NCBI RefSeq assembly: GCF_000620065.1
Contig: NZ_JHVI01000026.1
Coordinates: 1 to 51,956, forward strand
Reading direction: 5' to 3'
Length of the DNA: 51,956 bases
From: Meiothermus cerbereus DSM 11376
Lineage (GTDB): Bacteria; Deinococcota; Deinococci; Deinococcales; Thermaceae
A model generated the notes under the pieces. The model had not been told where the DNA came from and made no database searches. It worked only from the letters and a program-made list of their open reading frames with translations. Positions 1-51,956 of this stretch are shown here, piece by piece. Both the position numbers and the translations under genes were made by a program. How positions within the stretch are numbered: position 1 is the first letter of the stretch; each line of letters begins with the position of its first letter.

Positions 1-2
1 AG

Positions 3-308
3 TTTCAGCAGGAGGTGGACCCAGAGGGGCGGAAGGTTCTGGTGCTGCTTTTGGACAACGCAGGCTGGCACCGGGCCAAAGACCTCCAGGTACCGCCCGG
101 TCTGCTGCTGCTGCACTTACCGCCCTACACCCCCGAGCTCTCCCCGGCAGAGCCGGTGGTGCCTTTGCTGCGGGAAGCGGTGGCCAATGAGAGTTTCCCC
201 AGCTTGGAGGCTTTGCAAGAGCGTCTGGCAGAGCGGTGTGTCTATCTCCAGGAGCACCCCGAGGTCATCCGGGGGGTGGCGGGGTTCGGGTGGATTCCTG
301 AAGAATGA
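3..308 (+). mobile_element. IS630-type transposase, C-terminal part (cut by window start)
   Basis: The reading frame is open from the first bases and ends at 308, so only about the last 100 residues of a DDE transposase are present. Two catalytic blocks of IS630/Tc1-like enzymes are visible: LLDNAGWH (second aspartate of the DDE triad) and LPPYTPELSPAE (the closing glutamate). The rest is the usual helical tail. IS630 elements insert at TA dinucleotides, and a TA at 327-328 marks the likely right boundary, because the prepilin frame on the other strand breaks there. PAEPVV in place of the usual PAERVW is slightly unusual. Whether the full element is active cannot be judged. Confidence 0.85.
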
Positions 309-316
309 CTATCTAT

Positions 317-394
317 CTAAGGTTGGTACAAGATGCCCAGGATGGTGATCACAATGATCAGTTCAATCACGCTCATTCCGCACGCACGCTTCAC
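317..394 (-). pseudogene. Type IV prepilin N-terminus, truncated by IS630
   Basis: On the minus strand a GTG at 392-394, preceded by AAGGGGG, opens a 25-codon frame reading MKRACG then MSVIELIIVITILGIL. This is the classic type IV prepilin start: a short basic leader, a Gly at the PilD cleavage site, Glu at mature position 5, and a hydrophobic helix ending ILGIL. After LY the match stops exactly at a TA (327-328), and a TAG follows at 317-319 inside the sequence that belongs to the insertion element. I read it as a pilin or pseudopilin gene destroyed by the adjacent IS630 insertion; the remainder would lie beyond the left edge of the window, on the far side of the element. Confidence 0.75.
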
Positions 395-427
395 AAGACC
401 CCCTTATCCAACGCAGCCGGTGTCTGA

Positions 428-562
428 GGGCTACCCACCTCGATTACAACACCACCCCCTGCCCACTCCCTGCGGACAACCTACCGCTTCACTGGGGTTG
501 TGCAAGTGACCTATAACCCAAAAACTGTGTCCAGGACAAGGGAAAAAACAACATTTGATTAA
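428..562 (+). pseudogene. Possible gene tail remnant upstream of trmI
   Basis: The 318 nt between the prepilin start and trmI hold no intact gene. One plus-strand frame, open from a TGA at 425-427 to TAA at 560-562, ends in a plausible beta-strand-rich tail (TYRFTGVVQVTYNPKTVS). It has no start codon with a ribosome site. It may be the 3' end of a decayed gene from the pilin neighbourhood, or chance. Nothing else was recognised here apart from the trmI promoter. Confidence 0.2.
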
Positions 563-674
563 CAGCAATCTGGCGTCGGGCAAAGCGAAATTGCACCCTG
601 GATGGCTTTAGAAATTAACAAACCACCCCCCCAACTGGGGGATTCCGCAGGGCTACTGAAATAACGCCCCAGGT

Positions 675-705
675 TTGACAAACACACCCATCCACCCGCT
701 ACCCT
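675..705 (+). promoter_or_regulatory. trmI promoter, near-leaderless
   Basis: TTGACA at 675-680 and TACCCT at 700-705 (spacing 19) lie directly before the ATG at 713. Only seven bases separate the -10 box from the start codon, so the transcript is expected to be leaderless or almost so. This agrees with the absence of a Shine-Dalgarno sequence. The same geometry recurs at several genes in the window. Confidence 0.6.
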
Positions 706-712
706 AAAGCTC

Positions 713-1483
713 ATGACCTACGGCGACTGGGCCCTGCTGCAAGACCGGCGGGGCCGCACTTATTTGTTTCGCTTGCAGGAAGGCGCTACCTTCAACTATC
801 ACCGAGGTTCTATCCGCCACGAGGCCATCGTGCAGGCCGGGGCCGGCCAGAAAATTGCCACCCCCCAGGGAGAGCTGTTTACCATCCACCGCCCCACCCT
901 GGAAGACTACGTGCTCCACATGCCCCGCGAGGCCACCCCCACCTACCCCAAGGATGCCGCCACCATTTGCTTTCTGCTCGACCTGGCCCCAGGTATGCGG
1001 GTGCTGGAGGCGGGCTCGGGTTCGGGCGGCCTGACCCTGTACTTGGCGCGTGCCGTGGGCCCAACCGGCCAGGTCTGGAGCTACGAAGCCCGCCCGCGAC
1101 ACCTCGAGCGGGCCAAACGCAACCTGAGCGGGTTTGAAGACTGGGGCAACGTCACCTGGGTAGAAGCCGACCTGGCCCAGGCCGAGCTGCCCCCTAGTGC
1201 CTTCGACGGCATCGCGCTAGATCTAATGGAACCCTGGACGGTGCTAGATTCCATCACCCCGGCACTCAAGATAGACCGCTTTCTGGCCTGCTACCTGCCC
1301 AACCTCACCCAGGTCATTGCGCTCCTGGAGCACCTCCAAACCCAGGGCCTGCCCTATCTGCTCGAGCGCACCCTGGAGGTACAGCACCGCGAGTGGGATC
1401 TGCGCCCCCCCATCGCCCATCCCAAGTTTCAGCAGGTGGGGCATACGGCCTTTCTGGTGCAGCTCAGACGGGTGGAGGGCTGA
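713..1483 (+). CDS. trmI: tRNA (adenine-58-N1)-methyltransferase TrmI
   Basis: This 256-aa protein matches the bacterial TrmI family in length and layout. A small N-terminal beta domain (residues 1-65) is followed by a class I SAM-dependent methyltransferase domain. Motif I is VLEAGSGSGGLTLYLA (about residues 97-112), and the acidic ribose-binding position follows in VWSYEARP. IALDLMEPW (about 166-174) corresponds to the catalytic DxxxPW-type motif of this family. TrmI makes m1A58 in the T-loop of tRNAs, a modification important for growth at high temperature in Thermus. The gene stands alone; the ATG at 713 is supported by the promoter just before it. Confidence 0.93.
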   Translation: MTYGDWALLQDRRGRTYLFRLQEGATFNYHRGSIRHEAIVQAGAGQKIATPQGELFTIHRPTLEDYVLHMPREATPTYPKDAATICFLLDLAPGMRVLEAGSGSGGLTLYLARAVGPTGQVWSYEARPRHLERAKRNLSGFEDWGNVTWVEADLAQAELPPSAFDGIALDLMEPWTVLDSITPALKIDRFLACYLPNLTQVIALLEHLQTQGLPYLLERTLEVQHREWDLRPPIAHPKFQQVGHTAFLVQLRRVEG

Positions 1484-1579
1484 CGGTGAAGCTCAACGGT
1501 GCAGCCTAGAGATTACGGTTTAACTCAAGGTTTGGTTGCGTCTTTCGGGAAAAGCCTGGCTATGCCCTTGCAGCGCCTG

Positions 1580-1846
1580 TTATGTGCGACGCTGAAACTC
1601 GACCGAAGGCCTGCCTTCAAGAAGACCCGCAACGGAGATGTCTTCGTCGATTTTGGGCCAGTGAATGCCTTCTCCATTACCCAGCAACTCATACTCGGCG
1701 CGCTCTTGCGGGTCGGCTTTTGCTAGCCGAGGAAACCAAACGATAGGTACAGCCAAGCGGCGGCCGTCAGACAGTGTGACGATCAGTTCGTCCTCGGTAC
1801 ACTCGACAGCGCTGGCAAGAATAGGTTTAGCGGCCAAAGAACTCAT
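1580..1846 (-). CDS. DUF2442 family protein
   Basis: An 88-aa protein of the DUF2442 type: a short beta-rich domain with the family's hallmark of a 'DGR' turn (LSDGRRLAVPIVWFPRL) and a closing GEGIHWP-D-DIS segment. I chose the ATG at 1844-1846 because GAGGAGG stands 6 bases upstream; an in-frame start seven codons earlier has no such support. It overlaps the end of the DUF4160 gene by 20 bases, so the two are translationally coupled. DUF4160 and DUF2442 genes are commonly paired and have been proposed as toxin-antitoxin-like modules; the function is not established. It lies convergent to trmI. Confidence 0.8.
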   Translation of the reverse strand: MSSLAAKPILASAVECTEDELIVTLSDGRRLAVPIVWFPRLAKADPQERAEYELLGNGEGIHWPKIDEDISVAGLLEGRPSVEFQRRT

Positions 1847-2063
1847 TCCACGCCTCCTCAATCGCAACCCTGTTCTCCTCTACAAGCCTGAACAACTTCG
1901 AGAGCTCCTGCGCCGAAAAGCCACTGCTGCTGGCATAGGCCACAGGTTTAAGCCAGAACTTTGCCAAAGCGCGGTCTCGCTGAACATGGATATGGGCGGG
2001 CTCGTCATTCTCGTTGGCGTAGAAGAAAAACCGATAAGGGCCGAGTCGCAAGACCGTAGGCAC
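1827..2063 (-). CDS. DUF4160 family protein
   Basis: This 78-aa protein has the DUF4160 signature: MPTVLR-GPYRFFFYANENDEPAHIHVQRD, followed by AKFWLKPV and a C-terminal helix. The ExxHIHV segment, with two histidines beside acidic residues, is the most conserved part of the family. Translation starts at a GTG (2061-2063), with a TAAGAT -10 box 6 nt upstream and no ribosome site, suggesting a leaderless message. It is the first gene of a two-gene unit with DUF2442. Such pairs are scattered among bacteria and look horizontally mobile. No activity can be read from the sequence. Confidence 0.82.
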   Translation of the reverse strand: MPTVLRLGPYRFFFYANENDEPAHIHVQRDRALAKFWLKPVAYASSSGFSAQELSKLFRLVEENRVAIEEAWNEFFGR

Positions 2064-2069
2064 ACATTC

Positions 2070-2075
2070 ATCTTA
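2070..2075 (-). promoter_or_regulatory. -10 box for the DUF4160/DUF2442 pair
   Basis: On the minus strand TAAGAT lies six bases before the GTG start at 2063. No convincing -35 box was found at 16-18 bp. The geometry fits a leaderless transcript. Confidence 0.45.
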
Positions 2076-2172
2076 GCGCATATCAGTTGGGTTCCGCGGC
2101 GGGCTGCAAGCGTAAGTCTCGAGCCCCCAAGTGTCTTCACCACCTATACTTGGCCGTGGTGGGGAGGCTTGA

Positions 2173-3693
2173 ATGGAAGGTTTACTGATCCATGCGGTGG
2201 TGCGCGAAATAGCCGGGCACCTGCCCTTGCGCAGCCTGGGCTGGGCTTTTCCCGACGAGGGTACGGCGGCCCTGCTGCTGGAGGGCCTGGGCAACCTGGT
2301 GCTGCGCTATCGCCCGCCCCATCCCTTGCTGACGCTGGAGCCGGGCCGCCTCGAGGGCCAAGCCAAAACCCCCTTCCAGCGCCTCCTGGAGGCCCGTTGC
2401 AAGGGGCGCTTGCTCAAAATGGAGCAGCTCAAGCTCGACCGGGTGGTCATGCTGGAGTTTGAGGGCGAAAAGGGTTTTGTGGACACCGCCCCTACCCGGC
2501 TGGTATTCGAGCTGACCGGTCGCAACGCCAACCTGATCCTTTGCGACCAGGAAGGGCAGATTGTGGGCCTCGACCGGCCCGTTACCTCGGCGGTCAATCG
2601 CTTCCGGGAGCTCAGGCCTGGCCTACCCTATACCCCGCCTCCCCCCTACCAGAAGCTCGACCCCCGCACCTTGCAGGCAGAGGAACTCGAGCCCTTTGTG
2701 GGTCAAACCCTCTCGCAGCTCATCAAAAACCTGGACGGGGTGGGCAAGGAGCTGGGGGCCGAACTGGCCCGCCGGGCCCAGCTCAGCCCCCAAACCCCGC
2801 TCAACCCCGAACATCTGCCGCTTATCCACAGGGTTATCCACAGCCTGGTGGAGCAGCCCGGCCTGCAAACCCAGCTCACCGAAGAGCTGCGGCAAGCCTG
2901 GGAGCAGGAAGAGACCGAGGCCCTGCGCAAGCCCCTGCGCGAGGCCCTGCGCCGCCAGCTCAAAACCCTAAAGGCCCGCCTGCAGGACTACACCCGGGCC
3001 TGGGAGCGGCTAGAGGAAGCCCAGCGGCTGCGTCATTGGGCCGACCTGCTGATGGCCTACGGGCACAGCCTGCCGCCAGGGCCGGTGGCTCGGCTCGAGG
3101 ACTTTTCCGGCCAGCCGGTGGAAATTCCTCTGGAAGCGGGCCTTTCGCCCATCCAGAACGCCAGCAACTTCTACGCACGGGCCAAGCGGCTGGAGGCCAA
3201 CGCCGAAAAGGCCCTCGAGCTGATTCCGGCCACCGAGGCCCAGATCGCGGGGCTCGAGCGCGACTTAGACCAGCTCGAGCAACTCCCCCGCCAGACCTTG
3301 CTGGAGCAAAACCGCAAAATCAAGGCCAAAGGCCCCCAGGTGGGGCTTCGCTGCAAAAGCCCCGGTGGCTTTGAGGTCTGGGTGGGCCGCAACAGCAAGG
3401 AAAACGACCTCCTGACCCGCATGGCCCACTCCGAAGACCTGTGGTTCCACGCCCAGGGCCTCCCCGGTTCGCACGTAATCCTGCGCACCCAGGGCCAGGC
3501 CACCAGCCTGTCCGACCTGCTCTTTGCGGCCCAATTGGCCGCTTATTACTCCAAAGCCAGGGGCGAAAAAAACGTGGCGGTGGACTATACCGCCAAAAAG
3601 CACGTCTGGCGGCCCCGCAAGGCGGCCCCCGGCCAGGTGCTCTACACCCAGGGCAGGACGCTTTTTGTGGATGCTGAGCTTCCGGACAGTTGA
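2173..3693 (+). CDS. rqcH: RqcH/NFACT-family ribosome quality control protein
   Basis: This 506-aa protein has the full NFACT layout: NFACT-N domain (about 1-200), a coiled-coil middle rich in Leu, Arg and Glu (about 250-390), and a C-terminal NFACT-R domain containing DLWFHAQGLPGSHVILR (about 423-439). The DR pair that RqcH needs to recruit tRNA is present at D89-R90 (KLDRVVMLEF). RqcH binds stalled 50S-peptidyl-tRNA complexes and adds C-terminal alanine tails that mark the nascent chain for degradation. Older annotations call such proteins fibronectin-binding (FbpA). Upstream are TATACT at 2145-2150 and GGGGAGG at 2161-2167, supporting the ATG at 2173. It is slightly shorter than Bacillus RqcH (about 570 aa), mainly in the coiled coil. 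Confidence 0.9.
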   Translation: MEGLLIHAVVREIAGHLPLRSLGWAFPDEGTAALLLEGLGNLVLRYRPPHPLLTLEPGRLEGQAKTPFQRLLEARCKGRLLKMEQLKLDRVVMLEFEGEKGFVDTAPTRLVFELTGRNANLILCDQEGQIVGLDRPVTSAVNRFRELRPGLPYTPPPPYQKLDPRTLQAEELEPFVGQTLSQLIKNLDGVGKELGAELARRAQLSPQTPLNPEHLPLIHRVIHSLVEQPGLQTQLTEELRQAWEQEETEALRKPLREALRRQLKTLKARLQDYTRAWERLEEAQRLRHWADLLMAYGHSLPPGPVARLEDFSGQPVEIPLEAGLSPIQNASNFYARAKRLEANAEKALELIPATEAQIAGLERDLDQLEQLPRQTLLEQNRKIKAKGPQVGLRCKSPGGFEVWVGRNSKENDLLTRMAHSEDLWFHAQGLPGSHVILRTQGQATSLSDLLFAAQLAAYYSKARGEKNVAVDYTAKKHVWRPRKAAPGQVLYTQGRTLFVDAELPDS

Positions 3694-3780
3694 GTGTGGT
3701 GGCTTTGCATTTGGCTAGACTGCTTAGTGCTCTGGCAACTTAATTCCTGGGATGGATTTAGCTCCTCTAATACCAGATTC

Positions 3781-3814
3781 GGTTAGTTCGTCACCGTTCG
3801 GTGACGAACTAACC
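3781..3814. repeat. Perfect 15-bp hairpin, tetraloop GTTC
   Basis: GGTTAGTTCGTCACC (3781-3795) and its exact complement (3800-3814) flank a 4-base loop. No T-run follows, so it is not a standard terminator, although it is 88 nt past rqcH. It belongs to a mosaic of repeated blocks: 3768-3790 recurs inverted at 15090-15112 (22 of 23 bases), and AACCCGACCGAAG (3811-3823) recurs inverted at 14943-14955. Confidence 0.85.
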
Positions 3815-3820
3815 CGACCG

Positions 3821-3922
3821 AAGGGATACGCTTTCTTCGCCGAGCGCAGCGAGGGGTGTGCTCTAGGATTCAAAAAGATAGCCTCTTAGCGCTTTTTGTT
3901 TGAAGATTATCTTTTTGAATCC
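3821..3922. repeat. Dispersed repeat R1, copy a (MITE-like)
   Basis: Two blocks are shared with 14781-14907 in opposite orientation: one at 3821-3864, ending GAGGGGTGTGCTCT, and one at 3865-3885 (21 of 21 bases), plus GTTTGAAGATTA at 3898-3909. Within it, GGATTCAAAAAGATA (3866-3880) and its perfect complement (3908-3922) form terminal inverted repeats around 27 bases, as in a small non-autonomous element. A TATAAT follows at 3925-3930 on the plus strand, pointing into the 3' end of the antiporter gene. The whole 3694-4001 interval holds no gene. Confidence 0.75.
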
Positions 3923-4001
3923 GGTATAATATCTGGGAGTTGCTTTGAGCGCCTCATTTGGGGGACTTCGTTGCACATCACTTTTTAACTTACCAGACTG
4001 C

Positions 4002-5231
4002 TTAGGGAGAAATCCCAGCCTCATCCTCGGCGCGAACCCGCAACCAACGGGCCGCCAAGGGCAGGGTGGTTCCCTGAACCAGCACCGAGAACAACACCAC
4101 AAAGAAGGTCACGTTGAAAATCTTTTGTGCCGATTCAACCCCGGCCAACAAGGGAAAGGTAGCCAGTACGATGGGAATGGCCCCACGCAAGCCCACCCAG
4201 GAAACAAAAGCTTTCTCGTTGAAGGCGAAGCGCCGGCTGGGTAGGCTGAGGAAAACCGCCACAGGCCGGGCCACCAGCATCAGAAAGAGTGCCAGCAAAA
4301 TGGCCCCTACCGCCACCGAGGGGAGTTGGGAGGGAAAAACCAGCAGACCCAGGGTGAGGAACATCCCAATCTCCATCAGCCAGGTGTTACCTTCGTGAAA
4401 GGCCAATAGCGCCGTCTTGCGGGGAAAGTCGCTGTTGCCCACCACCACCCCCGCCACATAAGCCGCCAAAAAACCACTGCCACCCAGCACGGCGGTGAGC
4501 GAAAACACCAGGAGCATCAGCGCAACCGACAAAACCGCATACAGCCCATCGAAGCTAAGCCGGATGTTTTTCAAGGCCCAAGCCGCCGCTCGCCCCAGGC
4601 CATACCCCAGTAACAAGCCCAACAGCATCTGCTGGACAAACATGGGCAGAATCTGCCAAGCGTTCATCTCGGGGCGGGTCAGGAGGGCGGTCAGGCCGAT
4701 GGTAAGAAACACCGCCATGGGGTCGTTGGTGCCCGACTCGAACTCAAGCAAAGGCCGCAGATGCTTGCGCAGGCGCACCGCCCGCTCGCGCAGTACGCCA
4801 AAAACCGCGCTGGCATCGGTACTGGAAACAATGGCTCCCAATAGAAGGGCCTCGAGCCAGCCCCAGCTCAGGGCCCAGTAGGCAAATGCCCCGGTCAGCA
4901 GCATGGTTAGCAATACCCCAAAGGTGGCCAAGGATAAGCCAGCCCCCAGTACTGGGCGTACCGTGTTCCAGCGACTGAGGAGTCCGCCCGAATAAAGGAT
5001 GAAGATAAGCGCCACCGTACCTACGAGCTGAGCAGCGTAGTAGTTATCGAACCAAATCCCTCCTGGCCCATCGCTCCCGGCCAGCATCCCGATAACCAGA
5101 AACAACAGCAGTCCCGGCACCCCAAGCCGCCCCCCGAGCTTGGTGGCCAGCACGCTGAGGAGCAGCAGAGTGGCGGCAACTAGCAGAAGGGTCTCTGGTC
5201 TCGGCAAATACACCTCCACATACCCCGGCAA
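4002..5231 (-). CDS. NhaP-type cation/proton antiporter (CPA1 family)
   Basis: A 409-aa membrane protein with about 12-13 hydrophobic segments. Family motifs are clear: LGVPGLLLFLVIGMLAGS near the start, IVSSTDASAVFGVL (about 135-148) and FESGTNDPMAVFL (about 163-175). The last carries the ND pair typical of electroneutral CPA1 exchangers. A late SWVGLRGAIPIVLA motif (about 340) is also present. It exchanges Na+ or K+ for protons across the inner membrane, for pH and ion homeostasis. The E. coli K+/H+ antiporter NhaP2 (about 578 aa) has an additional cytoplasmic TrkA-C-type domain that is absent here, so ion choice is uncertain. It is followed on the same strand, upstream, by the FAH-family gene, 80 nt away. 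Confidence 0.85.
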   Translation of the reverse strand: MPGYVEVYLPRPETLLLVAATLLLLSVLATKLGGRLGVPGLLLFLVIGMLAGSDGPGGIWFDNYYAAQLVGTVALIFILYSGGLLSRWNTVRPVLGAGLSLATFGVLLTMLLTGAFAYWALSWGWLEALLLGAIVSSTDASAVFGVLRERAVRLRKHLRPLLEFESGTNDPMAVFLTIGLTALLTRPEMNAWQILPMFVQQMLLGLLLGYGLGRAAAWALKNIRLSFDGLYAVLSVALMLLVFSLTAVLGGSGFLAAYVAGVVVGNSDFPRKTALLAFHEGNTWLMEIGMFLTLGLLVFPSQLPSVAVGAILLALFLMLVARPVAVFLSLPSRRFAFNEKAFVSWVGLRGAIPIVLATFPLLAGVESAQKIFNVTFFVVLFSVLVQGTTLPLAARWLRVRAEDEAGISP

Positions 5232-5311
5232 AACCGCGGGGAACGCTGGTACTTCGGTGCGTGAAGCACCCCGGCTTCAGTATGCAGTTAAGCCAGCCCC
5301 AAAGCAGGGCC

Positions 5312-6088
5312 TCAGTGCCCAATTCGGGTGTGCAGGTCGCCGATGCCCTCGATGGCCACTTCCACGAGGTCGCCGGGCTTCAGCTCGCCCACCCCCTCGG
5401 GGGTGCCGGTGAGCACCACGTCGCCGGGTTCCAGGGTCATGAAACTGCTGATGTAGGAGAGGATTTTGGCCACCGGGAAGATCATCAGGCTGGTGTGGGC
5501 CTCCTGGCGCAGCTCGCCGTTTATATAGGTGCGCAGGGTGGTGTTTTGCGGATCGAGCGAGGTTACCAGCCAGGGCCCCAGGGGGCAGAACTTGTCGGCA
5601 GACTTGGCCCGCACCCATTGCAGGTCGGTTTTTTGCTTGTCGCGGGCGGTGACGTCCAGGGCGCAGGTATAGCCCAGCACGTGCTCGAGGGCCTCGCTTT
5701 CGGGCACGTTCTTCATGCGGCTCTCAATCACCACCGCCAGCTCCCCTTCGTAGTGCAGCAGGTTGGTGAAGCTGGGGTAAGGCACCGCATCGCCGGACTG
5801 CTCGGGGCGGGCCGGGTTGGCGGGGTGGGCCAGGGCATTGGGGGCTTTCAAGAAGAGCCCCGGCTCTTTGGGAAGGTCGCCGCCAAAATCGTGGCCCATT
5901 TCGCGGATGTGATCGAGGTAATTGCGGCCAACACACACAATCTTGCTGGGTGTGGCCGGGGCCAGCAGGGTCACACCCCCCAGATCAAAATGACGGCCCG
6001 TGGGGTTGCCCGCCGGGCCGTCGGTTTCGTGAATCAACTCGCCTTCCAGTATGCCCCACTGACCTGCGTCAAACCGTACAAGCTTCAT
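5312..6088 (-). CDS. Fumarylacetoacetate hydrolase (FAH) family protein
   Basis: 258 aa with an N-terminal substrate-capping region (1-50) and the catalytic FAH fold. Key pieces are [12 protein letters not shown] (about 49-60), the metal-binding [10 protein letters not shown] (about 113-122; Glu ligands), [10 protein letters not shown] (about 144-153; Asp ligand), and the closing [16 protein letters not shown]. Proteins of this type hydrolyse or decarboxylate acylpyruvates and 2-oxo-diacids with Mg2+ or Mn2+, for instance in homoprotocatechuate breakdown or as oxaloacetate decarboxylase. Substrate cannot be assigned from this neighbourhood. TATACT lies 9 nt upstream of the ATG on the minus strand (6098-6103). 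Confidence 0.88.
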
Positions 6089-6296
6089 AGTGGCTCAAGT
6101 ATACCGCTGATCGCAATTCCTGCCTTGGGACGTTTGGCTCAGGCTCATACCCCATTGGCCCCACCCATCCAGGGGAAAGTCCCATCCAGTCGGCGGCTTC
6201 TACCCTCGAGGTCACAAAACGCCTCGCAGGTGAAGTGTTAGAGTCTAAATAAGCAACCCCGAGGTTTGCCTCGAGGAAAGTACGAGAGGAGCAGAT

Positions 6297-7118
6297 ATGA
6301 GCGCACTTTTACTCTGGATTCTGGGCGTTCTGGGTGTACTGATTTTGCTCTGGGGCCTGACCCGCCTGCAAAAGGGCGGGCTGGCCTGGATGGGCCTTGG
6401 TTTGCTACTGGGCCTGGCTGGGCTGGGTGGGGCCTGGCTGCACCAGCAGTATGGCACCTCGGTCTTCTGGGGGCTGGGAATGCTGGGTGTTCTTTTGCTG
6501 GTCTGGGCCCTGCTCAACCTCAGGAGCCGCCTGGCCGGCTGGACAGCCACTCTGGCCGTGCTGTTGGCGCTAACTGGCTTTGGCAGCATCGTACTCCTAA
6601 ACAGCAGCAGCCCCAACCTGCTCACCTCGGGCGCCATCTCTGACCCACTAAGTGGCTTCCGCACCAACCCCACTGCCCCTACCTCGTCCGACACCCCTGG
6701 GGCTGCGCCCGTTCAGCCGTCGGAGCCCAGTCCAACCCCTGCCAGCCCCGAAACCACCTCGCCTGCACCCGGATCTAGCATCCCTCAACCCTCGCCTGAA
6801 CCCTCGCCACCACCCTCCGAACCCAGCCCTGCCCTGCCTGCCCCTACCCCACCCTCACCGTCGGCTGTTACTGGAAGCGTACGCGAGCTCGAGCCCACCT
6901 GCCCCTGCCTTCTCAACGTACAGGTGAAGGCGCCCAACCCCACGGTGCGGATTTTGCAGGGCACCACCGAGATTGCCAGCAGCAGGCTCGAGCGCTCGAG
7001 CTTCTTGCTCGAGGCCGGCGACTACACCCTCCAGGTCGAGGCCCCCGGCTACCGCACCTTTAGTGTGCTGATTAATGTACCCCGCAACCAAAACCTGGAA
7101 GTAGAGCTCGCACAATAA
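6297..7118 (+). CDS. Membrane protein with Pro-rich linker and PEGA-like domain
   Basis: 273 aa in three parts. Residues 1-100 hold four hydrophobic segments, mostly Leu and Gly. Residues about 110-195 form a low-complexity linker of Pro, Ser, Thr and Glu (repeats such as PSPEPSPPPSEPSP). Residues about 200-273 form a small beta domain ending LEAGDYTLQVEAPGYRTF, typical of PEGA/carboxypeptidase-regulatory-like surface domains. Two cysteines sit together at CPC just before that domain. The C-terminal domain probably lies outside the membrane. AGAGGAG six bases upstream fixes the ATG at 6297. No close functional relative was recognised. Confidence 0.65.
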   Translation: MSALLLWILGVLGVLILLWGLTRLQKGGLAWMGLGLLLGLAGLGGAWLHQQYGTSVFWGLGMLGVLLLVWALLNLRSRLAGWTATLAVLLALTGFGSIVLLNSSSPNLLTSGAISDPLSGFRTNPTAPTSSDTPGAAPVQPSEPSPTPASPETTSPAPGSSIPQPSPEPSPPPSEPSPALPAPTPPSPSAVTGSVRELEPTCPCLLNVQVKAPNPTVRILQGTTEIASSRLERSSFLLEAGDYTLQVEAPGYRTFSVLINVPRNQNLEVELAQ

Positions 7119-7233
7119 GCCCCCCAACCAGCCTCCGGCTTGTGGAAGCTGCCAAAAAGCCGCCGCCCCGGCAGGGCAGGTATGGCGTGAAGCCGACCGG
7201 GTGGGTTGCCAGAACGGGCCTTTCACGCATCGC

Positions 7234-7266
7234 TTGCACATTACACTACACCTCAGTATGGTGTAG
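7234..7266 (+). promoter_or_regulatory. Promoter with overlapping 7-bp inverted repeat (possible operator)
   Basis: TTGCAC (7234-7239) and TATGGT (7257-7262) are spaced by 17 bp. The perfect inverted repeat CTACACC (7246-7252) / GGTGTAG (7260-7266), centred 14 bp apart, brackets the -10 box. A dimeric repressor bound there would block transcription. The first suitable start codon downstream is the GTG at 7281. Confidence 0.45.
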
Positions 7267-7280
7267 ATATTGTGGGTGAA

Positions 7281-10043
7281 GTGAGTACACTCTGGCAAAC
7301 CTACCTCGAGGCCCTGCGCCCCCACCTGAGCGGGCGGGACCATCGGGGCAAAAAAGGCAGCCTGCGCTGGCTGGAAGCCGCGGTGGCCGAGCGGGGCGGG
7401 CGGGCGGGCACCGTTCGCAATATTCTGTACAAAGACCTGGGCAGCCCCGAAGAGAAGCTGCGATTGTTTGAAGTTATTTGCGACCTGTACACCGAGTCGG
7501 GCCTGGAGGCCCCCAGCCTGCCCTCGGAGCTGGCCCTCGAGTCGGCCCGGCGGGCTTTGGGGCGCGACAAACGCAGGTTGTTCCGCCGTTTTGTGCGGGC
7601 GCTGGAACAGGGCGACAAACCCCAGATGGTGGTGGTGGGGGGCGCTGCTACCGGCAAAGGCGTGCTGCTGGCTGCGGTAGAGCGGGCTGTACCGGGCTGT
7701 CTGATGGTGAACCTGGGGGGCGAGCTGGCCCAGCACCTGCACCCCCTGGCCGAAAAACTGGGACTGGAGCTCGAGGGCATCCTCTCCCAGCTCTCCCCTA
7801 CCCAGCCCTATGCCCTGCAGGCCGCCCTGCAAGACGAGCTGCGCAACGAGCTGGCTCGAGCTCTTAACACCTTTGGCAGGCCTCTGCTTTTGCGGGCCGA
7901 AAAAGAAGGGCAGATTGGCGGCCTGAGCCTGCGCGATGCCCAGGGCAACCCGGTAGGTCTAGCGGCCTGGGTCGAACCCCTGCTACGCCGCCTAACCATC
8001 CCTTTTTTGGCCGGGCTTTCCGAACCTCCGCCCAACCTGGCCTGGCACCCGCTGTCGGCCCCCAGCCGGGCCGAGGCCCGCCGCTACGTGAAAGACCGCC
8101 TGCCCGACCTGCCTCCCGAGCGGGTGGAAGCCCTAGTCAACCAGGCCGGGCGCAACTTTGCCGAACTTTCGCGGCTGGTCTTGTTGGAAGCCGCCCAGAC
8201 CGAAGGCAGCACCCCCGCGGCCCTGGCCGGCTACAACCTGGCCCAGGACACCACCCTGCGCCCCATTCTGTACGCATTGGCCGTTCTCTCGCCCGAAGCC
8301 GACCCCGGTGTACCGGTAGCCCTGCTGGAAAAGGCCATTAACAAAAGCCTCGAGCGCCTCTCCCAGGCCGAGCGCGCCCTCCTGACCCCTATGGGCGAGG
8401 GCCGGGTACGCCCGGCTTTGCGCAGCCTGCTGCCCGAGGTGCCCGAAAAAGAGGCCCGCAAGCTGCACGCACTGGCCCTGGATTTTTTCAAGGGCGACCT
8501 GTTTCGCCTGCTGCACCACGCCCGCGGGGCCCAACGGCTGGACAAACTGCTCGAGCTGCTCTCACAAGACCCCAGCCGGCTGTCGCTCTTGCCCACCCTG
8601 TGGGCCGAGTCGCAAAACTGGCCCCTGCCAGAGCGCGAGAAACTAGCCATGACGGTGGTGCGCTACCGTGCCGTGCTGGGCCAGTATGCCCACCCCGAGG
8701 CCCTGGAGGCCCTCGAGCTGCTCTTTGCCTCCAGCGACCTCGCCACCCAGTCCTGGGCCAGGGTCAAAGCCGCCGAGGCACGGGTAGACGCCGGGGATTT
8801 CCATGCCGCCCTGACCCTGCTACCCCCTCCCGAGACACTTTCGGGCGAAATTGCAGCCGAGGGGCTTTTGGTCTGGGCCGCGGTCGAGCGCTGGCAGGGC
8901 GATTACGCCCAGGCCGAAGCCTACGTCCAGCAGGCCCTTTCACTGCCCATCCCGCCCTTTCTGGCCGACCGGGTAAGGCTGTGGCAGGGCCTGGTCGCTA
9001 AGGATGCCGGCCGCTTTGACGAGGCCCTGGAGGCTTTGCGCCAGGTCTCGCACGACCCTTTGCTGGTGGGACGGGCCCGCTACCAGTCAGGCGACCTGCT
9101 GCTGCGCACGGGGCGGGTCTACGAGGCCGAGGCCCAGATGCGGCAGGGCCTGGAAGCCCTGGAGTCTTCGGGGGCACCGCCAGAAGAGGTGGCCCGGGTA
9201 CGGGCCCGCTTCGGTACTGCCCTGCGGCGCATTGGCAATTTTGCAGAAGCCGAGAAATATCTGTATCGCTCTATTCACGAAGCCTCCGACGCATTTGTCC
9301 GGGCCCGCGCCATGAGCGAAGCCAGTGTGCTCGAGCTGGCCCGGGGCCGCCCGCTGGAGGCCCTGAACCTGCTGGCCGAGGCCGAGGCTTATCTGCGCGA
9401 CGTGCGCGAACGCCCCGAGGAAGCCCACTACCGCCACCGCCGCACCCTCTACCGCATTGCCGTGGCCTACTGGGTGCGGGCCAGCGGGCTGCCGTATCTA
9501 CCCCCTTATATGGGGGGACAAAAAGCCCCCCAGAGCGAAAAAATTCTGCGTGAACTGCGTCAGGAGCTGCTCACCAAGAAGCTTCCCGGCGACCGCTACA
9601 TCGCCTTAGGCATAGACATCGCCCTCAAGCTCTCCTTGCTGATGCCTGCCGACCAGGCCGAGGCCATGATGCAAGGCTGCTTAGAGCAGAGCGACCCCTA
9701 CTTCCAGGCCCAGGCCCGCCTGGGCTACGCCGAAACGCTGGCCCGGCAGGAGAAGTGGGCCGAGGCCCTGGCCCAGGTGGTGCAGATTGGGGACTTGCAA
9801 GACCCCGGTGTACAGGGCTGGAAGCTGGGCCTGGAAACCCAGGCCCTGTTGGGCCTGGGGCAGGAGGAAGCCGCCTGGAAAAAGCTCCAGTCCTGCGCAG
9901 GGCTACCTGTCCCCTACCGCGCCCAGCTGGGCCGGGTGCTGGGGAAAATCTGGCCGCCCGAGGCGCTGCGTCAGCGGCTAAAAACCCAGTCGCCTCTGGC
10001 CCTCGACGACTGCCTGGCCTTGCATTTGAGCAAGTTCGCATAG
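7281..10043 (+). CDS. Large TPR protein with NACHT/AAA-like ATPase module
   Basis: About 920 aa. The first 80 residues contain a helical unit (GGRAGTVRNILYKD) that could be a DNA- or protein-binding domain. Next is a nucleoside triphosphatase module with the P-loop GGAATGKGVLL (about 119-129) and arginine-rich helices, comparable to MalT/STAND-type proteins. The last 450 residues are tandem TPR-like hairpins rich in Ala, Leu and Glu (e.g. YAQAEAYVQQAL, FAEAEKYLYRSI). Such architecture is typical of signal-sensing STAND regulators, but no C-terminal DNA-binding domain is evident. The frame opens further upstream at a TTG (7206), but that would overlap the promoter, so GTG 7281 is preferred. 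Its last 66 bases overlap the convergent hydrolase gene. Confidence 0.7.
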   Translation: MSTLWQTYLEALRPHLSGRDHRGKKGSLRWLEAAVAERGGRAGTVRNILYKDLGSPEEKLRLFEVICDLYTESGLEAPSLPSELALESARRALGRDKRRLFRRFVRALEQGDKPQMVVVGGAATGKGVLLAAVERAVPGCLMVNLGGELAQHLHPLAEKLGLELEGILSQLSPTQPYALQAALQDELRNELARALNTFGRPLLLRAEKEGQIGGLSLRDAQGNPVGLAAWVEPLLRRLTIPFLAGLSEPPPNLAWHPLSAPSRAEARRYVKDRLPDLPPERVEALVNQAGRNFAELSRLVLLEAAQTEGSTPAALAGYNLAQDTTLRPILYALAVLSPEADPGVPVALLEKAINKSLERLSQAERALLTPMGEGRVRPALRSLLPEVPEKEARKLHALALDFFKGDLFRLLHHARGAQRLDKLLELLSQDPSRLSLLPTLWAESQNWPLPEREKLAMTVVRYRAVLGQYAHPEALEALELLFASSDLATQSWARVKAAEARVDAGDFHAALTLLPPPETLSGEIAAEGLLVWAAVERWQGDYAQAEAYVQQALSLPIPPFLADRVRLWQGLVAKDAGRFDEALEALRQVSHDPLLVGRARYQSGDLLLRTGRVYEAEAQMRQGLEALESSGAPPEEVARVRARFGTALRRIGNFAEAEKYLYRSIHEASDAFVRARAMSEASVLELARGRPLEALNLLAEAEAYLRDVRERPEEAHYRHRRTLYRIAVAYWVRASGLPYLPPYMGGQKAPQSEKILRELRQELLTKKLPGDRYIALGIDIALKLSLLMPADQAEAMMQGCLEQSDPYFQAQARLGYAETLARQEKWAEALAQVVQIGDLQDPGVQGWKLGLETQALLGLGQEEAAWKKLQSCAGLPVPYRAQLGRVLGKIWPPEALRQRLKTQSPLALDDCLALHLSKFA

Positions 10044-10739
10044 AAAGCCCCGCAGGGCCGTGTTGAACGCCCTGGGGTTCTCCAGGTTGGCCAGATGACC
10101 GGCCTCGGGGATGATGAGCATGCGGCTGTCTGGTATCTGGGCGGCCATCAGCCGGGCCTCGGCAGGTGGGGTCAGGGTGTCCTCTTCGCCCACCAGCACC
10201 AGGGCCGGAACCGAGATACTGGAGAGCAACGGTACTGAATCGGTCCGGTAGGCTAGGGCCTCGAGGCTCTTGGCCACACGGCTGGGGTCGGCCTCGAGCT
10301 GGGCCTGCCGTACCCAGGCCACCAGCTCGGGGCGGCGGGCATGGGTGGTAGCCCCCAGGTGCCCCCCCAGGGTGGCCTGGGGGAAGAAAGGCATACCCTC
10401 CTTGCGCACACGCTCGGCCTGCTCCAAGCGCATGCGGACGCCCTCGGGGGTGTCGGGGGTGGCCCGGGTGTCGGCCAACACCATCCCCGCAAAACGCTCG
10501 GGCTCGAGGTTCCAGAGCCTAAAAATGAGGTATCCCCCCATGGAAAGCCCCACAAACACTGCCTTCTGCCAGCCACGCGCGTCCATCTCGACCAGCACGT
10601 GCGCGGCTGCTTTTTCTAGGCTCTCAAAACCCAGGATATCGGGCAGTAAAACGGGGTGGCCCTCGAGGAGTTTTAGCTGCGCCTCCCACATGGCCGGGCT
10701 ATAGGGAAAAGCATGGAGTAAGACTACCGGAACGGACAT
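9978..10739 (-). CDS. Alpha/beta hydrolase
   Basis: 253 aa with a standard alpha/beta-hydrolase core: LLHAFPYSPAMW (oxyanion region, about 7-18), nucleophile elbow GLSMGG (about 64-69), acid in VGEEDTLTPP (about 197-206), and histidine in PEAGHLANLE (about 221-230). It resembles small esterases and 3-oxoadipate enol-lactonase-like enzymes; the substrate is unknown. The C-terminus runs 66 bases antisense into the end of the TPR ATPase gene. The last 20 residues (QGQAVVEGQRRLGF region) are therefore constrained by both genes and probably are a recent extension after loss of an earlier stop. Confidence 0.85.
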   Translation of the reverse strand: MSVPVVLLHAFPYSPAMWEAQLKLLEGHPVLLPDILGFESLEKAAAHVLVEMDARGWQKAVFVGLSMGGYLIFRLWNLEPERFAGMVLADTRATPDTPEGVRMRLEQAERVRKEGMPFFPQATLGGHLGATTHARRPELVAWVRQAQLEADPSRVAKSLEALAYRTDSVPLLSSISVPALVLVGEEDTLTPPAEARLMAAQIPDSRMLIIPEAGHLANLENPRAFNTALRGFLCELAQMQGQAVVEGQRRLGF

Positions 10740-10766
10740 ACCTAAAGCATAGCGAAAAGGGCAGGG

Positions 10767-12047
10767 TCAGGTTTCCCTCTCTAAAGCCTTCAGGGAGGCC
10801 TGGTACAGTTTATCGATGTCGGTCTCCCCTGTTTCGAGCTGGTGGTCGTAGGCGGCCTGAAGCATCCGGCTGAAGATCTTGCCAGGCTGGTGTCCCCGCT
10901 CAATTAGGTGGCGACCTAGCAAAATGGGCTTTACCGGTATGGGCTGGGGTTCAAAAAACTTCCAGGACTCTTTGGGCCGACGCTCGGCTCCGTCCGCTTC
11001 ATAAAGGGCTTTCAGGGCAGGCAAATGCGGCCCGGCCTGGGCCTGAAACTTGCGGATGGCCTGAGGGGTGGGCCTGGCAAAGACCGGCACCATGTGTAAA
11101 GCGGTGGTAACCACCAGCTCGTCCCGCAGGTGGTTGGGCAGGCGCAGGTCGCGGGCAATGCGGGGGATCAGGGCTGCACCCACCCGCTCATGGCCGTGAA
11201 AGCTGTACCAGCCCTCGGGCCTCCATTGGGCGGTATCTTTTTTGCCGATATCGTGCAGCAGGGCGTGCCAGCGATAGGGGGGCGCGGCCCGATCCACCAC
11301 CTGCAACACATGGGTCAGCACGTCCCCTTCGGGGTGCCAGCGGGGGTTTTGCAAGAGCAGGTGAGTATCTTCGAATTCGGGGATAAGCCGCTGAAGAATA
11401 TCGAGATCGTATAAGTAGCGCAGGAACCGGCTAGGAACACCGTTCTCAAAAGCCTTGTTGAACTCCGCCGTAACCCGCTCGATGGCTACGTGGGAAAGCA
11501 CCTCTGGCGCAGCTTCACGGGCGGCCTGTAGGGTGGCCGGTTCTATCTTAAAGCCATAGCGGGCAACAAAGCGACCGGCCCGGATAACCCGCAGATAGTC
11601 CTCACGAAAGCGCCGGCGAGGTTCGCCCACGGCCCTGATCAGGCCGGCCTCGAGGTCCTGCTGTCCCCCATAGGGGTCAATCACCCGACCTGAAGCGTTC
11701 ATGGCGATAGCCCCGATGGTGAAATCACGCCGGGACAGGTCTTCCTCGATGCTTTTGCCCCAGGCCACCCGGGCCCTGCGACCAAAGGTTTCCACGTCGC
11801 GGCGAAAGGTGGTGACCTCGTAGGGGTGGTGGTCAATCAGGATTGTTACGGTACCATGTTCGATTCCGGTGGGAATGGCCTCGAGGCCATGGGCTTTGGC
11901 CAGGCGCATCACCTCCTCCGGGGGCGCTGAAGTGGCAAAATCCAGGTCTTCGGGCTTCTGGCCCATCAAAATATCGCGCACCGCACCCCCCACCAAGTAG
12001 AGGTCGGGCAAAAAAGAAAGCTTTTGCAGTATGGGGCGAAATTCCAT
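10767..12047 (-). CDS. cca: Class II tRNA nucleotidyltransferase (CCA- or CC/A-adding) with HD domain
   Basis: 426 aa. The head is a class II nucleotidyltransferase: LVGGAVRDILMG (19-30) followed by EDLDF with D34 and D36 as metal ligands. The flexible-loop and template motifs follow: EEDLSRRDFTIGA (101-113) and REDYLRVIRAGRF. A C-terminal HD phosphohydrolase domain is present (H246, HDIGK at 265-269). The family repairs or builds the 3' CCA of tRNA. In some Deinococcus-Thermus-related lineages CC- and A-adding activities reside in separate proteins, so which activity this one has is open. It is transcribed with the neighbouring minus-strand genes but with 27-80 nt gaps. Confidence 0.85.
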   Translation of the reverse strand: MEFRPILQKLSFLPDLYLVGGAVRDILMGQKPEDLDFATSAPPEEVMRLAKAHGLEAIPTGIEHGTVTILIDHHPYEVTTFRRDVETFGRRARVAWGKSIEEDLSRRDFTIGAIAMNASGRVIDPYGGQQDLEAGLIRAVGEPRRRFREDYLRVIRAGRFVARYGFKIEPATLQAAREAAPEVLSHVAIERVTAEFNKAFENGVPSRFLRYLYDLDILQRLIPEFEDTHLLLQNPRWHPEGDVLTHVLQVVDRAAPPYRWHALLHDIGKKDTAQWRPEGWYSFHGHERVGAALIPRIARDLRLPNHLRDELVVTTALHMVPVFARPTPQAIRKFQAQAGPHLPALKALYEADGAERRPKESWKFFEPQPIPVKPILLGRHLIERGHQPGKIFSRMLQAAYDHQLETGETDIDKLYQASLKALERET

Positions 12048-12127
12048 AGACCTTCAACGCATATCTTCGACAGGCCAGTCCGCTGGCTACTCTACCAGTG
12101 ATTTTCCTTTGCGCCATCCGTCGGCGC

Positions 12128-12910
12128 TCAAGCCCACCCCGCCAGCAGGTCGTCCACCGGCATGGCCGGGAAAGCCCCCCGCAGCCCGCCCAGCACAAAG
12201 GTCTCTTCTTCCAGGATACCCGGCCAGTCGCGCAACAGCTCGGCAAAGTTTTCCTCTGGCCCGGCCTGGGAAGCATGGGCCAACACGGCCGCCCGGATGG
12301 TCTCGGCATAGGGGCGGACATCTACCCTTACCGCCACCGAGCTGGCCGAAACCCCGTAGCGGTCGGGGTCGAAGCGGGTCTGGGCCAGCCGCTCTTTTGA
12401 ACGCACGGGGAAGAACAGGCGCAAAGGTGGTGCCGCCATGCGGTTGCCCGCCCGCCAGAAAGCGCCCAGGGTGGCGCGGTGAAGGTGGATGTGGTCGGCA
12501 TGGCCGTAATAACCATGCGGGTCGAACCCAATGACCACCTGCGGTTCTATCCGGATCAGGTGGTTCAGAAGGGTATCTTCGATCTGCTGTAAGTCCTGGT
12601 GGATAAAGCCCGCAGGGTTGGCCAGGGCCACCTCGAGCGGATAGCCTGAGTCCTGGTAGTTCAAAAAGATGGGTGGGCGTATCCCCAGGATGGCGCAGGC
12701 GGCCTCGAGCTCCTTCTGGCGCAGCTTACCCAGGGCCTCGCCTTTAGGGTATAGCGCAGCGTCAATGGCCGGGTGCCGGATGCGACCCTGCTCCCCGCGC
12801 GTAGCGCAAATCAGGTAAACTTCGTGCCCTAAAGCGGCATATTTGGCAAGGGTTCCCGCACAGAAAAACGATTCGTCGTCGGGGTGGGCGAAGATGGCGA
12901 GTAGACGCAT
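12128..12910 (-). CDS. PIG-L family zinc deacetylase
   Basis: 260 aa with the LmbE/PIG-L signature. The zinc-binding HPDDE (9-13) follows a short beta strand, and the second histidine motif is HGYYGHADHIH (about 132-142). These enzymes remove acetyl groups from N-acetylglucosamine-type substrates. In the bacillithiol pathway the member is BshB, and Deinococcus-Thermus bacteria do use bacillithiol, but nothing nearby ties this copy to that pathway. TAGACT lies nine bases upstream of the ATG on the minus strand, giving a plausible promoter. Confidence 0.85.
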   Translation of the reverse strand: MRLLAIFAHPDDESFFCAGTLAKYAALGHEVYLICATRGEQGRIRHPAIDAALYPKGEALGKLRQKELEAACAILGIRPPIFLNYQDSGYPLEVALANPAGFIHQDLQQIEDTLLNHLIRIEPQVVIGFDPHGYYGHADHIHLHRATLGAFWRAGNRMAAPPLRLFFPVRSKERLAQTRFDPDRYGVSASSVAVRVDVRPYAETIRAAVLAHASQAGPEENFAELLRDWPGILEEETFVLGGLRGAFPAMPVDDLLAGWA

Positions 12911-13049
12911 ACAGGCCCCAGTCTAAAATACCGGCTTCACAGAGATGCCTATCCACCGCGCCTGGGCCAGGCGCCTTCCCTGCGGCCGGGTTTATCTGCG
13001 CCCACACCCAGGCTTTTTGCACACAGCCTTCGGCCAAAACCAAAACGTT

Positions 13050-13066
13050 GCGGGTCTTTGACCCGC
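13050..13066 (-). terminator. Probable terminator after acyl-CoA synthetase gene
   Basis: Directly after the stop codon, on the minus strand, GCGGGTC-AAA-GACCCGC forms a 7-bp GC-rich stem followed by AACGTTTTGGTTTT. The T-tract is interrupted, so efficiency is uncertain. Confidence 0.5.
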
Positions 13067-14656
13067 CTATGACCCCTGGGCACGCAGCTTGAAGCGCTGG
13101 ATCTTCCCAGTGGTGGTCATGGGAAGCTCCTCCACAAAGTGGATGGCTCGAGGACAGGCATACTGCCCGACCCGGTTACACACCTCCTGCTGCAGGGCCT
13201 GCACCAGCCGCTCGTCCGCATTTTGCCCTGGGTGCAGCTTGACATAAGCCACCACCCGTTGGCCCCGTTCGGGGTCGGGCTGGCCCACCACCGCCGCCAT
13301 CGCCACCGCGGGGTGCCGGAGCAGGGCCTCCTCTACCTCGAAGGGGCTGATGCGATAAGCGGCAGCCTTGATGAGGTCGTCCTTGCGGGCTTTGAACCAG
13401 AAGTAACCCTCTTCGTCCCGCACCGCCAGGTCGCCGGTGCGAAGATAAGGCCCGATGAACTTCTCGCGCGTAGCCGCTGGGTTGTTCCAGTATTGCAAAA
13501 AGGCCACCGGGTCGGGAGTCTTCAGGGCCACCTCCCCGACCTCGCCGGGGGGTAGCGGGTTGCCTTCCTCGTCAATTACCACCACCTGATGCCCCGGATA
13601 GGGCTTCCCCATCGAGCCAGGGCGGATGGGGTCCACCCTATAGCTATTCCCGATCAGCAGGTTGGCCTCGGTCTGGCCGTAGAATTCGTTCACCAGAAGG
13701 CCAAAGTTCTCCCGTGACCACGCCTGTAGCTCCTCACCCAAGGGCTCACCGCCGGCGTGGATGCTTTTTAGCTGGGGCAGCTTGGCAATCGGCCCCAGCC
13801 CACGCAACAGCTTGAGCGCAGTAGGGAAAAGAAAGGTGTGGGTCACCCCTTGCTGGCGCATCAGCGCGAGGGCCTCCTCTGGGTCGAAGCGGCTGGCCCG
13901 GTAGGCTACCACGGTGTAACCGTAAAACCAGGCCGGAAACAGCACGTCCAGGAGACCACCGATCCAGGCCCAGTCGGCGGGGGACCAGTAGACCGCCTCG
14001 CTTTCGGGGAAGTTTGAGTAGAGGTAAAAGCCCGGCAGGTGCCCCAGAAGCGCCCGCTGGGCCAGCAAGGCGCCTTTGGGTTTGCCGGTGGTGCCGGAGG
14101 TGTAGATCAAGATGGCCGGGGCCTCGGATGGTGTGGGGGTGGGAAGGAAGTGGGCCGAGGCAGCCTGGGCGAGGGCCAGCAGTTCGTCGGCGTAGATCAC
14201 CCTCATCCCTTCTGGCAGGGCCTCCTGAAGGGCCTCGAGCACCGCCCGCTCGGCTATCAGATAGCGTGCACCGGAATGCTCGAGGCGGTACTGCAGGGCA
14301 TCCTGCCCAAACAGGGTGGAGAGCGGCAAGGCGATGGCCCCCAGCTTGTACACCGCCAGGTGCGCCAGGGCGCACTCGAGGGACTGGCGCATCAGAAGCC
14401 CCACCCGCTCACCGTCCTTCACCCCCAACCCCCTTAGCGCGTTTGCCAGCCGGTTCGACCACTCCCGCAGCTCACCGTAACGAACCCGCCGCCCACCGGC
14501 TTCGATCAGGGCAATTCGGCTTTGGTGGGCTATCGCGACCCGGTCTACCGTATCGGTCGCCAGGTTGAAGCGCGGCCCGATGGTCCAGCGAAACTTCCGG
14601 GCCAGCTCGTCCCGTGGGAGAGGCTCGAGCTGGTAGTGAGTAGGTTCAACCCCCAT
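13067..14656 (-). CDS. AMP-forming acyl-CoA synthetase
   Basis: 529 aa, ANL superfamily. Motifs in order: the phosphate-binding IYTSGTTGKPKG (about 189-200), AGGEPL (about 305), YGQTEANL (about 326-333), the adenosine/ribose-binding RTGDLA (about 409-414), the hinge ARKDDLIKAAAYRISPFEVE, and the C-terminal TTTGKIQR with the catalytic lysine. The layout and hinge are closest to medium-chain acyl-CoA/acetyl-CoA-like synthetases; which acid is used cannot be told. The enzyme forms an acyl-adenylate and then the CoA thioester in the cytoplasm. It is the last gene before a hairpin terminator. It is probably alone, since the region upstream is a repeat-filled gap. Confidence 0.88.
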   Translation of the reverse strand: MGVEPTHYQLEPLPRDELARKFRWTIGPRFNLATDTVDRVAIAHQSRIALIEAGGRRVRYGELREWSNRLANALRGLGVKDGERVGLLMRQSLECALAHLAVYKLGAIALPLSTLFGQDALQYRLEHSGARYLIAERAVLEALQEALPEGMRVIYADELLALAQAASAHFLPTPTPSEAPAILIYTSGTTGKPKGALLAQRALLGHLPGFYLYSNFPESEAVYWSPADWAWIGGLLDVLFPAWFYGYTVVAYRASRFDPEEALALMRQQGVTHTFLFPTALKLLRGLGPIAKLPQLKSIHAGGEPLGEELQAWSRENFGLLVNEFYGQTEANLLIGNSYRVDPIRPGSMGKPYPGHQVVVIDEEGNPLPPGEVGEVALKTPDPVAFLQYWNNPAATREKFIGPYLRTGDLAVRDEEGYFWFKARKDDLIKAAAYRISPFEVEEALLRHPAVAMAAVVGQPDPERGQRVVAYVKLHPGQNADERLVQALQQEVCNRVGQYACPRAIHFVEELPMTTTGKIQRFKLRAQGS

Positions 14657-14780
14657 AAAAACCCCCGATTCCCTTCCCTGGAGGCCTGCACCTCCCAGTC
14701 TTACCTGCTGTACTCAGGCAACGACCAGCCAGCCCCCGTGGAAAAGGTCTGTCGTAATTTTACCCTCACCACAGGCCACA

Positions 14781-14955
14781 CCGGACTTGAAAAGGTAATC
14801 TTCAAACAAAAGACCTTATGAGGCTATCTTTTTGAATCCTACGGTTGCTGAGCTGGTCGAAGCAGAGCACACCCCTCGCTGCGCTCGGCGAAAGCAGCGT
14901 ATCCCTTCCAAGGGGCGGTATCGCCCCCCGCGATGCGGATAACTTCGGTCGGGTT
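14781..14955. repeat. Dispersed repeat R1, copy b (inverted relative to copy a)
   Basis: Same blocks as 3811-3922 in the opposite orientation: 14796-14807, 14820-14840 (21/21 identical), 14864-14907 and 14943-14955. They are separated by extra segments such as 14841-14863. One terminal inverted repeat has decayed. Between the acyl-CoA synthetase start (14656) and 15057 there is no gene; this repeat, plus the inverted repeat at 14959-15015, fills most of the interval. Confidence 0.75.
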
Positions 14956-14958
14956 AAG

Positions 14959-15015
14959 TTGCGCCAGGGTAGATTGGCAAAACCCGCGGTATGAGTCTAT
15001 GCGTACCTGGCGCAA
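14959..15015. repeat. 10-bp inverted repeat
   Basis: TTGCGCCAGG (14959-14968) is the exact complement of CCTGGCGCAA (15006-15015), with 37 bases between. It could fold as a hairpin; no T-run follows on either strand. It borders the R1 mosaic. Confidence 0.5.
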
Positions 15016-15089
15016 TTCCTAAAGCGATCTTTCAGAACAGCATCTTGCATTTCAACTATGGAGATACTTGGTTCGCCACCAAAGGGTGT

Positions 15090-15160
15090 CGAACTAGCCG
15101 AATCTGGTATTACCATAGCCAGTGCTTCAGGTGGGGGCCCCAGCAAAAAACCTCATGACG
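15090..15160 (+). repeat. Repeat junction: R1-associated block plus partial R2 copy A
   Basis: 15090-15112 is the inverted counterpart of 3768-3790 (one mismatch). Immediately after, 15124-15160 starts GCTTCAGGTGGGGGCCCCAGC and ends CTCATGACG. This matches, in shortened form, the right half of the R2 element found at 23431-23530 and 29686-29812. It lies at the broken 5' edge of the methylase fragment. Confidence 0.65.
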
Positions 15161-15372
15161 CCCTATGCCGTACTCTGCTCCTGATGCGCGAGGGCAAGCA
15201 GGCTATTATCGACTACCTGGGGGAGGTGGGCTACCTGGAAAACGAAGCTTTCTGGAAGGTGGCACAGGCCCTGGTCGAGGTAGGGCAAAGCAGCGAGGAA
15301 GGCCGAAGCCTCCAGGAGCTGCTCTCGGTGCGCCAGGGCTTGCCCAAGCCCAGCAGCGTGCAGCTTTTGTAA
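15151..15372 (+). pseudogene. C-terminal fragment, possibly of a DUF1156 DNA methylase
   Basis: A 104-codon frame could start at 15058, but the first 30 codons run through repeat sequence. Only the part from about 15151 looks like protein: DALCRTLLLMREGKQAIIDY, then GYLENEAFWKVAQALVEV, and a charged tail. This resembles the extreme C-terminus of large DUF1156 adenine-specific DNA methylases, which often end with a helix preceding an AFWQ-type motif. No upstream methylase domain exists in the window, so it is a remnant left where a repeat inserted or a deletion ended. Assignment is tentative. It stops one base before the convergent glucosidase gene. Confidence 0.4.
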
Positions 15373-17217
15373 CTACACCTTCACCTTACGCAGTTCCAAA
15401 AGCCCCTTCACCGGGTGTTTGCGGTCTATTTCCTGAATCAGGCGCAGCATATACACCACCGCTGCTGCGTCCCAGGCCTGGGGCCTACAGGAGGCCGGAT
15501 ACGGCACCGGCGGCTCTCCTTCGTGCTTGGGGTAGCCCCCCACCAGCTCCGGCAGGCGCCAGTCGGGCTGGGTCATGGCCAGGCGGAAGAGGCCCTCCAT
15601 GGCCTGCAGGGCTTCTTCATAAAAGCCATAGCGCACCAGCCCCCCGATAAACAAGGCGTTGTCGTGCGGCCAGACCGAGCCGTTGTGGTACGAGAGCGGG
15701 TTGTAGCGCACCTCGCCCGCGCCCAGGGTACGCACCCCCCAGCCGCTATAAAGCGCCTCGGAAAACAGGGTCTCGACCAGTTGGGGCGCCACCTCCGCCG
15801 GTACGATGCCGCTCCATAGCAGGTGGCCGGGGTTGGAGGTGAGGATGGCCATGGGTCGTTTTTCACCGTCCAGGCCAGCCGCATAGGTGTTCAGTTCGGG
15901 CAGCCAGAAGGCCTGGTGGAAGCGGGCCTTGAGGGCCTGGGCTTTGGCCTCCCAGCGCGAGGCCCGCTCGTGCTCGCCCAGCACCCGGTAAAACTCCGCC
16001 GCCCCCTGATAGGCCATATAGGCATAGCCCTGCACCTCGCACACCGCAATGGCCCCCTGGGCCAGCGAGCCGTCCTGGTGGCTCTGGGAGTCGAAGGAGT
16101 CTTTCCAGGACTGCACCAGATGGCCCTTCTGGGTGTTGGGGGCATACTCCAGAAAGCCGTCCCGATCGGGGTCGGCGTAGTCGGTCATCCAGGCCAGGGC
16201 AGCCTCCCAGTTGGGTTGCAACTGGCGCACAAAGGCCATATCGCCGGTATCTTTCCAATACTGGTGCAGCAAAATGACGAAGAGCGGGGTGGCGTCTACG
16301 GTGCCGTAGTAGCGGGCAAAAGGCACCTTGCCGGTGCGCGAAAGCTCTCCCTGGCGCATCTCGTGGAGGATTTTGCCGGGGGTCTCGTCCAGAAAGGGGT
16401 TCACCTCGCGGCCCTGGTATTTGGCGAGGTAGGAGAGCACCCCTCGGGTCACATCGTTGGCCCAGGGCTGCATCATATAGGCCGTAAGCAGCGAGTCGCG
16501 GCCAAAAGGGCATACATACCAGGGAATCCCCGCTGCGGGAAAAAGCCCTTCAGGCAGCGAAAACAGCAGGGCCCGCAGGTCAGCAATGGCCTGTTCCAGA
16601 ACCTGCTGGCTGCCCTCACGCTCCATCCGCAAGGGGAAGCGCTGCTGCCATTCTTGGTAGCTGGGCAGGGGCGGGGTGTGGGGCTCAAAGGGGCTCTCGA
16701 AACGGGCTTGCAGGCGCAGGCTGGCCTTCTCTTTAGGGGCCAGGGTCAAACGCCAGCGATAGGCCTCGCTGGGCAGGGGCTCGAAGCGCAGGTGGGTCGC
16801 CAGTTTCAGGCCGTCCTCGGCGGTGTACGAGAGGCCCTCCACCCGCCGCTCCACCTTGTGCCAGCCCTTGGCCTCGAAGAGGTCGGCAAAGTCGGCCTCG
16901 AGGCTGAGCGCAATCTCCAGGGTCTGGGCTTCCAGGGAGGTGTTCTCGAACTCCAGTCGTTCTCGGAACCCGCCCCGCTCCATCTGCAACTCCCGCCGCA
17001 CCCCCACCACCTGGTCGGGGCCCTTAATCCAGCTCCAGTGCTGCACCAGCCGGTCGGGGCGCGGACTTTGTGAGAGCAGCAAGCTAAAACCTGGCAGCTT
17101 CCAGATGTAGCTCGAGAGGTAACGGGTATCGTGTCGGTAGAAACCCTGCTCCCCTCCTTCTACCAGGCCTAGGTCGGACAAAACTGCGTAAGTATCGTCT
17201 TCTTTGAGCGGAAGCAT
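15373..17217 (-). CDS. Glycogen-debranching-type amylo-alpha-1,6-glucosidase
   Basis: 614 aa. An N-terminal beta-sandwich domain (about 1-200, beginning with a GDE_N-like GFYRHDTRYLS) is joined to a C-terminal (alpha/alpha)6 barrel. Diagnostic parts are CPFGRDSLLTAYMM (about 237-250), ARYYGTVDATPLFV (about 299-312), SWKDSFDS, and the late NPLSYHNGSVWPHDNAL (about 529-545), carrying the acid/base residues of this glucosidase clan. It should remove alpha-1,6 branches or related linkages from oligosaccharides in the cytoplasm. It is the last gene of the LacI-binding protein-permease operon, 133 nt after the second permease, so it likely processes the imported sugar. Confidence 0.85.
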   Translation of the reverse strand: MLPLKEDDTYAVLSDLGLVEGGEQGFYRHDTRYLSSYIWKLPGFSLLLSQSPRPDRLVQHWSWIKGPDQVVGVRRELQMERGGFRERLEFENTSLEAQTLEIALSLEADFADLFEAKGWHKVERRVEGLSYTAEDGLKLATHLRFEPLPSEAYRWRLTLAPKEKASLRLQARFESPFEPHTPPLPSYQEWQQRFPLRMEREGSQQVLEQAIADLRALLFSLPEGLFPAAGIPWYVCPFGRDSLLTAYMMQPWANDVTRGVLSYLAKYQGREVNPFLDETPGKILHEMRQGELSRTGKVPFARYYGTVDATPLFVILLHQYWKDTGDMAFVRQLQPNWEAALAWMTDYADPDRDGFLEYAPNTQKGHLVQSWKDSFDSQSHQDGSLAQGAIAVCEVQGYAYMAYQGAAEFYRVLGEHERASRWEAKAQALKARFHQAFWLPELNTYAAGLDGEKRPMAILTSNPGHLLWSGIVPAEVAPQLVETLFSEALYSGWGVRTLGAGEVRYNPLSYHNGSVWPHDNALFIGGLVRYGFYEEALQAMEGLFRLAMTQPDWRLPELVGGYPKHEGEPPVPYPASCRPQAWDAAAVVYMLRLIQEIDRKHPVKGLLELRKVKV

Positions 17218-17350
17218 CGAAAACCTCGTCTACAGGGGGCCAGGTGTCTTCAGCTCGGCAACTCCATGGCGCAGGCTTACCTCCATCGAGCAGCCCAGCC
17301 AAGCGCAACACAAAAAACCCTTCTTCATCTGTTTGCCTGCGGGGTTGGCC

Positions 17351-18730
17351 TCATCCCTTGAGCGCACTGGTGGAGACGCCCTCCACAAAGTAGCGCTGGA
17401 ATACCACAAACAAGATGATAATAGGGATCATGGTCAGAAAGGCGCTGGCCAGCATCAAACCCCAATCACCCGCCACCCCATAGGCGCTGCGAAAGAAAGA
17501 AAGGCCCAGCGGCAGGGTGTAGCTGGCCTGCTGGCCCGAGAGCACCACCGCCGCCTTAAAGAACTCGTTCCACATGCCCTGAAAGGTCAGGATGGTCAGG
17601 GCCCCTAAAGCCGGCGTGGCCATAGGCAGGATAATGCGAAAGAAGGTGGTGATGGGGGTCGCACCGTCAATGAGGGCCGCCTCCTCGATCTCGCGGGGGA
17701 TAGACTCAAAAAACTGCTTCATGATAAACACCGCCCCTGCCCCCACTGCGCTCCACACAATCATGCCCCACAGATTCCCCAGCAAGCCCAGGTCGCGCAG
17801 CACTAAGTAGTTGGAGATGAAGGTAGCCTGACTGGGCACAGTCATGGTAAAGACAATGAAAGCAAACAGGTAATTCTTACCCGGCAGGTACATCCGGGCC
17901 AGGGCATAGCCCCCCAGCGAAGCAAAAAGTAAGGTGGTAAACACCACCGCGACGCAAACAAAAAAGGTATTGGCCGTCCAGCGCAGAAAGAAGCTGGCCC
18001 CAGTGTTGGGGTCGCGGGCCTCATTGAAGACCCGCACATAGTTGCGGAACACGTAGCCAATAAGGCCCGGGGTAACGCTGTCCCAGCTAGCCACCCTTCC
18101 CCGGCGCTCGAGGCGGTTGGGCTCGAGGGTAGCCGCATAGTACTGCTGGCCCCGCGGGGCCTCGATATCCAGGGGTAGCCGGGGAACTACCGGTAGGTTG
18201 GCAGCCCCTTCAAGTTTGGGATAGGTGATGCTAAAGCCATAGGTCACAACCTGCCCTGGTCTGCCCTGTAGCACCATCGGCCGCCGTCGCAGCTCCTCTA
18301 CCGCCGAAACCTGGGCAAACTGCGCGGCCTGCACCTCATCGAAAATGGCCCCCAGGCCGGCCCCAGCCCTTCGAACAGGTACCACAACGGTGGGTTTTTC
18401 GGGCTCCTGGTCTTCGGGCACAAAGTAGCTCACCTCAAAAGGAATACGGGCCCCCGGAGCAAACCCACCCGTCCAGGGGTTGCCCCCCCCAAGCTGGCCC
18501 AGCCGCCAGGCGGCCACCCAGTTTTTGGACTGGGTCTGGGCAAAACTGTAGCGGAAGGGCCACTCCAGCGGGTTATCCTTCAGGCTGCCCAGAAAGGCCA
18601 CATAAAAAGGCCCAATGAAGAAGACCCCTAAAGCCAGCATGGTGCCGTACACCCAGCCCGCCCGGGCCCAGCGCTGGCGGGCCTGGTAGTGTTCGCTTAT
18701 CTTGTGAACCTTCAAAGGTCGCGTTGCCAT
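17351..18730 (-). CDS. Sugar ABC transporter permease, MalG type, with large extra loop
   Basis: 459 aa. The first transmembrane helix (about 26-48) is followed by an unusually long segment of about 160 residues without membrane helices, probably extracytoplasmic. Then come five helices containing the EAA loop EEAALIDGATPITTFFRIILP that docks on the ATPase. Ordinary MalG proteins are about 280-300 aa, so the loop is an insertion. The ATG at 18730 is chosen because GGGGGTGG precedes it; an upstream GTG-type start would overlap the previous gene. It lies 10 nt after the MalF-type gene. No ATPase gene is present in the operon, so a shared MsmK/MalK-like ATPase elsewhere is likely. Confidence 0.87.
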   Translation of the reverse strand: MATRPLKVHKISEHYQARQRWARAGWVYGTMLALGVFFIGPFYVAFLGSLKDNPLEWPFRYSFAQTQSKNWVAAWRLGQLGGGNPWTGGFAPGARIPFEVSYFVPEDQEPEKPTVVVPVRRAGAGLGAIFDEVQAAQFAQVSAVEELRRRPMVLQGRPGQVVTYGFSITYPKLEGAANLPVVPRLPLDIEAPRGQQYYAATLEPNRLERRGRVASWDSVTPGLIGYVFRNYVRVFNEARDPNTGASFFLRWTANTFFVCVAVVFTTLLFASLGGYALARMYLPGKNYLFAFIVFTMTVPSQATFISNYLVLRDLGLLGNLWGMIVWSAVGAGAVFIMKQFFESIPREIEEAALIDGATPITTFFRIILPMATPALGALTILTFQGMWNEFFKAAVVLSGQQASYTLPLGLSFFRSAYGVAGDWGLMLASAFLTMIPIIILFVVFQRYFVEGVSTSALKG

Positions 18731-18740
18731 CCACCACCCC

Positions 18741-19832
18741 CTAGTGGGCCTTCTCCGAGATGCCCAGAGCCCGCTGCAAGAACACAATGGCGAAGGTCAG
18801 ACCGGCCAGAATCAGGGCCGCTGCCGAGGCCAGACCCACCTTGCCCTCCCCACTAAAAACGTTGTTGTAGACGTAGTAAGCCAGCACGATGATGGAGTCC
18901 AGCGGGGCTGCGTCACCCATCAGGGCCACCTGGTCAAACATCTGCAGGGTGCCGATCAGCGAAAGGGTAATCACCAGAAATGTGACCGGGCGCAGCATGG
19001 GCACAGTCACGTTAAAAAACTGCTGCAAGGGGGTTGCGCCGTCAATGGCGGCGGCCTCGTAGAGGCTTTTTGGAATGTCCTGCAGGCCCGCCAGAAAGAT
19101 GAGCATCAGGGTGGGAATGGTGGTGAAGGTGTTCAGGATGATGATGCTCCAAAGCGGGATGGGAATACCCAAAAAGCGGTCGGGGTTGGTGAGCCAGGTA
19201 AACTCGGGCGGACGGGCCTCGAGCGGCCGTACCAGCCCCAGTCCTACCAGCCCCCAGGTCAGGGCCAGTGCCACCAGCAGCGAGATGGTAGCCAGGGCCG
19301 GGTCGAGCCAGGCTAAAGGCACCCCCCGCCACCGCTCCCAGCCCACCTGCACCACCTGGGCCAGCATGAATACGCCCAAAAAGGTAAACAGCACCGGGCT
19401 TACCGAACCCAGGTAGCCCAGAAAGGTGTTCAGGAAGCCGGTTTTCTGGAAAAACCAAATAGCGATTACCGTAACGGCTGCCGAAGAGAGCACGCTGGGG
19501 ATGTAGTAGACCGTGCGAAAGAAGGTGATGCCCCGCAGCCGCTGGTTGAGCACCGCAGCCAGGGCCAGGGCCAAAAAGGTCTGAATGGTCGTGACCACCA
19601 GCATAAAGCTGATGGAGTGGGTGAGGGCCGCCATAAAGCGAGGCTCACGGAACAGCTCGACAAAGTTGGCCAGCCCCACAAAACGACTGGACTGCCCAAT
19701 CAAGGTGGCGTCGGTAAAGCTAAAGCCCACCGTACGCACAAAGGCAAACACAAAGAAAATGCCCAGGTGAATAAGAAACGGAGCCAGAAACAAAAGCGCA
19801 TACAGCGCTTCGGTTCGTTGGGCGCGACGCAT
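18741..19832 (-). CDS. Sugar ABC transporter permease, MalF type
   Basis: 363 aa with about eight hydrophobic segments. The EAA loop YEAAAIDGATPLQQFFNVTVP (about 264) marks the binding-protein-dependent transport permease family. Between the third and fourth core helices there is an additional pair of hydrophobic stretches and a short polar loop (about 160-230), larger than in minimal MalF-like permeases. It forms the membrane channel with the downstream MalG-type protein. TAGGGGG lies shortly before the ATG. A stable 11-bp hairpin separates it from the binding protein gene. Confidence 0.88.
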   Translation of the reverse strand: MRRAQRTEALYALLFLAPFLIHLGIFFVFAFVRTVGFSFTDATLIGQSSRFVGLANFVELFREPRFMAALTHSISFMLVVTTIQTFLALALAAVLNQRLRGITFFRTVYYIPSVLSSAAVTVIAIWFFQKTGFLNTFLGYLGSVSPVLFTFLGVFMLAQVVQVGWERWRGVPLAWLDPALATISLLVALALTWGLVGLGLVRPLEARPPEFTWLTNPDRFLGIPIPLWSIIILNTFTTIPTLMLIFLAGLQDIPKSLYEAAAIDGATPLQQFFNVTVPMLRPVTFLVITLSLIGTLQMFDQVALMGDAAPLDSIIVLAYYVYNNVFSGEGKVGLASAAALILAGLTFAIVFLQRALGISEKAH

Positions 19833-19849
19833 ACATTCCCCCTAGGGGA

Positions 19850-19875
19850 ATGGAGCAGGGCAGCCCCTGCTCCAT
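19850..19875 (-). promoter_or_regulatory. Intercistronic hairpin between binding protein and permease
   Basis: ATGGAGCAGGG (19850-19860) and its exact complement (19865-19875) flank a 4-base loop, in the 56-nt gap after the binding protein gene. No T-run follows. Such hairpins are known to protect the upstream binding-protein mRNA and lower expression of the permease genes; that role is inferred here. Confidence 0.6.
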
Positions 19876-19888
19876 CCCGTCAAACCGC

Positions 19889-21121
19889 CTAGCGCACGAT
19901 GCGGTTTAGCTCGGCCTGGGCATCGGCGATGGCCTGATCAATCGACTTCTTACCACTTATTACCGCCTGCAGGGCCTCGTTAATGGGGCGCATCCAGTTG
20001 CCCCCATCCAGCGCGCCAAACTTGAAGGGCAGCACCGCCCCGCCTACGCTGGTCGAACCCTGGAAGACCACCCGGTTGAGCTCGTTCTCCTTGCCCGGGC
20101 GCTGGAAGATGGGGCTGTTGGCCAGGGCACTGCGGCTGGGAAGGGCCAGGCCGCGGGAGAGAATCCAGTTCTGGGCTTCAGGGCTGGTTAGCTGGCGCAA
20201 CACTTTGGCTGCGGCTTCCTTGTTTCTGGAGGCTGCGTTCATGCTCCACGAAACGGTAAAGATGAAGTTGCCCCGCTGCTTGGTAACCGGGTCGAGGGGG
20301 ATAAAGGTGGTGCCATAGCGCATGTTGGGGGCTTTGTCGCGCAAGAAGCCGCCAATCCAGGCCCCCTCGATGGCTACTGCCGCCTTTTCGGCCCCAAAGC
20401 AGCCGCCCGTCCAGCCCTCACCCAGATCCTGGGCGTATTTGCCGGCCCCGTCCTTGACCAGGCTGGTGTACCACTCGAAGGCCCGGCGGAAGTTGGCGTC
20501 CAGCACGGTGCGACCCTGGGCGTTAAAAGGACGCCAGCCCGTGGCATGGGCGAAGGCCCCAAAGCGGGCATAATCGGCCACTACGCAAAGCCCGGCCACG
20601 TCCTTGAGGGCGCCTTGCACACGCTTTAGCTTATCTTTGAAGGTCTCCCAGGTGTCGGTCTGGTTGGGGTAGGGCACCTTGGCCTCGTCGAAGAGGTCTT
20701 TGTTGAATTGCACAGCCAGGGTGTTGAAGTCCTTGGGCAGACCGTAGACGTTGCCGCGCAGGGTAAAGGCGTTAAGCAGGTTGCGATTGAAAACGGCCAG
20801 TTCTTGCGGGGTGAAGTACTTGTTCAAAGGCTCGACCCGACCCGAAGCAAACAGCGGCTCCGACCAGAAGATGTCCACATAAAAGAGGTCGGCAGCCGTA
20901 CCGGCCGAAAGTGCGTTGAGCAGGGTGGCCCGGTAATCACCCTCGATGCCCTGGTACTCGGCCCGAATGCCTTCTTTTTCCAGCGCCGGGTTCACAATCT
21001 CCCGAACCAGGCTGCTGAGGATTGCGGTATCGTTGCCGCCGAAGCCCTGTAGCTTTACTACCGTTTGCGCTGAGGCCAGGCTCAGCCAAGCCAGGGCCAG
21101 AATTGCCAGTATCTTCTTCAT
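19889..21121 (-). CDS. Extracellular sugar-binding protein
   Basis: 410 aa. A signal peptide (MKKILAILALAWLSLASA, then Q) is cleaved by signal peptidase I. The mature protein has the family 1 solute-binding layout: VKLQGFGGNDTAIL at the start, GTAADLFYVD (about 73-82), YGLPKDFNTLAVQFNKDLF (about 124-142), and the AAVAIEGAWIGGF segment (about 247-259). It captures an oligosaccharide outside the membrane and hands it to the two permeases. AGGAGG upstream fixes the start. The accompanying debranching-type glucosidase suggests a branched or alpha-linked glucan fragment as substrate, but this is inference. Confidence 0.9.
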   Translation of the reverse strand: MKKILAILALAWLSLASAQTVVKLQGFGGNDTAILSSLVREIVNPALEKEGIRAEYQGIEGDYRATLLNALSAGTAADLFYVDIFWSEPLFASGRVEPLNKYFTPQELAVFNRNLLNAFTLRGNVYGLPKDFNTLAVQFNKDLFDEAKVPYPNQTDTWETFKDKLKRVQGALKDVAGLCVVADYARFGAFAHATGWRPFNAQGRTVLDANFRRAFEWYTSLVKDGAGKYAQDLGEGWTGGCFGAEKAAVAIEGAWIGGFLRDKAPNMRYGTTFIPLDPVTKQRGNFIFTVSWSMNAASRNKEAAAKVLRQLTSPEAQNWILSRGLALPSRSALANSPIFQRPGKENELNRVVFQGSTSVGGAVLPFKFGALDGGNWMRPINEALQAVISGKKSIDQAIADAQAELNRIVR

Positions 21122-21175
21122 GGGTTCCTCCTAAAAACATCTCGCCATTTGCCGATTCAACCAGTAATGTGTCGC

Positions 21176-22156
21176 CTAGCCTCCCACCTCCTTCAAGCAG
21201 GTTGTGCCCCGCACCACCAGGCGCACCGGCACCCGCACCCCATAGGGGCGAACCCCCGTCAGGGCTTCCTTGAGCAGGCGTGCGGCGGTACGGGCAATTT
21301 CTGCGATGTCCTGCCGCACGGTGGTGAGTTGTTCGCCCACCTCGGGCAGGTCGTCGTAGCCCACCAGCGAGACGTCCTGCGGCACCCGCTGGCCCAGATC
21401 TTCCAGTGCAGCCAGCGCACCCACCGCCATCTCGTCGGAAGCAGCAAAAAGGGCGCTGAAGCGCAGGCCCCCCTCCCAGGCCTTGCGAACCACCCGGTAA
21501 GCGGTAAGGGTAGAGAAGTCGCCGTCTAGGACCAGCTCGGGACGGTAAGGCACCTGGTAGGCCTCGAGGGCCTGTCGGTAACCGCGCAGCCGTTCCCGTC
21601 CGGCCTGGTGCTGGGGCTGGCCGGTGAGGTGGGCAACCTCACGGTGGCCTAGCTCGAGCAGGTGGCGGGTGGCTGCATAAGCCCCCCCTTCGTCGTCCGG
21701 CGCCACCCAGAAAGCCCCTGGGTATACCCCAACCAACACGTGGGGCGTGCCGGCCTGGGCCAGGGCCTCCAGGCGGGGGTCGTGGTCGTGGGCGCCCAGC
21801 AGGATGTAGCCTTTTGCTGGCCGCAAAGGCAACCCCGCGGGATCGGTGGGGGTCTCCTCCAGGCGCAGCCCCGCCTGCCAGAGCGCTTCGGAGAGGTGCT
21901 CAAACAACAGCACGAAGTAAGGGATGTAGCGCCGCACCCCAGGGGCCAGCAGAATACCCACCGTGTCGCCTTTGCCAGTAAGCTCCCGGGCAGCCTGCAT
22001 GGGCACGTAGCCCAGACGTGCCACCACCTCGAGCACCCGTGTCCGGGTCTCGGGGTGTACCCCCGGTCGCTGGTTCAACACCCGGCTGACCGTGCCGGTA
22101 GATACCCCGGCCAGGCGGGCCACGTCTTGAATGGTGGGGGTTTGTTGGTTCTCCAT
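21176..22156 (-). CDS. LacI-family transcriptional regulator
   Basis: 326 aa. The N-terminus is a LacI helix-turn-helix (TIQDVARLAGVSTGTVSRVLN, 8-28) plus hinge helix (YVPMQAARELTGK). It is followed by a periplasmic-binding-protein-like sugar domain with ALFAASDEMAVGALAALEDLG and DVSLVGYDDLPE near the end. It is the first gene of the sugar operon, 54 nt before the binding protein gene, and probably represses it until the sugar binds. A palindromic operator lies between its own -10 region and its start codon, indicating autoregulation. Confidence 0.92.
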   Translation of the reverse strand: MENQQTPTIQDVARLAGVSTGTVSRVLNQRPGVHPETRTRVLEVVARLGYVPMQAARELTGKGDTVGILLAPGVRRYIPYFVLLFEHLSEALWQAGLRLEETPTDPAGLPLRPAKGYILLGAHDHDPRLEALAQAGTPHVLVGVYPGAFWVAPDDEGGAYAATRHLLELGHREVAHLTGQPQHQAGRERLRGYRQALEAYQVPYRPELVLDGDFSTLTAYRVVRKAWEGGLRFSALFAASDEMAVGALAALEDLGQRVPQDVSLVGYDDLPEVGEQLTTVRQDIAEIARTAARLLKEALTGVRPYGVRVPVRLVVRGTTCLKEVGG

Positions 22157-22167
22157 AGATCTAATTT

Positions 22168-22181
22168 TGTAATCGCTTACA
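22168..22181. promoter_or_regulatory. LacI-type operator 1
   Basis: TGTAATCGCTTACA is a near-palindrome with the central CG typical of LacI-family sites. It lies 12 bases before the lacI ATG on the minus strand and just downstream of an AT-rich -10 region (22191-22200), so bound repressor would block the whole sugar operon. Confidence 0.75.
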
Positions 22182-22266
22182 GATTTTCGTTTATAATAAA
22201 CACAGCCTATGAGACTGTCAATACAGCGATAATATCTTGATATGGCGTGAGCTACTGGGAAGATTT

Positions 22267-22282
22267 TTGTAATCGTTTACAA
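22267..22282. promoter_or_regulatory. LacI-type operator 2
   Basis: TTGTAATCGTTTACAA is a near-perfect 16-bp palindrome, stronger than operator 1 and 100 bp from it (centre to centre). That distance would allow looping by a tetramer. Alternatively it could serve the divergent nucleotidyltransferase gene, which starts 85 bp further on. Confidence 0.72.
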
Positions 22283-22366
22283 CACCTCTGTTTTTCCATC
22301 GCCATCCACCCTGCCTGCAGCTTTTGCACCACGCCACCAGGGGCTGCCTGATAAGATGGGGCCGAC

Positions 22367-23431
22367 ATGAAAGGACTCATTCTTGCCGCTGGACGAGGCA
22401 CCCGGCTTCGCCCCCTAACCCACACACGCCCCAAGCCGGTTATTCGGCTGGCGGGCAAACCCATCATTCGGTATGCGGTAGACAATCTGCTCGAGGCTGG
22501 TATTGCCGAGGTGGGGGTGGTGGTCTCCCCCGACACCATAGAGGACATTAAACTGGCCCTCAAAGACTGTTTGGGTGTACAGATTACCTACATTGTTCAG
22601 GAGGAAGCCCTGGGTATAGCCCACGCGGTCGGCACCGCCAGGGAGTGGCTAGGACAGAGTCCCTTTGTGCTGTATCTGGGTGATAACCTCTTCCAAAGGG
22701 GCATCAAACCCTTTGTGGACGCGTATAGGCCCGGCCTGGGCGCCGTTATCGCCCTGGTGCGGGTGCCTGACCCCAGGCAGTTTGGGGTAGCTGTGCTGGA
22801 GGAAGGGCGCATCAAGCAACTGCTCGAAAAGCCCAAAGAACCCCCCTCCGACCTGGCGGTGGCCGGGGTTTATGTCTTTGGCCCCGTCATTATGGAGATA
22901 ATTGCCAACCTCGAGCCCAGCGCCCGGGGCGAGTACGAGATCACTGATGCCATCCAGGCCCTGGTAGACCAGGGTCACACTGTGCTGGGGCAGGAAATTA
23001 GCGGCTGGTGGAAGGACACCGGACGCCCTGCCGACCTGCTGGATGCCAATCGGCTCTTGCTGGTAGAACAAAAAAGTCCTACCCCGGTTATCGAAGGACA
23101 GGTGTACGAGAGCCAGGTTACCGGCAGGGTGGTTATCGCCAAGGGCGCGGTGGTCAAAAATAGCACCATCCTGGGCCCGGTTCACATAGCCCCAAACGCC
23201 ATTATCGAGGGAGCTTACATTGGGCCTTTCACCTCCGTGGGCCCCAACGCCATCGTCCGACAGGCCGAGGTGGAGTACTCCATTCTGGAAGACGGCGCAG
23301 TGGTGGAGGATGTACCGCTACGGCTGCACGAGTGCATCCTGGGCGTAGGGGCCAGGGTAACGCGTCGCCATGGCCTGCCCAAAGCCCACAAGCTGGTGTT
23401 GGGTGATTTGAGCAGCCTCGAGCTGGCCTGA
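22367..23431 (+). CDS. Glucose-1-phosphate thymidylyltransferase, long form
   Basis: 354 aa. The catalytic domain begins LILAAGRGTRLRPLTHTRPKPVI (NTP-binding GxGxRLxPxT with the following Lys). It continues with LYLGDNLFQ (metal-binding Asp), LLEKPKEPPS, the sugar-binding GEYEITDAI, and WWKDTGRPADLL. From about residue 245 a left-handed beta-helix of hexapeptide repeats (VIEGQVYESQVTGRVVIAKGAVV) makes up the C-terminus. That helix is missing from ordinary RmlA (about 290 aa) but typical of the long form. It should form dTDP-glucose from dTTP and glucose-1-phosphate for cell-surface sugar synthesis; other nucleotidyl-sugar roles are possible. TAAGAT at 22352-22357 is a candidate -10 box. Confidence 0.82.
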   Translation: MKGLILAAGRGTRLRPLTHTRPKPVIRLAGKPIIRYAVDNLLEAGIAEVGVVVSPDTIEDIKLALKDCLGVQITYIVQEEALGIAHAVGTAREWLGQSPFVLYLGDNLFQRGIKPFVDAYRPGLGAVIALVRVPDPRQFGVAVLEEGRIKQLLEKPKEPPSDLAVAGVYVFGPVIMEIIANLEPSARGEYEITDAIQALVDQGHTVLGQEISGWWKDTGRPADLLDANRLLLVEQKSPTPVIEGQVYESQVTGRVVIAKGAVVKNSTILGPVHIAPNAIIEGAYIGPFTSVGPNAIVRQAEVEYSILEDGAVVEDVPLRLHECILGVGARVTRRHGLPKAHKLVLGDLSSLELA

Positions 23432-23530
23432 TATGAACCCCGTCTGAAGCTTTCTGTTTAGGGCAACTCTGGGCGCCGCTTCCGGTGGGGCCCCAGCAAA
23501 AAAAGCAAATCACAGACATTTCTTATGACG
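23431..23530 (+). repeat. Dispersed repeat R2, copy B
   Basis: Begins TGATATGAACCCCGTCTGAA, overlapping the rmlA-like stop codon (TGA at 23429-23431). It continues to GCTTCCGGTGGGGCCCCAGC and ends ATTTCTTATGA. The same two ends occur inverted at 29686-29812, and the right half in shortened form at 15124-15160. The middle differs between copies. No coding potential. Confidence 0.75.
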
Positions 23531-23570
23531 TCTTTAACCTTGCTTGCACACCGCTTTGACATGTGCGGGG

Positions 23571-23576
23571 TATAGT
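23571..23576 (+). promoter_or_regulatory. -10 box for the BON-LysM gene
   Basis: TATAGT lies 18 bases before the ATG at 23595. TTGACA at 23556-23561 is too close (9 bp) to be its partner; TTGCAC at 23544-23549 is 21 bp away. GGTGGAGG at 23581-23588 is the ribosome site. Confidence 0.45.
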
Positions 23577-23594
23577 CGCAGGTGGAGGTGGTTT

Positions 23595-24287
23595 ATGTGG
23601 CCGTTTGGAAAGTCATTGTCCGCTCGAGTTCAGGATGCCATTAACCAGTGGCCCCCCCTGCAGGGACTGGGCCTCACCATTGAAGAAAAAGGGGGAAATG
23701 TCCGTATTACCGGCGCAGTGCCCCGTCAGCCGCACCTGGCCCTTCTGCAGAGCACGGTGGAGGGTGTCAAAGGGGTTAAATCGGTGGATCTGAGCGGGGT
23801 AATTGTTGCCCAGCAAGAGGTTTCCGAGGCCGCAATCGCCGCCGAAGAGGAGGTCATCCGCAAGGCCACCGAGGCCAGCAAGCTAGCCAAAAAGGTGCTC
23901 GCCACCCTGGAAGCCAACAACGAGCTCAAGGACGACCCCATCGCGGTGCTGCAAAAAGGCAGCGGGGTGGTGCTGCAAGGCGCGGTGGACAGCCAGCACG
24001 AGTTCAACCTGGCCGTCCAGCTTGCTAAACAGGCCGGGGCCACCGAAGTAGACGCCAGCGGGCTGAAGGTGGTCGAGGGCGCTAAAGCCAGGTTTGCCGC
24101 CGAGCAGGGTGGGGTCAACATCCCCGACGAGTGGTACACCGTGCAGCCCGGCGACACCCTCTCGGGCATTGCCCTCAAGTTTTATGGTGATGCCTCCCGC
24201 GAGAGCTACATGAAAATAGCCCGGGCCAACAACATCGCCAACCCCGACCTGATCCGGGTGGGACAGAAACTGCAAATCCCCCGATAG
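23595..24287 (+). CDS. BON and LysM domain protein
   Basis: 230 aa without a signal peptide. Residues about 8-70 form one BON-like phospholipid-binding domain (VRITGAVPRQPHLALLQSTV). A charged helical linker follows, then a second BON-like unit (VVLQGAVDSQHEFNLAVQLAK, about 118-150). Residues about 178-230 are a LysM domain (YTVQPGDTLSGIALKFYGDA...IRVGQKLQIPR). This matches the YgaU/Kbp-type layout, cytoplasmic or cell-envelope proteins linked to osmotic stress and K+ sensing in E. coli. The ATG at 23595 has GGTGGAGG upstream; an earlier in-frame start would run through the promoter. It is followed by a structured RNA candidate and a strong terminator. Confidence 0.85.
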   Translation: MWPFGKSLSARVQDAINQWPPLQGLGLTIEEKGGNVRITGAVPRQPHLALLQSTVEGVKGVKSVDLSGVIVAQQEVSEAAIAAEEEVIRKATEASKLAKKVLATLEANNELKDDPIAVLQKGSGVVLQGAVDSQHEFNLAVQLAKQAGATEVDASGLKVVEGAKARFAAEQGGVNIPDEWYTVQPGDTLSGIALKFYGDASRESYMKIARANNIANPDLIRVGQKLQIPR

Positions 24288-24288
24288 G

Positions 24289-24382
24289 GCGCTCTTCACA
24301 AATATTGAGCTGTTCACTTGTTGGCTTTGTCCGGCACAGCACAGTTGCCTCCCGGATGGGAGGCAAGGTCTGTGAAGAGTGC
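24289..24382 (+). ncRNA. Candidate structured RNA (3' UTR or small RNA)
   Basis: The 94 bases after the LysM gene fold on paper into a closed structure. GCGCTCTTCACA (24289-24300) pairs with TGTGAAGAGTGC (24371-24382), 12 bp with one G-U. Inside is a perfect 9-bp hairpin TTGCCTCCC-GGAT-GGGAGGCAA (24345-24366), and GCTGT/ACAGC (24309-24313, 24336-24340) can form a third stem. A rho-independent terminator follows 20 nt later. It matches no RNA family I recognise. It could be an independently expressed sRNA or a processed 3' UTR; the strand is inferred from the terminator. Confidence 0.45.
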
Positions 24383-24402
24383 GATAAAACTTGGTTGCTA
24401 CA

Positions 24403-24426
24403 AGCCCCCGTCTGGGGGCTTTTTTT
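24403..24426 (+). terminator. Rho-independent terminator
   Basis: AGCCCCC (24403-24409), loop GTCT, GGGGGCT (24414-24420), then a run of T. It is a textbook terminator for the plus strand, ending the LysM/structured RNA unit. The opposite strand lacks a T-run. Confidence 0.9.
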
Positions 24427-24440
24427 GTTGGCGGCCTGAC

Positions 24441-24824
24441 CTACCGGCCCTCCCGGTATCGCCGCAGGTTCTCCATATCTTCTTGCACCAGGTCATCGCG
24501 CCAGGCCAGCGATTCGAGGTGGTGGCGCAGCTCATGCACCAGGGTTTCCCAGATTTCGCCCTCCCAGTCAAACTCGGAGTCTGCGGCGGCCAGCGCAGCA
24601 AAAGAGCCATAGAACAGAATAATGTGCCGTCCAATACCCGCAAAGCCTCCCAGTACCGAAGGGTAGCCAGGGTCGTAGTACTCCCCCAGGCGCAGCAGTT
24701 GGGGTTCATCGGGATCGGTTTTTAGCTGCTCCAGCACGTGAACACCCTGCAAGCCACGCTTGTACTCGGATGGAATTTCATCCCATAAACGCGCCGCGGT
24801 TTCGACAAAGGCCTCGTAGGTCAT
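24441..24824 (-). CDS. Minimal zincin-type metallopeptidase family protein
   Basis: About 127 aa, matching the small metallopeptidase family once called DUF1025. The zinc motif HELRH (in ETLVHELRHHLESL, about residues 93-106) lies near the C-terminus, with an acidic helix after it. The N-terminal half (YEAFVETAARLWDEIP) is also typical. Activity has been doubted for many members because of the short fold. The ATG at 24824 is preferred over a TTG 11 codons upstream. The gene is convergent with the LysM transcription unit. Confidence 0.78.
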   Translation of the reverse strand: MTYEAFVETAARLWDEIPSEYKRGLQGVHVLEQLKTDPDEPQLLRLGEYYDPGYPSVLGGFAGIGRHIILFYGSFAALAAADSEFDWEGEIWETLVHELRHHLESLAWRDDLVQEDMENLRRYREGR

Positions 24825-24879
24825 CGGGCCCAGTGTGGCACAGGTAGGTGAAACCAAGCGTGAGAACAGGTGGGCCTGC

Positions 24880-24938
24880 TTGACAAATGTTTAGTCTTGC
24901 CTAAAAATGAAGGTCTATCTGGTAAGGCTTGCCTAAAT
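24880..24938 (+). promoter_or_regulatory. DtxR/MntR-type promoter with two operator boxes
   Basis: TTGACA (24880-24885) is followed 16 bp later by TAAAAA (24902-24907). Two imperfect palindromes sharing the core CTTGCCTAAA lie over and just after it: TTTAGTCTTGCCTAAAA (24890-24906) and GTAAGGCTTGCCTAAAT (24922-24938). They are 32 bp apart, about three helical turns, and resemble DtxR/IdeR/MntR-class sites. They precede the regulator gene itself, so metal-dependent autorepression of the whole transport operon is expected. Confidence 0.65.
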
Positions 24939-24953
24939 CTCGGGGTAAAAACC

Positions 24954-25676
24954 ATGAATAAAAATGCCAGCCGAACCCCACTCTCTGAAGCCCAGGAAGA
25001 CTACCTGAAGCAGGTTCTGCTGCTGGGCAGCGGCAGTGAAGGCACCGGCAGGCTGGAGGATACCCACCCGGTGTCTACCCAATCGCTGGCCGACCAGATG
25101 CAGGTTAAGCCCGCTTCGGTCACGGGAATGCTCAAAAAGCTGGCCGAGTTGGGGCTGGTGGAGTACGAAGCCTATCGGGGAGTACGGCTTACCAGGGCCG
25201 GTTATAGGGTAGCTCTCGAGGTGCTGCGCCACCACCGGCTGATTGAGGCCTATTTGCATCAGGCCCTGGGCTATGGCTGGGAAGAGGTTCATGTCGAAGC
25301 GGAGAAGCTCGAGCACCACATCTCCGAAGCCTTTGAGGCCCGCATTGCCGAGTGGCTGGGCCACCCCGCCTACGACCCCCACGGCGACCTGATCCCCAGC
25401 GCGGCCCTCGAGCTTCCCCCCGCCGCCCCCAACCGCTGCCTGAGGGCCCTGGAAGAAGGCACCCGCGGCCTGGTGGCCCGGGTCGCCACCCAGGATCAGG
25501 ACGCGCTCAACCTGCTGGCCCACCTGGGTCTCAAGCCCGGCGCTTCCCTTTTGCTGCTCGAGCAGGTACAAGAGGGCAGCCGCATCCAGGTGGGAAGCCA
25601 GCGCTATTTGCTGCCAGCCAGCCTGGCCCAGGTGCTGTGGATACAGCTCGAGGGAGAACACCATGCACATCGGTAG
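24954..25676 (+). CDS. DtxR/MntR-family metal-dependent regulator
   Basis: About 240 aa. The N-terminal winged helix reads TPLSEAQEDYLKQVLLL and later MQVKPASVTGMLKKLAELGLVEYE. The dimerisation and metal-binding domain follows: RLTRAGYRVALEVLRHHRLIEAYLHQALGYGWEEVHVEAEKLEHHIS, in which the E-x-x-x-H-H and upstream His/Glu residues would hold Mn2+ or Fe2+. A C-terminal FeoA/SH3-like domain (about 170-240) is present. It should repress the downstream transporter when metal is plentiful. ATG 24954 is chosen over an earlier frame start that would cover the operators. It overlaps the next gene by 14 bases. Confidence 0.88.
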   Translation: MNKNASRTPLSEAQEDYLKQVLLLGSGSEGTGRLEDTHPVSTQSLADQMQVKPASVTGMLKKLAELGLVEYEAYRGVRLTRAGYRVALEVLRHHRLIEAYLHQALGYGWEEVHVEAEKLEHHISEAFEARIAEWLGHPAYDPHGDLIPSAALELPPAAPNRCLRALEEGTRGLVARVATQDQDALNLLAHLGLKPGASLLLLEQVQEGSRIQVGSQRYLLPASLAQVLWIQLEGEHHAHR

Positions 25677-26627
25677 CTATCTCAAATCTTCTGTGCTGCT
25701 AAGCCTGCTAACGCTGGGCCTTTCTCCGCAAGCCAGCGCCCAGCAACAGGACAAAATCGCCCAGCTTCTACCCCTACAGCAAACCCCCGTGCAGGTTGTA
25801 ACCACGGTCAACTTCATCACCGACTTAGTGCAGCAGGTGGGCGGCAACCGGGTGCGGGTAACAGGCCTGATGGGGGCCGGGGTAGACCCCCACCTGTACA
25901 AGGCTTCGGCGGGGGACGTGCGCCGGCTGCAGCAAGCTCACCTAATCTTCTACGGGGGATTACACCTGGAAGGCAAGATGGTGGAGTTGCTGGAACGCCT
26001 GCCCAGGGCCATTGCCGTAACCGACGCCATCCCCCGCGAACGCCTGATCCGCCCCCCCGGCGGCTTCCAGGGCCAGTACACCTACGACCCCCACGTCTGG
26101 TTCGACGTGACCCTCTGGCAGCTCACGGTAGATCGGGTGCGCGATGCCCTCAGCCGGGTCGACCCGGCAGGTAGCGCCTACTACCAGGCCAGCGCCGCCG
26201 CCTACCGCCAGCGTTTAGCCCAGCTCGATGCCTTTATCCGTCAGCAAATCGCGCTGGTTCCACCCCAGCAGAGGGTACTGATTACCGCCCACGACGCATT
26301 TGCCTATCTGGGGCGGCGCTATGGCCTCGAGGTGCGCGGCCTGCAAGGGATCTCCACCGTCTCCGAAGCCGGCGCCCGCGACGTACAGGAGCTGGCCGAG
26401 TTTATCGTTCAGCGCAGGATTCGCGCCATCTTTGTGGAGTCCAGCGTACCCCGGCGGCCCATCGAGGCGGTGGTGGCAGCAGCACAGGCCAGAGGCTGGA
26501 ACGTGGTTATTGGGGGCCAGTTGTTTTCCGACAGCGCTGGAAACCCTGGTACCCCTGAGGGAACCTATGTGGGCATGATGGAGCACAACATCCGCACCAT
26601 CGTAAACGGACTTTTGGGGAGGCAGCT

Positions 26628-26631
<4 letters not shown>
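25663..26631 (+). CDS. Metal-binding protein of ABC transporter (TroA/ZnuA/MntC cluster)
   Basis: 322 aa with a signal peptide ending ASA-Q (about residue 26). Ligand positions of this family are visible: H77 (GVDPHLYK), H144 (DPHVWFD), H210 ([10 protein letters not shown]) and D290 (LFSDSAG). The third ligand is His, as in TroA and Zn-type proteins, rather than the Glu of PsaA/MntC. The sequence alone therefore does not decide between Mn2+ and Zn2+; the linked MntR-like regulator favours Mn2+ or Fe2+. There is no long His-rich loop as in many ZnuA proteins. It binds the metal outside the membrane and delivers it to two permeases. Confidence 0.87.
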
Positions 26632-27419
<788 letters not shown>

Positions 27420-27473
27420 GCTCAGCCAAAGCCCCCTACCTGAAGTCTTCTTTTGCATCTTCCCTACCCTGCT

Positions 27474-28604
27474 ATGTCCGATTTGCTGCTTATCTTCACC
27501 GACTACACCCTGCGCAACGTGGCGCTGGGCTCGGCCATACTGGGTGTGGTGGGCGGGGTGCTGGGCACTTTTGCCGTGTTACGCCGCCAGAGTCTGATGG
27601 GAGACGTGCTGGCCCATGCGGCGCTGCCGGGCATCTGCCTGGCTTTCATCCTTACCGGCAGCAAAACCCCGCTAATTTTGCTTTTAGGTGGGGGCCTGGC
27701 TGGCTGGCTGGCGGCCTTGCTGGTGCTGGCCGTTTTGCGGCACAGCCGCCTGCCCGAAGACTCGGCCTTAGGGGTAATGCTGAGCAGCTTTTTTGGGTTC
27801 GGTGTGGCCCTGCTTACCTTTATCCAGCACAGCAACAACGCCAGCCAGGCCGGGCTGGATCACTTTATTTTCGGGCAGGCCGCTACCATCGTGGCCTCGG
27901 ATGTGTTGAACTTTGTGGTGCTGGGCGGAATTGCTCTCTTGTGTGTGGGCCTTTTCTACAAAGAGTTCAAACTGCTCTCCTTCGACCCCGCCTACGCCCA
28001 CAGCCTGGGGCTGCCGGTGCAGGGCCTCAGCACCCTGCTCACCTCGCTAACGGTGCTGGCAGTCATGGTAGGGCTACAGACCGTAGGGGTGGTCTTGATG
28101 GCCGCCATGCTGATCGCACCGGCGGCAGCCGCCCGCCAGTGGACCGACCGGCTCAGCAACATGATTGGGCTCTCGGCGCTGTTTGGGGCCCTGGCCGGGG
28201 TTAGCGGAGCCCTGATCTCGGCCAGCCGCGAAAACCTGCCCACCGGCCCGCTGGTGGTGCTTACCATGAGCGCGATTCTGCTGATCTCACTCCTGCTGGC
28301 CCCACAACGGGGACTGGTGTGGGACTGGGTACGTACCCTGCAAAACCGCCGCCGGGTTCGCCTCGAGCGCCTGCTGTTGGAAGCCCAGATGCTCCACCAG
28401 CACCAGCCCCTCACCCCCCAGGCCCTGGCGCTACACCGGCATGAATCGCAATCGGCGGCCCAGCAACACCTGGAGGAACTACAGTCGCGCGGCTGGCTCG
28501 AGCCAGGCCAGCAAGGCTTCCGCCTGACCCCGGCGGGCCAGCAAAAAGCCCAGGAGCTCGAGCAAGCCATGCGGGTCTTGCCCAAATCCGCTGAGGACAG
28601 GTGA
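27474..28604 (+). CDS. Metal ABC transporter permease 1 with C-terminal HTH-like tail
   Basis: 376 aa. Residues 1-280 contain eight or nine membrane helices of the ABC-3 permease family, with LGTFAVLRRQSLMGDVLAHAALPG near the start and VGVVLMAAMLIAPAAAARQ late. The last 90 residues are hydrophilic and look like a winged helix: RLLLEAQMLHQ, ALHRHESQSAAQQHLEELQSRGWLE, GFRLTPAGQQKAQ. This is similar in pattern to a DtxR DNA-binding domain. ATG 27474 aligns with family starts; a TTG/ATG seven codons earlier is possible. Confidence 0.85.
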   Translation: MSDLLLIFTDYTLRNVALGSAILGVVGGVLGTFAVLRRQSLMGDVLAHAALPGICLAFILTGSKTPLILLLGGGLAGWLAALLVLAVLRHSRLPEDSALGVMLSSFFGFGVALLTFIQHSNNASQAGLDHFIFGQAATIVASDVLNFVVLGGIALLCVGLFYKEFKLLSFDPAYAHSLGLPVQGLSTLLTSLTVLAVMVGLQTVGVVLMAAMLIAPAAAARQWTDRLSNMIGLSALFGALAGVSGALISASRENLPTGPLVVLTMSAILLISLLLAPQRGLVWDWVRTLQNRRRVRLERLLLEAQMLHQHQPLTPQALALHRHESQSAAQQHLEELQSRGWLEPGQQGFRLTPAGQQKAQELEQAMRVLPKSAEDR

Positions 28605-28605
28605 T

Positions 28606-29706
28606 ATGAGCGCCGATCTGGTTATCGTACTAACCGCCATTTTGGTCTCTGTGGCCTCGGCCCTGGTAGGCACTTTTCTGGTGTTGCGCCGCATGGCCCT
28701 TCTGGCCGATGCCATCTCCCATGCGGTGCTGCCGGGCATCGTACTGGCCTACTGGCTTTCTGGCGGTGGACGGGCAACCCCAACCGCCTTACTGGGGGCT
28801 GCGGCTGCTGGCCTGGTAACCGTAACCCTGGTAGAGTGGCTCACCCGCAGCGGTAAGGTCAAAAACGACGCCGCCATCGGAATTGTCTTCCCTGCCCTGT
28901 TTAGCCTGGGGGTGCTGGTGGTTTCGCTTTATTTCCGCCAGGTGCACCTCGACCTCGACGCAGTGCTCTACGGCGAAATTGCCTACGCCCCCTTCAACAC
29001 CCTGACCCTGTGGGGCCAGGAAATCCCCGAGTCCTGGCTGATGATGGGGTCGCTAACCCTGCTTAACCTGCTCTTTGTGCTGCTGTTTTACAAAGAGCTC
29101 AAGCTTTCCACCTTCGACCCCGGCCTGGCCGCCGCACTGGGCTTTGCTCCTGGAGCGCTGCACTACGGGCTGATGACCCTGGTCTCGCTTACCTCGGTGG
29201 GCGCCTTCCAGTCGGTAGGAGCCATACTGATTGTGGCCTTCCTGATTATTCCCCCCGCCACCGCCTATCTGCTCACCCAGCGCCTGCCGGTCATGCTGGG
29301 CCTGGCGGTGGGGGTGGGGGTGGTTTCCAGCCTGGTGGGCTATGGGTTGGCCATCTGGTTCGATGCTTCCATAGCTGGCATGATGGCCACTGTAGCCGGC
29401 GTCTGTTTTGCCCTGGCCTTCTTGTTTTCACCCCTGGAAGGCCTGCTCACTACCCGGCTGCGCCGGAAGGCTGAGCGCCTCGAGGTGGCCGCCTGCCTGC
29501 TGGTGGCCCACCTGGCCCACCACGACCAGGCGGTCTCCGACCAAGAGGTACTGGAGGAGTTTGGCTGGAACCCCCGCTTTTTGCAGCAGGCCAAGGAAAA
29601 AGCCCTGCAAGCCGGCTGGCTCGAGGTGTTCCAGGAAGGCCTACGCCCAAGCCCTGCTGGCCTGGCCATAGTCGCAAGCCGCGCGCCTCATAAGAAATGT
29701 CTTTGA
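28606..29706 (+). CDS. Metal ABC transporter permease 2 with C-terminal HTH-like tail
   Basis: 366 aa, starting one base after the preceding stop. It has the same ABC-3 permease fold (SALVGTFLVLRRMALLADAISHAVLPG; FQSVGAILIVAFLIIPPATAY) and pairs with permease 1. The cytoplasmic tail from about residue 285 again resembles a winged helix (VSDQEVLEEFGWNPRFLQQAKEKALQAGWLE). The final six residues, PHKKCL, and the stop are encoded by dispersed repeat R2 (from 29686), so the original C-terminus was replaced by the repeat. This is unlikely to harm transport. Confidence 0.85.
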   Translation: MSADLVIVLTAILVSVASALVGTFLVLRRMALLADAISHAVLPGIVLAYWLSGGGRATPTALLGAAAAGLVTVTLVEWLTRSGKVKNDAAIGIVFPALFSLGVLVVSLYFRQVHLDLDAVLYGEIAYAPFNTLTLWGQEIPESWLMMGSLTLLNLLFVLLFYKELKLSTFDPGLAAALGFAPGALHYGLMTLVSLTSVGAFQSVGAILIVAFLIIPPATAYLLTQRLPVMLGLAVGVGVVSSLVGYGLAIWFDASIAGMMATVAGVCFALAFLFSPLEGLLTTRLRRKAERLEVAACLLVAHLAHHDQAVSDQEVLEEFGWNPRFLQQAKEKALQAGWLEVFQEGLRPSPAGLAIVASRAPHKKCL

Positions 29707-29812
29707 TTTGTTCTTTTTCTGGGGCCCCCGCCTGAAGCACGGGCAGCAACAACCTGAAAAACGATGGTGCTCAAGCCTGTCCCTAGCGGAACGATTCAGG
29801 CGGGGTTCATAT
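29686..29812 (-). repeat. Dispersed repeat R2, copy C
   Basis: Read on the minus strand it begins TATGAACCCCGCCTGAA at 29812 and ends AGACATTTCTTATGAGG at 29686, matching copy B at both ends, with a longer, different middle. It lies between two convergent genes and supplies the stop codon and last six residues of permease 2. At the other end it starts at the stop codon of the lipoprotein gene. Confidence 0.75.
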
Positions 29813-30468
29813 CAGCGGCGCACCTCCACGCTGCTGCGGTTGCCCGCTGCGTCCACGGCGATCAGGGTCACGCGGCGCACCGGCAGCTCCACATAAAAGC
29901 TCACTTCTTTGCCCTTGGGCAGCGACAACGGGCTAAAGGTGCGGTCGTACTGCAAGGTCACCCGGTCCACCCCGGTGTCGTCCAGCACCCGCCCGGAAAT
30001 TTGCAGCGTAGACTCGGTGCGGGCCGGGATTTCTTCTTCGGTACCATCGGGCAGCGTGCGCTTGCGGGCCGGTTGCACCACGGTGACGACCCGCTCGGCC
30101 CGCTCGAGGACAATCTGCGGCGGGCGGGCATCCAGCACCATCGGCAACCGCACGGTGCGGGTCTGCCCACTCGTATCGGTGGCATCCACCCTGATTTCCA
30201 CCTGCCCCGACTGCGGGGCCTGCACCCGGAAGCTGAAGCGCACCAGCTTCTGCCCTCGGTTGGCTTCGGAAAGTAGCTCCTTTCCGCCCGCCTTCACGCT
30301 TTGTACCCCCACATCATCGAGGGCATAGCCCTGTACCTGCAACGAGCGCTGCGAAAGCACGCCGCTCTTGGGCTGGGTGATGCCAATCAGAGGTGGCTGG
30401 GTATCGCCGGGCCTCTGGCAGGCCGAAAATAGCGACAAGAATAAAAAAAGAAGGGGCGCGTACCGCAC
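29812..30468 (-). CDS. Lipoprotein with Ig-like/Big domains
   Basis: 218 aa. The start MRYAPLLFLFLSLFSAC is a lipoprotein signal peptide with lipobox FSAC at residue 17. Two beta-sandwich-like repeats follow: PPLIGITQPKSGVLSQRSLQVQGYALDDVGVQSV (about 25-58), and PPQIVLERA...LQISGRVLDDTGVDRVTLQYD (about 115-175). Each has the D-x-G-V turn of bacterial Ig-like and cadherin-like domains, ending VDAAGNRSSVEVRR. It is probably anchored on the cell envelope. Function unknown. Its TGA stop coincides with the edge of repeat R2. Confidence 0.65.
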   Translation of the reverse strand: MRYAPLLFLFLSLFSACQRPGDTQPPLIGITQPKSGVLSQRSLQVQGYALDDVGVQSVKAGGKELLSEANRGQKLVRFSFRVQAPQSGQVEIRVDATDTSGQTRTVRLPMVLDARPPQIVLERAERVVTVVQPARKRTLPDGTEEEIPARTESTLQISGRVLDDTGVDRVTLQYDRTFSPLSLPKGKEVSFYVELPVRRVTLIAVDAAGNRSSVEVRR

Positions 30469-30490
30469 CCCTCCAGTCTACATTCAGAGT

Positions 30491-30940
30491 TTATTTGAAG
30501 ATTAGGCCAGCTCGCCCATTAAAGTCGGGCCGAAAACCGCCTGGGAATAACACCGCCGCACCGACTTGAAACTCGCTGTAAAACTTCAGACCTCTCAGCC
30601 CAAGAGCACTCGGATCCCACTCGAGACCCACCAAGCCGTGAGGGAAAAGGTAAATCTCGTTGGCAACGAAAAACCAATAACCCAACGAAACACCGGCCCC
30701 GTAGTACCAACTAAGGGCAAGATTGGTTTCACCCAGAGCCTGTTTCCCAAGGATAAGATCCGCACTTGCACCAAGTCCCCAGAAGCCCAGACCTGCACCA
30801 AGACGGAGGTTATTTGTTTGGGTTTGGATCCCAATCCACTCAGGATAACCCGAGTAGAGGCCAAAGCCATCCGACTGGGCCTTACCAAGAGAGCCAAACA
30901 TCAAAGCAAACAGCACAACCAGGGGCATTAAACGTTTCAT
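30491..30940 (-). CDS. Small secreted beta-barrel-like protein
   Basis: 149 aa with a signal peptide (MKRLMPLVVLFALMFGSLGKA). The mature part alternates hydrophobic and polar residues and is rich in Gly, Phe, Tyr and Trp (LRLGAGLGFWGLGASADLIL; WYYGAGVSLGYWFF), ending GRAGLIFK. This is the pattern of small outer-membrane beta-barrels. GGAGGTGAG precedes the ATG, and TAGACT about 26 bases upstream is a candidate -10 box. Not recognised as a named family. Confidence 0.6.
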   Translation of the reverse strand: MKRLMPLVVLFALMFGSLGKAQSDGFGLYSGYPEWIGIQTQTNNLRLGAGLGFWGLGASADLILGKQALGETNLALSWYYGAGVSLGYWFFVANEIYLFPHGLVGLEWDPSALGLRGLKFYSEFQVGAAVLFPGGFRPDFNGRAGLIFK

Positions 30941-30994
30941 TTCTTGCTCACCTCCAAGGGTAGTCTAGCACCTCGGCGTTATATTTGCGTTACT

Positions 30995-32137
30995 TTAGGT
31001 AGTATAGTGCGCATTTATTCGCACATAGCCCTCGGTCAGGTCGCATCCCCAGGCCATTCCCTGGCCCTCACCCAGCCCCAAATCGGCCTCTACCAGCACT
31101 TCTTCGGTCTGCATGGCCTGGCTGGCCTGGGTTCGGTCGAACTCGAGCACCCTTCCGGCGTAAAGGGGGATGCCTTGAAGGGAAATGCGAACTTTATCCA
31201 CCTCGAGCGCCACCCCGGCCTTGCCCAAGGCCATCATGATGCGGCCCCAGTTGGGGTCGTTGCCGTAAACGGCGCTTTTCCACAAGGGGCTGGCCGCTAC
31301 CGACAAAGCCGCTTTACGGGCTTCCGCATCGCTTTTGGCCCCCGTAACCCTGACGGTCAGGAGCTTGGTAGCCCCCTCGCCATCGCGGGCTAGCTTGCGG
31401 GCCAGTTCCACACAAACCTGCTCCACCGCCTGCCAGAAGGCCTTTAGGTCTACCGGCCCCGCCGCGCCGTTGGTCATCAAAACAGCCATGTCGTTGGTGG
31501 AGGTGTCGGTGTCCACCGTAACCTGGTTGAAGCTTCGGTCCACCACCCCCTGCCAGCCCCGGCGCAATTCCTCTTGCGAGACCGCCGCATCCGAGACGAT
31601 ATAGGCCAGCATGGTTGCCATGTTGGGGGCAATCATCCCGCTGCCCTTACAAACCCCCACCACCCGCGCCCCACCCTGCAGGGTGGCCTCGGCCATTTTG
31701 GGCACCAGGTCGGTGGTCATGATGGCTTCCATGAAGGGGTCGATGTCTGGGCCCAGCCGAATGTTGGGTAGCGCAGCCTCTATTTTTTCCACCGGCAATG
31801 GCTGCCCAATCACCCCGGTGGAGGCGGTTAACACCAGCTCGGGCACAAGCTGCTGTTGCGCCGCCACCAGTTCGGCCATACGCCGGTCGGCCCAGACCCC
31901 ATGTTCGCCGGTAGCGCAGTTGGCATTGCCCGCATTGACCACCACGGCTTGCAAAGCCTGGCCGGAGGCCAGCAGCATGCGGCCTCGAGCCACACAGGGC
32001 GCGGCGGCTTTGTTCAGCGTTCCCACATAAGCCCAGTTACAGGGCCTTCCCGAAATCAAAAGGGCCAGATCGGGCTTACCCGAAGGCTTGATGCCAGCCT
32101 GGGTTGCACCCGCACGAAAACCAATGGGCAGTCGCAT
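30995..32137 (-). CDS. argJ: Glutamate N-acetyltransferase ArgJ
   Basis: 380 aa. The autocatalytic cleavage site of the OAT family is clear: NMATMLAYI, where Thr175 becomes the nucleophile and N-terminus of the beta chain. The oxyanion pair region TGVIG (about 107-111) and [12 protein letters not shown] are conserved. ArgJ transfers acetyl from N-acetylornithine to glutamate, recycling the acetyl group in arginine synthesis; some members also use acetyl-CoA. ATG 32137 is chosen because TATGCT (32144-32149) stands six bases upstream, the leaderless pattern of this organism. The longer frame would overlap the next gene. It joins carA, argH and argG nearby. Confidence 0.92.
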
Positions 32138-32143
32138 AGCAGC

Positions 32144-32149
32144 AGCATA
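32144..32149 (-). promoter_or_regulatory. argJ -10 box, leaderless geometry
   Basis: TATGCT on the minus strand ends six bases before the argJ ATG. A weak TTTTCC is at the 17-bp position. No ribosome site is present. Confidence 0.4.
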
Positions 32150-32180
32150 TCTTTTTGGCGGCGCTTGGAAAAGCAAGCCC

Positions 32181-33026
32181 TTACTGCTGCGTAGCCTTAC
32201 CTCCAAACAAAAACCGTATCATCTCAGGAAAACGCCGCGCCCAGTGGCCCTCGTTATGTACCCCTTCCGGGTCTTCCAGGTACAGGTAGTCCTGGCCGGG
32301 CTGCCAGCCTTTTTGCAGCAACAAGCGGTGCATGCGGCGCACCCCCTCCAGATAACGGCGGCTGCTCACGTGGGAAAGGGTAATCTCACGAAAGCCCACG
32401 TCCATATAGAGCCTGCCCGGCACCTGCTGCGCCCTCTCGACAAAGCTGTAGATGGCCCCGTCGGCAAACCAGAAGGCCGGGCTTACCACGCCCGCCAGGC
32501 CAAAAACCTCGGGGTGCAGGTAATAGGCGCACAAACTGATAAAACCGCCCATCGAAGAGCCCATTACACCGGTATGCTCACGGCCCGGCAGGGTACGAAA
32601 CTCGTCGTCTATAAAGGGTTTGACGGTTTCGACCAAAAACTTGAGGTATTTGTCGCCCTTGCCGCCACCGTGCTTGGGGTCGCGGAAGGGGCTGTATTCG
32701 CCCAGGCGCTCCACCCCCATGTTGGGAATGCCCACCACTATGGCTTCCAGGCCCTCCTGGGCCAGCATTTCCATGCTCTCGTCCACCTGCCACTCGCCCA
32801 CGTAGCTGGTGGCCTCGTCGAAGATGTTCTGGCCGTCGTGCATGTAGAGCACCGGGTAGTGGCGGCTGCTCTTGCGGTAGGAAGGGGGAAGGTAGACCAG
32901 AATGTCGCGCTTGTTGCCCAGCTGGGGGCTGCGCATGTCTTTGTACACCAGCACCTCGCCCACCACGGTGTGGCCGGGGCCGGTAGGGTGCGGCTTCCAT
33001 ACTTGTGTTTGAGCAGAATAGCCCAT
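32181..33026 (-). CDS. Esterase D/Fes-type alpha/beta hydrolase
   Basis: 281 aa. It belongs to the putative esterase family (PF00756 type): [30 protein letters not shown] near the start, nucleophile elbow GVMGSSMGG (about 153-161), and a late catalytic histidine in [12 protein letters not shown]. Such enzymes act on siderophore esters, trehalose mycolates or other esters; the substrate is unknown. The ATG at 33026 is preferred because TACAAT (33033-33038) lies six bases upstream; a TTG start nine codons earlier would cover that promoter. It ends 43 nt before argJ. Confidence 0.82.
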
Positions 33027-33032
33027 TGGGGT

Positions 33033-33038
33033 ATTGTA
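33033..33038 (-). promoter_or_regulatory. -10 box for esterase gene, leaderless geometry
   Basis: TACAAT on the minus strand, six bases before the ATG at 33026. Seventeen bases further is CTCGAC, a poor -35. Confidence 0.4.
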
Positions 33039-33062
33039 AGGGCTCAACGTCAAAAGTCGAGG

Positions 33063-33473
33063 TCATCCCAGACCTGCACCCCTCAGGGCTTGCGTACCCT
33101 GCCGCTTCCTCTTCCGGGTGGCAGCGTGCGGATAACCAAGCTGACCAGCGTTGTTATTCCCAGCGGCGAAACCTGGCGGGTAGGCGGACGCTAGGCCTAC
33201 CGTTATGAGCTCAAAGGCCGGATTGTGGTGTTTGACCTCTAGGGCTTCCTCGAGGTCGAAAACCGCATTGTTGCCAGGGAAACCATCACGGTAGCGGCAG
33301 GCCAGTTTGAGGCACTCAGGGTTGAAGCTATTTTCCGGGGTGAGTTCGGCATCGCCCTTAGCGGCAAGGCCACCTACTGGTTTACCGAGGAGGTGGGGGT
33401 GGTAAAGCAGGTGAGCGATAGTAATTTTGGCGGGCAGAGCAGTGAGTTGCTGGAGTTCAGGCGCAGTGGATAA
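33063..33473 (+). pseudogene. Decayed gene with two in-frame TAG codons
   Basis: One plus-strand frame reads sensibly across 137 codons but is interrupted by TAG at 33192-33194 and 33240-33242. Segments include GLRTLPLPLPGGS, VRITKLTSVVIPSGETWRVGGR, AYRYELKGRIVVFDL, and ETITVAAGQFEALRVE...ATYWFTEEVGVVKQV, ending SSELLEFRRSG. The last part resembles DUF3108/TapB-like beta domains, in which a tyrosine-tryptophan strand and GVVK turn recur. No start codon or ribosome site is left. With no frameshift and only nonsense changes, decay may be recent. This fills the gap between the esterase and HepT genes. Confidence 0.6.
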
Positions 33474-33526
33474 CTAAATGAAGCTCCATTGTCAGTCAAA
33501 ATCTGCACAGGGCACTTAGGTTCAAG

Positions 33527-33874
33527 CTACCTAGAAGCCTCACTAGCAAGCATCTTTCCAATGGCCTGCTCCAGAGGCTTGAGTTCATTCTCAATCACAT
33601 CCCAAAGCACCCGGCTATCCGCAGAGAAATAAGCATGAACCAGCACATCGCGCATCCCCGCAATGACACGCCACGGAATTTCGGGCTGCTTGAGGCGCAG
33701 CTCGTCGGGGATTTGCTTAACTGCCTCACCTATGACCAAAAAATTGCGAATACATGCATCTAAAACCAGTTCATTTTGGTCAAACTCCTCAAATACCAGC
33801 CCCTGAGTGTAGCGGCGGATGCGTGCCGCAGCCTCGAGAATATCCTGCAAATACAGATCTAGCCTACGCGACAC
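33527..33874 (-). CDS. hepT: HepT-like ribonuclease toxin (DUF86)
   Basis: 115 aa, HEPN fold. The catalytic Rx4-6H motif is in [10 protein letters not shown] (about residues 78-87, R-x4-H-A-Y), and the upstream helix [13 protein letters not shown] is typical of DUF86. In the HEPN/MNT systems the MNT partner neutralises HepT by adding AMP residues to a tyrosine near this motif (the Tyr of HAY). It overlaps the MntA-type gene by 11 bases, antitoxin first, which is the usual order. Confidence 0.88.
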
Positions 33875-34151
33875 GCCTCAGGTCTCCCTCGAGTTCCTTA
33901 CGAAGCTGCGGTTTGAGGCTTCTTAGGGTAGTCAAATCAACAGCCACGCCAAGCCAATCCTCGAGCGCCAGCTTAAGCCCCACAAAATCACGCAACGTGT
34001 AGCGCTCCAGTTCAACCACAAAATCAACGTCGCTGCCGGGCCGTGCTTCACCCCTGGCCACCGAACCCGCAACATACAGCTTTTGAACACCAAAAGTACG
34101 CAGTTCGGCTAGGTGTTGGCGCAGGACATTTTGCAGCTCTGCAAGCGTCAC
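33864..34151 (-). CDS. mntA: MntA-like nucleotidyltransferase antitoxin
   Basis: 95 aa minimal nucleotidyltransferase. [19 protein letters not shown] (residues 29-47) contains the G-S-x-x-R-G and D41-x-D43 metal-binding aspartates. A third acidic position lies in VAVDLTTL. It should AMPylate and silence the neighbouring HepT toxin. The start is GTG at 34149-34151. The pair sits between a pseudogene and carA, a typical landing place for mobile toxin-antitoxin genes. Confidence 0.86.
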
Positions 34152-34218
34152 AAGGTTATTTTAGCAAGCAAAACCCGAAAAAATCACCCGACCCGGACAA
34201 ACCAGAGCAAGAAGGGGC

Positions 34219-35385
34219 TCAAATCCCCAGACCGCCCACCCGCGCCTTCTCCACCGGCACCCCGGTCAGGCCGTTGAAAGCGTCCACCTCTTCCAAAAAG
34301 CGGTGGAACAGGTAGATCGAGTCGTGCGGGCCGGGGCAGGCCTCGGGGTGGTACTGCACGCTAAAGACCGGGTAGCGCAGGTGGGCCATGCCTTCCAGCG
34401 TCCCGTCGTTCAGGTTGATGTGGGTGGGCTTGAAGTCTTTGAGGGAGTCGGGGTCTACCGCGTAGCCGTGGTTCTGGCTGGTGATCTCGATCTTGCCGGT
34501 GAGCAGGTTCTTAACCGGGTGGTTGGCCCCCCGATGCCCAAACTTGAGCTTGAAGGTGCGCCCCCCTGCGGCCAGGCCCAAGAGCTGGTGGCCCAGGCAG
34601 ATGCCAAAGGTGGGCAACAAGCCCATCAGCTTCCAGAGGGTCTCGTGGGCGTAGCGGGGCATGCTGGGGTCGCCGGGGCCGTTGGAGACGAAGAGGCCGT
34701 GGGGCTCCAGGGCCATGATCTGCGCGGGGCTGGTCTTGCCCGGCACCACAATCAGCTCGAAGCCTAGCTCGGCCATGTAGCGCATCTGGGCGTGCTTGAT
34801 GCCAAAGTCCATCACCACCACCCGGCGCTGCCCCTTGAAGGTAGGGAACTGGTAGGGCAGCGGAGTGGAGACCTCTGGGGTCATGTCCCGCCCGTCAATA
34901 TCGGTCCATTTGCGGGCCTCTTCGCGCAGGGCGGCCAGGTCTTCGGGGGTAAAGCGGTAGCCGGGCGAACCGAAGTGGGTGGCATGGGCAATCACCCCTT
35001 TCATCACCCCGCCCTCGCGGATTTTGCGCACCAGGGCCCGGGTATCGATGCCCTCGAGGCCAATCACCCCGGTATCGCGCATAAACTCTTCCAGGCTCTG
35101 CTGGGCGCGGGGGCCGGCGGTGTATTTGCTGAACTCCCGCGCCACAAAGCCCCGCACCCAGGGCCGGTTGGACTCCATGTCGAAAACATTCACCCCGTAG
35201 TTGCCCTGGTGGGGGTAGGTCATCACCACGATCTGGCCGTGGTAGCTGGGGTCGGTCAGGATTTCCTGGTAGCCGGTCTGGGCGGTGTTGAACACCACCT
35301 CTCCCACGCTCTTACCCCGGTGACCAAAGGCGTAGCCGTGGTAGGCGGTGCCATCCTCGAGTACCAGCACTGCGCGTTCTCTCAT
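34219..35385 (-). CDS. carA: Carbamoyl-phosphate synthase small subunit
   Basis: 388 aa. The N-terminal domain ([16 protein letters not shown]..., [17 protein letters not shown]) is unique to CarA. The C-terminal class I glutamine amidotransferase has the nucleophile in [13 protein letters not shown] and the His/Glu pair in [13 protein letters not shown]. It releases ammonia from glutamine for the large subunit CarB, feeding arginine and pyrimidine synthesis. carB is not in the window. It is separated by 111 nt from the argA-like gene and probably has its own promoter there. Confidence 0.95.
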
Positions 35386-35427
35386 GCCCTAAGCCTCGCT
35401 TCCCAAACTGACAATATACACGCTTTT

Positions 35428-35441
35428 CGCATTTATATACA
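35428..35441. promoter_or_regulatory. Possible ARG box upstream of carA
   Basis: On the minus strand TGTATATAAATGCG resembles ArgR/AhrC operators (consensus around TGAATAAAAATGCA). It lies about 45 bases before the carA ATG, next to a TATATT that may be the -10 box. Match is partial. Confidence 0.3.
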
Positions 35442-35496
35442 GCCAACCTTCGAAAGTTGCATGAACCCCGTACTGGTGTGGACTCGTTCCGGCTGC

Positions 35497-36036
35497 TCAG
35501 ACCCGCTTATAGGCATTTTCGACGTCCAGCACCTTGGTCACCCCAATCTCGCGGCAGTTGTCGTAAAAGGGGCAGGCGCTGCACTCGGCAAACACCTTGG
35601 GGGGCAGGGCCTCGCGGGTGGTCACCTGGTAGCCCAGGTTGGTGAAGAACTTGACCTGCAGCGTCCAGGCAAAAATCTGGGGGATGCCCAGGTCCTTGGC
35701 CTCACGCTCGGCGGCCAGGGCAATCCAGCGGCCCAGGCCCTGCCCCTGGCGGTCGGGGTGGATGGCCAGACCCCGCACCTCGGCGATGTCGTGCCAGAGG
35801 ATGTGCAGGGCCCCGCTGCCCACGATCTGGCCGTCTTCGTCTTCCAGCACAAAAAAGTCGCGCAGATTTTCGTATAGGTGGTTGTGGCTGCGTACCAGCA
35901 TCAGGCCCCGCTCGGCCCAGTACTTGATGAGGGTGTAGATGGGGTCTACATCCTTCATGCGGGCCTTGCGCAGCTCCACATTGGCATCCCACCGCACCCT
36001 GGGCAACACGGTGGTTCCAATCTCAATGGTGTTCAT
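35497..36036 (-). CDS. ArgA-like N-acetylglutamate synthase (GNAT)
   Basis: 179 aa, GNAT fold: RKARMKDVDPIYTLIKYWAERGLML at the start, then the acetyl-CoA binding loop VRGLAIHPDRQGQGLGRWIAL (Q-x-x-G-x-G/A; about 88-107). The C-terminal region contains two cysteine motifs (ECSACPFYDNC). Short GNAT proteins of this type, located in arginine gene groups, serve as N-acetylglutamate synthase in several bacteria. Its position 21 bp before argH on the same strand supports that role. The CxxCPFxxxC tail might bind metal. The exact activity is inferred. Confidence 0.78.
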   Translation of the reverse strand: MNTIEIGTTVLPRVRWDANVELRKARMKDVDPIYTLIKYWAERGLMLVRSHNHLYENLRDFFVLEDEDGQIVGSGALHILWHDIAEVRGLAIHPDRQGQGLGRWIALAAEREAKDLGIPQIFAWTLQVKFFTNLGYQVTTREALPPKVFAECSACPFYDNCREIGVTKVLDVENAYKRV

Positions 36037-36057
36037 CTTCCCCCAAACCTCCCAATA

Positions 36058-37455
36058 TCATTCTTCGACCTCGAGCCGCGCTACCTGCAGGGCTTCCCGC
36101 ACCGCTTCGGGTGCTGTACCGCCGTAGCTTCGTCGTCGGTGGATGGCCGTCTCCAGGCGGGTGAGCGGCAGGGCGTCCTCGCCAAATAAGGGGTGAAAAC
36201 CTTGCAACTCGGACAGGCTCAAGTCGCGCAGTTCCTTGCCCGCTTCGGCGCAGTGCCGCACGATACGCCCGACCACGTGATGAGCTTCGCGGAAGGGCAA
36301 GCCCCGTTCAGCCAGATAGTCGGCCAGCTCGGTAGCCAGCGAGAAGCCCGACTCGGCGGCCCGGAACATGATCTGGGGGTTCCAGCGCAGGCCCGGCAGC
36401 ATGGCGGCCAGCAGCTTGACCGAGGCCCGGTAGGTGTCCACCGCATCGAAGAGGGGCTCTTTGTCCTCCTGCAGGTCTTTGTTGTAGGTCAGGGGCAGGC
36501 CCTTGGTGAGGGTGGCCAGGGCCACGAAGCTGCCCAGCACCCGGCCCGCCTTGCCCCGGATCAGCTCGGCGTGGTCGGCATTTTTCTTCTGCGGCATGAT
36601 CGAACTGCCGGTACTAAAGGCGTCGGGCAGGGTGGCAAAGCCGAACTCGAGGGTGGTGTAGAGGACAATCTCCTCGGCCAGGCGCGAGAGGGTGATCTGA
36701 GCGATGGCCAGGGCCGCCAGCACCTCGAGCACAAAGTCGCGCGAGGCCACCGCATCCATGGAGTTGCGCATGGGGCGGGCAAAGCCCAGGGCCTGTGCGG
36801 TGGCGTGGCGGTCGATGGGGAAGCCCGTACCGGCCAGGGCCGCGGCCCCCAGGGGCGACTCGTTGAGCCGGTTCAGGGCGTCCTGCAGGCGGCCTGCATC
36901 GCGGGAGATCATCTGGTAGTAGGCCAGAAACCAGTGCGAAAGCAAAACCGGCATGGCCCGTTGCAGATGGGTGTAGCCCGGAAGGATCAGGGGGGGCTCG
37001 AGGTACTTCTCGGCCTCCTGCACCAGCACCTTACGCAGCGCCTTGAGTTCCTCCAGCAGTCGGGTTAGCTCGCCCCGCACCCACAGGCGCAGGTCGGTGG
37101 CCACCTGGTCGTTGCGGCTGCGGGCGGTGTGCAGCTTGCCCCCTACCGGGCCAATAAGCTCGATCAGGCGGGCCTCAATGTTCATGTGCACGTCTTCCAG
37201 CTCTTCGCGCCACTGAAAGGTACCCCCCAAAATCTCCTGCTCTACCGCCAAAAGGCCCTGGCGAATCTGGGCCTCTTCCTCGGGGGTAAGGATGCCCTGC
37301 TGGGCCAACATGGCCGCATGGGCCAGCGAGCCCTGGATATCCACCAGGGCCAAGCGACGGTCAAAGGTCCAGGAGGCGTTGAACTCTTGCGCGATTTTGC
37401 TGGGGGCCTCGCTGAAGCGGCCTCCCCAGGTTTTTTGAGCGGTGTCCTGGCTCAA
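36058..37455 (-). CDS. argH: Argininosuccinate lyase
   Basis: 465 aa, full length. The fumarase/aspartase superfamily signature [12 protein letters not shown] (about 284-295) is present. So are [16 protein letters not shown] (about 112-127), TGFPIDRH and the opening KTWGGRFSE. It splits argininosuccinate into arginine and fumarate. The start codon appears to be TTG (37453-37455) with GAGGGGGGA upstream. It is part of a same-strand group argG - GNAT - argH - argA-like, with gaps of 11 to 61 nt. Confidence 0.95.
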
Positions 37456-37516
37456 AAATCCCCCCTCTCCCCCCGAAGATTACGCGGGAGTGTAAATACA
37501 ATCTTGCGCTTGCGCT

Positions 37517-38014
37517 TCACGATAGCACCTCGAGCTTTTTCGACATCACAAATGGCGCTGGGGTTTTGGGGTTGGGTGTGCTGTAGCGCAGGCTGGGATC
37601 GTAGGAAAAACCAAACTGGGTGTACCACTTCAGCAGTTTGGGCTGGTCGTGGCGCACGGCCAGGCGCAGCTCCCTGGCCCGAAGCTCAAAGGCCTGGCGG
37701 AACACAGCTTCCATCAGCCGATGAGCCACCCCTTGCTGGCGGTACTCAGGAAGCACCCCCAGTTTTTTGACCTCCCACACCCCCCGCTCCAGCGGGTGCG
37801 GATGCCGCACCAGCCGTACTGTACCCACCACCGCTTCCCCGTCCAGCGCCACCCAGGCATAGCCACGCTCGAGGTCGGCCCGTACCTGCGCGGGGCTTTC
37901 TTGGTGACCGGAGGAGTCGGGGGCCACCCGGTCGGCCCAGGCCCGGCGCACCACCTGGGCCACGGCCTCCGCATCGGCGGGGGTGGCAGGGCGAATCTGC
38001 ACCAGGGCGGACAT
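37517..38014 (-). CDS. GNAT-family N-acetyltransferase
   Basis: 165 aa. Acetyl-CoA-binding motif A is VKKLGVLPEYRQQGVAHRLMEAV (about 84-106), followed by KLLKWYTQFGFSYD. The substrate is not evident. It lies 11 nt after argG and before argH, hence co-transcribed with arginine genes. It may act in that pathway or be a passenger; the separate argA-like gene nearby is the stronger candidate for N-acetylglutamate synthesis. Confidence 0.82.
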   Translation of the reverse strand: MSALVQIRPATPADAEAVAQVVRRAWADRVAPDSSGHQESPAQVRADLERGYAWVALDGEAVVGTVRLVRHPHPLERGVWEVKKLGVLPEYRQQGVAHRLMEAVFRQAFELRARELRLAVRHDQPKLLKWYTQFGFSYDPSLRYSTPNPKTPAPFVMSKKLEVLS

Positions 38015-38025
38015 ACTCGGCTCCT

Positions 38026-39219
<1,194 letters not shown>

Positions 39220-39316
39220 TCATTCACCTCGAGGGGCTTTGGGCCCCACACAAAGCCATACAGTACCGCCAAAGCGCATTCGAAACAACCGCTGGGGCGC
39301 TCGAGCATACCGTATA

Positions 39317-39345
39317 AGGATACATACCGCAGCAAACCCGGTCAA
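39317..39345 (-). promoter_or_regulatory. argG promoter
   Basis: On the minus strand TTGACC (39340-39345), 17 bp, TATCCT (39317-39322), about 100 bases before the argG ATG. The 310 nt between argG and plsY hold this promoter, the possible ARG boxes at 39447-39481 and no gene. Confidence 0.6.
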
Positions 39346-39446
39346 GGCAGATTATGTCAAAATTCTAGAAGAAAAATCTCGAGTTCACAACCTGTCCTCC
39401 GGTGCAATATAGCTGCATGTTCATGCCGTGGCTCGCCGATGCAAAG

Positions 39447-39481
39447 CGAATAAATGTAGGGCATTTCTGCATAAATGTTCG
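39447..39481. promoter_or_regulatory. Possible tandem ARG boxes
   Basis: CGAATAAATGTAG (39447-39459) and TGCATAAATGTTCG (39468-39481) are similar AT-rich imperfect palindromes with centres 21 bp apart, the spacing of ArgR box pairs in E. coli. They lie about 100 bp upstream of the argG promoter and 50 bp before plsY. Confidence 0.35.
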
Positions 39482-39529
39482 AGCAGGTGGTCTTCGCGGG
39501 GCAGTCCGCCATCTGGTAGCCTGGGCGCT

Positions 39530-40126
39530 ATGGAATGGCTTTACGCGGCCCTGGCCGGCTATGGGCTCGGTTCGCTGCCCTTTGCCTACTGGTTTGGCCT
39601 GCTGCAAAACAAAAACCTGCTGGCCGAAGGTTCGGGCAACGTCGGAACCCTCAACGCCTGGCGGGTGCTGGGGGCGGTGCCAGGGCTGATGGTGATGGTG
39701 CTGGATGTGGCCAAGGGCCTGATGGCGGTGGCCCTGGGCGAGTTTTTGGCGCGTGACCCGAACGGTGGGCTGCTGGCCGGTGCGCTGGCAGTGCTGGGGC
39801 ATTGCTACTCGGTCTGGCTCCTGGGACGAGGTGGTAAGGGCATTGCCCCCAGCATCGGGGTTCTCTTTGCCATCAACCCGTGGCTTCTGGCCGCTGCCGG
39901 TGGGGCTTTTGGTCTGGCCTACCTGCTAACGCGCCACCCCTACCGCAGTGTGGCGCTGGCGGCGCTGGCCTTTCCGCTGGCCTCGAGCGCAGTCGGCGGC
40001 AGCCTTAGCTACTTGTGGTTTGGCTTTGGGGTGGCGTTGCCCGTGCTGCTCAAGCACCTGGCCGAGTGGAACCGCCCGCCGGGGCAATTGCCCGCTCGAG
40101 CCGGCAAAGGCAAGCCCAGGCCCTGA
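39530..40126 (+). CDS. plsY: Acyl-phosphate:glycerol-3-phosphate acyltransferase PlsY
   Basis: 198 aa with five membrane helices. PlsY motifs: GSLPFAYWFG (about 14-23), AEGSGNVGTLNAWRVLG (SGNxGxxN, about 32-48), GHCYSVWLLGRGGKGIAP (about 91-108) and the third loop near NPWLLAAA. It acylates glycerol-3-phosphate, the first step of phospholipid synthesis. The ATG at 39530 gives the family length; an earlier frame start adds a non-conserved basic stretch. TAGCCT seven bases upstream fits the leaderless pattern. Confidence 0.9.
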   Translation: MEWLYAALAGYGLGSLPFAYWFGLLQNKNLLAEGSGNVGTLNAWRVLGAVPGLMVMVLDVAKGLMAVALGEFLARDPNGGLLAGALAVLGHCYSVWLLGRGGKGIAPSIGVLFAINPWLLAAAGGAFGLAYLLTRHPYRSVALAALAFPLASSAVGGSLSYLWFGFGVALPVLLKHLAEWNRPPGQLPARAGKGKPRP

Positions 40127-40156
40127 GCCAAACTGGGTTGGGGCAAAGGCAATTTT

Positions 40157-41261
40157 TCATCCGGAGGGCTCCTGCTTCTCCTCTGCCTGTCTTCCTGGAA
40201 CCTTTGCCGCAAGGTACAAAACTGCCCCCAGCGCACCCACCGCCAGCGCGGTGGCCTGCAGGGTCCCAGCAGCGCCCAGGGCGCTCGAGAGCGGCCTAAC
40301 CAGCCCCAGCACTGGCAGCACCCCCAGCGCCAGGCTCACGTTCACCAGGCTGAAGACCCGCCCCAGAAACGGCCTGGGCACTGTCGCCTGCAACAGCGAC
40401 TGGGTGGCCACCCCGGAGATGTCGAAGAGGATGCCGCTCAAGAAGAAAACCGCCAGAAGCATGGGAAACGTGGGGAAAGTCGCGCCCAGCAGCATGGGGG
40501 CGGCCAGCAGGGTGTTGAGCAAGACCACCAGCGGAAGGCTGGGAATGCCTTTCTTTAGAGCCCCCAGCATAGCCACCCCCACCACGCCCCCCAGGGTGAG
40601 GCTGGTATACAAGAGCCCCAGGCCCGCGGCCCCGATCTGGGCCACCTCCAGCGAGATGGGCACCATCACGATCTCCACCACCCGCCAGAACAAAGAGGTG
40701 AGCATGGAAAGTAGCAAGATGGTCAGCACTGTTTTGCGGATCACGGCAAAACGCATTCCCTCGGCGGCCTCGGCCCAGAGGGTGCTGCCCCAGCGAGGCG
40801 GTGACCTTGCCCAAAACCATCCGCAGGGCGTTGGCAGAGACCGGGGCCTCTTTGGGCACCAGGGAGGGTACCACCGCGGCCATGGTGGGGCTGACCAGGC
40901 CCTCTACGGTCTGGATCAGGAAGACCAGCGGGTAGACCAGCAAAGGCTCCAGGAGCACCAGCACCAGGCTGGCCGAGAGCAGCGCGCTCAGCAGGTAACC
41001 CCCCACCAGGGTTTGACGCCGATCCCAGCGATCGGCCAGGGCGCCGGTGAAGGGCTGGATGAGGAGCCTCGAGGCCACCCGCACCGCCCAGATCCCCGCC
41101 AGCGAGGCCACCGACCCGGTGGCGCTGAAAACCGCCACACTCAGGGCCAGTACCGTGAACTGACTGCCCAGGCTGGAGAGGGCCGTGGCCCAGAGCAGCC
41201 GGGCGTACGGGGGGTGCTCCAGCGCGGGGTAGTGGCGGCGCAGCCAGGCCAGCAAGGGCAT
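40157..41261 (-). pseudogene. MFS transporter, frameshifted
   Basis: Two minus-strand frames together give a complete major facilitator protein of about 365 aa with about 11-12 helices. The first part (from ATG 41261, with AAGGAGG upstream) ends near VLGKVTASLG; the second resumes with STLWAEAAEGMRFAVI and runs to 40157. The break is at a run of four G (40788-40791 on the opposite strand); deleting one G restores the frame. Motif A remains: GALADRWDRRQTLVGG. It starts 11 nt after the ABC exporter gene, so it belongs to the same unit and may have exported the same product or provided immunity. Either a real pseudogene or a sequencing error. Confidence 0.75.
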
Positions 41262-41272
41262 TCCCGCCTCCT

Positions 41273-43060
41273 TCAGCCGGGCTGGTAGAGTCGAGCCTGC
41301 AAGCCCCAGAGCTCGGCATAGGTTCCGCCTCGCTCGAGCAGGGCCCGGTGGGTTCCCTCCTCCACCAGGCGGCCCTCCCGCAGCACCAGAATCCGGTCGG
41401 CCATCTGCACCGAGGCCAGCCGGTGGGTGATGAGCAGCACCGTCTTGCCCTGGGCCAGCTCTGCAAAGCGTCCGTAGAGGTGGGCTTCCTCTTTGGGGTC
41501 GAGGGAGGCGGTGGGCTCGTCGAGGATCAGAAGCTCCGCCTGACGGAAAAAAGCCCGGACAAGGGCGAGCCGCTGCCACTCCCCTAAAGACAGCTCCGTA
41601 CCCCCGAAAGCTTTGGAGAGAAGAGCCTCGGCACCCAGCCGCCGCAGCAGTTCCGAAGCGCCCCCGGCGCGGGCAGCCTCTTCCAAACGCCCAAGGTCAG
41701 ATTGGTGCTCTAAATCCGCAAGGACAATGTTTTCCCGCAGCGTCAGTGCGTAGCGACCAAAGTCCTGGAACACTGCCGCCACCAGGCGCCACCAGGCCTC
41801 CAGGTCTAATTCCCGCAGGTCTACCCCATCCACCAAAATACGGCCCTGGCTGGGGTCGTAGAAGCGGAGCAGAAGCTTAACCAGTGTGGTTTTACCGGCC
41901 CCGTTCTCCCCCACAATGGCCAACCGCTCCCCCCGACGCATTACAAAGGAGATCCCCTCCAACGCGCGCCGGCCATCTGGGTAGTTAAACCCCACGTTTT
42001 CAAAGCGAATCTCCTCAAAGCCCCGCACCATTCGGCCTGCGTTTGAAGGGGCCAGCGCAGAGGAGCGGGCCAGGAAGCCCTCGAGCCGTTCGAAGTACAG
42101 AAGGCTCTCGTATAGCATGCCCCCGTCCTGCACCAAGCCGTAGAGGTTTTGCTGCAGGCTCCCCACCGACTGTAACAAGAGCACCAGGCTCCCCAGCCCG
42201 CTCGCGCCCGAGAGGGCCTGACGCAGGCCTAGGTACAGCGCTGCCGCCGTGGCCAGAGCGCTGACAAAAACCAAGCCGCTGGCCCCCAGGGCCTGCCGCC
42301 CGCGCGCGCGGCGGAGCTCTTGGTATAGCCGCCCAAAAGCCTCGAGATAGCGCCCACGGAAAAAAGGAAGCAGCCCAAACAGGCGCACCTCCTTGGCCGC
42401 CTCGGGGTTGAGCAAAGTCTCGGCATAGTAGCGCATCCTGCGGGCCTCGGGAGCGCTGAAGAGCACCGCCTCCCACACCCCTTTTTGCAACCTGAAGGTC
42501 AGCAGCGCTTGGGGCAGGGTGGCCAGCAGCAACAACAAGGGGAAAACAGGGGCCAACGTCAGGAGCAAGAGCAGCACCCCGGCCACAGCAATACCCCCAC
42601 GAAAGGCATTGCCGAAAAAAACCAACAGATTGAGCGGCTGATAGGGTGCTTGATCGCGCAGCACCTGAAGCTCATCGTAAAAACCAGCGTCCTCAAAGGG
42701 GGTGAGATCGGGCAGGCCGGCTGCTTTCTCCATCAGCAGTAGGTGTACCCGGGCGGTGAGCTTTTCGTTCACCGAACCCTGTAGGTAGGCCACCCAGGGC
42801 ACCAGCAAAAAGTCGAGGGCAAACAGCAAGGCCAGCCCTAAGAGCGGCCCTAGCAACGCAGTTGTAAAGGCGCCGCTGCCCAACCCATAGGCCAAACCGT
42901 CTACCAAAGCCCGCGTCGCGCTTAACACCCCCACCGGTATCAGGCCGCTTGCGGCAAGGAGGCCCACCAAGAGGGTGGCCTCGAGGGGGGCCGCTCGAAA
43001 AACCTGCCGCAGCGCCGGAACGATTTGGCGTAACAGGGAGCGCCTATGAGCCAGTCGCAA
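41273..43060 (-). CDS. ABC exporter, fused permease-ATPase
   Basis: 595 aa. A six-helix exporter domain (about 20-320) and an ATPase domain: Walker A VGENGAGKTT (about 389-398), Q-loop VFQDFGRY, signature LSLGEWQRLALVRA (about 495-508), Walker B LLILDEPTASLD and switch H in ITHR. The signature reads LSLGE in place of LSGGQ; the GEWQR variant is common in exporters of bacteriocins and other modified peptides. No peptidase domain is fused. It overlaps the preceding 183-aa gene by 17 bases, so both are one unit. A peptide substrate is inferred from the neighbours. Confidence 0.82.
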   Translation of the reverse strand: MRLAHRRSLLRQIVPALRQVFRAAPLEATLLVGLLAASGLIPVGVLSATRALVDGLAYGLGSGAFTTALLGPLLGLALLFALDFLLVPWVAYLQGSVNEKLTARVHLLLMEKAAGLPDLTPFEDAGFYDELQVLRDQAPYQPLNLLVFFGNAFRGGIAVAGVLLLLLTLAPVFPLLLLLATLPQALLTFRLQKGVWEAVLFSAPEARRMRYYAETLLNPEAAKEVRLFGLLPFFRGRYLEAFGRLYQELRRARGRQALGASGLVFVSALATAAALYLGLRQALSGASGLGSLVLLLQSVGSLQQNLYGLVQDGGMLYESLLYFERLEGFLARSSALAPSNAGRMVRGFEEIRFENVGFNYPDGRRALEGISFVMRRGERLAIVGENGAGKTTLVKLLLRFYDPSQGRILVDGVDLRELDLEAWWRLVAAVFQDFGRYALTLRENIVLADLEHQSDLGRLEEAARAGGASELLRRLGAEALLSKAFGGTELSLGEWQRLALVRAFFRQAELLILDEPTASLDPKEEAHLYGRFAELAQGKTVLLITHRLASVQMADRILVLREGRLVEEGTHRALLERGGTYAELWGLQARLYQPG

Positions 43061-43595
43061 CCACCTCCCGGTTTGCCTCTCTAGCCCAACGCCCAGGGTT
43101 TATGTAGTTTGAGGCAATATGGGCCCACTCTTCAGAGGTAATCGGGCAAACTTCCTCGACAATATACCTTTTCCGCATGGGCTTTGCGGAGTCGTGACGC
43201 AGGATTGCCTTATGCCCCTCAGGAACCTCTACTATCACGAAAGATTCACCTTCTTCATCCCACTCCCAAATCGGTACCCTGCCTGCCAAGGCATAAAAGG
43301 CACCCCTGTTCTCATCAAGATTTCGAGCATGCATGCTTGACGGACAAAGCCAACAAGACGTGCGGTATTTCCCGCAAGCCACTACCTCGAGGGGTCGAAC
43401 GTAGTAGCGAAACTTGTACACTTCACCAAAGAAGATCAAAGAAGGCTGCTCAAATGGATGAGCAATGTTGCCCCCTTGTGGATCAAGGACGTAGGCAAGT
43501 TCCGAGCTAGGTTCTAGACGAACAACCAGACCAAAATCGTCCCGCACTTCAACCCAACCGTTCAAAGTTCTGAGCTGGTCTCCGACGCTCAGCAC
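43044..43595 (-). CDS. Unknown 183-aa protein in peptide-export unit
   Basis: I do not recognise this family. It starts at GTG 43593-43595, six bases after the stop of a 29-codon ORF, and overlaps the ABC exporter gene by 17 bases. The protein is beta-rich at the N-terminus (GWVEVRDDFGLVVRLEP). A CWLCPSSMHARN segment (C-x2-C, about residues 82-93) could bind metal or form a disulfide. The C-terminal half is charged with several Trp residues (IWEWDEEGESF). No signal peptide or membrane helix. Base composition is lower in GC than the core genes. Its place suggests a processing, immunity or peptide-binding role for an exported peptide. Confidence 0.6.
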   Translation of the reverse strand: MLSVGDQLRTLNGWVEVRDDFGLVVRLEPSSELAYVLDPQGGNIAHPFEQPSLIFFGEVYKFRYYVRPLEVVACGKYRTSCWLCPSSMHARNLDENRGAFYALAGRVPIWEWDEEGESFVIVEVPEGHKAILRHDSAKPMRKRYIVEEVCPITSEEWAHIASNYINPGRWAREANREVVATGS

Positions 43596-43601
43596 CGTGT
43601 C

Positions 43602-43691
43602 CTACGCCAAATGTACCTCCTTCCCTCGGCGAAGAAGGATTGGTTGGTTGTTCTGGTCTTCCCAAATGATCCTGTTGATCCAGTATTTCAT
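43602..43691 (-). CDS. 29-aa ORF, possible peptide precursor or leader
   Basis: ATG 43689-43691, preceded by AAAGGGGG, opens a 29-codon frame: MKYWINRIIWEDQNNQP followed by ILLRRGKEVHLA. It is the first frame after the GGTTAC array on the minus strand and ends six bases before the 183-aa gene. It has no cysteines. It could be the substrate of the exporter, a regulatory leader peptide, or chance; coupling to the next start codon favours translation. Confidence 0.4.
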   Translation of the reverse strand: MKYWINRIIWEDQNNQPILLRRGKEVHLA

Positions 43692-43754
43692 GGCCGTAAA
43701 CCCCCTTTCACTTTTAGCCTGTACTAAAGGCACTTTCACCCTAGCACCCCCCAC

Positions 43755-43827
43755 GTAACCAAACCCCCTCTCAGAATGGTTACGTTCTTAACTCATTTTG
43801 GTTACCTTCCCTCTCATATTGGTTACC
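43755..43827. promoter_or_regulatory. GGTTAC site array, copy 1
   Basis: TGGTTACG at 43777 and TGGTTACC at 43799 and 43820 are direct repeats 22 and 21 bp apart, plus an inverted GTAACC at 43755-43760. Sites two helical turns apart on one face of DNA are typical of cooperative activator binding. The array lies between the plus-strand peptide gene (43850) and the minus-strand unit starting at 43691, where TAGGGT (43738-43743) is a candidate -10 box. Confidence 0.6.
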
Positions 43828-43849
43828 TTGCCCTTGCAAGGATGGAGGT

Positions 43850-43990
43850 ATGCGCAGGGTGAGGTGGTTTTTGTTGTTGCTGATTCTGCTGGCTTTGGGT
43901 TGGAAGGAGTTGGGCTACGCCTGCACCCGCCCCGACTGTGTTCCACCGGGGGTGGTGCGCTCGGGGGAGGCTAGCGGTACTGGGCGCTGA
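43850..43990 (+). CDS. Small secreted two-cysteine peptide, copy 1
   Basis: 46 aa: a basic start (MRRVRW), a hydrophobic core (FLLLLILLALGW), then KELGYA and CTRPDCVPPGVVRSGEASG with Cys at 25 and 30. Cleavage after GYA (Gly at -3, Ala at -1) would release a 22-residue peptide beginning with Cys. AAGGA stands seven bases before the ATG. The second copy differs at only two residues (Leu10 to Ser, Val35 to Ala), so the frame is kept. It may be a pheromone-like signal or a bacteriocin. No known family recognised. Confidence 0.6.
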   Translation: MRRVRWFLLLLILLALGWKELGYACTRPDCVPPGVVRSGEASGTGR

Positions 43991-44010
43991 GCCGCCGCAC
44001 CCAGGCCCGC

Positions 44011-44184
44011 AAAGCGGTGGCGATGCTCAACCACCTTTTGCTTGCGTTACGAGCCTTTCTGAGGTTGGAGCTGTATCGGTTGAAGACGGGAGTGAGCTGG
44101 TATGAGGCCAAGACCGCGATAGTTCGCGACGCCATCCGAACCTACCTGGCTCGTCCTATCTATGAGCTTGTCTCAACTGCGTAA
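44011..44184 (+). pseudogene. IS4/IS701-like transposase C-terminal fragment
   Basis: 57 codons, open from the junction with the direct repeat, ending in TAA: VAMLNHLLLALRAFLRLELY, then TGVSWYEAKTAIVRDAIRTYLARPIYE. This is the helical tail of an IS4-superfamily transposase. No N-terminal part is present. It marks the recombination point where copy 1 of the direct repeat ends. The remaining bases to 44297 hold only a 28-codon minus-strand frame that I could not support as a gene. Confidence 0.7.
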
Positions 44185-44297
44185 GTCCTACTGGGTAGTG
44201 GGAGTGCGAAACTTTTCTAAGTCTTCTGGCACCACCCAGAGGGCGGCAAGTCCCTTTTGTATCGGCATCCCCATGATGAGTTCATTCGCTGTTGTTT

Positions 44298-45068
44298 TTA
44301 GTGGGTTCCCAGCGTGCCTTGTCGCCGCGCGCTGCGGAGCGCACGTCGAAAGAATACAAGCCCCAGCACCAGGTACGCCAGGGCGTTGACCCCCGACAGC
44401 ACCAAGAGGCTCCACTCGGGAACCTGCTCCCGCCCAAGGATGAGGCGCAAGGCACCCACGGAGGGGGTTAGGGGCAGGAGGTAGCCGAGGTCGCCCCAGG
44501 GCCGGGCCAGGGCTTCGAAGCGGATGAGGAAAAGACCCAACAGAGGGAACTGCAAGATGCTGATGAGCTGGCCCAGCCGCTTATAGATCAAAGCCAGACC
44601 GCCTAGCAGAAGCCCCAGCCCCAGCGCGCCCAAGGCCAAGGTCAACAGCGGTAACAGAATGAGCCAATCGAAGTCCAGCCGGGCTCCCGAGACGAGGGTG
44701 ACAGCCAGGAAAAGCGGGATGTTCAAAAGGCCCATCTGCAGCAAGGAGAGTGCAGATCGCGTCAAGACCACACCCAACAGGCCAGGGCGGGTGAGGGCCA
44801 GCTGCTCCAGGATGCCGGACAAAGCCTCCTCTGCCAGGGTGGAGGCGATATGGGAGAGAAGGGAGAGGGCCAAAGTCCAGGCCAGGAGGCTCACCACCAG
44901 GGTCTCCAGGCGATCTCCGAAAAAGGCGGGGCCGGCCAGGTAACGGGCCCCGTAAATAAAGAGGGTGAAGACCATCAGCACGCCCAGAAAGCCCCCAAGT
45001 AATTCCATCGGATAGCGACTAAGAGCCTTCAAGAAGCGCCAGAGCTCTATGTAGACCCACTGGAGCAC
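44298..45068 (-). CDS. ABC-2 type exporter permease
   Basis: 256 aa with six hydrophobic segments in the ABC-2 arrangement: a cytoplasmic start MLQWVYIELWRFLKALSRYP and a final helix in VLSGVNALAYLVLGLVFFRRAL. The middle region LAEEALSGILEQLALTRPGLLGVVLTRS is the coupling segment that contacts the ATPase. It overlaps the ATPase gene by 22 bases. This type of two-protein exporter often gives self-protection against, or release of, peptides. It is the last gene of the unit starting with the 83-aa peptide. Confidence 0.83.
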   Translation of the reverse strand: MLQWVYIELWRFLKALSRYPMELLGGFLGVLMVFTLFIYGARYLAGPAFFGDRLETLVVSLLAWTLALSLLSHIASTLAEEALSGILEQLALTRPGLLGVVLTRSALSLLQMGLLNIPLFLAVTLVSGARLDFDWLILLPLLTLALGALGLGLLLGGLALIYKRLGQLISILQFPLLGLFLIRFEALARPWGDLGYLLPLTPSVGALRLILGREQVPEWSLLVLSGVNALAYLVLGLVFFRRALRSARRQGTLGTH

Positions 45069-46000
45069 GGCTTCCTCCTCTCCCTGAGTACGCGCCAGAA
45101 AAGCCCTGCTAGGGATAGGCTCTCTCGCTCCACCCGGTCAATGGGCAAGGGGTCCAGGACTCTGAGGACCTCCCAAAGGGTTTCTTCACCCACGATCCGA
45201 ACCACCCTTCCCTCCACTTCGGCCCCCAGGGCTTGCAGCCGCCCCAGGCGCAAATCGCCCTCGTCTAGGAGGAGTGCCAGCTCTATGCGGTAGACCGCCC
45301 GTGGGGAGCCTTGCAGCACCTTTTGGGTCTCTCCCTCCAAGGCCACCTCTCCCTCCAGGAGGATGGCCACCCGGTTGGCCACCGCCTCGGCCAGATCGAG
45401 CTGGTGGGTCGTGAGGAGGATCGCCTTGCCGTCTATTCCCAGCTTTAGAAGCCAGGAGCGTATGGCCTCCTGAGCCTCGAGGTCCACCCCCAGGGTGGGT
45501 TCATCCAGGAAGAGAACGGGGGGGTCGTGCACCAGCGCAGCAGCCAGGGCGACCCGCTGCTGCTGGCCTCGAGAGAGGGTGCCTACGGTCTGGTGGGCTT
45601 TATTCTGCAGACCGATCACCTCCAGGAGTTCCAGGCCCCTCCGCCGGGCCTCTTTGGGGGCGACGCCGCGCAGGGTGCCGAAGTAGATGAGGTTCTCCAG
45701 GGCGGAAAGGCGCCAATACAGGTTGCGGTTACCCTCCAGCACCGCTCCCAACCAGGTTCCCTGGCCTTCCCGCAAAAGCTCCACCCTCCCCTCGTCGGGC
45801 TCTACCAAGCCCGCCAAGATTTTGACCAGGGTGGTCTTTCCGGCTCCGTTGGGTCCCAGAAGGGTTAGGATTTCCCCCTGACGGAGTTCCAGGTCGACCC
45901 CCTTCAGGGCCTCGATCCAGCTCTTTCCCTGAGGGTAGCGCTTGCGCAGGCCGCGGGCCCATAGGGCTGGGCTAGGGGAGGACCGTACGCTCGGGTGCAT
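45047..46000 (-). CDS. ABC-2 exporter ATP-binding protein
   Basis: 317 aa. Walker A LGPNGAGKTTL (about 48-58), signature reading LSRGQQQRVALAAAL (LSRGQ in place of LSGGQ, about 142), Walker B VLFLDEPTLGVD and the switch histidine in LTTHQLD. The C-terminal 100 residues form the accessory domain usual in CcmA/DrrA-like ATPases. Seven bases separate it from the M29-like gene. It drives the adjacent permease, probably for a peptide or for resistance to it. Confidence 0.87.
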   Translation of the reverse strand: MHPSVRSSPSPALWARGLRKRYPQGKSWIEALKGVDLELRQGEILTLLGPNGAGKTTLVKILAGLVEPDEGRVELLREGQGTWLGAVLEGNRNLYWRLSALENLIYFGTLRGVAPKEARRRGLELLEVIGLQNKAHQTVGTLSRGQQQRVALAAALVHDPPVLFLDEPTLGVDLEAQEAIRSWLLKLGIDGKAILLTTHQLDLAEAVANRVAILLEGEVALEGETQKVLQGSPRAVYRIELALLLDEGDLRLGRLQALGAEVEGRVVRIVGEETLWEVLRVLDPLPIDRVERESLSLAGLFWRVLRERRKPCSSGST

Positions 46001-46007
46001 AAGCAGC

Positions 46008-46988
46008 TCACGCGACGAGGACGTCCTTCATGCCTGGGCATATGAAATCTATGTGGGCGCCTGTAACCCCGTCACCTACGGCGAAGTGGACACCGCGGGC
46101 GCCCTCATTGAGAACAGAGTTCACGCTCCAGTCGAGTTCCGAAGCCTCTAGACCAGGATTGTTGCTGATTGCCATCTCCACCAACATAAGTTCAAGCTGA
46201 GGATTGGAGAGTTCCGCTATTTCATCTGTTAAATTTGTTCCATCCGAAGATCGTACCTGTTTCACTTGAGAATTCTCAATTGTGACGCTCAGTGGGAATC
46301 TTCCATCCCTGACGAGTCCACCCAACAACTCCCATGCTCTTTTTGGAAGAATAGTGAGTGGCTCGGGCATGATTCTATGGTGTGCAATGGCGACCCCTGG
46401 AACCGTCACTTCGCCATTTACCAAAAAGCCGGGATGGAAGAAATCTTCATTATCTGGGATCATCGCTATTTCGAAGAACATACCTATAGCTTCCCACTCA
46501 CCTGGTAGCAAGCCTGCTTGTGTGCGAGGCAGCATGAGGTCTAATCCTTCCTTAAGGATAACCTCTAGCTCACCGTACATCCCCTTGAAGACAAGGCGCT
46601 TGATGTCACTGTTCTCCAAGACAGAAACCCACCTATTGTTTTCCTTAGTGGCCGCAGCGAAATCTGAAGAGGCAATCAATTTGACTGTATATTTAGCTGC
46701 CTCAAAAGAAGGATCAAAAGCAACCAGAGGCACAATAAGAACTCGGCTACTTTTGAAAAAGCGCTCTAGCTTGAAGAAAGAGAGGCCGTTGCCGGTAGTG
46801 GGCAAGAGAACTATGTTCTTGCGCCGATGTTTTGGTAAGTCGGCAACTTCATCCAGGAGGAAGGCTCCTATAGCGTGACTTTTCAGCCAGGAAGCAATGT
46901 CGATGGAGTCCGTGACTAGAAGGGGTTTAGCAGAGCCGAAAACGTGGGCCAAAGCCTGTTCTAGTTTGACCTTCAATCCTTGTTCCAT
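46008..46988 (-). CDS. M29 aminopeptidase-like protein, shortened
   Basis: 326 aa. The C-terminal half follows aminopeptidase T/M29: a NGEVTVPG strand (Glu193), SVTIENSQVKQVRSSDG, LVEMAISNNPG (Glu271), GVHFAVGDG (His301), and GAHIDFICPG (His312, Asp314). The metal-ligand order and spacing fit. But the stretch between His301 and His312 is about 20 residues shorter than in known M29 enzymes (about 410 aa), so the region expected to hold the catalytic tyrosine is missing. It may trim the 83-aa peptide, or be an inactive peptide-binding version. AGGAGG five bases upstream supports ATG 46988. GC content is lower than in core genes. Confidence 0.5.
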   Translation of the reverse strand: MEQGLKVKLEQALAHVFGSAKPLLVTDSIDIASWLKSHAIGAFLLDEVADLPKHRRKNIVLLPTTGNGLSFFKLERFFKSSRVLIVPLVAFDPSFEAAKYTVKLIASSDFAAATKENNRWVSVLENSDIKRLVFKGMYGELEVILKEGLDLMLPRTQAGLLPGEWEAIGMFFEIAMIPDNEDFFHPGFLVNGEVTVPGVAIAHHRIMPEPLTILPKRAWELLGGLVRDGRFPLSVTIENSQVKQVRSSDGTNLTDEIAELSNPQLELMLVEMAISNNPGLEASELDWSVNSVLNEGARGVHFAVGDGVTGAHIDFICPGMKDVLVA

Positions 46989-47050
46989 CACTGCCTCCTA
47001 GGATGGGACTGCAGCCGCAACACCGCAACAATAGAGCCTTATCTAAATCC

Positions 47051-47302
47051 TTAGATCCCAGCCGTACAAGGGCAGCTCACCAGGGGGGCACGGGGAGAGC
47101 CTACACCATTGGCCTGCGAAAGCCACTTGTAACTGACCGTGTAGCCGTAACCAAAAACGCCCACTATAGGCTTGTTTGAAGGTGCCTCTCCAACACTGCA
47201 AAGTGGATCGGAATAAGGCCTTGAGGTCTTCGTGTGGTGGCCCTCTGCGACGAACCTAAGCAAACGTGGGGCATTTAGCTTGAGCTCCAAAGTTTTCTCC
47301 AT
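47051..47302 (-). CDS. 83-aa cysteine-containing peptide, candidate RiPP precursor
   Basis: The first gene of the minus-strand unit, starting at ATG 47300-47302 with AGAGAGG eight bases upstream. The N-terminal third is charged and helical (MEKTLELKLNAPRLLRFVAEG), like a leader. The C-terminal part is Gly-, Tyr- and Ser-rich (VGVFGYGYTVSYKWL) and ends PLVSCPCTAGI with a CPC pair. No signal peptide. It is followed by an M29-like protein and an ABC-2 exporter, an arrangement that suggests a ribosomally made, processed and exported peptide. No known precursor family was recognised. Confidence 0.5.
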   Translation of the reverse strand: MEKTLELKLNAPRLLRFVAEGHHTKTSRPYSDPLCSVGEAPSNKPIVGVFGYGYTVSYKWLSQANGVGSPRAPLVSCPCTAGI

Positions 47303-47340
47303 CAGGATCACCTCTCTAACTTGGTTGCGACTGCAATCCC

Positions 47341-47346
47341 ATATTA
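47341..47346 (-). promoter_or_regulatory. -10 box for the 83-aa peptide unit
   Basis: TAATAT on the minus strand, 38 bases before the peptide ATG. Its -35 position falls on the first GTAACC site of the array (47365-47370), the layout expected for activator-dependent transcription. Confidence 0.5.
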
Positions 47347-47364
47347 ATGCTTAGCATCCTTCAC

Positions 47365-47457
47365 GTAACCAAACCCCCTCTCAGAATGGTTACGTTCTTA
47401 ACTCATTTTGGTTACCTTCCCTCTCATATTGGTTACCTTTTGACGGTTTTGGTTACC
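47365..47457. promoter_or_regulatory. GGTTAC site array, copy 2
   Basis: An inverted GTAACC at 47365-47370 is followed by TGGTTACG at 47387 and TGGTTACC at 47409, 47430 and 47450. Spacing is 22, 21 and 20 bp. BTAD/SARP activators bind direct repeats near -35 positions, and such a regulator is encoded next door, so these are its likely sites. They lie between divergent peptide units. Confidence 0.6.
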
Positions 47458-47479
47458 TTGCCCTTGCAAGGATGGAGGT

Positions 47480-47620
47480 ATGCGCAGGGTGAGATGGTTT
47501 TTGTTGTCGCTGATTCTGCTGGCTTTGGGTTGGAAGGAGTTGGGCTACGCCTGCACCCGCCCCGACTGTGTTCCACCGGGGGCGGTGCGCTCGGGGGAGG
47601 CTAGCGGTACTGGGCGCTGA
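47480..47620 (+). CDS. Small secreted two-cysteine peptide, copy 2
   Basis: 46 aa, differing from copy 1 only at Ser10 and Ala35. Same signal-like segment and predicted mature 22-mer (CTRPDCVPPGAVRSGEASG, then TGR). AAGGA is seven bases upstream of the ATG. Its last 20 bases overlap, tail to tail, the end of the TPR/BTAD regulator gene. A short exported peptide beside a TPR regulator recalls the peptide/receptor gene pairs of RRNPP quorum-sensing systems, although the regulator family here is different. Confidence 0.6.
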   Translation: MRRVRWFLLSLILLALGWKELGYACTRPDCVPPGAVRSGEASGTGR

Positions 47621-49205
47621 GCCGCCGCACCCAGGCCCGCACCGCAGGATGGCGGGGGTCTTGCGGGGACAGGCGATGTAGGAGGGCCTCCCAGAGGGTA
47701 AGGTCGTCCGGGATTTGCTGGGCCAGGCGGTAGAGCAGCTCGAGGTCGGGGTGTTGCAGCACGGCCTCTTTGAGCTGCTCTTCGATGCGGTGGCGCAAAA
47801 GCTCGATGCCCGGGGCCTGGCTTCTGGGCAGGAGGGGGCCCTGGTAGAGGTTGAGGGCCTCGGAGAGCCGGTTTTGTTCCAGGGCTTCCTGGAGCTTGAG
47901 GAAGTCGGCCCCGATGGGGCTAAGGAGCCGGTAGGGGCGGCTCTGCACTTCCAGGCCCTGCTGGCGCAGGCGGCAGAGCTCGCTCCGGAGGGCCTGGGGG
48001 TTGGGCGTGGGGTAGAGCGCCTGGGCCAGCTTCTCCCCTTCGATCCCCTCAGGGTGGGCCAGCAGCAGGGTGATGAGTTCCAGGCTGCGGGGCCTTAGGG
48101 CAGGGTAGCCCTGGAGTTGGGCTTTGCCCAGGGTTTGCAGGTAGGGGGCGGCCTGGGTAAGCGGGAGTTCCGCCGGCAGGAAGAGGGCCCGGGCCTCGGG
48201 GCGGAGGGCCTGGGCCAGGCGGCGGTAGGGCTCGGGAAGGGGCTCCCCGTTGAGTGCACAGAGGTGGGCCACCGCCCGCAGGGCCTCCTCCGCCCCCTCG
48301 GCTTCCAGGGTGGGGAGGCTCTCCTTCAGAAGGGGGCGGGCCTCGGGCGCTGGGTAGCGGTAGAGCCCTTCGGCCAGCAAGAGCAGGGCCTGGGGCAGGG
48401 CTTGGCTGGAAGGCTGGGCTTTGGCCGCCCGCAGTCGGCGGGCCACGAGCGTCTGTTGGGAGGAATGGCCTTTGCAGAGCCGCACCAGGAGGGGCAGGTC
48501 GTAGGCCAGCAGGTGGGGGTTTGGGTTATGTTCCCAGAGGGTCTGCAGCAGTTCCGGGCTGGCCTCCCCCTGCATCCCCTGCAGCAGCAGGCTGAGCCAG
48601 AGGGCGTAGTAGCGCACCCCCGGGGACGGATGGGCCAGCAGCGGGGGGAGGGTCTGCGCCAGCGCAGCGAGGGGCTCCTCTCCGGCGTAGGCCAGCAGGG
48701 TGAGCTCCTCCAGGCGGTAGTAGGGCTGCCCGGGGGCCAGGAGGGCGGCCAGGCTGGCGTAGGAAAGAGCCTCCGCAAAGCGCCCCAGTCCCCGCAGGGT
48801 GTGGGCCAGGGCATAGGCCAGGCGAGCCTGCTCCTCGGCGGGGGCGCCCTGGGCTTGTAGCTGCTGGAAGGCTTCTCGCAGGGCCAGCAGGCCATCGGCG
48901 GGCGGGAGCGAGAGGCCCAGGTGGTAGAGCGTCAGGGGGGTCTGGGCCGCCTGGGCGGCGGCCAGGGCCAGGCGGCGGTAGGCGGCGTGGTCGCCCTGCC
49001 GGAAGGCGGCGAAGCCCAGGAGGGCCAGGCGTTCGGCGCTTTCTGTCTCCTCCCGCGGCGGCCAGGCCTCCAGCAGGGCTGCGGCCTCGGCAGGCTTTCC
49101 CAGGGCCAGCAGGGCCAGCGCGGCGGTCTTGGGCTCGCCCTGCTGCTGGGCCAGGGCCAGGGCCTCGGCGTAGTGGCCCCGATGGTAGAGGGCCAGGGCG
49201 TCCAT
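47601..49205 (-). CDS. TPR regulator with C-terminal winged helix and BTAD-like domain
   Basis: 534 aa. Residues 1 to about 340 are tandem TPR-like helical hairpins (ALYHRGHYAEALALAQQQGE; KTAALALLALGKPAEAAALLEAW; RFAEALSYASLAALL). About 366-430 is an OmpR/SARP-like winged helix (LRPRSLELITLLLAHPEGI... LRSELCRLRQQGLEV...YRLLSP). About 432-490 is BTAD-like (DFLKLQEALEQNRLSEALNLYQGPLLP), with a short helical end. In Streptomyces SARPs the DNA-binding domain is N-terminal; here it follows the TPR domain. The start is fixed by TATACT ending six bases before ATG 49205. It is convergent with, and overlaps, the small peptide gene. Confidence 0.8.
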   Translation of the reverse strand: MDALALYHRGHYAEALALAQQQGEPKTAALALLALGKPAEAAALLEAWPPREETESAERLALLGFAAFRQGDHAAYRRLALAAAQAAQTPLTLYHLGLSLPPADGLLALREAFQQLQAQGAPAEEQARLAYALAHTLRGLGRFAEALSYASLAALLAPGQPYYRLEELTLLAYAGEEPLAALAQTLPPLLAHPSPGVRYYALWLSLLLQGMQGEASPELLQTLWEHNPNPHLLAYDLPLLVRLCKGHSSQQTLVARRLRAAKAQPSSQALPQALLLLAEGLYRYPAPEARPLLKESLPTLEAEGAEEALRAVAHLCALNGEPLPEPYRRLAQALRPEARALFLPAELPLTQAAPYLQTLGKAQLQGYPALRPRSLELITLLLAHPEGIEGEKLAQALYPTPNPQALRSELCRLRQQGLEVQSRPYRLLSPIGADFLKLQEALEQNRLSEALNLYQGPLLPRSQAPGIELLRHRIEEQLKEAVLQHPDLELLYRLAQQIPDDLTLWEALLHRLSPQDPRHPAVRAWVRRLSAQYR

Positions 49206-49211
49206 GGGGGG

Positions 49212-49217
49212 AGTATA
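49212..49217 (-). promoter_or_regulatory. -10 box of TPR/BTAD regulator gene, leaderless
   Basis: TATACT on the minus strand, six bases (CCCCCC) before the ATG at 49205. No -35 match and no ribosome site. The divergent AbrB/PIN promoter lies about 120 bp away. Confidence 0.6.
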
Positions 49218-49334
49218 GCAAGCCGTACCCCTCCCCACTTGAGGCTCGGGAACGAATGCAAAACTTTTGTCTGGTGCGGTTGTGGAGAGAACAGGAACAA
49301 CCAGCTCTGCCAAGGCCAGCATCAGCAAAGTGGA

Positions 49335-49356
49335 ACATTTCAGAATGTGGTACGAT
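49335..49356 (+). promoter_or_regulatory. Promoter and operator of AbrB/PIN pair
   Basis: TACGAT (49351-49356) lies six bases before the ATG at 49363. Just upstream, ACATT (49335-49339) and AATGT (49344-49348) form an inverted repeat with a 4-base centre, a likely site for autoregulation by the AbrB-type antitoxin. Confidence 0.45.
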
Positions 49357-49362
49357 TTCATT

Positions 49363-49632
49363 ATGAAACACCCCGTGGTGCAACAAGCCGTACAGCTAGG
49401 GGTCAAAGGGCGCCTGGTGCTACCCGCTGGGGTGCGTAGGGTTTTACGGCTGCGGGAGGGGGATCGTCTGCTGTTGCGGCTCTGGGACGATGGGGTGATC
49501 GAGCTGGTCAAGGCGGAGGAAGTTGTGCTGGGAAGCAAGGGTCTTTTGCAACGCCTCTACCCTGCTTTGAAGGAAAAAGCGCTGGCTCAAGAGCTGATCC
49601 AGGAACGGCGCAGGGAGGCCCGGCAGGAATGA
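49363..49632 (+). CDS. AbrB-type (VapB-like) antitoxin
   Basis: 89 aa. Residues about 12-55 form a SpoVT/AbrB swapped-hairpin DNA-binding domain: LGVKGRLVLPAGVRRVLRLREGDRLLLRLWDDGVIELV. The C-terminal helix (about 60-89, rich in Lys, Glu and Arg) would wrap the toxin. ATG 49363 follows a TACGAT box by six bases, so the message is leaderless; a longer frame would start inside the regulator's upstream region. It overlaps the PIN toxin gene by four bases (ATGA). Confidence 0.85.
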   Translation: MKHPVVQQAVQLGVKGRLVLPAGVRRVLRLREGDRLLLRLWDDGVIELVKAEEVVLGSKGLLQRLYPALKEKALAQELIQERRREARQE

Positions 49633-50027
49633 GCGTGGTGCTGGATGCCTCGGCCTTGCTGGCCTACCTCAACCAGGAGGCGGGGGCCGAGGAAGTCGCT
49701 CGGCAGATGGTTGGAGGCGGCTTTATTAGCGCCGTCAATCTGGCCGAGGTTTACAGCAAGGTGACCGAGTGGGGCCAGGACGCGCACCTGCTGGAGCAGG
49801 CCCTGGTGCGGCAGGGTTTGCTGGGGGGTGTGTTGGAGGTGGTGCCCTTCGGCCCTGAAGACGTTCACCTCGTGGCAACGCTACGACCCCTGACCAAAGC
49901 CCAGGGGCTATCCCTGGGGGATCGGGTCTGTCTGGCCTTGGCTATGCGGCTGAAACTGCCAGCCATCACCACCGACAGCGCATGGAACAACCTGGAGGCA
50001 GGAGTTGAGGTGCGGGTCGTGCGTTAG
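49629..50027 (+). CDS. vapC: PIN-domain ribonuclease toxin (VapC)
   Basis: 132 aa. The four acidic PIN positions are present: D6 (VVLDASALLAYL), E40 (NLAEVYSK), D98 (LSLGDRVCLALA) and D116 (ITTDSAWNN). VapC toxins cut RNA, often tRNA or rRNA, when released from the antitoxin. It is paired with the AbrB-type gene by a four-base overlap. Its end overlaps by four bases the convergent comM fragment, showing that the module was inserted next to or into that degraded gene. Confidence 0.88.
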   Translation: MSVVLDASALLAYLNQEAGAEEVARQMVGGGFISAVNLAEVYSKVTEWGQDAHLLEQALVRQGLLGGVLEVVPFGPEDVHLVATLRPLTKAQGLSLGDRVCLALAMRLKLPAITTDSAWNNLEAGVEVRVVR

Positions 50028-50551
50028 GGCAAACCCCGCCGGTAGGTCAGCGCCTCCGCCAGGTGGGCCTCCTGGATGCGCTCCGACCCCGCGAGGTCGG
50101 CGATGGTGCGGGCTGTCCGCAGGATGCGGTCGTAGCTCCTTGCGGTGAGGGCTAAGCGTTTAGTAGCCGCTTGCAAGAGGGCTTCACTGGAGGGGGAAAG
50201 CACCGTGTGCTGGCGCAGCGCTCTACCGAAGAGTTCGCTATTGAGCTTCCCCTGGCGGGCCTTCATCCTCTCCCTTGCCGCCAGCACCCGTTCCCGCACC
50301 GCGGCGGTGGACTCCCCTTCGGGGGCCCGGGACAGCTCCTGCGGCGTCAGGCGCGGCACCTCTTCGCTTCCTAAGGGCAGCCAGGTCAGGGCTTGCAGGT
50401 CGGGACCAAGAAGTTGACGGTCTTTACAGCTCTTTGCCCTAGATGGAAGCTCCAAAGCCACGGGTGCGATAAGCCCGATTTTGTGCACCTCCAGGGCCTT
50501 GCTCAGGGGTTGCTTGACCCGACCGGCCCCACTGGGATGATTAAGACTCAA
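50024..50551 (-). pseudogene. comM/yifB C-terminal fragment in a chimeric frame
   Basis: From about 50370 down to the stop the minus-strand frame matches the C-terminus of ComM/YifB Mg-chelatase-like AAA+ proteins: VPRLTPQELSRAPEGESTAAVRERV, LNSELFGRALRQH, LTARSYDRILRTARTIADL, and IQEAHLAEALTYR. Intact proteins are about 500 aa, with an N-terminal lon-like domain and Walker motifs; none of these is here. The first 60 codons are unrelated. In ComM the full protein is a helicase that helps integrate DNA in natural transformation. This copy cannot work; an intact one may exist elsewhere. Confidence 0.75.
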
Positions 50552-50585
50552 TCCAGGACGAGGTATCTACATAAAATGCGGGTCA

Positions 50586-50792
50586 CTAGCGGGTCTCTTG
50601 CAGCGCGCGCAAGGTTTCCTGGGTGAGCTCGAGCTCCACCTACCCGACGTGAACCCGGATGGCCCGGCGGCGCTGTTGGCGCACCAGCTCCTGCAAGGCT
50701 CGTTCGATGGCCTCGCGTTTGGTGTGCACCCCTAGAACCCGGCGGGCCTCTTCCAGCAGGGCTTCGTCGGTCTCGACGGTGATGCGGGGCAT
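50586..50792 (-). pseudogene. VapB-like antitoxin with in-frame TAG, toxin lost
   Basis: From ATG 50792 the minus-strand frame gives a 50-aa VapB-type protein (MPRITVETDEALLEEARRVLG, TKREAIERALQELVRQQRRRA). It stops at TAG 50640-50642 after RVHVG. Beyond it the same frame continues as VELELTQETLRALQETR and ends in TAG at 50586, which looks like the natural C-terminal tail. A single change (AAG to TAG) would explain this. No PIN toxin gene follows. The shortened protein may still be made. Confidence 0.6.
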
Positions 50793-50840
50793 GGTGTCCT
50801 GACTATACACGCTCTTGGGTGCATTTAAGTGTGCTTCTAA

Positions 50841-51056
50841 GTCGGATGTAACAGTCAAGACCCCAACCAGCCCGTGATCCGCTTATGGGTGAGCATCTAC
50901 AGTGGGCTGGATGGTAGAATGATGGCCTAGGTCAACGTCCTGGGGATTAACCTAAATGGAGACATCATCTCCCAGGGCGCAATTGTCCCCGAAACCCCCC
51001 TGCTGCCCGAGTTTTCCAGGTGCTGGCGCGGAGTTGGGATCACCCCTTGTCCCTAA
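50841..51056 (+). pseudogene. Remnant of a beta-rich protein gene with in-frame TAG
   Basis: A plus-strand frame reads NQPVIRLWVSIYSGLDGRMMA, TAG (50928-50930), then VNVLGINLNGDIISQGAIVPETPLLPEFS and ends at TAA 51054. It has no start or ribosome site and lies just before a lipoprotein gene with its own AAGGAGGTG. Probably the worn 3' end of a gene. Not assigned to a family. Confidence 0.4.
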
Positions 51057-51065
51057 GGAGGTGTT

Positions 51066-51497
51066 GTGAGAGCTGCAACCTTGATATTGCTAATCCTTAG
51101 CCTAAGCGCGTGCAGCTTGGTGTACCCGGCTTACCCCATCGAGGCCGAGGTGGTGGGCGGCACTTACTCCCGCTCCATTTTGGAGAGTGACGGCTACTGG
51201 GTGGTCACCAAACATTTCGATAGCGATATCTTCTATTTCACCCTGAGCAAGACCGAGGCCGCCGACCTTGCTCTTGATAATCAGTGGTTCTGGCTCACCG
51301 CTGAGTCCTCTGGGTACGACGTTAGCCTCTATCCCCGGCAAGTGCAACTAGGCCAGATGGTATCGCTTAGGGTCAGTAACAAGCCCGGTCAGCCACCCCC
51401 TCCTGCAGATCGGCGGATCGTGGGAGTCTTGGTGAGTTGGCAAGAAAAAACCCGATCCATACGCTTCTTGGTGAACGACCTCAGCGCGAGAAGGTAA
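51066..51497 (+). CDS. Small lipoprotein of unknown function
   Basis: 143 aa. The signal peptide MRAATLILLILSLSAC carries lipobox LSAC at residue 16. The remainder is beta-rich (EAEVVGGTYSRSILESDGYWVVTKHFD; SGYDVSLYPRQVQLGQMVSLRVSNKPG) with a PPPP segment near 112. AAGGAGGTG seven bases upstream supports the GTG start. It is followed 25 nt later by a second lipoprotein gene on the same strand, so they form a unit. Family not recognised. Confidence 0.65.
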   Translation: MRAATLILLILSLSACSLVYPAYPIEAEVVGGTYSRSILESDGYWVVTKHFDSDIFYFTLSKTEAADLALDNQWFWLTAESSGYDVSLYPRQVQLGQMVSLRVSNKPGQPPPPADRRIVGVLVSWQEKTRSIRFLVNDLSARR

Positions 51498-51522
51498 GGT
51501 CGGCATGTTTAGGAGGAGAACG

Positions 51523-51956
51523 GTGAAAGCAGTGGGTTTGGCGGTGTTGGCGGGTTTGGCCTTTTTGGTGGCCGGTTGTGGCACGCAAAAGGCCACGGAC
51601 TCGGTGGGCAAACGGGTGATGACAGCCTCGGATTCCCTCGACTATTTCAACGTCAAAGACATTGGAGAGGTAAAACCACTCCCTAAGGGCAAGCTTTACC
51701 TGACGGCACAGGACATCCGCGCCAGGGGCGATCTCAGCACCCAGTCGCTCCACGTCCTCTCGACCAACCCGAACGAGGGATATATCGAGGTCGGAGACTG
51801 GTACATACCAAGCGGTGTGTACCAGGGTTTGCAGGAGACCACCCCGTATAACGTGAGTGTGGAGGCGATGAACGTGCTCGAGGGGTCGGAGCTCCAGTTC
51901 CTGTTCAACGCCACCCCCGACGAGATGCGATCGGAGCTGGAAAAGGTCGGGTTGAG
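51523..51956 (+). CDS. Lipoprotein, N-terminal part (runs off window)
   Basis: At least 144 aa, open to the window end. GTG 51523 has AGGAGGAG four bases upstream; an ATG six codons earlier (51505) is in frame but lacks such a site. The signal peptide (MKAVGLAVLAGLAFLVAGC) has lipobox VAGC. Visible mature segments include SLDYFNVKDIGEVKPLPKG and GYIEVGDWYIPSGVYQG, suggesting a beta-rich envelope protein. Function unknown. It is the partner of the preceding lipoprotein gene. Confidence 0.65.
   Translation, partial: MKAVGLAVLAGLAFLVAGCGTQKATDSVGKRVMTASDSLDYFNVKDIGEVKPLPKGKLYLTAQDIRARGDLSTQSLHVLSTNPNEGYIEVGDWYIPSGVYQGLQETTPYNVSVEAMNVLEGSELQFLFNATPDEMRSELEKVGL

Follow-up and report, generated by a model that had tools for sequence, protein, structure and literature searches.

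The region lies in a window of 51,956 nucleotides of the thermophile Meiothermus cerbereus DSM 11376 (contig NZ_JHVI01000026.1). It contains two minus-strand units with transporter genes, two arrays of GGTTAC repeats, two copies of a short peptide gene and one regulator gene.

40157..41262, minus strand: remnant of an MFS transporter gene in unit 2, about 41 codons gone and the frame changed
41273..43060, minus strand: ABC exporter of unit 2, membrane and ATPase domains in a single chain, intact frame of 595 codons, LSLGEWQR signature
43044..43595, minus strand: 183-aa ORF, main piece of a gene of about 215 codons, with C-x6-C-x2-C
43602..43691, minus strand: 29-aa ORF, N-terminal piece of the same gene, ended by an in-frame TAG
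43738..43743, minus strand: putative -10 motif of unit 2, TAGGGT, 11 nt past the outermost GGTTAC
43755..43826, no strand: GGTTAC array 2, GTAACC followed by GGTTAC at 43778, 43800 and 43821
43850..43990, plus strand: peptide gene copy 2, 46 aa (...ACTRPDCVPPG...), no intact regulator adjoining
44011..44184, plus strand: transposase-like 3' remnant at the end of the duplicate, judged by eye
44298..46000, minus strand: ATPase and permease genes of the ABC-2 type in unit 1
46008..46988, minus strand: 326/327-aa partner in unit 1, no family match in Pfam or NCBIfam
47051..47302, minus strand: RiPP-like small protein of unit 1, conserved in relatives
47365..47456, no strand: GGTTAC array 1, GTAACC followed by four GGTTAC
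47468..47473, plus strand: -10-like AAGGAT, 6 nt ahead of the ATG of peptide copy 1, probably a leaderless promoter
47480..47620, plus strand: peptide gene copy 1, hydrophobic leader and C-x4-C-x-P-P, putative autoinducer precursor
47601..49205, minus strand: 534-aa regulator, N-terminal TPR superhelix and C-terminal SARP-type wHTH/BTAD; its 3' end overlaps peptide copy 1

The split gene and the decay of unit 2

A preliminary description of unit 2 had reported the 29-aa ORF, an unrecognised 183-aa protein with C-x2-C, the exporter with its LSLGEWQR signature and a tight packing of these genes. All of them were found in place, and the coordinates give 6 nt between the 29-aa and 183-aa ORFs, an overlap of 17 nt between the latter and the exporter, and 10 nt from the exporter to the MFS start. 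The 29-aa ORF is, however, not a gene of its own as had been assumed. It shares one frame with the 183-aa part in four of seven relative places (one of two near-identical L052 copies on a single contig included) and the frame shifts at the junction in the other three; in the window copy a TAG parts the two ORFs. Judged from these frames they are one gene of about 215 codons interrupted by an in-frame stop, for which intact relatives are known. As the N-terminus of that gene the 29-aa ORF was rejected as a RiPP precursor. The N-terminal part has pS 0.71 and pN 0.149 between the relatives G018 and G005, and by this measure it evolves under purifying selection as a piece of the 215-codon gene. 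Between the window and G018 no constraint is visible in codons 1-32 (pS 0.056, pN 0.080), and the 183-codon part shows pS 0.136 and pN 0.026.

The C-x2-C of the 183-aa protein is formed by C81 and C84, and C74 is a third invariant cysteine. The protein is indeed unrecognised by Pfam, NCBIfam and PDB sequences, a tblastn search of a plasmid collection gave no match either, and Pfam at E up to 10 yielded weak unrelated matches only. We also considered a resemblance to the FecR family; it was not supported, as PF04773 in six genomes including G000 has no match at the gene and no FecR appears in Pfam at E up to 10. Neither the protein nor its full-length relatives are assigned to a known maturase by Pfam or NCBIfam. 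The AlphaFold model, built with six sequences, is poor (pLDDT 43.8).

Unit 2 had been taken for a peptide-maturation unit, but neither a maturase nor a separate precursor is present in it. For the MFS gene the reported frame change was found, a point frameshift alone was not, since the stretch that corresponds to residues 178-218 in an intact relative is missing as well. Because the 215-codon gene is split and the MFS gene is deleted in part and changed in frame, unit 2 is seen as a decaying cassette and not as a RiPP precursor cluster; by the state of these genes it is partly decayed. The earlier test, by which a 183-aa family located mainly outside peptide clusters would refute the proposal, comes out in its favour: three to five repeats stand upstream of the gene in all nine examined Thermaceae places that keep the 5' region (0.19 expected), a count which omits six fragmentary places (L051, L059, L014, L011, L056 and L015). 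Two distant homologues, in another family, have no upstream array.

Duplicated arrays and promoter geometry

The pattern TNNTGGTTACNTT has five matches in the window against 0.02 expected, and TGGTTAC has 12 against 3.4. Genome-wide, the two arrays in the window are the only ones of such structure, and two further pattern matches are single. The two promoter copies are identical at 264 of 290 positions, the differences being one gap of 20 nt and six substitutions elsewhere. The duplication of the promoter region had been described before, but the duplicate is not confined to the promoter, as the 46-aa plus-strand gene and the regulator gene's 3' end also belong to it. At both arrays a -10-like motif adjoins the outermost repeat. 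Co-regulation of the two units, as proposed earlier, is supported by this architecture of the DNA, and array 2 is a putative bidirectional operator which separates peptide copy 2 from unit 2.

The repeats are spaced by 20-22 nt in Meiothermus and by 10-11 nt in Thermus, and at either end of the array they stop about 11 nt from a -10 motif (8-9 nt only with a longer reading of the repeat). On the cargo side the TA of the -10 motif sits 17 nt past the start of the outermost GGTTAC in 14 of 16 Meiothermus/Calidithermus arrays. The full TAnnnT is reached there in seven of the 16, and the promoter of unit 1 itself deviates. On the peptide side TAnnnT is found at 17 nt in 10 of the 16 arrays and at 37 in two with an altered last repeat. 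A leaderless -10 motif TANNNT is described for Deinococcus-Thermus (PMC12340547). Arrays also persist in the absence of the peptide, in L047 beside the 215-codon gene and in L051 beside the RiPP-like gene.

The short peptide gene and its regulator

The product of the 46-aa gene, which the preliminary description had not mentioned, has a signal-peptide-like leader followed by C-x4-C-x-P-P. Across 972,929 bases read in all six frames, from partly overlapping loci (e.g. L111 and L221) picked for the regulator, 81 C....C.PP motifs were found; 49 of these stand behind a hydrophobic leader, and all 49 belong to this short peptide. The C, C, P and P do not vary across the 14 aligned rows and are also present in a Trueperaceae MAG. 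The leaders vary, and the shortest versions stop directly after the C, C, P, P part.

At E<1e-4 the peptide gave 58 matches in 29 of 111 Deinococcota genomes. Among the matches listed, a convergent regulator lies beside 41 of the 58 (gap -8 to 173 nt) and no regulator adjoins the remaining 17. Conversely, 36 of 46 long regulators among the matches listed have an adjacent short peptide gene with a secretion-type leader, and a called peptide is absent at ten, five of which are without a clear motif (G030:C23, G045:C12, G047:C6, L110 and L112). The GGTTAC arrays stand between the peptide and changing cassettes with radical-SAM, LanM-like and RiPP-like proteins or exporters; ten cargo proteins were scanned with Pfam and eight with NCBIfam.

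The regulator gene and peptide copy 1 overlap tail-to-tail. The structure model of the regulator (pLDDT 90) starts with TPR helices, and the SARP-type module occupies residues ~350-534 of 534. In the model the TPR part has among its best structural matches the pheromone receptors Rap (Z 21.1, rmsd 4.0, 306 residues), NprR-NprX (Z 19.6, rmsd 4.0, 302 residues) and AimR (Z 18.6, rmsd 4.2, 309 residues), a likeness which is not specific, as MalT domain III (Z 20.3), APPBP2 (20.0) and TTC7B (19.4) score similarly. The top Foldseek matches are eukaryotic TPR proteins with low TM-score, and by sequence the regulator has no meaningful match in the PDB, RRNPPA chains included. In hhalign the C-terminal half aligns with wHTH+BTAD proteins of SARP type from its own genome (prob 96.7, E 4e-10, 157 columns), while the N-terminal half, as a control, reaches prob 2.6. 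Pfam BTAD scores 15.8 bits at the correct location, below its cut-off of 22.1, and related GAF regulators have weak Trans_reg_C matches. Phage and plasmid records hold, among the matches listed, only the C-terminal module.

A putative pheromone switch, its alternatives and known systems

The region is probably a peptide-pheromone quorum-sensing switch of Thermaceae, RRNPP/TprA-PhrA-like with a SARP output, which has both units as targets. Gene anatomy, conservation, pairing, promoter geometry and domain architecture are the observed basis of this reading. The short plus-strand gene would yield a precursor with a cleavable-looking leader, and the end released by secretion and cleavage (C-x4-C-x-P-P...), in which a disulfide ring is possible, would be the signal. 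After re-import it would be bound in the TPR superhelix of the 534-aa regulator, whose C-terminal SARP-type domain would sit on the GGTTAC repeats and activate transcription by bringing RNA polymerase to the weak promoters flanking the array. On one side this would be the promoter of the peptide gene itself, giving positive feedback through a leaderless mRNA, and on the other that of a cargo operon, whose function we infer. Array 1 would serve the RiPP-like unit (47302-44298). Array 2 is a duplicate that lacks its own regulator, and it would serve the 215-codon gene, ABC exporter and MFS unit in trans.

For unit 2 other readings have to be weighed. A peptide cluster with the 29-aa ORF as precursor and the 183-aa protein as partner would suit the short ORF that neighbours an ABC exporter, but it is scarcely credible given the single open frame in four of seven relative places and the purifying selection on the N-terminal part within the 215-codon gene. 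It is possible, if rather doubtful, that segmental duplication left array 2 behind as an inert by-product and that unit 2 is a dying pseudo-operon, which would concern unit 2 only and is compatible with a pheromone at unit 1. The split gene, the MFS deletion, the first 32 codons without visible constraint and the transposase-like remnant at which the duplicate terminates all agree with such decay. The exporter frame is nevertheless intact, four repeats and a well-placed TAGGGT are retained, the 183-codon part still has its low pN against G018, and array and gene are kept in relatives.

The peptide itself might be sensed in the cytoplasm of the producing cell, as a measure of precursor build-up, secretion stress or growth state, with regulator and array forming a local activator circuit and no signal passing between cells. 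The gene anatomy would be identical, no importer gene was noted beside the peptide-regulator pair in the window, and organisms of this lineage possess an outer membrane. We consider this unlikely, as it is the part behind the leader that is conserved while leaders vary, and the shortest peptides end right past the motif, which would be expected of a signal read from the released end. That the peptide acts as an antimicrobial or is a small protein of the envelope, the regulator responding to something else, is quite improbable. A secreted-looking Cys-pair peptide beside peptide-biosynthesis and export genes would fit, yet the peptide stays constant while the cargo differs between genomes, and among the matches listed it is tied to the regulator (41 of 58) and not to an exporter or maturase.

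Returning to the pheromone switch, on balance it would be a Deinococcota-specific form of peptide quorum sensing, with a Cys-pair (possibly disulfide-ring) C-x4-C-x-P-P pheromone, a TPR-SARP fusion receptor, a bidirectional array promoter, an exchangeable slot for peptide-antibiotic, export or resistance genes, and regulator-less arrays which add to the regulon in trans. As a bacterial quorum-sensing system it appears to be undescribed. Among the open-licence papers listed, none reports this combination of peptide, regulator and array, and a thermophile survey found no complete peptide-based quorum sensing except one cited Thermotoga case (PMC6022435). If true, the Thermus lineage has a peptide signalling system, a Rap/NprR-like sensor fold is naturally fused to an activator domain of Streptomyces antibiotic clusters, and the array together with the C-x4-C-x-PP gene is a marker for biosynthetic clusters still hidden in Thermus and Meiothermus.

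With MalT domain III the regulator would share a TPR sensor fold (Z 20.3, rmsd 4.5, 310 residues in the model). MalT responds to maltotriose through an output of LuxR type, whereas that of the regulator is SARP-type. The RRNPPA receptors Rap, NprR, AimR and PlcR are similar in their TPR superhelix, an unspecific likeness, and in an adjacent propeptide that is presumably secreted, as its leader suggests. PlcR, Rgg, NprR, PrgX and AimR carry an N-terminal Xre-type HTH. The regulator lacks an N-terminal HTH, ends in a SARP-type module and has no sequence-level match to their PDB chains. With SARP activators such as AfsR and PimR (PMC10936776, PMC5930380) it shares the wHTH-BTAD module and probably also direct repeats at one- or two-turn spacing by a weak -10, and AfsR has TPRs as well. 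Their operators are given as repeats 11 or 22 bp apart and 8 bp from the -10 (PMC10936776); the spacing in the GGTTAC arrays agrees with this, and their gap to the -10 is 11 nt. In contrast to them the module is C-terminal instead of N-terminal, no nucleotide-binding domain was identified in the regulator, a secreted-looking peptide is paired with it, and the repeats are also inverted, serving two promoters.

TprA/PhrA and TprA2/PhrA2 of Streptococcus pneumoniae consist of a TPR regulator and a short peptide gene on opposite strands (PMC5436883). Their neighbours are transporter genes and a cluster for a lanthipeptide. The regulator governs both peptide gene and cluster, and TprA is a repressor of the RRNPP family in Firmicutes which is relieved by the peptide. 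The Meiothermus pair has the same opposite-strand arrangement near transporters and a RiPP-like unit, and its regulator would likewise control the peptide gene and its neighbours; it differs in its C-terminal SARP output, its presumed activation, its Cys-pair peptide and its Deinococcota hosts.

Repeat arrays upstream of the two units

The preliminary description placed four genes under a GGTTAC array that would copy the promoter of the RiPP-like unit. All four are present in the sequence, and the array is real, with five matches to TNNTGGTTACNTT in the window versus 0.02 expected. The features are as follows.

47601-49205, minus strand: 534-aa regulator
47480-47620, plus strand: peptide gene, copy 1
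44298-47302, minus strand: unit 1, RiPP-like operon under array 1
43850-43990, plus strand: peptide gene, copy 2
40157-43691, minus strand: unit 2 under array 2, with a 29-aa ORF (43602-43691), a 183-aa ORF (43044-43595), an ABC exporter (41273-43060) and an MFS remnant (40157-41262)

A copied promoter is borne out: the two copies agree at 264 of 290 positions, and the single gap between them, of 20 nt, is one additional repeat in array 1. Genome-wide (3.03 Mb, 54 contigs) a two-repeat pattern has seven matches, five inside the two window arrays and two single ones, and the reversed control pattern has two.

Repeats are spaced by 20-22 nt in Meiothermus and by 10-11 or 19 nt in Thermus, and their orientation is mirrored between the two sides of an array. 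On the cargo side, opposite to the peptide gene, the outermost GGTTAC is followed by [T/G]GnTA with the TA 17 nt from the repeat start in 14 of 16 Meiothermus/Calidithermus arrays (full TAnnnT in seven). On the peptide side TAnnnT lies at 17 in ten of the 16 and at 37 in two, where the last repeat is altered; both window arrays have AAGGAT instead, and at two of the 16 the peptide gene is absent. The peptide ATG follows the putative -10 by 6 nt, in agreement with the leaderless arrangement reported for this phylum (PMC12340547, in excerpt). Published SARP operators consist of direct repeats at intervals of 11 or 22 bp, the last one 8 bp from the -10 (PMC10936776, in excerpt). The repeat spacing of the arrays fits this, and their gap to the -10 is 11 nt counted from GGTTAC. 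A SARP-type domain in the regulator together with a SARP-like array layout is the strongest single argument that the regulator would read the arrays.

The peptide gene and the TPR-SARP regulator

Beside both arrays lies a near-identical 46-codon plus-strand gene, unnoticed before, whose product has a basic hydrophobic leader followed by ACTRPDCVPPG. Copy 1 overlaps the regulator gene tail to tail, a layout found also in relatives. The corresponding stretch is ACTRPDC, ACARPDC or ACTHPDC plus xPP in Meiothermus, ACWDPNCVPP, ACWSPDCFPP, GCFRSECMPPGH, ACLDLGCWPPRG or QCLAPHCPPP in Thermus, and ACKSPDCLPP in a Trueperaceae MAG. Six frames of 972,929 bases (loci chosen for the regulator, partly overlapping) contain 81 C....C.PP motifs; a hydrophobic leader precedes 49, and all 49 are this peptide. 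At E<1e-4 the peptide has 58 matches, spread over 29 of the 111 Deinococcota genomes. Among the matches listed, 41 are convergent with the regulator and 17 are not, and 36 of 46 long regulators have a peptide partner. As to the other ten, one has a transposase-like frame at the peptide site, another the variant ACNNPQCVSPG, and G037 a weak match (E 0.004, QCLAPHCPPL); two are at or near contig ends (G023, G027:C82), no clear motif was found beside three (G030:C23, G045:C12, G047:C6), and the six-frame search gave no leader-bearing motif at two (L110, L112).

No Pfam domain reaches its cut-off in the 534-aa regulator of the window. In its AlphaFold model (14 sequences, pLDDT 90) the TPR helices extend to about residue 345 and are followed by a winged helix and six helices. 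Pheromone receptors give the best matches to the TPR part, namely Rap (Z 21.1, rmsd 4.0, 306 aligned), NprR-NprX (Z 19.6) and AimR (Z 18.6). Because MalT domain III (20.3), APPBP2 (20.0) and TTC7B (19.4) score closely, the modelled resemblance is one of shared fold and no proof of peptide binding. In profile comparison the C-terminal half matches the genome's own wHTH+BTAD (SARP) proteins (probability 96.7, E 4e-10), versus 2.6 for the N-terminal half as control. This module is also found in GAF-type regulators of Actinobacteria. Seven loci (L242-L248) of the non-actinobacterial genome G000 encode BTAD (SARP-type) proteins that reach or exceed the Pfam cut-off.

Unit 2 and the cargo of related arrays

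The 29-aa ORF was rejected as a separate gene, since in relatives it shares a reading frame with the 183-aa part. A single open frame of about 215 codons covers both stretches in four of seven relative places (L047, L057, L052, L060), so that the supposedly distinct ORF is its N-terminal stretch; in the other three (L053, L061, L062) the frame shifts at the junction, where the window has a TAG. The first 32 codons are under purifying selection between two close relatives with open frames (pS 0.71, pN 0.149); none was seen between the window and genome G018 (pS 0.056, pN 0.080). The MFS gene does change frame, as had been described, but a point frameshift alone does not account for it, since the codons matching residues 178-218 of an intact relative are also gone. 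Judged from its sequence, unit 2 is a partly decayed cassette in M. cerbereus, because the 215-codon gene is split and the MFS gene damaged while the ABC exporter is intact.

The 183-aa family has a match in 14 of the 111 genomes. Three to five repeats lie upstream of all nine examined Thermaceae copies having a 5' region (0.19 expected). Its two most distant members belong to another family of the order; both still have the exporter beside them, and no array was found at either, which argues for gene and exporter as the basic pair and for the array as Thermaceae context.

The cargo varies between genomes. Four relatives (L058, L051, L054, L046) have the RiPP-like pair there; elsewhere the cargo includes radical SAM/SPASM enzymes at L048, L055 (with a PqqD protein) and L061, a LanM-like N-terminus adjoining a Cys-rich 78-aa ORF at L050 and a QueC-like protein at L075; these names are class-level labels, as most NCBIfam matches are below the curated cut-offs. 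In G018 the 215-codon gene, and in G004 the RiPP-like gene, has kept its array although no peptide gene lies beside it. This is in keeping with targets controlled in trans, of which array 2 would be another.

In unit 1, 46008-47302 encodes 83-aa and ~327-aa proteins without family match, conserved together in relatives and possibly a new RiPP-like pair. The first cargo gene at L056 (9454-9861) encodes a 136-aa Cys-/Gly-rich, secreted-looking protein without Pfam match. At L052 (G007:C186) a single 15.5-kb contig bears two copies of the module of peptide, regulator and 215-codon gene, separated by 7.6 kb. Of the four arrays in G018 (L046, L047, L048), one is accompanied by a full-length regulator and two by regulator remnants; one has no peptide gene. 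Thermus loci L221, L109, L226 and L225 hold extra peptide and array copies without intact regulator, adjoined by MFS, QueC-like and other cassettes. Recognised by eye, an AbrB-like small protein and then a PIN-domain-like protein, a pair of toxin-antitoxin type, lie at 49365-50027 in the window; the same AbrB-like stretch directly follows the array at L047, where peptide and regulator are absent.

The predicted circuit and known systems

The proposed co-regulation of the two units is well supported by the anatomy. Both would be under a circuit of peptide signal and TPR-SARP activator, a mechanism absent from the preliminary description. No paper describing this system was found in the open-licence literature, and the excerpted text of a 2018 survey of thermophiles reports no complete peptide system except in Thermotoga (PMC6022435). 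By analogy, the circuit would work like RRNPP systems. On domain architecture the regulator falls outside RRNPPA, whereas the gene layout closely resembles that of TprA/PhrA, as far as described in the excerpt of PMC5436883.

Follow-up and report, generated by a model that had tools for sequence, protein, structure and literature searches.

The 51,956-nucleotide stretch of Meiothermus cerbereus DSM 11376 analysed here (contig NZ_JHVI01000026.1; hereafter the window) carries what is quite likely a compact RiPP cassette organised around a protein of the CgnB family; its product is probably a new modified peptide of Thermaceae, made without the oxidising enzyme of the crocagin pathway. The general RiPP arrangement is present, namely a short precursor gene linked to a protein of the precursor-binding type and to an exporter. 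As judged from sequence comparison, a RiPP function is well supported because the peptide has a CgnB-family partner, is linked to it, and shares its genomic site with other peptide cargo in related genomes.

By reading of open reading frames, the minus strand carries one tight operon consisting of an 83-aa precursor-like peptide (47051..47302), a 326-aa protein (46008..46988), and the ATPase (45047..46000) and permease (44298..45068) of an ABC-2 type exporter, with intergenic gaps of 62, 7 and -22 bases in that order. An earlier note on this DNA had described a peptide, an M29-like protein and an ABC-2 exporter on one strand beside a GGTTAC array, and all of these parts were found again. Clear ribosome binding sites accompany the peptide gene (its ATG at 47302 is preceded by AGAGGTGAT) and the gene for the 326-aa protein (AGGAGG upstream). 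Pfam and NCBIfam named only the exporter genes: the ATPase matched PF00005 (E=2e-28), with drrA as its top NCBIfam match below the cut-off, and the permease matched PF12698 at E=5.2e-5, under the gathering score (22.9 of 31.6 bits). Neither the peptide nor the 326-aa protein had a Pfam match at E<=1, and the single NCBIfam match of the latter fell far under its cut-off (10.8 vs 342 bits). No dioxygenase or other known RiPP enzyme was recognised in the cassette when the window genes were searched with these two collections, in agreement with the absence of a classical RiPP enzyme asserted before.

For the 326-aa protein, the CgnB/CgnE family is a better assignment than the M29 aminopeptidases. 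A profile built from an alignment of seven homologues found two matches in the PDB at E<=1, CgnB (6zsv, E=7.9e-15) and CgnE (6zsu, E=0.021), both solved for the crocagin pathway (PMC10070186), and no M29 enzyme; the CgnB alignment spans profile positions 24-323 of 325, almost the whole protein. Foldseek ranked an AlphaFold2 model of middling confidence (pLDDT 66.7, five sequences) closest to CgnB (1.1e-15) and CgnE (5.3e-14), with weaker matches to the M29 aminopeptidases AmpT and PepS (2.3e-8 and weaker), and VIA-align gave the same model Z scores of 18.4 for CgnB and 18.3 for CgnE (286-288 residues), 11.3 for NicX and at most 9.7 for aminopeptidases. NicX, a 2,5-dihydroxypyridine dioxygenase with a single iron centre, is of the same fold superfamily and scores under CgnB. 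The zinc ligands reported for CgnB (Glu161, Glu252, Glu274, His280, His291 and Asp293; PMC10070186) correspond to predicted ligands E173, E271, E295, H301, H312 and D314 of the window protein, as mapped by hand on the CgnB profile alignment, where the numbering of the chain differs from that of the paper by 8 throughout, and all six are kept in 7/7 aligned homologues. According to the main text of that paper, single-copy homologues keep the zinc ligands, the non-catalytic CgnE has lost two of them and is described as binding without catalysis, and both founding members bind the crocagin precursor (PMC10070186). Because the 326-aa protein belongs to this precursor-binding family, the RiPP reading is strengthened.

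M29 aminopeptidases such as AmpT, PepS and AmpS share the fold superfamily and the metal site, but the 326-aa protein has a shorter N-terminal part (326 vs ~400 aa) and the weaker fold match noted above, and Pfam Peptidase_M29 matches none of seven family members, while finding three other proteins in this genome. We therefore discarded a plain M29 aminopeptidase, given the CgnB profile match, the lack of Pfam M29 matches and the three separate M29 proteins. Of the 'shortened M29 homologue' in the earlier note, the fold relation stands, through the matches to AmpT and PepS, but the specific assignment does not, the protein being nearer to CgnB/CgnE. The same fold relation, together with the occurrence of the exporter without the other two genes, would also suit chance neighbours, an M29-derived peptidase or housekeeping protein that happens to lie beside a small ORF and a drug exporter; this is highly improbable given a sequence and fold nearer to CgnB than to any aminopeptidase, a genome already supplied with M29 proteins, and linkage at 8/8 loci.

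That linkage is seen wherever the family was found. The CgnB-like gene occurs in 5/50 genomes of the family Thermaceae and in 5/111 genomes phylum-wide, and two of 72,556 plasmid records hold it, Thermus thermophilus pAA2-2c, on which the peptide lacks an annotation, and Deinococcus sp. QL22. With two copies in one genome (G018), this makes eight loci, hosted by Meiothermus-like genomes, Calidithermus, the Thermus plasmid and the Deinococcus plasmid; a search of genome contigs returned one related locus, apparently the same contig as in genome G004, both being 16,182 bases long. That the M29-like gene never co-occurs with the peptide had been named beforehand as a refuting outcome, and the opposite was observed: the peptide is in the same 5/50 genomes and, with its CPC ending, directly upstream of the CgnB-like gene at all eight loci, at a distance of 3-87 bases (two of the eight peptides, those of the second G018 copy and of Deinococcus, were found by ORF reading and not by peptide search). 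Together with the family membership, this linkage lends sequence-level support to the putative RiPP locus of the earlier note. The ABC pair follows the CgnB-like gene in 7/8 loci, permease after ATPase (in genome G012 it lies on the contig with the second half of the CgnB-like gene); the Deinococcus locus has a methyltransferase-like gene and no ABC pair within 16,957 bases. Two genomes carry a damaged cassette: an IS4/5-type transposase gene splits the ABC ATPase in G016, and the CgnB-like gene of G012 has a frameshift and is interrupted by the end of a contig. The cassette is accessory and partly decaying, because its presence is patchy, these two copies are damaged and the Deinococcus locus is without the ABC pair. 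A phage or viral origin was rejected, as none of 26 candidate stretches in viral contigs was confirmed as a relative and neither phage records nor PHROGs held one. The second G018 cassette is followed by a GNAT acetyltransferase joined to a glyoxalase/bleomycin-resistance domain (L018:10639-11628), a possible self-protection gene.

The peptide ORF, with homologues at every CgnB-like locus, is a real gene as judged from its sequence evolution, because dN (0.17-0.52) is far below dS (0.94-2.63) across 15 pairs drawn from six Thermaceae copies (NG86). Its N-terminal half is basic and is followed by a YTVSYKW stretch and a C-terminal CPCTAGI. In all eight peptides the CPC is followed by only 3-4 further residues, and M1, R13, F17, H23 and the CPC are invariant; a Y-x-[VI]-x-Y-x-W stretch is common to seven, the exception being the Deinococcus peptide, which has no Trp. 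The peptide is basic in 7/7 Thermaceae copies (pI 9.2-9.7) and acidic in Deinococcus (pI 5.1), and the CgnB-like partner is acidic in 7/7 (pI 4.9-5.6). In place of the Y-x-[VI]-x-Y-x-W stretch, the Deinococcus precursor (L022:7650-7946) has three EVKFxYAPE repeats ahead of GCPCGTF, a layout that gives the impression of more than one core.

Upstream of the peptide lies an array of four GGTTAC repeats with a 20-22 base period and one GTAACC at its left end (47365..47456). The pattern GGTTACN{14,16}GGTTAC has 5 matches in the window against 0.02 expected, and 6 in the whole genome, 5 of which are in this locus. A duplicate of about 270 bases flanks the cassette on both sides (43742-44011 and 47352-47641; 97-98% identical) and holds the array, so that a second array copy with three GGTTAC repeats is found at 43755..43826; such a duplication fits insertion of the cassette at the site. 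On visual inspection, the interval 43998-44180 between cassette and left duplicate resembles the terminal part of a transposase gene.

The array probably answers to a 534-aa TPR regulator with a predicted C-terminal winged helix (47601..49205, minus strand), which stands beside the cassette in the genome of the window (G000) and in genomes G012, G016 and G018. Regulator and array precede the cassette in the last three of these; in G004 the array does so, and the regulator gene lies in pieces elsewhere. In AlphaFold2 secondary structure, the order of elements agrees with that of a SARP (AfsR-like winged helix and BTAD); a PDB profile search with the regulator gave no match, and AfsR was not named among the best 50 of 1557 Foldseek matches. 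The idea that the second G018 copy and the Deinococcus copy have a winged-helix regulator in common next to them was also considered and rejected, as no similarity was seen. Behind the array, between cassette and regulator and convergent with the latter, lies a 46-aa ORF on the plus strand (47480..47620, with a further copy at 43850-43990), conserved in 10 copies from 9 genomes, with a signal-like start, the motif ACTRPDCVPPG and a later SGTGR. This putatively secreted peptide and the TPR regulator look like a peptide-pheromone quorum-sensing pair. A peptide with AC....C.PP was also seen at 3/20 further regulator loci, mostly in other genera of the family. Beyond the left duplicate, the minus strand encodes a 183-aa protein (43044..43595), FecR-like by eye and without a Pfam match above cut-off, whose gene comes first after the array in relatives that lack the cassette, and a 595-aa ABC exporter with fused permease and ATPase (41273..43060), which belongs to the site rather than to the cassette.

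Genomes without the CgnB gene have the same regulator and array ahead of other cargo. In G005, G007 and G008 the site holds the 183-aa protein and the large ABC exporter. The G017 site (L064:3892-12116) carries a radical SAM/SPASM protein, PqqD, an S24-like peptidase, exporters and a 43-aa Cys-rich peptide with GCSCSCSGG, probably a sactipeptide- or ranthipeptide-like cluster, and that of G015 (L062:4455-4865) a 136-aa secreted-looking Cys/Gly-rich peptide that includes a Gly run and has the same exporter pair after it. G018 has a second, shortened regulator site with an array (L018:1010-3965) near a radical SAM gene. The small exporter pair occurs without the CgnB gene in three genomes (G005, G007 and G015), and G012 and G005 permeases are 95% identical; because the permease tree mixes CgnB-bearing and CgnB-free genomes, we assign the exporter pair, on phylogenetic grounds, to the site and not to the 83-aa peptide alone. 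The unrelated peptide cargo at the regulator site also bears on whether the product is a secreted metal-binding peptide, for instance for copper or zinc, with Cys-Pro-Cys as ligand and the CgnB-like protein as metal-loading partner. An invariant CPC and a partner with a predicted zinc site would fit this idea, but we consider it very unlikely, given that cargo and a cassette in which no metal-transport or metal-sensing gene was recognised.

For the RiPP cassette, these data suggest a working model in which the acidic CgnB-like protein would bind the 83-aa precursor at its basic N-terminal part, in keeping with their opposite charges and linkage, and would then present or chemically alter the conserved aromatic/CPC C-terminal part. 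An unlinked protease would remove the leader, and the ABC pair would export the product or protect the producer. The adjacent TPR regulator probably switches on expression through the GGTTAC array, and the site may be a place where strains exchange peptide cargos.

The nearest known system, as described in the main text of the crocagin study (Chondromyces crocatus; PMC10070186), shares with the cassette a CgnB-family protein with intact dinuclear metal ligands (predicted here), a basic precursor set against an acidic partner, as in CgnA/CgnB, aromatic residues in the precursor, and transport genes nearby. It differs in having two CgnB-type copies where the cassette has one, in a precursor of 21 aa ending in IYW where ours has 83 aa and ends in CPCxxGI, and in CgnC dioxygenase, CgnD, CgnL and CgnI, none of which was recognised here. 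In crocagin biosynthesis CgnB works only together with CgnC, and the authors think that CgnB catalyses (PMC10070186). No CgnC candidate was recognised among the genes around the other copies either (annotations and ORF lists, partly judged by eye). Because no CgnC-type enzyme was recognised in the cassette, the CgnB-like protein may act alone, with an unlinked enzyme, or as a chaperone only. A more speculative reading, less likely than not, is that no other dedicated enzyme modifies the precursor and that the CgnB homologue itself brings about a cyclisation or another change in the aromatic and Cys-Pro-Cys part; equally speculative is the corollary of a RiPP class with an aminopeptidase-descended zinc protein and no oxygenase, radical SAM enzyme, YcaO or lanthionine synthetase.

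A cassette without an oxidising or cyclising enzyme would also suit an otherwise unmodified bacteriocin or signal that the CgnB-like protein keeps soluble or inactive until export, in the way that its homologue CgnE is described as binding without catalysis (PMC10070186), the mature peptide then having at most one disulfide at CPC. We regard this as possible without thinking it probable, since all zinc ligands are kept in 7/7 homologues, whereas the non-catalytic CgnE lost two. Alternatively, the CgnB-like protein might recruit an unlinked CgnC-type dioxygenase for crocagin-like hydroxylation of Tyr/Trp in the YxVxYxW stretch. The Tyr and Trp conserved in 7/8 peptides are indeed the residues changed in crocagin (PMC10070186), but no candidate enzyme was found in the neighbourhoods examined, the Tyr-Trp pair is internal rather than C-terminal and the Deinococcus peptide has no Trp, which leaves this route doubtful. 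The confidences in these two alternatives overlap with that in the RiPP cassette because both are forms of it. Counted against the RiPP cassette reading itself are the lack of an enzyme of known RiPP chemistry and of an Ile-Tyr-Trp end, the acidic Deinococcus peptide, the CgnB-free exporters, the damaged copies and the middling AlphaFold2 model.

We found no published description of the cassette, and later literature mentioning crocagin, judged mostly by title and the start of the abstract, showed none; it may already be listed among the mined precursors in the supplementary material of PMC10070186. That study reports homologues from some 100 genomes, spread over Actinobacteria, Cyanobacteria and three classes of Proteobacteria, and its main text does not name Deinococcota or contain the words Thermus, Meiothermus or Deinococc (PMC10070186). 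Through the cassette, the CgnB family now reaches this phylum and is connected with a site of peptide-cargo exchange that has a regulator of its own. A cassette that has a single intact CgnB homologue, and in which no dioxygenase was recognised, gives direct access to the question of CgnB chemistry, in a heat-stable setting that lends itself to crystallising the CgnB-like protein together with its peptide.

Follow-up and report, generated by a model that had tools for sequence, protein, structure and literature searches.

The locus examined here raises the question of what acts upon a short array of GGTTAC repeats in Meiothermus cerbereus DSM 11376, and to what end. The array occurs in two copies within the window, by which we mean the whole stretch of 51,956 nucleotides that was analysed (NZ_JHVI01000026.1, positions 1 to 51,956). 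A preliminary description, made from the sequence alone, had reported three (copy 1) or four (copy 2) TGGTTAC[CG] direct repeats at 20-22 bp spacing, plus one inverted site at a -35 position, between a secreted-peptide gene and peptide units on the minus strand. It had noted that SARP-class activators bind direct repeats at helical-turn spacing and that the neighbouring regulator carries a BTAD-like domain, had proposed that these are sites for that regulator, and held that the change in repeat number (a 20-bp unit) suggests tunable promoters. As set out below, the array appears to be the switch of a previously undescribed peptide-signalling circuit of heat-loving Meiothermus and Thermus bacteria, in which a putative secreted mini-peptide is paired with a protein that joins a peptide-receptor-like half to a predicted antibiotic-activator half, and which would turn on exchangeable, mostly RiPP-like gene sets. 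The features to which we refer are as follows.

47364..47457, no strand assigned: copy 2 operator array, with heptamers CGTAACC 47364-47370, GGTTACG 47388-47394, GGTTACC 47410-47416, GGTTACC 47431-47437 and GGTTACC 47451-47457
43754..43827, no strand assigned: copy 1 operator array, with heptamers 43754-43760, 43778-43784, 43800-43806 and 43821-43827 (last unit of copy 2 missing)
47468..47473, plus strand: -10 hexamer (AAGGAT; TAGGGT in relatives), 10 bp after the last heptamer and 6 bp before the peptide ATG (leaderless promoter)
43838..43843, plus strand: -10 hexamer of the copy 1 peptide promoter, in the same register
47348..47353, minus strand: divergent -10 position (TAAGCA here, degenerate), 10 bp from the outer heptamer, facing the crocagin-like operon
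43738..43743, minus strand: divergent -10 (TAGGGT), 10 bp from the outer heptamer, facing cargo 1
47480..47620, plus strand: 46-aa putative signal peptide precursor, a hydrophobic leader followed by ACTRPDCVPPGAVRSGEASGTGR, with conserved core CxxPxCxPPG
43850..43990, plus strand: copy 1 of the peptide gene (44 of 46 residues identical)
47601..49205, minus strand: TPR-SARP regulator, 534 aa, with a predicted TPR superhelix (~20-334) and a predicted C-terminal wHTH-BTA SARP domain (~350-534); its 3' end overlaps the peptide gene
47051..47311, minus strand: cargo 2, RiPP-precursor-like peptide (ATG at 47302)
46008..46991, minus strand: cargo 2, CgnB/CgnE (crocagin) family protein
45047..46000, minus strand: cargo 2, ABC transporter ATPase
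44298..45068, minus strand: cargo 2, ABC-2 type permease
43044..43691, minus strand: cargo 1, ~215-aa family (VGDQLRT...CGKYRTSCWYCPSS), interrupted by an in-frame TAG at 43602-43604 in this genome
41273..43060, minus strand: cargo 1, ABC exporter (MsbA/HlyB-like)
43742..44011, plus strand: duplicated control block, copy 1 (array, peptide and last codons of the regulator gene), with its counterpart at 47352-47641

To determine whether the repeats are real, we first located every site. All of the sites that had been described exist: TGGTTAC occurs at 47387, 47409, 47430 and 47450 (plus) and at 47365 (minus) in copy 2, and at 43777, 43799 and 43820 (plus) and at 43755 (minus) in copy 1. The window contains 12 TGGTTAC against 3.4 expected, and 0 of 100 shuffles reached 12. 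Read as heptamers, copy 2 has five units at pitch 24, 22, 21 and 20 bp, whereas copy 1 has the first four, at pitch 24, 22 and 21 bp. A motif search of the whole genome had been named in advance as a check; searching the 3.03 Mb for three GGTTAC with 12-18 bp spacers, we obtained hits only here, and none with the reversed pattern. The observation is thus confirmed, with four corrections. The direct sites are pitched at 20-22 bp, but the outer, inverted site is 24 bp away. Across relatives the centre base is T, A or G, so that the motif is GGTNACC, nearly its own reverse complement, and the distinction between direct and inverted is weak. Only copy 2 faces a small-peptide gene on the minus strand, as copy 1 faces the ~215-aa gene with the in-frame TAG; this gene is open in G001 and G002 (G numbers denote genomes of the comparison set and L numbers individual loci), and the TAG reflects either decay or a strain-specific truncation. 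Finally, the outer site is not at a canonical -35 but lies 10 bp upstream of the -10 hexamer of the divergent promoter.

The two copies, of ~270-290 bp, are one duplicated block with 91% identity including the 20-bp unit gap. Copy 1 ends inside the last codons of the regulator gene and is followed by a short ORF (44017-44184; region 44011-44184) that could be a transposase remnant, although Pfam gave no support for this. No plasmid copy of the control block was found.

We next asked whether the array is conserved together with its neighbours. The peptide and the regulator are encoded tail to tail with a short overlap. The extended element GTAACCAAACCCCCNCTCAGAANGGTNAC occurs 17 times in 11 of 50 Thermaceae genomes, with none for the reversed pattern, and those 11 are exactly the genomes that have the peptide (11 of 23 non-Thermus Thermaceae; nominal p about 7e-7, a value that ignores shared ancestry). 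In Thermus, where the regulator is ~48% identical, paired GGTTAC at 10-11 bp occur in exactly the 17 of 27 genomes with the clade-1 regulator, with none for the control, and lie upstream of a convergent peptide gene. Outside Thermus, two adjacent GGTTAC at 10-11 bp are not specific, giving scattered chance-like hits in Meiothermus. A second Thermus regulator clade and a Thermaceae MAG show the same layout with different peptides; in this second clade (L161, L173, L157) the convergent peptides are very short (e.g. MQFLWLLLALLGGSGVLPQCLAPHCPPPGLGL), suggesting parallel peptide-receptor pairs in one genome. A distant regulator (37% identity) in another family (G030) has four GTAACG sites at 11 bp and a convergent ORF with a signal peptide. 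Across 111 genomes of the phylum, a triple GGTWAC array at 10-11 bp was found only there and in G033, where it is a short perfect 10-bp tandem repeat judged unrelated because no regulator homologue was found in that genome. More distant TPR-SARP paralogues (L017, L020-L023 and those in L047 and L051) show no matching peptide.

Comparison of the copies reveals two promoters with one grammar. In 15 of 15 Meiothermus/Calidithermus copies the last heptamer position is followed by exactly 10 bp, a -10 hexamer (TAGGGT in 13, AAGGAT in the two window copies), 6 bp and the start codon, although in two G002 copies that last heptamer carries a mismatch. Thermus clades 1 and 2 keep this register with other hexamers (CACCCT, CATCCT, TAGCCT), whereas the MAG has a gap of 7 and one Thermus copy (L157) does not fit. 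The start codon lies so close to the -10 as to imply a leaderless transcript, an inference that rests on what is generally known of this phylum. On the other side, the outer heptamer faces a second promoter on the opposite strand with the same 10-bp offset (TAGGGT in copy 1, variable elsewhere). A scan with the sigma-70 consensus does not find these promoters, as expected for weak -10/-35 elements, and in the window hexamers are degenerate (AAGGAT; TAAGCA). Array length changes by whole units: the TTTTGACGG unit is missing in window copy 1, the TTAACTCA unit in G008/G012/G016 and the CTCTCATAT unit in G001/G003/G006/G018. Repeat number does vary by whole units as had been suggested, but that it tunes output is not shown. 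Published SARP sites are direct repeats at 11 or 22 bp with the 3' repeat 8 bp from a weak -10 (PMC10936776). The repeats here are pitched at 20-22 bp in Meiothermus, at 10-11 bp in Thermus and at 11 bp (four sites) in G030, with the last heptamer 10 bp from the -10, an arrangement that is close but not identical, and that counts neither as fulfilling the published rule nor as breaking it.

In order to assign the regulator to a family, we searched it against Pfam and NCBIfam, together with the peptide and cargo 1, and recovered nothing above threshold beyond a weak TPR; BTAD is present only below the Pfam threshold (16.8 bits vs 22.1), and a PDB sequence search with the regulator found no relative. 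AlphaFold2 with 16 relatives predicts a TPR superhelix and a C-terminal domain (pLDDT 91.5). Foldseek with the full-length model listed only TPR proteins, because the TPR domain fills the list, so we modelled residues 345-534 alone (pLDDT 92.7). This predicted structure, of the C-terminal 190 aa, matches the SARP domain of AfsR (Foldseek E 1.9e-6; Z 14.1, rmsd 4.0 over 183 residues, 24% identity) and EmbR (Z 12), with the next rows at Z 9 covering only the wHTH. The wHTH (OmpR-type) and BTA arrangement of SARP activators is thus present in the model, though after the TPR domain and not at the N-terminus, and we refer to the protein as a SARP-domain regulator and not as a classical SARP. The TPR part best matches Rap of phage Phi3T with pheromone, MalT domain III and NprR (Z about 20-21; Rap-Phi3T, NprR and AimR Z 17-21 over ~306 residues), but unrelated TPR proteins score nearly as well (TTC7B Z 19.8, APPBP2 Z 19.4), so that this resemblance is suggestive only and peptide sensing is not proven by fold. 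The designation of SARP-domain regulator is well supported, whereas that of peptide receptor is plausible.

The peptide has the features of a short secreted pro-peptide. A convergent ORF of 30-70 aa with a hydrophobic leader lies beside the regulator in Meiothermus, Calidithermus, Thermus clades 1 and 2, the Thermaceae MAG and G030, although secretion itself was not tested. Over nearly all lineages the conserved part is CxxPxCxPPG after the leader, whereas the tails vary. Codon-position bias in the peptide is modest.

The genes read away from the array, by contrast, differ from copy to copy while the control block stays, and conservation on the cargo side stops at about the -10, which marks the exchange boundary. 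We found a crocagin-like CgnB/E protein with a precursor-like peptide and ABC transporter (window copy 2, G002a, G006, G008, G018x); a ~215-aa family plus ABC exporter (window copy 1, G001, G002d, G007, G016); a 124-aa precursor-like protein with radical SAM/SPASM and methyltransferase (G002b, G003); a lanthipeptide-like precursor with DUF4135 LanM (G018); radical SAM/SPASM with PqqD, S24 peptidase and ABC (G012); a Cys/Gly-rich secreted peptide with ABC (G013); CPBP-like with ABC (G002c, by inspection); and radical SAM or beta-propeller with MFS (Thermus). Some of the Thermus cargo (beta-propeller and MFS) is not clearly RiPP. Homologues of the cargo 2 precursor-like peptide occur in G002, G006, G008 and G018, and the precursor-like peptides end in GCPCGxGI-like tails; in G008 a transposase-like gene sits inside the ABC transporter ATPase gene of the crocagin-like cassette (L052:370-1134). 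G002 has four modules but one full-length regulator. Two loci, G002:753107 (L067) and G018:C162:9256 (L053), have lost peptide and regulator yet keep array and intact cargo, and are possible responder-only loci. Just upstream of the regulator in the window is a VapBC-like pair (49363-50027, plus strand), a MazE-like antitoxin domain plus a PIN-domain toxin, and in G002 and G018 the cargo array has been joined directly to this region by loss of peptide and regulator.

We consider the best explanation, in which we have reasonable though far from complete confidence, to be that the array is the bidirectional operator of a peptide-autoinduction circuit. In this view the regulator senses, through its N-terminal TPR superhelix, a fragment of the secreted peptide encoded tail to tail with it, which would leave the cell and return by an unknown route; no importer was looked for. 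The C-terminal SARP domain would then bind the GGTNACC heptamers and recruit RNA polymerase to two promoters, one a leaderless promoter that makes more of the peptide (positive feedback), the other a divergent promoter that drives an exchangeable cassette, usually for a modified peptide (RiPP/bacteriocin) and its exporter. Extra arrays without a full regulator gene (copy 1 here, three of the four modules in G002, and G018:C162) would respond in trans to the single full-length regulator. What our analysis demonstrates is the sites and their spacing, conservation and co-occurrence, the predicted folds and the cargo families, whereas binding, activation, contact with sigma/RNAP, secretion, re-import and sensing of the peptide are inferred; there are no binding or expression data. 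The proposal that the sites serve the neighbouring SARP-class regulator is supported: it was to be abandoned if homologous regulators lacked such arrays, yet arrays sit next to homologous regulators in three lineages and are absent where those regulators are absent. The preliminary description did not note that the adjacent peptide is probably the signal, that the TPR half resembles pheromone receptors, or that the divergent genes are exchangeable RiPP cassettes.

Other readings were considered. The regulator might instead sense a metabolite, a stress or a protein partner, with the small secreted peptide simply one of its outputs, for example a mini-bacteriocin. This main rival keeps the operator role and draws on the inference that the peptide gene is driven by the same array as the RiPP cargo, on the two conserved cysteines and signal peptide, which would suit a secreted antimicrobial, and on the score of MalT domain III, a sugar-responsive TPR-like domain, which is as high as that of Rap. 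We regard it as unlikely, as the peptide is tail to tail with the regulator also in Thermus and in a second Thermus regulator clade while the cargo changes, a linkage that a dedicated receptor-peptide pair explains better. Less likely still is that a different, unlinked factor binds the array and the neighbouring regulator acts elsewhere; the near-palindromic site could suit other factors, but array and regulator/peptide co-occur perfectly in two genera and again in a distant family, no arrays occur elsewhere in the genome, the geometry is SARP-like and the regulator has a predicted SARP fold. We think it very improbable that the repeats are a non-functional remnant of slippage or of a mobile repeat and the peptide ORF spurious. 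Whole 20-22 bp units are indeed gained or lost, and the block is duplicated next to deletion scars, yet heptamers stay fixed while spacers diverge, both outer sites keep 10 bp to the -10 position, three lineages retain the arrangement, and the core CxxPxC is conserved at 30-40% overall identity.

Peptide quorum sensing with cytoplasmic receptors is described from Gram-positive bacteria, and a survey of thermophiles found no convincing peptide system in Deinococcus-Thermus (PMC6022435). Our literature searches, which covered open-access papers only, found no described peptide/TPR-SARP system, and the combination appears new within that literature. If our reading is correct, this would be a peptide-communication system for that phylum, would show that the SARP activation mode is coupled to peptide sensing outside actinomycetes, and would point to a signal that could wake many silent RiPP clusters in Thermus and Meiothermus at once; its predictions (site, spacing, peptide core, regulator domain) are concrete and testable in Thermus. 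A bolder possibility, about as likely as not, is a new class of peptide quorum sensing in diderm thermophiles, in which a TPR-SARP fusion is cytoplasmic receptor and activator for a two-cysteine secreted peptide, and the fixed module of peptide, regulator and bidirectional array is a portable control unit into which different RiPP/bacteriocin cassettes are swapped, so that one regulator coordinates up to four cassettes per genome.

Of known systems, crocagin biosynthesis resembles cargo 2. A profile of four homologues of the 46008-46991 protein matched PDB entry 6zsv (E 1e-8) and, weakly, 6zsu (CgnE; E 0.39), and a small precursor-like gene (47051-47311) and an ABC transporter lie beside it. 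The precursor is longer than the 21-aa CgnA, no search was made for a CgnC-like oxygenase and no Ile-Tyr-Trp-type core was assigned, and the crocagin genome-mining paper listed homologues from Actinobacteria, Cyanobacteria and Proteobacteria, not Deinococcota (PMC10070186). With the SARP activators AfsR of Streptomyces coelicolor and EmbR, the regulator shares the predicted wHTH and BTA fold, heptamer repeats at about one or two helical turns close to a weak -10, and control, here inferred, of peptide or antibiotic-type biosynthesis. It differs in domain order (AfsR has the SARP domain at the N-terminus and a NOD between), in the 10 bp, not 8 bp, between the last heptamer and the -10, in its near-palindromic heptamer, in its partnership with a putative secreted peptide, and in its occurrence outside Actinobacteria. 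With the RRNPP pheromone receptors (Rap/Phr, NprR/NprX, PlcR/PapR, Rgg/SHP), of which the Rgg/SHP systems are reviewed together with RaS-RiPPs (PMC13361665), it shares a TPR receptor-like regulator gene next to a short gene for a putative secreted peptide, and predicted autoregulation. Its DNA-binding half, however, is a predicted C-terminal SARP domain and not an N-terminal Cro/lambda-type HTH (or the phosphatase 3-helix domain of Rap), its peptide has a two-Cys CxxPxCxPPG core, and it occurs in diderm thermophiles of Deinococcota, while RRNPP is described from Bacillota; we do not place it among the RRNPP members, though it may work like one.

Follow-up and report, generated by a model that had tools for sequence, protein, structure and literature searches.

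By the comparative sequence evidence set out here, a cassette of a small-peptide gene, a regulator gene and an array of direct repeats is probably a peptide-based quorum-sensing (self-induction) switch over operons that make and export a modified peptide. The cassette lies in a stretch of 51,956 nucleotides from Meiothermus cerbereus DSM 11376 (contig NZ_JHVI01000026.1; hereafter the window). An earlier note on this DNA had proposed a new peptide-signalling pair. That is still the best-supported reading and is now strengthened by conservation of the pair; the conserved part of the peptide, the targets and the kinship to RRNPP regulators are revised below.

The peptide gene (47480–47620, + strand) encodes 46 amino acids, MRRVRWFLLSLILLALGWKELGYACTRPDCVPPGAVRSGEASGTGR, in which a hydrophobic, signal-like N-terminus is followed by the core CTRPDCVPPG. 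The regulator gene (47601–49205, − strand, 534 aa) faces it tail to tail, and the two 3′ ends share 20 bp; both ORFs and their overlap are as first described. The N-terminus predicts that the peptide is secreted, and searches of Pfam, NCBIfam and PADLOC with it gave no match. A lipobox is not consistently present in the peptides, in which a cysteine stands close to where cleavage may occur. Comparison of family members showed that, of the 22-mer to which the earlier note had drawn attention, only the first ~10 residues (C-x4-C-x-[PS]-P-x) are conserved, and some peptides end right at this core (CLDLGCWPPRG, CFRSECMPPGH and QCLAPHCPPL, each followed by the stop codon). There are 19 distinct ten-residue cores, and they differ between regulator subgroups. 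For the Meiothermus peptides dN/dS was 0.28 in the ten-residue core and 0.46 overall, and the same analysis of other reading frames mostly gave ~1.1, except for one reverse frame at 0.59. Codons 40–46, which lie in the 3′ overlap, have few changes, dN/dS ~1 and no protein-level bias. These substitution patterns indicate that the peptide evolves as a protein, under purifying selection outside the overlap.

The regulator had been described as TPR repeats, a winged helix and a BTAD-like domain. The TPR part is supported by a weak Pfam TPR_2 match (E=0.0014), by matches in 9 of 15 orthologues, and by a single-sequence model in which much of the N-terminal ~200 residues forms helical hairpins, with pLDDT mostly 70–92. 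The full-length single-sequence fold reached a pLDDT of 57, a low overall confidence, and its Foldseek matches were generic TPR and helical-repeat proteins. The winged-helix/BTAD-like C-terminal end is supported only indirectly. A model of the last 200 residues has three helices and a two-stranded wing (H-H-H-E-E), then further helices; its wing part resembles winged-helix domains (1lva, 4hqe and 6uvu) at Z~6, and its helical part is similar to numerous proteins of the TPR type, NprR and Rgg144 (Z 6–7) among them, a likeness that is not diagnostic for helical repeats. HTH_11 was matched in 2 of 15 orthologues, and Trans_reg_C and BTAD gave sub-threshold Pfam matches in distant relatives of the C-terminal domain only; in the orthologues themselves neither Pfam family was matched. 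With the C-terminal model, Foldseek found nothing at E≤0.001, and a second structure comparison gave middling Z scores only, with BTAD proteins absent among the matches; searching the sequences of solved structures for the regulator returned nothing useful. This C-terminal region is common to larger regulators throughout the Deinococci and to GAF-containing regulators elsewhere. In another Thermales family (L164), a regulator of 881 aa that shares this C-terminal domain (2554–5199, −) adjoins a protein that by eye is radical-SAM-like (1220–2434, +).

The earlier note had named conservation of a small ORF beside homologous regulators as the check on its proposal, and such an ORF was found across genera of these hot-spring bacteria. 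We applied a fixed-rule scan to the ends of 39 related regulators, taken from genomes of the Meiothermus type, from Thermus and from two more genomes of Thermales; at 36 of them it detected a small ORF on the opposite strand whose hydrophobic N-terminus is followed by C-x4-C-x-[PS]-P. The same scan matched 5 of 498 control gene ends, all five being further copies of the same peptide family, and the remaining ~490 had none, which argues that the pairing is not due to chance. Of the regulators without a match, L105 comes near with QCLAPHCPPL, whereas L102 and L104, both Thermus, have no recognisable peptide. In a direct search at E≤1e-10 the peptide was found in 11 of 50 family genomes, each time with a regulator relative adjoining it that was intact, split by a contig end (G004) or internally deleted (G006); strong full-length regulator orthologues (73–85% identity) have the peptide tail to tail. 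Thermus regulators are 45–52% identical, and their peptides, too divergent for direct search, keep C-x4-C-x-P-P after a hydrophobic stretch, with the cores CWRPDCFPPA, CWDPNCVPPA, CWSPDCFPPG, CLAPHCPPPG, CLDLGCWPPR and CFRSECMPPG. Single genomes of two other Thermales families have CNNPQCVSPG (G067) and CKSPDCLPPS (G095, listed with 9% contamination, which makes its placement uncertain). Some members have the peptide gene up to ~210 bp from the regulator end, without overlap.

The pairing is specific to this regulator clade rather than to all TPR-wHTH proteins, since a regulator paralogue in the same genome (G000:C10) has no peptide of this type. Direct search of a plasmid collection with the peptide gave no match; with the regulator it gave mostly relatives of the C-terminal domain, except on two Thermus thermophilus plasmids. 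Phage relatives likewise share the C-terminal domain only, viral contigs had no relative, and annotated T. thermophilus homologues are labelled 'hypothetical protein'. Extra peptide copies also occur in Thermus away from the clade regulator (L114, ~4650–4980, and L122, ~5700; QCLAPHCPPPGPGL and QCLAPHCLPPGGGF), and these are possible orphan signals.

Between the peptide gene and a divergent operon lies the putative operator (47364–47459): four direct TGGTTAC repeats, spaced by 22, 21 and 20 bp with starts at 47387, 47409, 47430 and 47450, accompanied by a single inverted GTAACCA at 47365. With one mismatch allowed, TTNGGTTACCTT matched five times in the window against 0.6 expected. The pattern GGTTACSTTN{8,18}TGGTTACC was found in 10 of the 18 genomes of the genus, exactly the ten that have the peptide, and in none of the eight that lack it; for fully independent genomes such a distribution would arise by chance once in 43,758, but these genomes are only partly independent. 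Every site lay at a peptide locus, apart from one orphan operator; the control with the reversed pattern had no match in any of the 18 genomes, and in the genome studied here the pattern occurs only at the two peptide copies. Thermus loci have the variants GGTTACG and GGTAACG. At L087 (~5100) an orphan operator precedes an operon of the C5-ABC type described below, the peptide/regulator pair being gone. The GGTTAC array is a candidate binding site of the regulator.

Across the operator from the peptide, on the regulator's strand and facing away, are operons that the earlier note had left unmentioned and that are the likely targets: divergent, RiPP-like biosynthesis and export operons. Across the loci they encode radical SAM/SPASM proteins, PqqD, an S24-like peptidase, exporters of the ABC and MFS types and families that Pfam does not match (C8 and C5); one locus (L095) combines radical SAM, PqqD, S24 and ABC genes, and at another (L096) a 78-aa ORF rich in Cys precedes a DUF4135 protein, of the LanM N-terminal type. 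The divergent operon in the window opens with a precursor-like ORF of 83 aa (47051–47302, −) with the C-terminus SCPCTAGI, conserved in two other loci; the three proteins share the C-terminus CPC-x2-GI. It is followed by C8, a 327-aa protein of no known family (46008–46991, −) that within the family is found in five genomes only, all with the cassette, and then by an ABC transporter ATPase (45047–46000, −; DrrA-like by its best NCBIfam match, below the cut-off) and an ABC-2 type permease (44298–45068, −; Pfam match below the cut-off). The 83-aa ORF and C8 possibly represent an undescribed RiPP class.

The window also holds a second cassette copy, overlooked before, at 43742–44011, comprising operator, peptide gene and the last ~14 regulator codons (91% DNA and 96% amino-acid identity). 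Its operator (43754–43829) has three direct TGGTTAC repeats and an inverted GTAACCA; the peptide gene is at 43850–43990 (+, 96% amino-acid identity) and the regulator remnant, ALRAWVRRLSAQYR and its stop codon, at 43971–44012 (−). Divergent from this operator, an operon begins with C5, a 183-aa protein without Pfam or NCBIfam match (43044–43595, −), and also includes an ABC exporter in which the membrane and ATPase domains are fused (41273–43060, −). Pfam, NCBIfam and PADLOC searches with C8 and C5 returned no match; the window's own two operons have precursor-like ORF and ABC exporters, and a known RiPP-modifying enzyme is absent from them. In Thermus, many loci have on the divergent side a gene for a beta-propeller-like protein or transporters only, without an evident RiPP enzyme. 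Decaying duplicates of the cassette are common; another copy, at L087 ~11124–11600 (G018), has a frameshifted peptide tail and a regulator cut down to its last ~128 residues.

Three loci (L093, L094 and L095) are 96–97% identical over a stretch that starts ~100 bp upstream of the peptide and takes in the regulator, and beyond this they carry C8, C5-ABC and radical-SAM operons, respectively, joined at the operator. The same cassette with different operons means that the peptide tracks the regulator and operator, not any one enzyme set. As read from these junctions, peptide, operator and regulator make up a control cassette that stays constant while the RiPP-like cargo under it can be swapped. 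In the window a pair of MazE-type antitoxin and PIN-domain toxin genes (49267–50027, +) lies immediately upstream of the regulator, and similar toxin–antitoxin genes flank the cassette in several relatives. The C-terminal part of a Mg-chelatase-like (ComM-type) gene (50024–50551, −) lies beside the island, and at L089 a ComM-like 496-aa ORF directly follows the regulator; the cassette thus sits at the comM region in several genomes.

The proximity of a small Cys-containing peptide to radical SAM, PqqD and LanM-like genes and exporters would also suit a different reading, in which the peptide is itself a RiPP or bacteriocin precursor, its C-x4-C core modified by the radical-SAM, LanM or peptidase proteins of the divergent operon, with the regulator controlling production. 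We mark this down to an improbable alternative because the cargo swaps and the peptide stays: nearly the same peptide stands beside the three entirely different operons just described, some without a known modifying enzyme, and it always accompanies the regulator, not the enzymes. Moreover, several operons contain better precursor candidates (the ORF at 47051–47302 in the window and the 78-aa ORF that precedes the DUF4135 protein at L096), and the N-terminus of the peptide is Sec-signal-like, unlike a RiPP leader. Unlikely too, if slightly less so, is a role in the producing cell, as a membrane or exported immunity factor, a lipoprotein or a small toxin that is co-regulated with the operon, the TPR regulator sensing something else. 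The short hydrophobic N-terminus, the cysteine near a possible cleavage site and the shared operator region, which would give such co-regulation, agree with this role; however, immunity should follow the cargo and the peptide follows the regulator, the conserved part is a ~10-residue extracytoplasmic core that varies by regulator subgroup, and the lipobox is inconsistent.

That the small ORF is a functionless by-product, its frame held open by constraint on the operator and on the 3′ end of the regulator gene, is largely refuted and to us barely credible. The behaviour of codons 40–46 is what the regulator's constraint would produce, but purifying selection acts outside the overlap, the Cys motif is constant across genera despite divergent DNA, and some of the peptide genes stand clear of the regulator altogether.

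For the quorum-sensing switch, we infer a course of secretion, trimming, re-import, TPR binding and activation of both promoters. The pro-peptide would leave the cell by way of its signal sequence and be cut down to a short form that keeps the C-x4-C-x-P-P core. This short peptide would accumulate and return through an importer for oligopeptides (Opp-type); six SBP_bac_5 (OppA-type) genes, a generic type, are present in the genome. Inside, the peptide would bind the N-terminal TPR superhelix of the regulator, whose winged-helix/BTAD-like part would then bind the GGTTAC direct repeats at their ~21-bp spacing and activate both the peptide gene, in positive feedback, and the divergent operon.

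The RRNPP type of intracellular peptide quorum sensing (Rap, Rgg, NprR, PlcR and PrgX) has been described from Gram-positive bacteria; its proteins have a C-terminal TPR-type peptide-binding domain and an N-terminal Xre-type HTH, absent only in Rap. In the regulator studied here the repeats are N-terminal and weak by sequence, the TPR-like N-terminus has no HTH_3-type match, and an adjacent small gene with predicted secretion is found at the 36 loci counted above. Because the N-terminal Xre-type HTH is absent, the system is not RRNPP by membership; it may well work like RRNPP. The genes of Group III Rgg/SHP pairs are convergent with overlapping ends, and in S. thermophilus most SHP/Rgg pairs control radical-SAM RiPP operons (PMC13361665, PMC12445099). 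As in the streptococcal Rgg/SHP-RaS-RiPP systems, a small, predicted-secreted peptide is paired here with a TPR-containing transcription regulator, the gene pair is convergent with overlapping 3′ ends, as in Group III, and the adjoining operon has, in relatives, a radical SAM enzyme and exporter. In contrast to Rgg/SHP, the predicted DNA-binding part is C-terminal and winged-helix/BTAD-like rather than an N-terminal Xre-type HTH, a C-x4-C-x-[PS]-P core is conserved in the peptide, the host, one of the Deinococcota, is diderm, and the putative operator is a ~21-bp direct-repeat array.

SARP/BTAD regulators of the AfsR and EmbR type, from Actinomycetota, have a winged helix followed by BTAD, act at direct-repeat operators about two helical turns apart and control biosynthesis genes. 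The regulator would resemble them in a winged helix with BTAD-like helices behind it, as suggested by the model and the Z~6 matches, and in direct repeats, here putative binding sites, that strictly co-occur with the pair. Its domain order is reversed, the TPR sensor being N-terminal, and we know of no SARP/BTAD regulator with a cognate secreted peptide. GAF-containing regulators (for example at Nocardiopsis locus L007 and among mycobacterial plasmid proteins) have a homologous C-terminal DNA-binding region (~29–40% identity), and their sensor domain is GAF, unlike the TPR here. In the open literature on Thermus and Deinococcota no such system was found under RRNPP, SARP or BTAD, nor under quorum sensing or peptide pheromones; an earlier account in subscription papers or preprints is possible.

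The cassette has the look of a peptide-based system for signalling between cells, hitherto undescribed and lying outside the Gram-positive bacteria. On balance we lean towards a new peptide quorum-sensing family in a diderm thermophile phylum, with C-x4-C-x-P-P pheromones of several specificity types, TPR-wHTH/BTAD receptors and a portable control cassette whose operator is the splice point for unrelated RiPP-type operons. The cassette marks the sites of undescribed RiPP-like operons, and the short conserved core makes testing with synthetic peptides simple. If the proposal is true, Thermus and Meiothermus would have a second, independently built version of the same circuit, a case of convergent evolution, and there would be signalling peptides for a model thermophile genus.
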